The notes under the pieces are model-generated. The model was not told where the DNA came from, did no database searches, and saw only the letters and a program-made list of their open reading frames with translations. The position numbers and the translations under genes were made by a program. A stretch of 23,767 bases of DNA from a bacterium (GTDB taxonomy: Bacteria > T1Sed10-126), in contig PWOD01000010.1 of assembly GCA_003557545.1 (NCBI GenBank), positions 1 through 23,767 on the forward strand. The letters are read 5' to 3'. Within the stretch, counting starts at the first letter, position 1; each line of letters starts with the position of its first letter. Positions 1 to 23,767 of the stretch are shown here, piece after piece.

Positions 1-72
1 GAATATTACCAGTGGAAAGCAAAACAGAACAAAGGAAAAAACGATTCTAAAAAAGAAAAGAAAGCAGCTTAA
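1..72 (+). CDS. 3' end of an unidentified lysine-rich protein
   Basis: Frame 1 is open from the window edge to a TAA at 70-72 and gives 23 residues ending KNDSKKEKKAA. The lysine-rich tail is typical of many unrelated proteins, so no function can be assigned. The gene runs convergently towards the minus-strand CARF-HEPN gene, so it is not part of that operon. The reading frame is short and could be chance; the absence of any stop before 70 is only weak support. Confidence 0.35.
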   Translation, partial: EYYQWKAKQNKGKNDSKKEKKAA

Positions 73-406
73 TGATGCTTTCGCCGGAGGACACTTTTAC
101 ACAATATATCGGACTTGACCTCATTATGAACTTGATTAAAAAGTTTTTACTCAAATTTCTACCATTTAATCAATATGTAAACAATAGAACAGCTGGTCGG
201 ATGAATTTTTCAAGGTAAACCAAAACCAAACCTGTCAAATTATTTTTTTCTACAGAAATACTACATAATGATTAAAATAGTCAGACCAGTGAATAAAGAA
301 GCACACACCAACAATTCAATAGAAGACTCACCATGGCAACAGCCTTATACAGGTTTTTCACAGAAAAACTGTAAAAACTTGAAATAATTGGAGGAGATAT
401 TAAGCA
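73..406. other. AT-rich intergenic stretch without a convincing gene
   Basis: About 330 bases separate the convergent partial gene on the left from the CARF-HEPN gene on the right. A 48-codon plus-strand frame opens at an ATG (72-74) overlapping the preceding stop and ends at 218, but it has no recognisable motif. I see no direct repeats or CRISPR repeat-spacer pattern. A weak hairpin near 349-372 is listed separately. Confidence 0.5.
349..372 (-). terminator. Possible hairpin after the CARF-HEPN gene
   Basis: The arms acaggtttttc and gaaaaactgt can pair with one bulge around a 3-base loop. The site lies 35 bases beyond the stop codon of the minus-strand gene, where a terminator would be expected. 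The stem is AT-rich with only a few G-C pairs, so termination is an inference and the support is weak. Confidence 0.25.
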
Positions 407-1717
407 TTAATCTATTTTTAGCGGCAAACCATATAGACCATCTAAAAACTCCCTGGCTTTGTTGTAAATTTTACTTGTGTTTATTGTATCTTCCCTGAAT
501 CCGCAGTGGGCAAGATTATTTCTGTATCGAGAAATTTTTGCCCACAGTCTTCTAAAATCATCCAAATCCGGAATGTCCTCAATCCAATCCTGTTCATCTG
601 GAACAAAATCAAGTATATTCTTTTTTTCTGAACTGTTTATATAATCATGCAGCATCTTATCAAAGGGTTCCTTGGTTTCATCATGCCTGGTAGTGAGCTC
701 CAACCAATTATCTTTCAACACCTGGTCGCCTGTGATTTCACTTTTCATGAATATTAACCAATTAATCATCCATTCTTTCATGAGAGAGATACCCTGCATC
801 ACCATATCGCGGTCAATCCAGTATTTTATCAGTCCAAGTTGTTTGGACAACATCTGTCTGGAAAGAATGGGATTTTCTGCTTCTGTTGTAATATCGCCGG
901 AGATTACCTGTTCCAGTTCCTGTCGCACATCCGAGGTTACATACTCAAAGGGAGGTGCCCATTTCTTGACCTCTTCCTCAGTTTTAACAAGGTTTTCATT
1001 AAAAACATGGGCCTGTTTCATTAACTCCAGTGGACGAGAAAGGTTGAACGCTCGTCTGAAATTTTTTGCCGCCTCACCTAACTGCTGCAAAAATTTTGCG
1101 CCTTCGTGGCCACTTGACCCTCTCCAGGACTGATTATGAATCTGCTGCAATTTATTACCGAGTGGCTGACCGTCTCCATACTCCTCTAAGCAGGTGGCAC
1201 CATGAATCCAGTCCAGCATATCAACCAGGGGACATAAATCTATCACAGGGCTCCGCTGTTCACCACCAACTTCAAATGCACCATACCACACACCCTCCAG
1301 GGGAATCTCCTTAACCTGGCGGATATAAGCAAGAACAGTGAAAACCACAAAAGGAAGTGAACGGAAAGCGTGAGTAATATCGAACAATATTTTTCGATTT
1401 TGAGGACGTTCCTGAACTGTTGCGGTAATGATGGCAAAAACTTCCCACAAACTATCTTCAGAATCCACATTTGGAATTCTTACCGGTTCAAGTGAATCAC
1501 CCAATTCCTGCTTGAGCTTATCCATGTGCTCCGTTTTAGCCGACTTTTCTGTGACAAATGCATAAACTTTTTGGGGTGAAAAAAATTCATTTAAAGCCAG
1601 CGCTATTAAATTGGTTGAGTATTCTTTGGTTTCATTTGGTTTCTCAATGAAATACGTTGTTTCTTTATATTTCCCGGTTCCCAGGAAAGTAAACAGATCA
1701 ACTCCGCTTTCATTCAT
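407..1717 (-). CDS. CRISPR-associated CARF-HEPN ribonuclease, TM1812/Csx family
   Basis: This 436-residue protein resembles the TM1812-type Csx proteins that accompany type III CRISPR systems. The N-terminal CARF-like half begins FTFLGTGKY (residues 9-17) and contains DITHAFRSLP (113-122), the family's signature segment. The C-terminal part carries RNNLAH at 399-404, a match to the Rx4-6H motif of HEPN ribonucleases. By family knowledge the CARF domain would bind cyclic oligoadenylate made by Cas10 and activate the HEPN domain to cut RNA. The ATG at 1717 is preceded, on the minus strand, by an AGAGGTG ribosome site seven bases away. The Cmr6 remnant lies just upstream on the same strand, supporting a type III-B origin. 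No Cas10 is in the window, so a source of activator is not seen here. The family call is strong; the activity and ligand are inferred. Confidence 0.88.
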   Translation of the reverse strand: MNESGVDLFTFLGTGKYKETTYFIEKPNETKEYSTNLIALALNEFFSPQKVYAFVTEKSAKTEHMDKLKQELGDSLEPVRIPNVDSEDSLWEVFAIITATVQERPQNRKILFDITHAFRSLPFVVFTVLAYIRQVKEIPLEGVWYGAFEVGGEQRSPVIDLCPLVDMLDWIHGATCLEEYGDGQPLGNKLQQIHNQSWRGSSGHEGAKFLQQLGEAAKNFRRAFNLSRPLELMKQAHVFNENLVKTEEEVKKWAPPFEYVTSDVRQELEQVISGDITTEAENPILSRQMLSKQLGLIKYWIDRDMVMQGISLMKEWMINWLIFMKSEITGDQVLKDNWLELTTRHDETKEPFDKMLHDYINSSEKKNILDFVPDEQDWIEDIPDLDDFRRLWAKISRYRNNLAHCGFREDTINTSKIYNKAREFLDGLYGLPLKID

Positions 1718-1838
1718 AAAAAAACACCTCTTTTTTTAATCAAGTCAAATAACCAGTTCATCTTTTTTTCAATCTGACCATATCACACTAAAATTAAAAA
1801 TTCCATAATACATCCAGAGTTTGTTTCTATTTTCTGTC

Positions 1839-2011
1839 CTAAGTTGAAAAATTTCCCTCCATAAAACGACCATATTCAACAGCTGTTTTGGCACCGCCGC
1901 CAATCCACTTAAGAGCCTCAACCAGCGCTTGCCTTAGGGTATCCTGGAGGGACGGAGGTTGATTATTGACTAACTGGAAGGTATCCTCAAAAGAAAAAGG
2001 GAGGGTTATAG
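1839..2011 (-). pseudogene. cmr6: C-terminal fragment of type III-B RAMP protein Cmr6
   Basis: The minus-strand frame ending in TAG (1839-1841) reads ALVEALKWIGGGAKTAVEYG near its end. This resembles the C-terminal helix and glycine-rich G-x-GAKT-x-x-x-YGRF motif of Cmr6, a RAMP subunit of the type III-B Cmr effector complex. Only about 50 residues can be Cmr6; an intact protein is several times longer. The frame runs back into the start of the plus-strand transposase gene, where it stops resembling Cmr6, and no continuation is seen to the right of the transposase. The exact breakpoint is uncertain because the left 29-base repeat (1949-1977) is in the same open frame. The fragment sits 121 bases upstream of the CARF-HEPN gene, as expected for neighbours in a former cmr operon. 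A short unrelated protein is the alternative, but the motif match is distinctive. Confidence 0.7.
1949..1977 (+). repeat. Left arm of 29-bp perfect inverted repeat
   Basis: The arm begins gggacggaggttgatt and ends gactaactgg. Its reverse complement occurs without mismatch at 2952-2980. Identity breaks immediately outside both ends. The arm lies 34 bases before the transposase start and within the open frame of the Cmr6 remnant. Confidence 0.95.
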
Positions 2012-2959
2012 ATGCCACGATTACCGCGTCCGGATTTCCAACATACATACCATCATGTCGTAGTTCGAGGGGTTGATGGCCTACCGATTTTTGATAGTGA
2101 CGAAAAAAAAGAACAGTACATAAATATAATGAAAGACGTTAAAACCACACATGATATAAGTATATATACGATCGGTTTTATGGATGAGCATGTGCACCAG
2201 TTTGTCCGGCGGAATAATCAATCAATGGGAATCTTTTACCGCAGGGTTAACGGTCGATATGGAAGCTGGTATAACAAACGTTTTAATCGCACGGGAGCGC
2301 TTTACGATGAACGGTATTATAGTTCGCTGGTTGATTCTGAAAATTATTTTCAAGCGGTCTGGAGATACTCCCAGCATCAAGAGGTAAAAAGTGGAAAATA
2401 TCAATCGGCAGCTGATGACCCCTGGAGCAGTGCACGAGTATATTTAAATCTGAATTCCCGCTATCACTGGATAGATTGGCAGGAAGCGCTGAATGAACTG
2501 GACGTCGGCCAGGGACATAGTGCGAAAAGACTGCTCAAAAAACAGGGAATTGAACAGAGCTGGCCGAGCAAAGAAGCGTTCCCTCACGAACTCTACAGAG
2601 GCCAGAGATTTTTGGCTGATAAAACATTCATTGAAAAATATATGCAGATCCGAAAAAGAGCTGTCAGGAAAAAACTACGGAAAAAAACTCCCATACCGTG
2701 GGATGATTTACTTAAAATTGCAGTTAAACTATCGGGGCTATCAGAGAAAACAATTTTAACCCCGGGGCGCAGCAAGAAGAAAGTTCAACACCGTGCAGCT
2801 CTGGCCTATGCCTGCCGGAAATACGGACATTTGCCGATCAAAGATATTGCAGAAAAATTGTCCGTATCACCATCCGGGGTCTCACGGATGATCAAACGTT
2901 TCAAAGAAAAAAATCACAAATTAAGAGCAGCCTGGGCCCGCGAATTTGAAGCCAGTTAG
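2012..2959 (+). CDS. REP-associated tyrosine transposase (Y1_Tnp/IS200-like, HUH)
   Basis: The 315-residue protein starts MPRLPRPDFQHTYHHVVVRG, matching the usual opening of the IS200-like Y1 transposase family. It has the metal-binding HUH motif as HVH at 60-62. Y119 in WRYSQHQEV sits where related proteins have RYIHLNPV and is the candidate catalytic tyrosine. The segment DDPWSS follows as in the family. A C-terminal helix-turn-helix around 275-298 (DIAEKLSVSPSGVSRMIKRF) is like that of RAYT proteins that recognise REP hairpins. GGGAGGG lies about 8 bases before the ATG. The TAG stop falls inside the right 29-base repeat. The gene appears intact, so the enzyme could be active. The family would act by single-strand cutting and joining through a phosphotyrosine intermediate. 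The substitution of LNPV by QHQE near the tyrosine is unusual. Confidence 0.9.
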   Translation: MPRLPRPDFQHTYHHVVVRGVDGLPIFDSDEKKEQYINIMKDVKTTHDISIYTIGFMDEHVHQFVRRNNQSMGIFYRRVNGRYGSWYNKRFNRTGALYDERYYSSLVDSENYFQAVWRYSQHQEVKSGKYQSAADDPWSSARVYLNLNSRYHWIDWQEALNELDVGQGHSAKRLLKKQGIEQSWPSKEAFPHELYRGQRFLADKTFIEKYMQIRKRAVRKKLRKKTPIPWDDLLKIAVKLSGLSEKTILTPGRSKKKVQHRAALAYACRKYGHLPIKDIAEKLSVSPSGVSRMIKRFKEKNHKLRAAWAREFEAS

Positions 2960-2980
2960 TCAATAATCAACCTCCGTCCC
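2952..2980 (-). repeat. Right arm of 29-bp perfect inverted repeat
   Basis: The arm reads ccagttagtcaataatcaac through cctccgtccc and is the exact reverse complement of 1949-1977. It covers the last codons and stop of the transposase gene. It leads directly into a run of C residues that forms the hairpin at 2978-2994, a structure the left copy lacks. Confidence 0.95.
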
Positions 2981-2994
2981 CCGTGATTTGGGGG
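2978..2994 (+). repeat. REP-like GC hairpin downstream of the transposase
   Basis: CCCCC (2978-2982) pairs with GGGGG (2990-2994) around the loop GTGATTT. A CTC at 2972-2974 may extend the stem with a GAG just 3' of it through an internal loop. REP sequences used by RAYT transposases are short GC-rich hairpins of this type, so it could be the transposase recognition site. It could equally act as a weak terminator, but no T tract follows. Confidence 0.5.
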
Positions 2995-3081
2995 AGAGAA
3001 GGTGCGAAAATTGGAAAAATTGGGTAAACTTATGCGGGTGTTATTTTATCTATTTTCGAACAGATAGAAAGGACGGTTAAA

Positions 3082-4557
3082 ATGCCGGATAGTTACAGTG
3101 AATCAGAGGAGTATCAGATACGCCAGGAGAAATTAGAAAAACTTGAACAACGGGGAATTGATCCGTACCCCCATAATTTCAATAAAATTCAGACAGTTGC
3201 GGAGGCCGTCGATCTGTTTGTCGACGACCCGGATGAGGAGCTGGGAGAAACCGTCAAGGTCGCCGGACGTATAAGACGGCGGCGGCTGCACGGCAAAGCT
3301 GCCTTTGCCGACCTGGTTGATCACAGCGGACAGATACAGCTCTACCTATCGGCCCGTTATCTGGACGACTCGGAGCAGTTTGATCTATTCAACGAACTGC
3401 TTGATATTGGCGATTTTATCGGTGTCCAGGGGGAGCTTTTTAAAACCAATGAAGGTGAAATATCGGTTGTTGTGCGAAATTTTAAAATTCTCAGCAAGGG
3501 TCTTCGACCACTGCCCGAGAAGTTCCACGGATTAAAAGATACAGAACTTCGTTACCGTAAAAGATACCTTGACCTGCTGGATAATCCCGAGGTTAGAGAA
3601 CTTTTTCTGCAGCGCAGTCAATTTGTTTCCGGCTTGAGAAACTGGCTGGAAAACCGTAATTTCATCGAAGTTGAGACACCAATGATGCAGACGCTGGCCG
3701 GGGGAGCTGAGGCCGAACCGTTTATTACTCATCACAATACACTGGATCTTGATCTCTACCTGCGAATCGCCCCCGAACTGTTTCTCAAACGGCTGCTGGT
3801 CGGGGGATTTGAAAAAGTTTATGAGATCAACCGTAACTTCCGTAACGAAGGTATCTCAACCCGGCACAACCCGGAATTTACGATGCTTGAACTGTACTGG
3901 GCCTATGCTGACTACAAGGAGATCATGGTCCTCACCGAACAGCTGCTCAGCTCGGTCATAGAACAGTTCAACCCGGAGTTGATCACCGAGTACCAGGAAA
4001 ACTCGATTGACTGGAACACTCCCTGGGAAAGATTAACCATTGAACAGGCTATTGAACGGCACACCGGGATAGAACTCAATTCTGAGATGTCGGTGGAAGA
4101 GATCAGAAAACTGGCTGAAACTAACGGTTATCAGCTGGAACCGGCTGACAGCAGTGAGGCGCAGATCTTTGAGCTGTTTGAAACAGCCGTAGAAAAACAA
4201 CTGATCGATCCCACCTTCATTATTGATTTTCCGGCCAGCCTCTCCCCGCTGGCTAAACGGCACCGCAATGCTCCCGAACGGGCCGAACGGTTCGAACTGT
4301 TTGCCGGGGGGCTGGAAGTGGGCAACGCCTACTCTGAGTTAAACGACCCCCGGGAACAAAAAGAAAACTTTCTCCGGCAGACGGAGGATAGCAGTAAAAT
4401 CGACAGCGATTATATTGAAGCCCTCGAATACGGAATGCCCCCGGCCGGCGGGCTGGGCCTGGGTATTGACCGACTGGTGATGCTGTTAACCAATTCTGCC
4501 AGCATCCGGGATGTCATTCTTTTCCCACTCCTGCAACCGCTATCCCGGGAGGACTGA
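3082..4557 (+). CDS. lysS: Lysyl-tRNA synthetase, class II
   Basis: This 491-residue enzyme charges tRNA-Lys with lysine in the cytoplasm. An OB-fold anticodon-binding domain covers about 55-140 and is followed by ELRYRKRYLDLL (155-166), diagnostic of LysS. Class II motif 1 lies around FIEVETPMM (194-202), motif 2 around FRNEG (253-257) with RHNPEFTMLELYWAY, and motif 3 at GLGLGIDR (457-464) with IRDVILFP. The length is normal for bacterial LysS. The ATG has an AAGGA about 10 bases upstream. The stop TGA (4555-4557) abuts the ATG of the next gene, so lysS probably heads an operon with the lipoprotein-release transporter. The gene begins about 100 bases after the transposase unit and is intact. 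Confidence 0.98.
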   Translation: MPDSYSESEEYQIRQEKLEKLEQRGIDPYPHNFNKIQTVAEAVDLFVDDPDEELGETVKVAGRIRRRRLHGKAAFADLVDHSGQIQLYLSARYLDDSEQFDLFNELLDIGDFIGVQGELFKTNEGEISVVVRNFKILSKGLRPLPEKFHGLKDTELRYRKRYLDLLDNPEVRELFLQRSQFVSGLRNWLENRNFIEVETPMMQTLAGGAEAEPFITHHNTLDLDLYLRIAPELFLKRLLVGGFEKVYEINRNFRNEGISTRHNPEFTMLELYWAYADYKEIMVLTEQLLSSVIEQFNPELITEYQENSIDWNTPWERLTIEQAIERHTGIELNSEMSVEEIRKLAETNGYQLEPADSSEAQIFELFETAVEKQLIDPTFIIDFPASLSPLAKRHRNAPERAERFELFAGGLEVGNAYSELNDPREQKENFLRQTEDSSKIDSDYIEALEYGMPPAGGLGLGIDRLVMLLTNSASIRDVILFPLLQPLSRED

Positions 4558-5787
4558 ATGGCCTCGAAAAAGAAACCCAGCCTGCGTAACCGTGGGGAAC
4601 GGGTGTTTTTCCTGTTTCGAATGATTACGCGGTTTTTGTTTCGTTCCCAGAATGTCGGAGTACTCCCCTATCTCACACTGTTCGCGTTCATCAGCATCAC
4701 CATTGGGGTTGCAACTCTGATCATTGTGCTGTCAGTGATGAACGGTTTTTCCACAACATTACAGGACCAGCTTGTCGGGATATACAGTCCCATACGTGTC
4801 TATCCTCGCGGCGCGCGATCTCTCCGACTGGACAGCCTTAAAGAACAGCTTAAGGAGCAGCCACAGGTCACACAGGTTATCGGAGTAATTGAAGGAGAAG
4901 TTCTCTTCCAATCGGGTCCTGCCTCATATTCCGGAGGGAAAATTTTAGCCTACACAGACTGGCGGACAGATCGACTGCCGGTCGACCAACCAACCGGTGA
5001 GGGGATTCATCTGGGCAGTGAGCTGGCCCGCAGCCTCTGGGTAGGAGAAGAGGATGAACTAACAATTATTCGACCGGATGCCCAGCGGACTCCGTTCGGC
5101 CTGCTACCAGCCGGACAAAAAGTGGCTGTTAAAGGGCATTTTAGAAGCGGCTTCCAGGATGTTGATTCAGCCCTGGGACTGGTTTCCGAAGAACAGGCGC
5201 GGCGACTTTTCAACCTTGAAGAAAATCTCACTAACTATGCCGAAATCTGGATTGCTGATAGATTCCGAGCCGATCAGTTAAAAACCCAGCTGGAGAAGCT
5301 GCTGGACGGTGAATACCGGCTGGTCACCTGGTCAGAGGCAAATCCTGCCCTGTTCGAAGCTCTACAGCTGGAAAGAACTGTCACCTTTATCGTCCTGGTG
5401 CTGATCGTGCTGGTGGCAGCAATAAATATTTTAAGCATGTTAATTCTATCGATCCTCCAGCGACGACGACAGATTGCCATGATGATGTCGATGGGCGCCA
5501 CACCACGGACAATCCTGGTATTGTTCCTGGCAGCGGGGATGCTAATTACGACCGCAGGACTGGTGGCCGGGTTCGGGATCGGACTGAGCGGATGCTACCT
5601 GATGGACAATATTTTTGTGATTGATCTGCCGCCGGTGTATCCAATGGACAGTCTTCCTGTCCAGGTTGATCAGTTCCACCTGCTGGCCATCGGTGTAGTA
5701 ACCTTTATCCTGGGATTCATCAGCTCCCTGTATCCAGCCTGGGCGGCCGCACGAATCGATCCGGCAGAGGTCTTAAGATATGGATAA
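4558..5787 (+). CDS. Lipoprotein-releasing ABC transporter permease, LolC/LolE family
   Basis: The 409-residue protein has the MacB/FtsX permease layout. One membrane segment lies at about 38-62 (YLTLFAFISITIGVATLIIV), then a periplasmic domain of roughly 210 residues. Three further membrane segments follow near 275-298, 318-345 and 372-396. It ends [20 protein letters not shown], the typical C-terminus of LolC/LolE. In LolCDE the permease extracts mature lipoproteins from the inner membrane and passes them to LolA. Only one permease gene is present, so it may work as a homodimer, as proposed for bacteria with a single LolC/E protein. The start directly follows the lysS stop, and the last 8 bases overlap the ATPase gene, which points to translational coupling. 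A related export permease is the alternative. Confidence 0.88.
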   Translation: MASKKKPSLRNRGERVFFLFRMITRFLFRSQNVGVLPYLTLFAFISITIGVATLIIVLSVMNGFSTTLQDQLVGIYSPIRVYPRGARSLRLDSLKEQLKEQPQVTQVIGVIEGEVLFQSGPASYSGGKILAYTDWRTDRLPVDQPTGEGIHLGSELARSLWVGEEDELTIIRPDAQRTPFGLLPAGQKVAVKGHFRSGFQDVDSALGLVSEEQARRLFNLEENLTNYAEIWIADRFRADQLKTQLEKLLDGEYRLVTWSEANPALFEALQLERTVTFIVLVLIVLVAAINILSMLILSILQRRRQIAMMMSMGATPRTILVLFLAAGMLITTAGLVAGFGIGLSGCYLMDNIFVIDLPPVYPMDSLPVQVDQFHLLAIGVVTFILGFISSLYPAWAAARIDPAEVLRYG

Positions 5788-6487
5788 AACTATTCTTAGG
5801 GCAGAAAATATAAACCATTCATATCGCCCCGACAGACCGATACTCCAGGAGATAAATCTAACGCTTAACCAGGGTGAAGCGATAGCCATCCAGGGACCAT
5901 CAGGAGTCGGCAAGACAACCCTGCTGGAAATCCTTGGAACAATGCGCTCACCCAGCAGCGGCCAGGTGAAAATCATGGGAGAAAATGTTTATGCCGGTGA
6001 TCGTCGCCAGCAGGCATTGATCCGCGGGAACTGGTTAGGCTTTGTTTTCCAGGAAGCACTTCTGCTGCCGGACCTGACCATCTGGGAAAACTGCCGTCTG
6101 GCGGTGGACCTGGCCGGACGGCACTGGAGTAGTAAACAGATCTACGCCCGGTTTGAAGAACTGATCAGTTTACTGGGATTAAATCCAGAGCGACGAGCTG
6201 ATTATCCAGCCCAGTTCTCCACCGGCGAAAGACAGCGGATAGCCATTGTCCGGGCCCTGATCCACAAACCCCGGCTGCTAATTGCTGACGAACCAACCGG
6301 TAATCTTGATCACCGGGCAAGTTCACAGCTGATCGACCTGTTAACCCCACTGGTCCAACAGCAGCAGGTGGGGATGATTATCGCCACTCACGACCCGGTG
6401 ATGGCAAACTCAATTAAAAATCTTTACGTACTTGAAGAAACTTTATTAAAATCTTCTAACATCCAAACTAAAGAAAGGAGTGACTGA
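5780..6487 (+). CDS. Lipoprotein-releasing ABC transporter ATPase, LolD-like
   Basis: This 235-residue ATP-binding subunit would power the adjacent LolC/E-like permease at the inner membrane. Walker A is GPSGVGKTT (39-47), the Q-loop glutamine is Q91, Walker B is [12 protein letters not shown] (166-177) and the switch histidine is H204. The ABC signature reads STGERQR (147-153) rather than the usual SGGERQR, a mild change also seen in functional ABC proteins. The EPTGNLD sequence is typical of the MacB/LolD/FtsE group. The gene overlaps the permease by 8 bases and ends 5 bases before ilvE. Confidence 0.9.
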
Positions 6488-6492
6488 CTACC

Positions 6493-7371
6493 ATGTCGTC
6501 ACTATCAATCTGGTTAGACGGTAAGTTTGTTCCTGAAGAAGATGCAAAAATTAGTATCTTTGACCACGGTTTACTTTACGGAGATGGTGTATTTGAAGGA
6601 ATCAGAGCCTATGGAGGAACTGTTTTCAAACTCAAAGAACATATCGACAGACTGTACAAATCAGCCCGGGTTATTAAACTAAAAATTCCTCTTTCACCGG
6701 ACGAAATGACCGAGGCAGTACTTGAATCCTGCCGGCGCAACCAGGTGGAAAACGGCTATATCAGACTGGTCGTCACCCGGGGCCGGGGTGATTTGGGTCT
6801 GGATCCCCAGAAATGTCCCAAACCGACCATCTTCATCATTGCCGCCGATATCGAACTATATCCCGAAGAGGCCTACACCAAAGGCTTAAAACTGGTTACT
6901 GTCCCTACCCGGCGAAATCTTGCTGAATCGGTCAATCCACGAATTAAATCTCTTAACTACCTCAACAATATTATGGCCAAGATGGAAGCTCATCAGGCCG
7001 GGGCCAAAGAGGGTATCATGTTAAACGACCAGGGTTATGTGGTGGAATGCACAGGGGACAACATCTTTATTATCGAATCCCTTAAAAAACTGCGCACCCC
7101 CCCACCCTACATGGGAGCCCTGGAGGGCATAACCAGGCAGACCTTAATGGATATAGCCGAAGCCAGTGGTTTTGACGTGATTGAAGAACCACTCAACCGG
7201 TACGATTTATATGTTGCCGACGAATGTTTTGTAACCGGCACGGCCGCTGAGGCTCTCCCGGTTATTGAAATAGATGGACGGGAGATCAACGGCGGCAAAC
7301 CGGGACCACTAACCCGGGAGTTGATCGACAAGTTCCGTAATTCTGTCTGTGATTACGGCACACCAATATAA
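6493..7371 (+). CDS. ilvE: Branched-chain amino acid aminotransferase (class IV)
   Basis: The 292-residue protein is a PLP-dependent fold-type IV aminotransferase, most like IlvE, which interconverts branched-chain keto acids and Leu, Ile and Val with glutamate. It has FDHGLLYGDGVFEGIRAYGG (23-42) and K152 in PRIKSLNYLNN as the PLP-binding lysine. GTAAEALPV comes near the C-terminus. D-amino-acid aminotransferase and ADC lyase share this fold, but EGIRAY and the length favour IlvE. AAAGGAG lies 12 bases before the ATG, overlapping the end of the ATPase gene, so the two are probably co-transcribed. No biosynthetic partner genes are nearby. Confidence 0.9.
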   Translation: MSSLSIWLDGKFVPEEDAKISIFDHGLLYGDGVFEGIRAYGGTVFKLKEHIDRLYKSARVIKLKIPLSPDEMTEAVLESCRRNQVENGYIRLVVTRGRGDLGLDPQKCPKPTIFIIAADIELYPEEAYTKGLKLVTVPTRRNLAESVNPRIKSLNYLNNIMAKMEAHQAGAKEGIMLNDQGYVVECTGDNIFIIESLKKLRTPPPYMGALEGITRQTLMDIAEASGFDVIEEPLNRYDLYVADECFVTGTAAEALPVIEIDGREINGGKPGPLTRELIDKFRNSVCDYGTPI

Positions 7372-7504
7372 GGGTTTTTCCATCCAGAAACAGATAACCA
7401 ATATCTGACGGAATAAAACCAGGGTTCAGCCTGTTCTTATAGGAGCTACTAAAAATAACCTGTCAGGGAACAGGGTTAATTTCTTATAAATGGATTGATT
7501 CACT
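7372..7504 (+). promoter_or_regulatory. Leader region before mcsA with small hairpin
   Basis: This 133-base gap separates ilvE from the mcs genes. CAGATA (7391-7396) and TATCTG (7402-7407) form a perfect 6-bp stem with a 5-base loop. CCTGTTC (7430-7436) and GAACAGG (7468-7474) are complementary over a longer loop. TATAAA at 7485-7490 resembles a -10 box, but I find no good -35 at the right distance. I see neither CtsR heptad repeats nor a CIRCE element. A promoter here is plausible but unproven. Confidence 0.3.
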
Positions 7505-8008
7505 ATGAAGTGTGAACATTGCAAATCAGCCGAAGCAACGCTGCATCATGTTCTGGTGAAAGATAACAAGGTACTGCATCACCACCTCTGCGAAGCCTGT
7601 GCGAAAAAACTCAAACAGGCCCAGGGGTTTGATAAAGCCAATCCGATTGGAGCCGCCCTGGCCGGGCTACAGGACGATGATGAACTGGCCTCAACCGCCA
7701 ACTGTTCGAACTGCGAGGCGGAACTGACAGATTTTCTCAGCTCCGGCCGGTTTGGCTGTGCGGACTGTTACAGTTCCTTTGCTGAAGATATTGAACCGTT
7801 GATCAAAAGAATCCATGGGAGCGACAGGCATGCCGGTAAGGGTAGCAGTCTGACAACAAGCTCCGCACTACCGGAAAACCAACAACTCCAGCTGCTGGAA
7901 AAACAGCTGGAAAAAGCAGTCGCCCTGGAGGATTATGAAGAAGCGGCCCTTTTGCGAGATGAAATCTTTAAACTGAAAGAACAGGATTCAGATGACAATA
8001 CCAATTGA
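7505..8008 (+). CDS. mcsA: McsA: zinc-finger activator of the McsB arginine kinase
   Basis: The 167-residue protein has two pairs of CxxC motifs: C3/C6 with C29/C32, and C67/C70 with C85/C88. These are the expected zinc sites of McsA. A C-terminal UVR motif occupies about 131-160 (LEKAVALEDYEEAALLRDEI). In Firmicutes McsA binds and activates the protein arginine kinase McsB and helps deliver substrates to ClpC. The gene overlaps mcsB by 17 bases, so the two are likely translationally coupled. The ribosome site is poor (only a GGA about 10 bases upstream of the ATG), although the start is fixed by MKCEHC. Confidence 0.92.
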   Translation: MKCEHCKSAEATLHHVLVKDNKVLHHHLCEACAKKLKQAQGFDKANPIGAALAGLQDDDELASTANCSNCEAELTDFLSSGRFGCADCYSSFAEDIEPLIKRIHGSDRHAGKGSSLTTSSALPENQQLQLLEKQLEKAVALEDYEEAALLRDEIFKLKEQDSDDNTN

Positions 8009-9047
8009 CCCCCATACACCCTCAACCTGGCTGAGAACTGAAGGGCCGGATTCCGACGTTGTTATCAGCAGCAGGGTGCGGTTTGCCAGAAATCTGCAAA
8101 ACTATCCGTTTGCCAGTAAAAACAGCCGGGAAAACAGGGAAAAGCTACTTGATGAGATTTTTTCTGTTATCCAGGAATATCCCCCGGGAGCAAACTGGAT
8201 TACCAGCCGGCTGGAAGAGTTAAGCTCAATCGAGAAGAACCTGCTGGCCGAAAGAAATCTCATAAGCAAACAGCTGTTAACGGAACCAGCCGGCGGAACA
8301 GCCTTTATTCCAGAGGAAACCCTGGGAGTAATGATTAATGAAGAGGATCACCTGCGAATTCAGGCGATAACCGCCGGTAATGATCTGGATCTGGCCCTCG
8401 CACAAGCAACAGATCTGGAACGTTTTTTTGATACCAGGTTCGAGTTTGCCTACGATGAAAAATGGGGTTACCTTACCTCCTGCCCAACCAACCTCGGGAC
8501 TGGATTCAGAGGCTCCATCCTGCTGCATCTACCGGGCCTGGTGATCACTGAAAAACTAAACCGAGTTCTGAACGCCATCTCTAACCTGGGTCTAACCGTA
8601 CGGGGATTTTATGGAGAAGGCAGCGAGACACGAGGATTTTATTTTCAACTTTCTAACCAGATCACACTGGGACGTTCTACCGAGGATTTCCTGGCCAGTT
8701 TAAAACGGGTTGGAGAGAAAATTATTTCGCACGAACGAGCCGCCCGGGAGCAGCTGTTAAAAAAACGTGATTTAGGGTTAAAAGATAAGATTGGCCGAGC
8801 TTTCGGTATTTTAAAATATGCCCATCAGATAGAATCTGAGGAAGCGATCGAGCTGCTCTCAATGTGTCGTCTTGGAGCGGACAGAAAGCTCCTTCCCGAA
8901 TTAAAAATAAAAAAACTGGACGGTTTTTTACAACTTCTTCAACCAGCCCATCTACAGCAGAGCGTTGGCACCGAACTGACCAGCGAAGAGCGTGAGTCCT
9001 ACAGAGCCCGGCTGGTGGAGAAAGAGTTTTCCACAACCCCGTCCTGA
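7992..9047 (+). CDS. mcsB: Protein arginine kinase McsB
   Basis: McsB transfers phosphate from ATP to arginine residues of proteins and so marks them for ClpC-ClpP. The 351-residue length matches the family. SSRVRFARNL (26-35), NEEDH (116-120), SCPTNLGTG (163-171) and RGFYGEGSE (204-212) are the conserved phosphagen-kinase-fold segments of McsB, including the acidic and arginine-rich active-site loops. SNQITLGRST follows. The arrangement mcsA-mcsB-clpC is the classical stress cassette, but the usual upstream ctsR is not seen here. The predicted product is cytoplasmic. No key residue appears to be missing, so it should be active. Confidence 0.95.
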   Translation: MTIPIDPHTPSTWLRTEGPDSDVVISSRVRFARNLQNYPFASKNSRENREKLLDEIFSVIQEYPPGANWITSRLEELSSIEKNLLAERNLISKQLLTEPAGGTAFIPEETLGVMINEEDHLRIQAITAGNDLDLALAQATDLERFFDTRFEFAYDEKWGYLTSCPTNLGTGFRGSILLHLPGLVITEKLNRVLNAISNLGLTVRGFYGEGSETRGFYFQLSNQITLGRSTEDFLASLKRVGEKIISHERAAREQLLKKRDLGLKDKIGRAFGILKYAHQIESEEAIELLSMCRLGADRKLLPELKIKKLDGFLQLLQPAHLQQSVGTELTSEERESYRARLVEKEFSTTPS

Positions 9048-9095
9048 GTATCTTATCCTCTGGTAGAAGATACCATTTCCAGATAAAAATGGTAT
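9048..9095 (+). promoter_or_regulatory. Two overlapping hairpins between mcsB and clpC
   Basis: GTATCTT (9048-9054) pairs with AAGATAC (9067-9073). ATACCATTT (9070-9078) pairs with AAATGGTAT (9087-9095). The second stem starts inside the first, at ATAC, so the two cannot form fully at once. A T5 run follows at about 9105-9109, too far from the second stem for a classic terminator. Mutually exclusive stems like these could regulate read-through into clpC, but this is an inference. Confidence 0.4.
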
Positions 9096-9177
9096 TATTA
9101 AGATGTTTTTGCAGATTATTGAATCATCAAGTTGACTATAAATCTATTCAACAATCCTTCTGAGGTGAAGCGTTAAA

Positions 9178-11700
9178 ATGTTTGAAAATTACACAGATCG
9201 GGCTCGTAAATCACTGCGTAAATCAAAAAATATCTCCCGCCGCACCGGCAGCCAGGAAGTCGAACCGGAACATCTGCTGATAGCTTTACTGGAGATTGGC
9301 AGCGGAATCGCAGTCGATATTCTCCAGGAACTGGGGATCGAACCACAAAAACTGCTGACCAAACTTACCGACCTCATCGACGTCAGCACAGAGACCGAGG
9401 CCGAGGAAAAGACTCCCCAGCAGCCGGATTATTCTCAAGCCCTCCAGAGAACTCTGTCGCTGGCGGAAAAAACAGCCCGGGAACTGGGCCATAATTATGT
9501 TGGAACAGAGCATCTACTTATCGGACTGGCAGCAAGCAAGAGTGGCCCTGTGGCTGAACTGTTTGACAGTTACAAGGTCACAGCCGGCCAGGTCAAAAAA
9601 CTACTGATCGAAATTCTCAACGAGGAATATGGTCTGGAATACGGTTTTGTTGTCTCGTCGGGGAAAAAATCATCCGAGGAAGGAACGGGTAAACGGAAAA
9701 AAAATAAGTCTAAAACTCCAACCCTTGATGCTTTTTGCCGGGATCTTACCGAACTGGCTCGAAACGACCTGCTGGACCCGGTAATCGGTCGTAAAAAAGA
9801 GATTGAACGGGTTACCCAGATTCTATCGCGCCGAAAAAAGAACAACCCCGTTTTAATCGGTGAACCGGGAACCGGTAAAACAGCCATTGTTGAGGGGCTG
9901 GCCAAACAGATCGTTAATGTTGACGTTCCTCAGGCTCTTTACAACAAACGGCTAATGGCACTGGATCTGGCACTGGTTGTTGCCGGAACAAAATACCGGG
10001 GAGGGTTTGAACAGCGGATGAAAAAACTCCTGGAAGAGATCCAACAGTCCCAGGAGATAATCCTATTTATTGATGAGATACATTCACTGGTGGGAGCCGG
10101 GTCGGCAGAAGGTGCAATCGACGCTGCCAGCATTCTCAAGCCGGCCCTGGCCCGGGGAGAGATTCAATGTATAGGAGCAACTACGCTGGATGAATATCGA
10201 CAGCATATTGAGAAGGACTCCGCTCTGGAAAGACGGTTCCAGCTGATTAACATCGACGAACCATCTACTGAAGAAGCGATTAATATTTTGCAGGGCCTAA
10301 AACCCAACTATCAAAACCATCATAACGTCAACTATTCAGATGAAGCGATCGAGGCGGCGGTAAAACTTTCTCACCGTTATCTTTCCAACAGCTATCTACC
10401 GGATATCGCCATCGACGTAATCGACGAAGCAGGCAGCCGGGCCAAACTAGAATTTTCCATGCCACCCCGTGAGATACGTGAACTGGAGCATGAGCTGGAC
10501 AACCTCCAAAATCAAAAAAGTGAGGCAGTTTCATCACAGGAATTTGAAAAAGCCGCAGCCCTGCGAGACAAAGAAAGCAAACTGAAAGAAGAGCTGGATA
10601 AAGTCAAGACAGAATGGGAGAAGAATGACCCGGAGCGGCCCGATATAGGTGAAGAAGAGATAGCCAAACTGGTCAGCGACATGTCAGGAATTCCGGTATT
10701 CAAACTAACCGAAAAAGAGCAGGCCAAGCTCCTCCGGCTGGAGGAGGATATTCACAAAAGACTGGTTGACCAGGCTGATGCAGTCAGTGCAGTCAGCCGG
10801 GCCATCCGCAGAGCTCGGACAGGACTTAAAGATCCCAGCCGGCCGGTCGGCAGTTTTATGTTCCTGGGACCCACCGGAGTAGGTAAAACCGAATGTGCCC
10901 GGGCCCTGGCCGAACTGTTGTTTGGTGATGAACAGCACATGATCCGGGTAGATATGAGCGAGTTTATGGAAAAACATTCTGTCTCCCGGCTGGTGGGAGC
11001 ACCTCCTGGATATGTCGGATATGAAGAGGGAGGTCAACTGACCGAACAGGTCCGACGTAACCCCTACTCGGTTGTACTGCTGGATGAGATTGAAAAAGCC
11101 CACAATGAGGTTTATAACATCCTGCTGCAGATATTTGAGGATGGGGTGCTGAGTGATAATCTGGGCCATAATGTCGATTTTCGCAACACAATCATCATTA
11201 TGACCTCAAACGTGGGGGCCCGGGAGATTACCAATGCCGGTTCCATGGGGTTTCGAACCGGGGATGAACAATCACTTGATTATGTCGATATTAAAGACCG
11301 GGCGATGACCGAATTAAAACGAAAATTCAATCCTGAGTTTATTAACCGGCTGGATGAAATAATTGTCTTCAAATCACTGACAAAAGAGGATCTGCAGGGA
11401 ATAATCGAACTGATGCTGGGCGAAGTCAACGAGCGGTTAAAGGAACAGGGATTTACTCTGGAGGTCGACCAGGCTGCCCGCGAATACCTGATTGAAAGGG
11501 GCTATGATCCAGACTACGGAGCCCGACCGCTGCGCCGTACAATTGAGCGTAAAATCGAAGATTCACTGGCCGAAGCAATCTTACGGGGACAGTTTAAAGC
11601 GGGCGGAAAAATCCTTGTTACATATGAGGATAACAGCCTTAACTTTGAAAAACAGCCCCCGCCGGATGATTCGGATGATGAAACTACGGATGAAAATTAA
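9178..11700 (+). CDS. clpC: ClpC ATPase, AAA+ unfoldase
   Basis: ClpC unfolds substrates and feeds them to the ClpP protease. The 840-residue protein has two N-terminal Clp repeats (about 5-140). AAA+ domain 1 has Walker A GEPGTGKT at 228-235 and [13 protein letters not shown] downstream. A middle region carries a UVR motif ([20 protein letters not shown], around 455-482). AAA+ domain 2 has Walker A GPTGVGKT at 564-571. MGF at 690-692 matches the [LIVM]GF loop that docks ClpP. The UVR middle domain identifies ClpC rather than ClpB. GAGGTG lies 9 bases before the ATG. The C-terminal tail is acidic. The gene follows mcsB by 130 bases and would receive phosphoarginine-marked substrates. No clpP is in the window. 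Confidence 0.97.
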
Positions 11701-11732
11701 GAACCACCATTTTAGCCGGGAGGTTTATGAAT

Positions 11733-12854
11733 ATGTTTAAACTGTTAAGCTGCTTTTCCCTCCTCCTTATGATCTGTCTACCAGCGCTATCCTACAGCCA
11801 GGTCAATATGTCAGCTTTACCGCCTCGTTCATCAATCGAAATTAGTTTTACTGAAAATCATCCACCGGTTGTCCGGGAAACCCGACAGGTCCGCCTGGAC
11901 AGTGGTATTAACCAGCTTGAATTTCGCTGGAACAGGGTAACAATCAATCCCCGTTTAATCGAACTCTATCTTCCACCGGAAAAAGCTATCGAACTTATAG
12001 AAACCGAACGATTTTTAGATGTCCCGGCTCTAACCTGGAGCTTAGACTCTGCCCAGCGCGTTAGTTTCAATCTGCAGCTGCTATACCAGGTAGAAAACCT
12101 TAACCGAGAAACTTCCTACCGGGCTGTACTTCAACCTGACTCGAAATTAGTCGATCTATACCAGTATACGAGCCTGTTTAATAACTCCGGGGAGGATTTT
12201 GTTGATGCAACAGTTGTTCTGGATGAACAGCTGATCGAGCAACAGACTCTGCGCGATGGTGAGTCCCGCAGATTTTTGTCACTGCGGCAGGAGGCGATCC
12301 CCTACTGGCTAACCTATCACTATACTGCCGGCGAACACCCGGGTAGAAGGGACCAGGAACAACCACTAAAAGTCAGCTACGGTTTCCATAATCCTGGTGA
12401 TCCTGAAGCTGCCAGCAGCCTGATGCCGGCGGGGAAGCTCCAGCTATTTGAAAAGAATGACCAGGGAAAGGTTTTTCTCTCCGAAACTAAGCTTGCGGCG
12501 TTTCCTGCCGGTGATACGGTCAATCTTTCGGCAGGAAAAAGCCGTGATATTGCTATAGAAGAAAGGCTTTTAGAGGAGGAACGGATGGATGTTTTTCGTG
12601 ATGAAGACGGTATTATACAACTTTATAACAGTAAAAAAAGCTGGCGATTTGAAATTGAAAATTTTCGACCGGACACAGTAACTTTACAGCTGGACAAACC
12701 AATGGAGGGTGAATGGGAGATTGTCGACAGCTCACACCCGACCAAACGGATCAACGCCAGGTTAATCCGATTCAAGCTGGAACTGCCACCAACCACCGAA
12801 ATTCCAGTTGAGCTGAGTTATATCATCAAACACAGGGGGAGACGATTACGATGA
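11733..12854 (+). CDS. Secreted DUF4139-like protein, first of a tandem pair
   Basis: An in-frame ATG at 11727 lies only 3 bases after GGGAGG (11718-11723), whereas the ATG at 11733 is 9 bases away, so I prefer 11733. The product then has 373 residues and starts with a signal peptide (MFKLLSCFSLLLMICLPALS). The mature part looks beta-rich and begins with ETRQVRLDSGINQLEFRW. This aligns by eye with VREIRSVNLTEGTNQLSLTW in the next gene, so the two are paralogues. That strand pattern is seen in DUF4139 proteins, whose function is unknown. It has no recognisable catalytic motif. A cell-envelope role is suggested only by export and by the neighbouring SurA-like gene. Confidence 0.75.
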   Translation: MFKLLSCFSLLLMICLPALSYSQVNMSALPPRSSIEISFTENHPPVVRETRQVRLDSGINQLEFRWNRVTINPRLIELYLPPEKAIELIETERFLDVPALTWSLDSAQRVSFNLQLLYQVENLNRETSYRAVLQPDSKLVDLYQYTSLFNNSGEDFVDATVVLDEQLIEQQTLRDGESRRFLSLRQEAIPYWLTYHYTAGEHPGRRDQEQPLKVSYGFHNPGDPEAASSLMPAGKLQLFEKNDQGKVFLSETKLAAFPAGDTVNLSAGKSRDIAIEERLLEEERMDVFRDEDGIIQLYNSKKSWRFEIENFRPDTVTLQLDKPMEGEWEIVDSSHPTKRINARLIRFKLELPPTTEIPVELSYIIKHRGRRLR

Positions 12855-14170
12855 AACTCCTGTTACTAACGCTGATTGCTACTCTGTTATTTCCAGCAAA
12901 CCTGCTGGCCGGAGTTTCCCTGGGAACAACTGCCACTATTGAACGGACCGATCTAACAATTTACTCCCGACAGGATCTAACATTTGTTCGAGAAATACGG
13001 TCGGTCAACCTGACCGAAGGTACAAACCAGCTGAGTCTGACCTGGGATAATAAGATGATCGATCCCGCCTCGCTATATCTTACTACAGTTGACGACCTGC
13101 CCGGTGTGACGGTTGAAGAGCAGATTTTCACATCCGCCAATCCCACAGCTGTAAGCTGGAAAATATTCTCTCAGGAAGCCCAAACAGTTCAAGTGGAAAT
13201 AAGTTATTTCATGCTGGGATTGAACTGGTCGGCAGAATACATGGGAAAACTTGATCCGACTGAAGAAACTCTCCAGTTGTCCGGCAAAGTAACTGTGAAA
13301 AATACCAGTGGAACCAGCTTTGAAAACAGCTCGGTTCACCTGTTTATTGGAGAAGTTGAGCTGCTGGAAAAGCTGGCCAACTCGATCCGCCAGTGGCGCC
13401 AAAAACTGGTTGGCGAAGCAAGTCCCCCTGTCGTAATGGACTACTTTGCGGAACAGCCCCAGCAGATGTTAAGACGGGAGTCAGCCCGCGCCCTGATGGC
13501 ACCGGCGGCGACCGTAGAAACAACCACTATGGAAAGACGTGCGGAACATTATCTTCTGAGTTTAGAACCGGCAATCAACCTGGCTGACGACCAGCAAAAA
13601 CAGCTGACCTTTCTACCCCGGGTCAAACTCCCGGTTACCACGGTTTACAGTCTGATGGGAACCGGTACAAACAGATCACCACGACGTTTATTGAAATTTA
13701 CCAATGAGACAGCCACCGATCAAGAGGAGATCCCCCTGCCCGGGGGCCAACTACAGCTGTTGGAAACAAACCGGGCCGGCCATCTATTAGCCCTTGGGGG
13801 GGTTACCCTTGACTATCTTCCAGTCGGTGGAACTGCTGAACTTGAACTGGACAGGGACCGCCATATTCGTGTTAGTCCAACCCTTCAAAAACAGGTGAGC
13901 AGCGACCATAAGTTCAACGATGAAGGTCGACTTCGTGGATGGTATGAAAAGCTCACCTTCGAGGTCAAAGTAAAAAACTTCAAACCGGTTCCAATAACTC
14001 TGCATTTTTACCAGGATTTCCCCGATCCCCACTGGGAACTTTTAACAGAACTCCCTGAGTTCAAAAGACAAACCGCCCGGCGCCTGAAACTCAACCTGGA
14101 GATTGAAGCCGGTCAAACCCGAACTATTGAATACCCTATAGGCCGAAAATTTGGTGAACTACGTGATTAA
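12851..14170 (+). CDS. Secreted DUF4139 domain protein, second of a tandem pair
   Basis: This 439-residue protein overlaps the previous gene by 4 bases (ATGA), indicating translational coupling. It starts with a signal peptide (MKLLLLTLIATLLFPANLLA). The N-terminal stretch IERTDLTIYSRQDLTFVREI, followed by TEGTNQLSLTWDNKMIDPAS, is the DUF4139-type opening. LNWSAEYMGKLDPTEETLQL is also characteristic, and the C-terminal half looks like repeated beta strands ending RTIEYPIGRKF. It is longer than its partner, with an insertion around 175-235 containing a basic segment and the helix-like stretch AEQPQQMLRRESARALMAPA. Function is unknown. The pair may form a complex, but this is an inference from tandem duplication and coupling. 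Confidence 0.8.
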   Translation: MKLLLLTLIATLLFPANLLAGVSLGTTATIERTDLTIYSRQDLTFVREIRSVNLTEGTNQLSLTWDNKMIDPASLYLTTVDDLPGVTVEEQIFTSANPTAVSWKIFSQEAQTVQVEISYFMLGLNWSAEYMGKLDPTEETLQLSGKVTVKNTSGTSFENSSVHLFIGEVELLEKLANSIRQWRQKLVGEASPPVVMDYFAEQPQQMLRRESARALMAPAATVETTTMERRAEHYLLSLEPAINLADDQQKQLTFLPRVKLPVTTVYSLMGTGTNRSPRRLLKFTNETATDQEEIPLPGGQLQLLETNRAGHLLALGGVTLDYLPVGGTAELELDRDRHIRVSPTLQKQVSSDHKFNDEGRLRGWYEKLTFEVKVKNFKPVPITLHFYQDFPDPHWELLTELPEFKRQTARRLKLNLEIEAGQTRTIEYPIGRKFGELRD

Positions 14171-14951
14171 CCGAAACAATCCTCAAGGTACTAAAAAATC
14201 CTCTGGCACAGCCAGTCTATCCCCGAAGGTTTACGCTCCCGGGGCACCGGTCAAACCAGTTTATGACGAAGAGCTTTTACAAAAGTTCATTCGCGGAGAG
14301 ATTATTTTCGGTAGTATTTTAATGGCAATAGGAGGGTTTGTTCTGCGCTATATCGAATCGGCCAGTTTTATTATTGCCGGACTGCTTTTTGTGGGGATGG
14401 GAATTTTCAGACTAACTCAGACAAAATTTTCCGGAGAGAATAAAAAAAAATCAGCTTATCCCGAGGATAGATTACTGTTTCGGCTAAAAACTCAGCTAAA
14501 TCCAGACTGGTTCGTAGCACTTAACTATGAGCTGCCAGATGATGGTAAAATAGCAACCTTTGTGGCCGGCCCCGGAGGACTGTTTGTTATCGATAAAGTT
14601 GACCTTTCGGGAGAAATAAATGTAACTGACAAAAAGAGCAGCTGGAAACATACAGCTCCGGATGGTGAAGTAAACAAAATCCCCAATCCGCTGGAGCTGA
14701 ACAGAAAAAAAATTGATCAGCTGCAAAAAAGATTTAGCAGGCAGGGGTTACAGATCGACATACCGCCGGAAAACTGCGTGGTACTGATGAAACACAACCT
14801 GTCGGGATCAGCCACTGAGCTGGAGCAGGTTTTCAGATTAGGCGAGATCACCGATTACATAGTAGAACAGAATCCTCAGGTAAATTTTACCTGGGAAAAG
14901 GTCGATAAAATCGAACAGGCAATGACTGAATCGATGCATCGGATTTATTAG
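14151..14951 (+). CDS. Membrane-anchored NERD-like protein, active site apparently degraded
   Basis: Two adjacent hydrophobic segments (about 50-70 and 72-88) form a membrane hairpin. A cytoplasmic-looking domain of about 180 residues follows. It includes NPDWFVALNYELP and FVAGPGGLFVIDKVDLSGEI, like NERD (nuclease-related) domains. Active NERD domains have an acidic residue before the GPGGLF strand and an E-x-K after it. Here those positions read T and D-K-V, so nuclease activity is doubtful. The start is unclear: TTG 14151, GTG 14154 and GTG 14163 are all in frame and overlap the previous gene; GTG 14163 has GGTGA 5 bases upstream. The overlap with the DUF4139 gene suggests the three genes are one unit. 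An unrelated membrane protein cannot be excluded. Confidence 0.65.
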   Translation: MVNYVINRNNPQGTKKSSGTASLSPKVYAPGAPVKPVYDEELLQKFIRGEIIFGSILMAIGGFVLRYIESASFIIAGLLFVGMGIFRLTQTKFSGENKKKSAYPEDRLLFRLKTQLNPDWFVALNYELPDDGKIATFVAGPGGLFVIDKVDLSGEINVTDKKSSWKHTAPDGEVNKIPNPLELNRKKIDQLQKRFSRQGLQIDIPPENCVVLMKHNLSGSATELEQVFRLGEITDYIVEQNPQVNFTWEKVDKIEQAMTESMHRIY

Positions 14952-14998
14952 ACTTCTGCCGGTTTACGAGCCTCTGATTAGAGTTATCACAGTATGGT

Positions 14999-15004
14999 TA
15001 TAAT
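14999..15004 (+). promoter_or_regulatory. Consensus -10 box upstream of surA-like gene
   Basis: A perfect TATAAT occurs 28 bases before the preferred ATG of the SurA-like gene, inside an 81-base gap. The expected -35 position (about 14975-14981) reads TGATTAG, a poor match to TTGACA. Promoter placement fits a separate transcript for the surA-pdxA-rsmA group, but the weak -35 lowers confidence. Confidence 0.4.
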
Positions 15005-15032
15005 ACCACTATAAAACACAGGAGATTTGACG

Positions 15033-16013
15033 ATGGTAAAGCTACTATTTAGCTGTTTAATGATTACTATATTATTTTTCATACCCTGCCAAAACCCCGT
15101 TTTCGGACAGCTGCAGTCCGAATTTGATCAACTGCCCGTTCCCGACGTGATCGAGCCACGCCCGGAGGCTGACGAACCGCCGGGCGATGGCATGCTAAAT
15201 CGTATCTTTGCCCATGTTGGTAACCGTGTGATCAGTCTGGCAGACTACCGAGAAAGCTACGGAACCAGTAAACTGGAGGAGAATAAATTACGTTCTTTGA
15301 TCGAAGAAAAACTGCTGTTACTGGCCCTTGATGAACTGGAAATACAGCTCGATCAACGGGAGATTGAACGGGTTATAAAGGACCAGGTTGAACAGATGAA
15401 AAATGCGGTGGGAACAGCAGAGTTTTCCCGCTACCTCAACCAGCAGGGGATTTCTAAAGAGGATTTTACCCGCCTGCTGGTTGAACAAACTATCAGCCAG
15501 CAAAAACTACAGACAGTCCTGGTTACTGTTTTTCCTGAACTACGACCAGCTGATACTCCCACGGTCGGCTCAAGACCATCCAAAATACGGGGGCGGTTAA
15601 TGCTATTTCCCGATCAACAGATGGCTGACACAGCCTACCGACAGCTGGACCGGGAAAAAAACTGGCGAAAGGTATTTAATGAATATTCCCGTAAACTGGC
15701 ATTCATGGGCGACTACGGAGACCTCGGCTGGTTCGCCTGGGGTAATTACGCTGAAGAGATGGAATACACCCTGTTCAAACTTCCCCTTTATGGAATCAGT
15801 CAACCGTTTGAATTTCGCGGGTTTTATGCGATTGTCCAAAAGACCGGAACCCGGCTTATCCCCCCCTGGACCGAGGTTGATATGCGCACATTGCAGCGCT
15901 GGGAACAATACCGTTTTCAACATCACAAAGAAAAACTGCTGGCGAAACTCTGGGAACATTACAAGGTTAAAATTCCAGCCTCGCTTGAAATAGATTTACA
16001 GCCTCCCCGATGA
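15033..16013 (+). CDS. surA: SurA-like periplasmic chaperone / parvulin-type isomerase
   Basis: GGAG (15021-15024) lies 8 bases before the ATG at 15033, which I prefer to the in-frame TTG at 15027. The 326-residue product starts with a signal peptide (MVKLLFSCLMITILFFIPCQ, cleaved near VFG-Q). A SurA-type N-terminal helical domain follows (ANRVISLADY-like segment HVGNRVISLADYRESYG, with IEEKLLLLALDEL). One parvulin-like domain then reads GDYGDLGWFAWGNYAEEME. SurA helps outer-membrane proteins fold and has isomerase activity in some homologues. This protein has one parvulin domain instead of two, so isomerase activity is uncertain. The next gene overlaps by 4 bases. The surA-pdxA-rsmA order, as in E. 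coli, strengthens the call. Confidence 0.85.
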   Translation: MVKLLFSCLMITILFFIPCQNPVFGQLQSEFDQLPVPDVIEPRPEADEPPGDGMLNRIFAHVGNRVISLADYRESYGTSKLEENKLRSLIEEKLLLLALDELEIQLDQREIERVIKDQVEQMKNAVGTAEFSRYLNQQGISKEDFTRLLVEQTISQQKLQTVLVTVFPELRPADTPTVGSRPSKIRGRLMLFPDQQMADTAYRQLDREKNWRKVFNEYSRKLAFMGDYGDLGWFAWGNYAEEMEYTLFKLPLYGISQPFEFRGFYAIVQKTGTRLIPPWTEVDMRTLQRWEQYRFQHHKEKLLAKLWEHYKVKIPASLEIDLQPPR

Positions 16014-16987
16014 ATAACCCAGCAATCAGGGCAACAAAGAGAAGATGGATTGTTTCAACCGGCGATCCAGCCGGCTGCAGCCCGGAGCTGATTGTTCCAC
16101 TACTGCAGGCCAGACAGGCCCCTGAACAGCTCATATTTGTTGGCCCTGCGGAACTAATCAAGCAGCTCAAATTAAAACTACCCGTAATCAATAAGATACC
16201 GACATCGAGCGGGGCCTACTGGTGGTCTGTGGGAGAGATTTCTCCTGAGCAAATTCTCTCTGGAAAGCCGAATAAAAACTCAGGACGAGTTGCTATAAAA
16301 TCACTGAAGCAAGCGCTGAATCTGGTAGATCAGAGCAAGGCTGACGGACTGTTGACCCTGCCACTTAACAAAGCGGCGGTGCAGGCTGGTGGCGAAAAAT
16401 CCTTCACCGGCCATACTGAATTTTTAGAAGCCCACTGGAACCAACCGGCGGTCATGAGTTTTTTTGGCGAACAGTTCAACTGTGCCCTTCTAACCCGCCA
16501 TATTCCTCTCAACGAAGTCTGTCAGGAGTTGACCCTGTCCCGGGTTATCAATCGCACAGTTACGATTAACCGGTTTTTTGAAAAATATGAGAACAAATCA
16601 CCCCGACTGGCCTTGCTTGGACTGAATCCCCATTCAGGGGAAAAGGGGCTGCTGGGATGTGAGGAGGAACAGCTGCTAAAACCGGCGATCCAGCAGTTGA
16701 CCGACCGGGGAATTAATATCTCCGGTCCCCATCCGGCCGACAGTTTTCTTCCGATACAGGCCGCAACAACCGATTGTGTGATTGCCTGTTACCACGACCA
16801 AGGGCTGATCCCCTTTAAACTGTCCAGTCTACTGAGCGGTATTCAGGTTTCAATGGGACTTCCAGTTTTACGGGTCAGCCCTTCTCATGGAACTGCCGCA
16901 AGCCTGGCCGGAACCGGAAAAATCAATCCTCTCAGCACAGTAAACTGTCTGGTAAAACTACGACAATGGAGGACCGCAACAGACTGA
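16010..16987 (+). CDS. pdxA: 4-hydroxythreonine-4-phosphate dehydrogenase
   Basis: PdxA oxidises 4-phosphohydroxy-threonine using NAD in pyridoxal phosphate biosynthesis. The 325-residue protein has TGDPAGCSPELI (usually GDPAGIGPE), LPLNKAAV, GHTEFLEAHW, LGLNPHSGE, GPHPADSF and CYHDQGLIPFK. The histidines in GHTEF, NPHSGE and YHDQG are the metal ligands by family knowledge. GLPVLRVSPSHGTAA is at the expected place near the C-terminus. The start overlaps the stop of the SurA-like gene (ATGA). No PdxJ or other vitamin B6 gene is visible. Close relatives of PdxA can act on other substrates, but the synteny favours PdxA. Confidence 0.92.
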   Translation: MNNPAIRATKRRWIVSTGDPAGCSPELIVPLLQARQAPEQLIFVGPAELIKQLKLKLPVINKIPTSSGAYWWSVGEISPEQILSGKPNKNSGRVAIKSLKQALNLVDQSKADGLLTLPLNKAAVQAGGEKSFTGHTEFLEAHWNQPAVMSFFGEQFNCALLTRHIPLNEVCQELTLSRVINRTVTINRFFEKYENKSPRLALLGLNPHSGEKGLLGCEEEQLLKPAIQQLTDRGINISGPHPADSFLPIQAATTDCVIACYHDQGLIPFKLSSLLSGIQVSMGLPVLRVSPSHGTAASLAGTGKINPLSTVNCLVKLRQWRTATD

Positions 16988-17745
16988 TGGGAACAAGAAT
17001 GAGCCAGGTTCTACTGACCAATAAATTCTGGCAGGAACGCTGTCTTGCTGAAATCAAACCGGCTCCTTTCGGTATAGAATGGGCCTGTGGTAAGGGAGCA
17101 TTAACAGAAGGACTGCTGGGTCGATGGGAAAAGACAGTTGGTATGGAACTGGACCGAAGGTTCTGCAAACAGCTAAAAAAACGGTTTATCAACCGGCAAT
17201 TCTGGCTGATCCGTACCGACATTTTAGACTTTCCTCTGCCCCGATTAGATAGAACCTATCCCCTGGTGGGTAACCTGCCCTATCACATAACCGGTCCGCT
17301 CCTAATAAAAATTCTTGCTGAAGCCAGACAGATTTCCAGTTTCCAGGGATTGATCCAGCAGGAGGTTGCCGAGCGAATAACCGCCGCTCCCGGGGACTCA
17401 GCCTATTCATCTATTTCAGTATTATTCCGACTGATCGGCAATGTCGAATACGGCTTCAAAATTCCGGCAGGAGCTTTCAGCCCCCAACCGGAAGTTGATT
17501 CGGCCTGGATAAATTTTCAAGTAAAAACTCAACTGAAAGATTTTAAAAAAATTGCCCGTTTTGTACGATTAGCTTTCCATCAACCACGAAAAACTCTGCT
17601 AAATAACCTGAAAGCTCTGTCGATCGAGCGGACGGTCTGGTTAAAGTTTTTTGATGACCAGGGCTGGTCACCAACTGTTAGACCACACCAGCTGGATCCC
17701 CAATCTCACATGGAGGTATATAAAAAATGGCAGCAGGAACTTTAG
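16987..17745 (+). CDS. rsmA: 16S rRNA dimethyladenosine transferase, RsmA/KsgA
   Basis: RsmA methylates two adenines in the 3' hairpin of 16S rRNA (A1518 and A1519 in E. coli) using SAM. The product begins SQVLLTNKFWQERCL, corresponding to the GQNFLTD-type N-terminus of the family. NLPYHITGPLLIKIL is the catalytic motif IV. FSPQPEVDSAW and AFHQPRKTLLNNL are further signatures. SAM motif I reads IEWACGKGALTEGLL, where the usual EIGPGKGALT has lost a glycine and proline but kept the acidic residue. I chose ATG 16987, which overlaps the pdxA stop by one base (TGATG). An upstream in-frame ATG at 16966 lacks a ribosome site, whereas a GGAGG at 16968-16972 lies 14 bases before 16987. The encoded length (252 aa) is close to normal. 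Confidence 0.92.
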   Translation: MGTRMSQVLLTNKFWQERCLAEIKPAPFGIEWACGKGALTEGLLGRWEKTVGMELDRRFCKQLKKRFINRQFWLIRTDILDFPLPRLDRTYPLVGNLPYHITGPLLIKILAEARQISSFQGLIQQEVAERITAAPGDSAYSSISVLFRLIGNVEYGFKIPAGAFSPQPEVDSAWINFQVKTQLKDFKKIARFVRLAFHQPRKTLLNNLKALSIERTVWLKFFDDQGWSPTVRPHQLDPQSHMEVYKKWQQEL

Positions 17746-18869
17746 TCATAGCATCGGATAAATACAAAGGTGCCGCCTCCTCTCCGGAAGTCTGCTCCTA
17801 CCTGGCGAGAGGTTTTAAAAAAATTGCAGCTGACTGGGAAATAATCGAACTTCCACAGGCCGATGGTGGCGAAGGCACAGTTGACGCCGTCGTAAATGCG
17901 CTGGGCGGAGAATACCGAACAGATTCTGTCCGGGGCCCCCGTGGTAACCCGGTCGAAGCCAGATGGGGGCTTATCCGGAGGGACAATCAACCCGACGCAG
18001 CCGTAATTGAAATGGCCGCCGCATCAGGACTCGCGCTGCTAAAACCGGAGGAGCAGGACCCCTTCCAGACCTCAACCTATGGGACAGGTCAACTGTTAAA
18101 AAAGGCCAGTCAGGCCGGTGCTCAAGAAATCCTCCTGGGAATCGGTGGATCAGCGACAGTTGATGGCGGTCTGGGTGCCGCACTGGCCCTTGGATATCAA
18201 CTAAAAGATTCCCGCGGACAGACTGTTCAACCGGCGGGCGCTTCACTGAAAAATGTTACTACAATCGATGACTCACAGGTTGAGCAGACCATCAAACAGC
18301 TGCAGATAGAAATCGCCTGTGATGTCACCAACCCTCTACTCGGAGATCAGGGAGCAGCAAAGATCTACGGACCACAGAAAGGTGCCTCCCCCGAGCAGGT
18401 TCCCCAGTTAGAAGAGAACATGGAGAACTGGGCAAATCTGGTGGAAGATTTTGCTGGAAAGAAACTACGTAACCGGCCCGGTGCGGGCGCTGCTGGAGGG
18501 CTGGGATTTGGGCTTATGGGACTATTAGGAGCGGAACTCACCGGGGGGGCAGAGCTGGTGGCAGGCTTAACCGGATTAAACTCTGCAACCAAAAAAGCCG
18601 ATCTCTTAATAACAGGGGAGGGGAAGATGGACGGCCAGACAGCCTTTGGTAAAACTCCCCAGGTGGTAGCTGAAATAGCCCAGGCGAATAATGTCAAAAT
18701 AATTATTGGGCTGGCGGGAGCTCAAGGCGAGGGATACCGGGAACTGTATGAAAGTTTTGATCTCCTGATCGGCCTGCCAAGACGTCCAATGAGTTTAGAG
18801 GAAAGCATCAAAGAAACTGAGAAAAACCTAGTGGACTGGGGCGAAGACCTGGCCCGTCTGTTAACCTGA
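17727..18869 (+). CDS. Glycerate 2-kinase, GarK/GlxK family
   Basis: The 380-residue protein resembles ATP-dependent glycerate kinases of the GarK family, which make 2-phosphoglycerate. It opens VIASDKYKGAASSPEVCSYL, followed by PQADGGEGTVDAVVNALGG. EILLGIGGSATVDGGLGAA lies mid-protein and LLITGEGKMDGQTAFGKTP near the C-terminus; these are the family's nucleotide- and substrate-binding segments. The length is normal. It overlaps rsmA by 19 bases, so co-transcription is likely, although the reaction is unrelated to rRNA methylation. Whether it serves sugar-acid or serine-cycle metabolism cannot be told from this window. Confidence 0.9.
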   Translation: MAAGTLVIASDKYKGAASSPEVCSYLARGFKKIAADWEIIELPQADGGEGTVDAVVNALGGEYRTDSVRGPRGNPVEARWGLIRRDNQPDAAVIEMAAASGLALLKPEEQDPFQTSTYGTGQLLKKASQAGAQEILLGIGGSATVDGGLGAALALGYQLKDSRGQTVQPAGASLKNVTTIDDSQVEQTIKQLQIEIACDVTNPLLGDQGAAKIYGPQKGASPEQVPQLEENMENWANLVEDFAGKKLRNRPGAGAAGGLGFGLMGLLGAELTGGAELVAGLTGLNSATKKADLLITGEGKMDGQTAFGKTPQVVAEIAQANNVKIIIGLAGAQGEGYRELYESFDLLIGLPRRPMSLEESIKETEKNLVDWGEDLARLLT

Positions 18870-18888
18870 AACCCGGAGGTAAAAAAAC

Positions 18889-19284
18889 TTGATTTTTGAT
18901 CATCAACCGCGGCAGAAGACAGTATTTTTTCTGCTTATCTTACTGGCTGGATTTACGGTAATATTTGTCCTGCGTCAACGCGGGGGACAGTTTTATGAAC
19001 TACGTGAAGAAAAGGCCCGCCTGGAGGCTGAGCAGGCCGAACTCAAAGCCCGAAAAGAAACCCTCTCCCGCCGCAAACGACAGCTAAGAGGAGATCCCTA
19101 TTTGATTCGAAAAATTGCCCGGCGGAGATTGGGGTTGGTGGTCCCCGGGGAGAAAAGACTCTGGCTGGACCCTCCGACAATACAGCTGGAAACAGATGGT
19201 TCTCGAAATAGCAGCGAGACTTCACCGGCTCCCCCACAGAATTTTCCTGCTATTAATGATAGTTTTCCCACATTTAAGGATTAA
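18889..19284 (+). CDS. Septum formation initiator, FtsB/DivIC-like
   Basis: This 131-residue protein fits the FtsB/DivIC group of division proteins. It has a short cytoplasmic N-terminus, one membrane segment (about 12-30) and then a periplasmic coiled coil (ELREEKARLEAEQAELKARK). RGDPYLIRKIARRRLGLVVP (68-87) matches the FtsB DPYxIEKxARExLGxVxPGE-like region. A Ser/Pro-rich tail of about 35 residues is longer than in E. coli FtsB. The start is TTG at 18889, supported by GGAGG 9 bases upstream. FtsB binds FtsL and FtsQ at the division site. It follows the glycerate kinase by 19 bases. Confidence 0.8.
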   Translation: MIFDHQPRQKTVFFLLILLAGFTVIFVLRQRGGQFYELREEKARLEAEQAELKARKETLSRRKRQLRGDPYLIRKIARRRLGLVVPGEKRLWLDPPTIQLETDGSRNSSETSPAPPQNFPAINDSFPTFKD

Positions 19285-19314
19285 ATTTTTTCAACTTTTA
19301 GTTTAAACTTATAG

Positions 19315-19335
19315 CAGGTGGCAGAAGTTCACCTG
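19315..19335 (+). terminator. Possible hairpin after the FtsB-like gene
   Basis: CAGGTG (19315-19320) and CACCTG (19330-19335) form a 6-bp stem with a 9-base loop, 31 bases after the FtsB-like stop. No T tract follows, so intrinsic termination is weakly supported. Confidence 0.3.
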
Positions 19336-19410
19336 TAATTAATGCAGCTGGGTAATATTTTTGATAACTAATTTCCGGTGTTTTTTTGCCGATAGGAGGC
19401 ATGGTTAGCG

Positions 19411-19998
19411 ATGATACCTGTAAGGGTCCACGGCGTTGGCATGAGTCCACATAACCAGGGATTTATTGCGCTGCTGATGGATGATACCTTCAACAAATGG
19501 CTACCCATCTATATCGGTTCATTCGAGGCCCAGGCGATTGCTATGGAGCTCGATGATTTTCAGCCGCCCAGGCCGATGACACATGATTTGATTGCCAAAC
19601 TTCTAACGGAGCTTGAGGTGGAAATAAAGCGGATCGAAGTTAATGATCTGCGTGACGGGACTTTTTATGCAAATATAGTAGTTCAACCGCAAAATTCAGA
19701 ACAGGAGATTATTATTGATGCACGTCCCAGCGATTCAATCGCCCTGGCCTTACGGGCAGGTTCGGATATCTATGTTTCAGAAAAGGTAATGGAAGAAGCC
19801 TCTATTCCAGCCCAGTCAAAGGATTCTGAAAGCGAAGATAACAAACGTTTAAAACTGCTTCAACACCGATTGAAACGAGCTGTGGAAGAGGAAGATTTTG
19901 AACAGGCGGCAGAGCTACGGGATGAAATAAAAGATCTCCAGAAAAAAATCCACAGTCCTGAAGTGACAGCGGAAAATGACCAGAGTTCCACACCCTGA
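19411..19998 (+). CDS. Bifunctional nuclease (DUF151) with C-terminal UVR motif
   Basis: The first 130 residues match the DUF151 bifunctional nuclease family: VRVHGVGMSPHNQGFIALLM, LPIYIGSFEAQAIAMELDD, PRPMTHDLI and DARPSDSIALALRAG. Family members are reported to have DNase and RNase activity. The C-terminal part (about 146-175, LKRAVEEEDFEQAAELRDEI) is a UVR motif like those in McsA and ClpC of this window. AGGAGG lies 11 bases before the ATG, slightly long. A preceding ATG at 19401 is out of frame. The intergenic gap upstream suggests its own transcript. Confidence 0.88.
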   Translation: MIPVRVHGVGMSPHNQGFIALLMDDTFNKWLPIYIGSFEAQAIAMELDDFQPPRPMTHDLIAKLLTELEVEIKRIEVNDLRDGTFYANIVVQPQNSEQEIIIDARPSDSIALALRAGSDIYVSEKVMEEASIPAQSKDSESEDNKRLKLLQHRLKRAVEEEDFEQAAELRDEIKDLQKKIHSPEVTAENDQSSTP

Positions 19999-20043
19999 TC
20001 ATCTACCTGCAAAAGACTGCTGAAAGGAATAATTACTGAATAT

Positions 20044-20134
20044 GGAGGGCTGTCCGAACGGCAAGGGGCCGGACTTGAAATCCGGTGAAGTCCCATGCAA
20101 ATGGGATGTCCGGGTTCGAATCCCGGGCCCTCCG
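20044..20134 (+). tRNA. tRNA-Ser(UGA)
   Basis: The acceptor GGAGGGC (20044-20050) pairs with GCCCTCC (20127-20133), with a discriminator G at 20134. The anticodon stem CCGGA/TCCGG (20069-20073, 20081-20085) encloses the loop CTTGAAA with anticodon TGA at 20076-20078. A long variable arm (about 20089-20107) marks a class II tRNA. The T arm CCGGG/CCCGG (20110-20114, 20122-20126) holds TTCGAAT. The CCA end is not encoded. A T6 run at 20136-20141 may act in termination. UGA would read UCA and, by wobble, other UCN codons. Confidence 0.96.
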
Positions 20135-20183
20135 CTTTTTTCTCTACGGCCGGGCAACAGATTAATTCCTGGTGGTAAAACCG

Positions 20184-22820
20184 ATGACCACCAGAATTAA
20201 CCGGGCCCTATCGATTGATGAAATATTCGCTGCCACCCGCCAGTATGACTATATAATCACTGCTGACACCCCGCTGGCTGAAGCTCTAAACAACCGGATT
20301 GAAAATCCCCGCCTCGGTAAATTCGCCTACACTCCCCGGGGACTGGTCTATGAAAATCTCCCGGCAAGCGGCAGCTTGATGGATCGACGAGAACTTTTTT
20401 TACAGTTATTAAGGGAGTTTCCCCTGGAGCCCAATAAGCTGCTTTACCAGCTGGAAAATATTCTGGATTGCTGGCAGGAAACCGGGAGCGCAGAAAATAT
20501 TCTAAAATTTAAAGGCTATAACAGCCACTCTTTCAAACAGCTGCTGGACTACCTCAGGGGAACCGACAATATCTTCCGTCACCTGGAGGAGTTTCAACCG
20601 GACCCGACGGCCAACTGCTGTATAATTGCTCCATACCAGTTTAAAACCCTGGACAGATCAACATTATGTGATAACTATCCCCGGCTGGATCCACTGTTGG
20701 ACAGCCGCTGGCAACTACCTGAATTCAACCTCTATTCATCAGCCCGGGAAATAACCGACACGGTGCTGGCCTCTTTAAAAAGTTACTCGGCGACCGAAAT
20801 TGCCGTGGTAGTTGATCCTAAAAGTAGCTACCAGGCCCTTCTGGAGGCTGAATTGCAGGCAGAAAAAATTCCCTATTACCCCAGCCTCCTGGTCAGTGAA
20901 TCAACTGAATTTCGCAGTTTTATCGGTCTGCTCAAACTTTCTCTTGAAGGTACTGAACTTGATTATCGGACCGTCTCGCCGATGATTCACAGTCTTGCCC
21001 TTGTCCCCTCAGGACAGTATCAGAATGAACTGATCACGGAGCTTGATGATTCCCGGATAAAGCAGTTTTTAAAGCTATTAAATGAGCTGCAGGAAACCCG
21101 GTTTGAAACCGCCCTCCAGCGGTTTGAAAAAATGGCTGGAGTTGACCTGACTAAAACAGCTGAAATTTTTGCCGAACTCCAGCTACTGGATAAAAAAATC
21201 ACCGAAAAACGGATTAGGTTTTTTGAGTTTTATATGGAGAGTTTCAATCCGTCGGTTGAAATCACCGACAGACCGGGAGTTCTGCTGGTCTCCCCGACCG
21301 GGTCATCATTTATTGACCGGCCGGTAATTTTCTATCTCGGACTGGATCAATCCTGGAGTGGAAAAGAGCCGAACCGGCCCTGGAGACAGGCCGATAAAAA
21401 CCGGCAGAGGAATCTTAAAGATTTTTGTCTACTATTGCAAAACGGTATCCAACAACATTTCCTCGTGCAGAATTTTATTCAGAACAAACCGGTTAAACCA
21501 TCCCCCTATTTAAATCTACTGAGCTCAGACAGAGCAGAAAAATTCTCCGATTTTTCTGCCCAACAGAGATTAGTTAAAAAAACTGAGTCGATAACGGAAA
21601 AACCTTTCAGCCGGGAGTTCACAGTCCCGCCGAAAACCAGTACCAGCTTCAGTCAATCAGCGCTCAACCGGTTTGTAGAATCTCCCCGCAACTACCTGTT
21701 CGAACGACTAACCCCCACCTATCAGAACCGGTATTTAAAGACTGGGACGATCTACCACGAGTTTGCCGAATTCTACCTAGAACATCCAGAGTTTGTAAAA
21801 AACAGCGGACTAACTAAACTGACCGAAACAGCTTACCAGCCGCTGGCGGCCTATTACGACCCGCTAGAAAAACCTATTGTTCTCAGCAAACTACAGCTCG
21901 GCATGGAAACCATCATGAGCTTTCTGGATGCCCGGTTGGAAAGGATTAAACGGTCAACTACAGCAGCCATAATTCAGCCCGAAAATCCTGATCGGCATAC
22001 AAACTATTTTGCGAACCAGTACAACCTGCCACTGATGCGCAACTACACAGAACTATCCTTTCATGAGGAAAAGCTGGGTGTTACGGGAAAAATCGACCTG
22101 CTGCTGTCACCCCGACATATAGTTGATTACAAGAGTGGGAGACGGCGAACAGTCAGACAATCAGCCCGACTGGCGAAGGTTAATCTGTTAGAAGATGCGG
22201 TCGATTTTCAGCCGATTCTCTATCTGTTCTATCTACAGAGTCTCCTCCCCGATAAAAAATTAGAGTTCAGCTTTTTTTATTTTCTAGAAGAGCTAAACGA
22301 GCAGCTGACAGCTCACGGTAACCAACCGGAACCGGTGATTGAAACAGTCAACTATTTTCCGGTTAACTTTTCAAAGTTACTGACCAGTGAAGAGCTTTAT
22401 CGGCATCTGATTAATAACGCCGGTTCCTCAACTAACCGGCTCAAACTACTCAACCGGCTGGAGTTTAACGGTTTCAAACAGTTTTTTCAGGAGAAACAAT
22501 GGCCGGAACAGATGATTGAAAAGATCGAAGAAAATGATATCTACCGGGAGTTCGTCGAGTTTTGTGAAAACCAGGTGGGGAATCACAAATATGTCAGCCG
22601 GGGAGCGAAGGGTATTTTTAAACGGCTAACAGAGTTTCGTGAAATCAACTTTTTCCCGGCCGATTTAGAGAACTTTTCCAAATTTTTAGAGGTCTCACTG
22701 GAAAAACTAAATCAGTATAACCGATCACGTTTTCCGGTCCGGGGGGAACTGGAACAGTTTGAGATTGACGATCTTCCCAACCGGGATTTACTTTTGAGTG
22801 ATAACCATGAAACCGAATAA
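20184..22820 (+). CDS. AddB/RecB-like subunit with PD-(D/E)XK nuclease domain
   Basis: An in-frame GTG at 20172 is available, but I prefer ATG 20184, 8 bases after GGTGG, giving 878 residues. The C-terminal third carries a RecB-family nuclease: TIYHEFAEFYL, then GKIDLLL with D638, VDYKSG with D648 and K650, and FQPILYLFYLQ with Q676 and Y680 (the QxxxY motif). These residues are the expected metal and catalytic set, so nuclease activity is likely. The N-terminal two thirds have no Walker A and resemble the inactive helicase-like part of AddB. I see no AddB-type four-cysteine iron-sulphur cluster. The next gene, a UvrD-type helicase, overlaps by 14 bases. Together they look like an AddAB-type DNA-end processing enzyme for recombination repair. 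Confidence 0.85.
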   Translation: MTTRINRALSIDEIFAATRQYDYIITADTPLAEALNNRIENPRLGKFAYTPRGLVYENLPASGSLMDRRELFLQLLREFPLEPNKLLYQLENILDCWQETGSAENILKFKGYNSHSFKQLLDYLRGTDNIFRHLEEFQPDPTANCCIIAPYQFKTLDRSTLCDNYPRLDPLLDSRWQLPEFNLYSSAREITDTVLASLKSYSATEIAVVVDPKSSYQALLEAELQAEKIPYYPSLLVSESTEFRSFIGLLKLSLEGTELDYRTVSPMIHSLALVPSGQYQNELITELDDSRIKQFLKLLNELQETRFETALQRFEKMAGVDLTKTAEIFAELQLLDKKITEKRIRFFEFYMESFNPSVEITDRPGVLLVSPTGSSFIDRPVIFYLGLDQSWSGKEPNRPWRQADKNRQRNLKDFCLLLQNGIQQHFLVQNFIQNKPVKPSPYLNLLSSDRAEKFSDFSAQQRLVKKTESITEKPFSREFTVPPKTSTSFSQSALNRFVESPRNYLFERLTPTYQNRYLKTGTIYHEFAEFYLEHPEFVKNSGLTKLTETAYQPLAAYYDPLEKPIVLSKLQLGMETIMSFLDARLERIKRSTTAAIIQPENPDRHTNYFANQYNLPLMRNYTELSFHEEKLGVTGKIDLLLSPRHIVDYKSGRRRTVRQSARLAKVNLLEDAVDFQPILYLFYLQSLLPDKKLEFSFFYFLEELNEQLTAHGNQPEPVIETVNYFPVNFSKLLTSEELYRHLINNAGSSTNRLKLLNRLEFNGFKQFFQEKQWPEQMIEKIEENDIYREFVEFCENQVGNHKYVSRGAKGIFKRLTEFREINFFPADLENFSKFLEVSLEKLNQYNRSRFPVRGELEQFEIDDLPNRDLLLSDNHETE

Positions 22821-23767
22821 AGCCCAGAAAGAATTAATCGAATCGACCAGAGGAATTCAACTTGTCGACGCCGGGGCAGGAACCGGCAAGACCTTCGCCC
22901 TGGTCAGACGGTATGCTAACCTGCTGGAAACAACCGGGGTCGAACCGTGGGATCTGCTATTCATCACTTTTACTAAAAACGCCGCCGAGGAAATGAAAGA
23001 GCGGGTTATGACCATCTGCAGCGAGAGGATCGATTCCCTGACACTACAGGATGCACCGATTTTGACCTTTCACAGCCTCTGTCACCGGATACTTGACGAA
23101 CATGGTTTTACCGCCCCGAAATATCTCGGGTTCAGAGAAAATTTAAGCGGGTCAATAAATATTTTAGATAACTCCCTCCTCGAACAGAACTACTTCCGCA
23201 GCTTTTTAAAACGGTTCCAGCAGACTAACCGACCGGAAACAAAATTTCTCAAGCTACTGTCCGACAAAACCGATCTTCTCTGGCTGTTCCATTCTCTGGC
23301 AGCCAAAGGCATCTTTCCCCTGGCCAATCAAAGAGCGGCCTCCTGGTATGGAGCCGGTGAAAAGTACCTGGACGGCGATCCAGAAAAATTTCTTAAACTG
23401 GCAACTCGACAGAACCGTGCGGGACAGGGTAAAACCGGCCCGGTCCAGGGAAATTTTTTGAAAAAGATTAAAAGCAGCTGGAAAAACCGCTGTCTTCCCC
23501 CGGAGGCACCGACCCGCTATCAACTGCCTGACCCCACGGGGAAAACAGTCGACCCGGCTCTGTTAAGAGAGGCTTTCCAACAGGACCGACAGGAGCTCAA
23601 GCAGTTCCTGCACCAGCTATACAGCGGGTATATCCGCTTTTGTCTCCGGGAAAACTATCTTAACTTCAGTTTTTTAATGATGTTTGCCTACGTTCTTCTG
23701 GCAGAAAATAGAGCTGTCCGACAGAGCTGCCAGTACCATCACCTGATGGTTGACGAATTTCAAGATA
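22807..23767 (+). CDS. UvrD/AddA-type superfamily 1 helicase, cut off by window end
   Basis: The open frame runs from ATG 22807 to the last base with no stop (320 residues visible), so this is the N-terminal part. It opens NKAQKELIES with the Q-motif glutamine at 7. Walker A is AGAGTGKT at 22-29, FITFTKNAAEEMKER is motif Ia (52-66), TFHSLCHRIL (87-96) is typical of AddA/RecB helicases, and the window ends at VDEFQD (motif II). The start overlaps the preceding nuclease gene by 14 bases, which supports an AddA-like partner role. A C-terminal nuclease domain, found in AddA proper, cannot be seen here. Confidence 0.9.
   Translation, partial: MKPNKAQKELIESTRGIQLVDAGAGTGKTFALVRRYANLLETTGVEPWDLLFITFTKNAAEEMKERVMTICSERIDSLTLQDAPILTFHSLCHRILDEHGFTAPKYLGFRENLSGSINILDNSLLEQNYFRSFLKRFQQTNRPETKFLKLLSDKTDLLWLFHSLAAKGIFPLANQRAASWYGAGEKYLDGDPEKFLKLATRQNRAGQGKTGPVQGNFLKKIKSSWKNRCLPPEAPTRYQLPDPTGKTVDPALLREAFQQDRQELKQFLHQLYSGYIRFCLRENYLNFSFLMMFAYVLLAENRAVRQSCQYHHLMVDEFQD

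Follow-up and report, generated by a model that had tools for sequence, protein, structure and literature searches.

A complete csx1 gene and the tail of cmr6: the likely remains of a type III-B CRISPR locus

The stretch of DNA analysed here (the window; 23,767 nt) is the whole of contig C126 in a bacterial genome assembly of 2.15 Mb, which comprises 239 contigs and is 91.9% complete. Among 58 genomes drawn as relatives, one belonged to the same family (G001) and the others shared only the domain; the organism thus comes from a sparsely sampled lineage. Read from left to right, the window starts with the end of a multicopy repeat, followed by csx1, a cmr6 stub, a 29-nt repeat, a transposase, an inverted copy of the repeat and housekeeping genes. 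The features up to the first of the housekeeping genes are as follows:

1-121, plus strand: end of a multicopy repeat at the left contig edge, containing the C-terminal part of an open frame that stops at 70-72, by reading of the sequence
407-1717, minus strand: csx1, CARF-HEPN effector of the TIGR02221/TM1812 family, 436 aa, ATG start, frame free of internal stops and frameshifts
1839-1948, minus strand: C-terminal remnant of cmr6, about 36 codons plus stop, identified by Cmr6 profile matches
1949-1977, minus strand: left 29-nt repeat, perfect inverted partner of 2952-2980; Cmr6 homology ends here
2012-2959, plus strand: Y1 (HUH) transposase, RAYT-like, with a C-terminal helix-turn-helix (PF01797, 38.6 bits, cut-off 23)
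2952-2993, plus strand: right repeat (inverted partner 2952-2980; copies elsewhere) and a short hairpin
3082-4557, plus strand: lysS, start of the block shared with G001 (67% identical protein there) and boundary of the relic

The earlier note, made from the letters of the window, had described an apparently intact CARF-HEPN gene, and so we found it: both family and motif models matched the 436-aa frame above their cut-offs (TIGR02221, 103.5 bits versus 76.25; the DxTHG motif model TIGR02549, 34 bits versus 21). The PADLOC CARF2--CARF_HEPN match covered residues 8-428 (E 3.3e-89), and the proposed comparison with TM1812-type Csx proteins gave a full-length alignment with TM1812/TIGR02221 proteins. 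The CARF residues D113, T115 and H116 are kept in alignments with 5 and with 47 relatives; the HEPN R-x4-H motif, here RNNLAH (R399, N400, H404), is invariant in 48 sequences. An AlphaFold2 model made with the 48 sequences reached a pLDDT of 91 and a pTM of 0.88. Its best match among solved structures was Marinitoga Csx1-Crn2 (PDB 8y6z and 8y7g; Z 22.2 over 390 residues), whose structure is also known with cA4 and which has the same CARF-HEPN fold, the CARF folds being matched; the second was Sulfolobus islandicus Csx1 (Z 17.9). Identity to the Marinitoga protein is 18%, and a phmmer search against PDB sequences returned no match, though the fold matches. The window protein also differs from Csx1-Crn2 in having no fused Crn2 ring nuclease. 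Judged by sequence and predicted fold, csx1 is intact and its product is a Csx1; by analogy with its relatives, the CARF dimer would probably bind cyclic oligoadenylate, cA4 being the likeliest, and thereby switch on the HEPN RNase.

A csx1-type effector is present once in the genome; among the relatives found, the nearest shares about 36% identity with it, and viral contigs gave no relative. At 33 near-invariant columns the window protein has four changes (G84V, E89S, L132I and R314K), tied for the most among the 48 sequences. Third-position GC of csx1 is 0.40 versus 0.56 for lysS and 0.50 for clpC. The changes and the low third-position GC fit either relaxed constraint or a foreign origin.

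Upstream of csx1, on the same strand and across a gap of 121 nt, lies the cmr6 stub. The C-terminal Cmr6 fragment claimed at this place is real, and the strand was given correctly, but it is shorter than had been claimed: 1949-2011 is the 29-nt repeat and the 5′ flank of the transposase. About 1842-1948 is homologous to Cmr6, matching the final 25-40 positions of Cmr6 profiles, and the stop codon follows at 1839-1841; the minus-strand frame that ends at 1839 reads ...QDTLRQALVEALKWIGGGAKTAVEYGRFMEGNFST. TIGR01898 and several PADLOC Cmr6 models align to the stub with about their last 40 positions, at scores that are weak because the stub is short. An independent Cmr6 profile was built from 32 domain rows from related loci with the window excluded. 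Against this profile the 35-aa core of the stub scored 22.2 bits and was placed at the profile's very end; 20,000 shuffles of the core reached 8.4 bits at best, and intact Cmr6 tails, each left out in turn, scored 24.7-40.1 bits, a range that the stub falls just under. The Cmr6 match has thus held up, and at the level of sequence it is specific. Apparent Cmr6 homology to the right of 1948, toward the transposase 5′ region, was rejected: the iterative profile that gave it had absorbed the window, and a window-free profile matched the tail only. A complete Cmr6 RAMP protein is absent, and we found no continuation of cmr6 past the repeat or the transposase unit; where a complete cmr operon continuing from the fragment would have spoken against decay, there is the transposase unit and then lysS.

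An alignment-based scan of genome contigs located relatives of the effector at 80 loci (a single-protein scan gave none). In 20 loci, including that of Allomeiothermus silvanus, the end of Cmr6 lies <500 nt upstream of a csx gene on the same strand, and the 121-nt gap of the window is within the range of these 20. As the order Cmr6-then-Csx1 is common in III-B loci, the pair in the window can be taken as a real relic. In A. silvanus (L024) csx2, which has the same family, motifs and domain order as the window csx1, directly follows cmr6 in the operon cmr1-cas10-cmr3-cmr4-cmr5-cmr6-csx2; compared with this operon, the window keeps beside csx1 only the last ~36 codons of cmr6. Of the 52 relative loci with 6 kb or more of DNA upstream, 50 have a cas10 linked to the effector gene. 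The two exceptions are in Pseudanabaena biceps PCC 7429 (L084) and Methanospirillum (L066), and both genomes have Cas10 proteins elsewhere. A csx1 of the TIGR02221 family with no linked cas10 is unusual.

The unit of repeat, transposase and inverted repeat that adjoins the stub spans 1949-2993. Copies of the 29-nt repeat with 0-3 mismatches are present on contigs C14, C48, C69 and C189; at that identity the genome has no other copy of the transposase that lies between the two repeats. We call it RAYT-like because its score with the RAYT equivalog model NF047646, 34.3 bits, is under the cut-off of 80. The unit shares with RAYT units a Y1 transposase between inverted short repeats that are also present elsewhere in the genome; it differs in that the protein stays under the NCBI RAYT cut-off and only few copies of the repeat were seen. 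A second RAYT-like transposase, 45% identical, lies on contig C181 (L114, about 3120-4420) between its own inverted GGGTCAGACACTACGTTTTACG repeats, which are unlike those of the window; the units thus look like RAYT-type mobile modules.

On the right, 88 nt separate the unit from lysS. The block lysS-lolC-lolD-ilvE-mcsA-mcsB-clpC (names by sequence reading) is common to the window, where the conserved stretch is 3082-11700, and to G001, the sole same-family genome. Upstream of this block G001 has a fliD-like gene and no cas gene; its FliD protein has no match in the genome of the window organism. Either the cmr locus was inserted here in the window lineage or it was lost in the lineage of G001. 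As the 5′ part of cmr6 is absent beyond the mobile unit, simple insertion of that unit is not sufficient, and a deletion or rearrangement has to be assumed too. On the other side of csx1 the left contig edge is 406 nt away. The multicopy repeat at 1-121 has near-identical stretches on contigs C189, C54, C169 and C48, and would probably be an IS. Rfam gave no match within 1-3100, and plasmids gave no DNA match to 1700-3081.

The window was said to lack Cas10, a Cas7-like backbone and a CRISPR array, and this is borne out: none of these was found in it, array-like repeats included. The genome-wide search for Cas10 and RAMP genes that had been suggested ended likewise. No Cas10 (Cmr2) was found over the cut-off in the 91.9%-complete genome or in the window, and genome-wide there was no match to PF03787, the model of RAMP proteins (the Cmr1/Cmr4/Cmr6 backbone), or to Cas6 of PF10040. 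Csm1 and Cas10-palm2 models gave weak matches under the cut-off across the whole genome. The proteins behind these matches are a GGDEF protein (C203) and an RNase Y-like HD protein (C78), and both were rejected as Cas10.

Cas1 occurs once in the genome, on contig C155 (L012, 5.9 kb), where a type I-E set, cas6e-cas1e-cas2e, lies at 3673-5746 beside a TipJ-like phage tail gene. The GC content of this contig is 57% versus 42-47% in the other contigs read, and the set may be misbinned or prophage-borne. With its type I-E affiliation, phage tail neighbour and GC of 57%, this Cas1 was rejected as a part of the csx1 system.

We consider it probable that the window contains a partly deleted type III-B (Cmr) locus with a stranded and presumably idle effector. 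The locus from its 5′ end through most of cmr6 would have been deleted or relocated; the breakpoint would now be filled by the repeat-transposase-repeat mobile unit, with the multicopy repeat on the other side, and what is left over would be the final 36 codons of cmr6 together with the complete csx1. The order and mechanism of the deletion and insertion events we infer. Decay is supported by the intact csx1, the specific Cmr6 tail, the absence of type III partners from the searches, the synteny that starts from lysS and the changes at near-invariant positions. Counting against it are the genome completeness of 91.9%, the repeat and contig edge at which the locus ends, and the unbroken frame of csx1. 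The earlier note had itself read the locus as a decayed type III-B locus retaining an intact effector, and this reading survived every test run.

CARF-HEPN effectors normally answer to cyclic oligoadenylate made by Cas10, and we know of no source of activating cyclic oligoadenylate in a cell that has no Cas10. With no Cas10 cyclase, Csx1 would be idle; most likely csx1 does nothing at present, and it is probably heading for loss. Its open frame is no proof of selection or use, since the dead cmr6 stub also reads cleanly; the clean frames of the two suggest that the loss event may be recent. The window would thus show a type III-B locus in the course of being lost, its sensing and signalling parts gone and its effector persisting, in keeping with an effector that does no harm when there is no activator. 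Loci that stand apart from arrays make up a larger share in type III, 28%, than in any other CRISPR type (PMC5294841). Both isolated cas loci and systems in decay have been described before, and the window is a further example of ordinary CRISPR decay.

One could also suppose that the effector is in use, with a Cas10 complex encoded in unassembled DNA, on a plasmid or past the repeat at the contig edge activating Csx1 in trans. The assembly lacks about 8% of the genome, and the locus runs out into a repeat and the contig edge, so that a Cas10 may have been missed; besides, csx1 is intact, and the Pseudanabaena and Methanospirillum loci are cases of csx1 unlinked to cas10 in genomes with Cas10 elsewhere. 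Trans activation among type III loci has been suggested on the basis of statistics (PMC11229360). Still, the assembled genome yielded no Cas10, RAMP protein or Cas6 (PF10040), and its only Cas1 is of type I-E and is on a contig of deviating GC; we therefore regard activation in trans as unlikely here. Three outcomes had been considered for the effector in the earlier note: an orphan state and ongoing loss both fit the assembly, while action in trans with another type III locus is unsupported by the Cas10, RAMP and Cas6 searches of the 91.9%-complete genome.

It is improbable that the arrangement is an artefact, either a chimeric join of the relic and the lysS block at the repeat or a locus from another organism. 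The breakpoint repeat does have copies on several contigs, and the assembly is fragmented, with at least one contig of deviating GC; but the repeat is merely 29 nt long here, the transposase between its copies is unique at that identity, and gene order over the remainder of the contig agrees with that of G001.

Very improbable, finally, is an effector kept for a new purpose and answering a signal that does not come from Cas10: an intact gene in a genome with no detectable cyclase and the changed near-invariant positions (G84V, E89S, L132I, R314K) would agree with it, but there is neither a conserved new partner gene nor another lineage arranged in this way, and the neighbouring cmr6 stub suggests simple decay. 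If csx1 proved to be maintained in a cell with no Cas10 at all, the activating signal would have to come from elsewhere, but nothing that we found demands this; we give equally little credence to a CARF-HEPN effector under selection in a Cas10-free genome, be it through another nucleotide signal or as a stand-alone stress or abortive-infection RNase.

The P. biceps locus (L084, 988-11239) resembles the window: its effector belongs to the same family, and no cas10 lies closer than 10 kb. It differs in that its csx1 relative follows the BREX genes pglZ and brxL and that Cas10 is encoded elsewhere in the genome; it is the better candidate for an effector acting in trans.

Follow-up and report, generated by a model that had tools for sequence, protein, structure and literature searches.

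Two probably independent, adjacent units in a bacterial clpC operon: a co-inherited pair of exported DUF4139 proteins and a membrane NERD protein with a degenerate active site

The window, meaning the whole 23,767-nucleotide stretch of DNA analysed, belongs to a 2.15 Mb draft genome of 239 contigs (G000). Downstream of clpC, it carries two DUF4139 genes, which we call D1 and D2, followed by a gene for a membrane protein with a NERD domain and a gene for an exported peptidyl-prolyl isomerase (PPIase). The features of the locus are as follows.

9178 to 11700, + strand: clpC, encoding an AAA+ unfoldase (Pfam); final gene of the lysS-lolC-lolD-aminotransferase-mcsA-mcsB-clpC block and left neighbour of the NERD gene, kept in the relative.
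11727 to 12854, + strand: D1, a short secreted DUF4139 protein of 375 residues that lacks the central insert of D2 (Pfam, signal-peptide-like start, orthologues, tree).
12851 to 12854, + strand: four-base stop/start overlap of D1 and D2 (ATGA), in which D2 starts inside the D1 stop codon (sequence).
12851 to 14170, + strand: D2, a secreted DUF4139 protein of 439 residues with a central insert (Pfam, signal-peptide-like start, orthologues, tree).
14151 to 14951, + strand: membrane NERD protein, a transmembrane hairpin followed by a predicted cytoplasmic NERD domain whose active site is degenerate.
15027 to 16013, + strand: exported SurA/PrsA-like PPIase; right neighbour of the NERD gene, kept in the relative.

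The D1, D2 and NERD genes are arranged head to tail, with clpC ending 26 bases upstream of D1 and the PPIase gene starting 75 bases downstream of the NERD gene. The locus had been placed from position 11733 in the preliminary description; this is indeed an in-frame ATG, but it is the second one, the first ATG of D1 being 11727. The NERD gene overlaps D2 by 20 bases if it starts at the TTG at 14151, and by 8 bases if it starts at the GTG at 14163. No convincing promoter or terminator separating these genes was found, as few sites were detected on the + strand and the promoter counts were similar to those of shuffled sequence. Because of the overlap with the NERD gene and a codon usage resembling that of the neighbouring genes, D1-D2 are probably co-transcribed with the NERD gene and probably did not arrive recently. 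Recent horizontal transfer was considered and rejected, since the codon usage shows no sign of it.

Several other features of the window stand apart from this locus. Near the contig edge lies a gene for a Csx1/Csm6-type CARF-HEPN protein (407-1717, - strand); its neighbour (2012-2959) encodes an IS200-like transposase that carries an additional HTH domain. Additionally, an 882-residue protein is encoded at 20172-22820, for which the only Pfam match is PDDEXK_1 (residues 492-706), while NCBIfam and PADLOC gave none.

D1 and D2 are paralogues sharing 22% identity (BLASTP, E=2e-14 in a single comparison). Both match DUF4139 (PF13598) over nearly the full profile length, with E values of 1.3e-6 for D1 and 4.4e-7 for D2 and scores of 28.7 and 30.2 bits, respectively, against a curated cut-off of 31.8. 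All 14 pair members scanned match this profile (best E 1.8e-12), while similarity to DUF4140 is weak and confined to 2 of 7 D1 proteins. Each protein begins with a single hydrophobic segment resembling a signal peptide and lacks any other transmembrane segment. These features, together with the shared ATGA, bear out the preliminary description of D1 and D2 as secreted paralogues overlapping by four bases. No solved structure similar by sequence was found, and AlphaFold models built from two-sequence alignments reached a mean pLDDT of 41 for D2 and 37 for the NERD protein, too poor for a fold search.

The third protein matches the NERD profile (PF08378) with 35.6 bits against a cut-off of 22.1, and contains two adjacent hydrophobic segments at about residues 46-90, predicted transmembrane helices joined by only a very short loop; its earlier designation as a membrane-anchored NERD-like protein whose gene is overlapped by D2 is thus upheld. 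Since D1 and D2 have a single N-terminal hydrophobic segment each and the NERD protein has two adjacent ones, D1 and D2 are expected to be located outside the membrane and the NERD domain in the cytoplasm.

A profile made from the two orthologues, that of the window and that of a related genome (G001), detected a second NERD gene in both genomes, with the gene order conserved relative to a folA-like gene.

G000:C183, L217:7257-8150, - strand: intact NERD paralogue.
G001:C45: intact NERD paralogue of the relative.

Both paralogues keep the Q-[IM]-D-H and E-T-K motifs. In a profile alignment, the window-type and intact NERD proteins match with 97% and E=5e-11 across the transmembrane hairpin and the NERD domain. 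As the alignment runs through both parts, the window gene is a diverged copy of an intact membrane NERD protein. The D...E-T-K of intact NERD proteins is replaced by A...D-K-V in the window protein and by D...G-K-L in its orthologue in G001. Hence the active-site lysine is gone from both orthologues, and neither carries the nuclease-like D...E-x-K residues. The preliminary description had noted T and D-K-V in the NERD core; the change from E-T-K to D-K-V holds, but the acidic position itself is occupied by A, and the T aligns with the H that follows.

Two readings of this degenerate site have to be weighed against a non-enzymatic role. The protein may still act as a nuclease at the membrane with an altered active site, as its NERD match exceeds the Pfam cut-off and acidic residues remain nearby, namely the D of D-K-V and an E in the first helix. 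However, both orthologues lack the lysine, the window protein has A in place of the first acidic residue, and the intact paralogues of the very same genomes retain D...E-T-K, which makes this reading improbable. Judged by these residues, the window protein is a member of the domain family that is unlikely to be an active nuclease. Alternatively, the gene could be a decaying pseudogene, retained only through its position in the operon; the lost active site would suit this idea, as would the GC content of 0.433, the lowest among the genes compared. Decay is nevertheless very improbable because the reading frame is intact in two genera (250-266 residues) and the orthologues are 39-40% identical over their full length, similar to several neighbours (DivIC, McsA and PPIase, 38-44% between the same two genomes). 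Stretches outside the active site are conserved as well, for example SAYPxDRLLFRLK. That both species have lost the lysine supports the non-enzymatic role proposed earlier for the NERD protein.

Of the genomes compared, G001 alone belongs to the same family as the window genome, and it is 93% complete. Its record, PWHN01000037.1, is named 'bacterium isolate T1Sed10_126', a naming that we take to denote soda-lake sediment MAGs. The gene order of the window is the same in G001, running lysS-lolC-lolD-aminotransferase-mcsA-mcsB-clpC-NERD-PPIase-pdxA-rsmA-glycerate kinase-divIC, and the genes stand at the same positions (L033/L034), with 78% identity for clpC and 44% for PPIase. Specifically, clpC ends at L033:10500 and the NERD gene starts 6 bases further on, at 10506. 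No DUF4139 gene was found anywhere in G001 with the D2 query, the Pfam profile or the D1 profile. Additionally, the first 17 or so residues of the window NERD protein are missing from the G001 protein, and these lie where the NERD gene overlaps or abuts D2; such extra residues at the D2 junction are as expected if D1-D2 joined a pre-existing NERD gene. On the gene order of these two genomes, the NERD gene can be assigned to the clpC operon.

The lysS-to-clpC block itself, with an aminotransferase IV gene and spanning 3082-11700 of the window, is spread more widely. It is whole in L052, L103 and L110 and partial in L058, L060, L096, L101, L106-L109 and L111. These loci come from MAGs labelled Omnitrophota, Auribacterota and Chlamydiae, with part of the block in Elusimicrobia/Endomicrobia and Verrucomicrobia/Opitutae. 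A NERD gene after clpC was not found in the loci read from other phyla with this block.

The DUF4139 genes show a distribution of their own. Among 290 genomes searched for DUF4139, most of those with a match carry one gene and some carry two in tandem; in the tandem loci read, one member resembles D1 and the other D2. A profile of D1 separates full-length D1 proteins (at least 392 bits) from all other matches (at most 144 bits), and it also recovers the D1 of G068 with 409 bits, although this genome was absent from the construction of the profile. Of the 290 genomes, which cover many families, 8 contain full-length D1, and D2 is adjacent in all 8. The order is D1-D2 in G206, G209, G244 and G068 and D2-D1 in G184, G174 and G142, and the four-base overlap recurs in the pairs of G206 (L162), G209 (L164) and G174 (L169). 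Within the phylum of G244, D1 is present in 9 of 12 genomes, with D2 adjacent wherever the contig extends far enough, some contigs ending within the pair. The neighbours of the pair vary, even inside one phylum, and in the loci read none of them is NERD or clpC. D1-D2 is a unit of its own, inherited together across unrelated genomes.

Since D1 and D2 are adjacent paralogues, they might be regarded as products of a recent local tandem duplication, in which case the pairing would carry no information. Across unrelated genomes, however, D1 matches D1 with 1e-41 and D2 matches D2 with 7e-57, compared with 2e-14 between D1 and D2 of the window. A tree of 39 proteins, in which the group supports are moderate and some branches long, largely contradicts such a duplication as well: a branch sets apart each of the three groups, namely D1 (76/94), D2 (87/88) and the single-gene proteins (77/88). 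A recent duplication is thus hardly credible, and the tree and the matches point to D1 and D2 as each forming an old lineage of its own.

Other arrangements of DUF4139 genes were seen along the way. Tandem genes not of the D1-D2 kind comprise two single-type copies in G277 (L166), and long MuiA-like DUF4139 proteins are paired in G091 (L172), G028, G245 and G247. Single-gene DUF4139 proteins often adjoin valS-, recG- or priA-like reading frames, as read from protein starts, in unrelated genomes (L118, L119, L122, L127, L128, L129, L171).

These distributions bear directly on whether D1, D2 and the NERD protein act together. The preliminary description had suggested that the trio may be an uncharacterised envelope module; in such a module, D1 and D2 outside the membrane would signal through the NERD protein or be anchored by it. 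The layout fits this idea, with genes that overlap on one strand just past clpC, lack a convincing promoter or terminator in between, and have codon usage similar to the neighbours. But the sister genome keeps the NERD gene without D1-D2, and D1-D2 occur elsewhere without an adjacent NERD gene; moreover, the NERD domain is predicted to be cytoplasmic while D1-D2 are placed outside, and the loop between the transmembrane helices is very short. A functional trio is on balance distinctly improbable. When the same trio was sought in other genomes, its genes were apart in every relative found, so the claim of a module fails; as a conserved module, D1-D2-NERD is ruled out by G001 and by the DUF4139 pairs of other genomes. 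The operon is real and mostly ordinary, but its boundary had been misread, the three genes being juxtaposed in this lineage specifically.

Comparison with described proteins offers some guidance on function. The MuiA family (TIGR02231), which combines DUF4140 and DUF4139, has the DUF4139 homology in common with D1 and D2. D1 matches TIGR02231 weakly (E=7.6e-7), scoring 28.2 bits where the cut-off is 112.6, and D2 gives no match, which places neither in the family; D1 and D2 are also shorter than MuiA family proteins, and form a two-gene pair. MuiA of P. aeruginosa is reported to inhibit swarming and to enhance biofilm formation (PMC7603352). By analogy, and outside family membership, this effect is the sole functional hint for D1-D2.

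For the NERD protein, the closest studied parallel comes from S. aureus: SmdA, a membrane NERD protein that lacks several conserved NERD residues and is needed for normal division (PMC9040797). Like SmdA, the window protein appears to combine an N-terminal membrane anchor with a cytoplasmic degenerate NERD domain, and would in this respect be of the SmdA type. The two differ in that SmdA has one transmembrane helix and a monocistronic gene, whereas the window protein has a transmembrane hairpin and an operon gene. The intact membrane NERD paralogues likewise have a transmembrane hairpin and a NERD domain, with a folA-like neighbour instead of clpC. FtsH, PrsA, SpsB, ClpB and ClpC were recovered in a pull-down with SmdA (PMC9040797). 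The link to ClpC and PrsA thus comes from a pull-down for SmdA and from gene neighbourhood for the window protein. The parallel between this pull-down and the clpC-NERD-PPIase order, found in two genomes, in one of which D1-D2 lie between clpC and NERD, is suggestive.

NERD domains also occur in defence proteins such as BREX PglW and MADS6, which gave weak NERD-domain matches to the window protein. Unlike these, the window protein has no kinase or other effector domain and no PADLOC match. The PADLOC search likewise returned nothing for D1 or D2, and a defence role for the three proteins was set aside on this ground.

Together, we favour, with somewhat better than even confidence, the explanation that two independent units lie side by side: an exported D1-D2 pair, and a non-enzymatic membrane NERD protein belonging to the clpC operon. 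According to this explanation, D1 and D2 are exported DUF4139 proteins that are inherited as a pair and whose translation is probably coupled; in the periplasm or at the cell surface, they would assemble into an obligate heteromer. D2, which bears the insert found in the common single-gene DUF4139 proteins, would be the main subunit and D1 its shortened partner. The NERD protein would be a membrane-tethered binding protein without enzymatic activity that, by analogy with SmdA, perhaps brings ClpC or ClpC substrates to the membrane. D1-D2 would have either entered between clpC and NERD in the lineage of the window or been lost from the sister lineage, and a lineage-specific functional link between D1-D2 and the NERD protein may exist. 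A bolder version is unlikely: the dead membrane NERD protein would be an adaptor tying McsA-McsB-ClpC to the membrane and to the exported PPIase, with SmdA playing the same role, and D1-D2 would separately constitute an exported complex of two subunits that has so far gone unrecognised.

Two new, modest observations on little-studied families result: DUF4139 genes that are inherited as a pair, and a pseudo-NERD protein encoded beside clpC. DUF4139 is almost unstudied, and a D1-D2 pair found across unrelated lineages offers a testable heteromer hypothesis. The clpC-NERD-PPIase order provides an independent genomic hint on the unexplained pull-down of ClpC and PrsA with SmdA, and thereby makes it testable what degenerate NERD domains do at the membrane.
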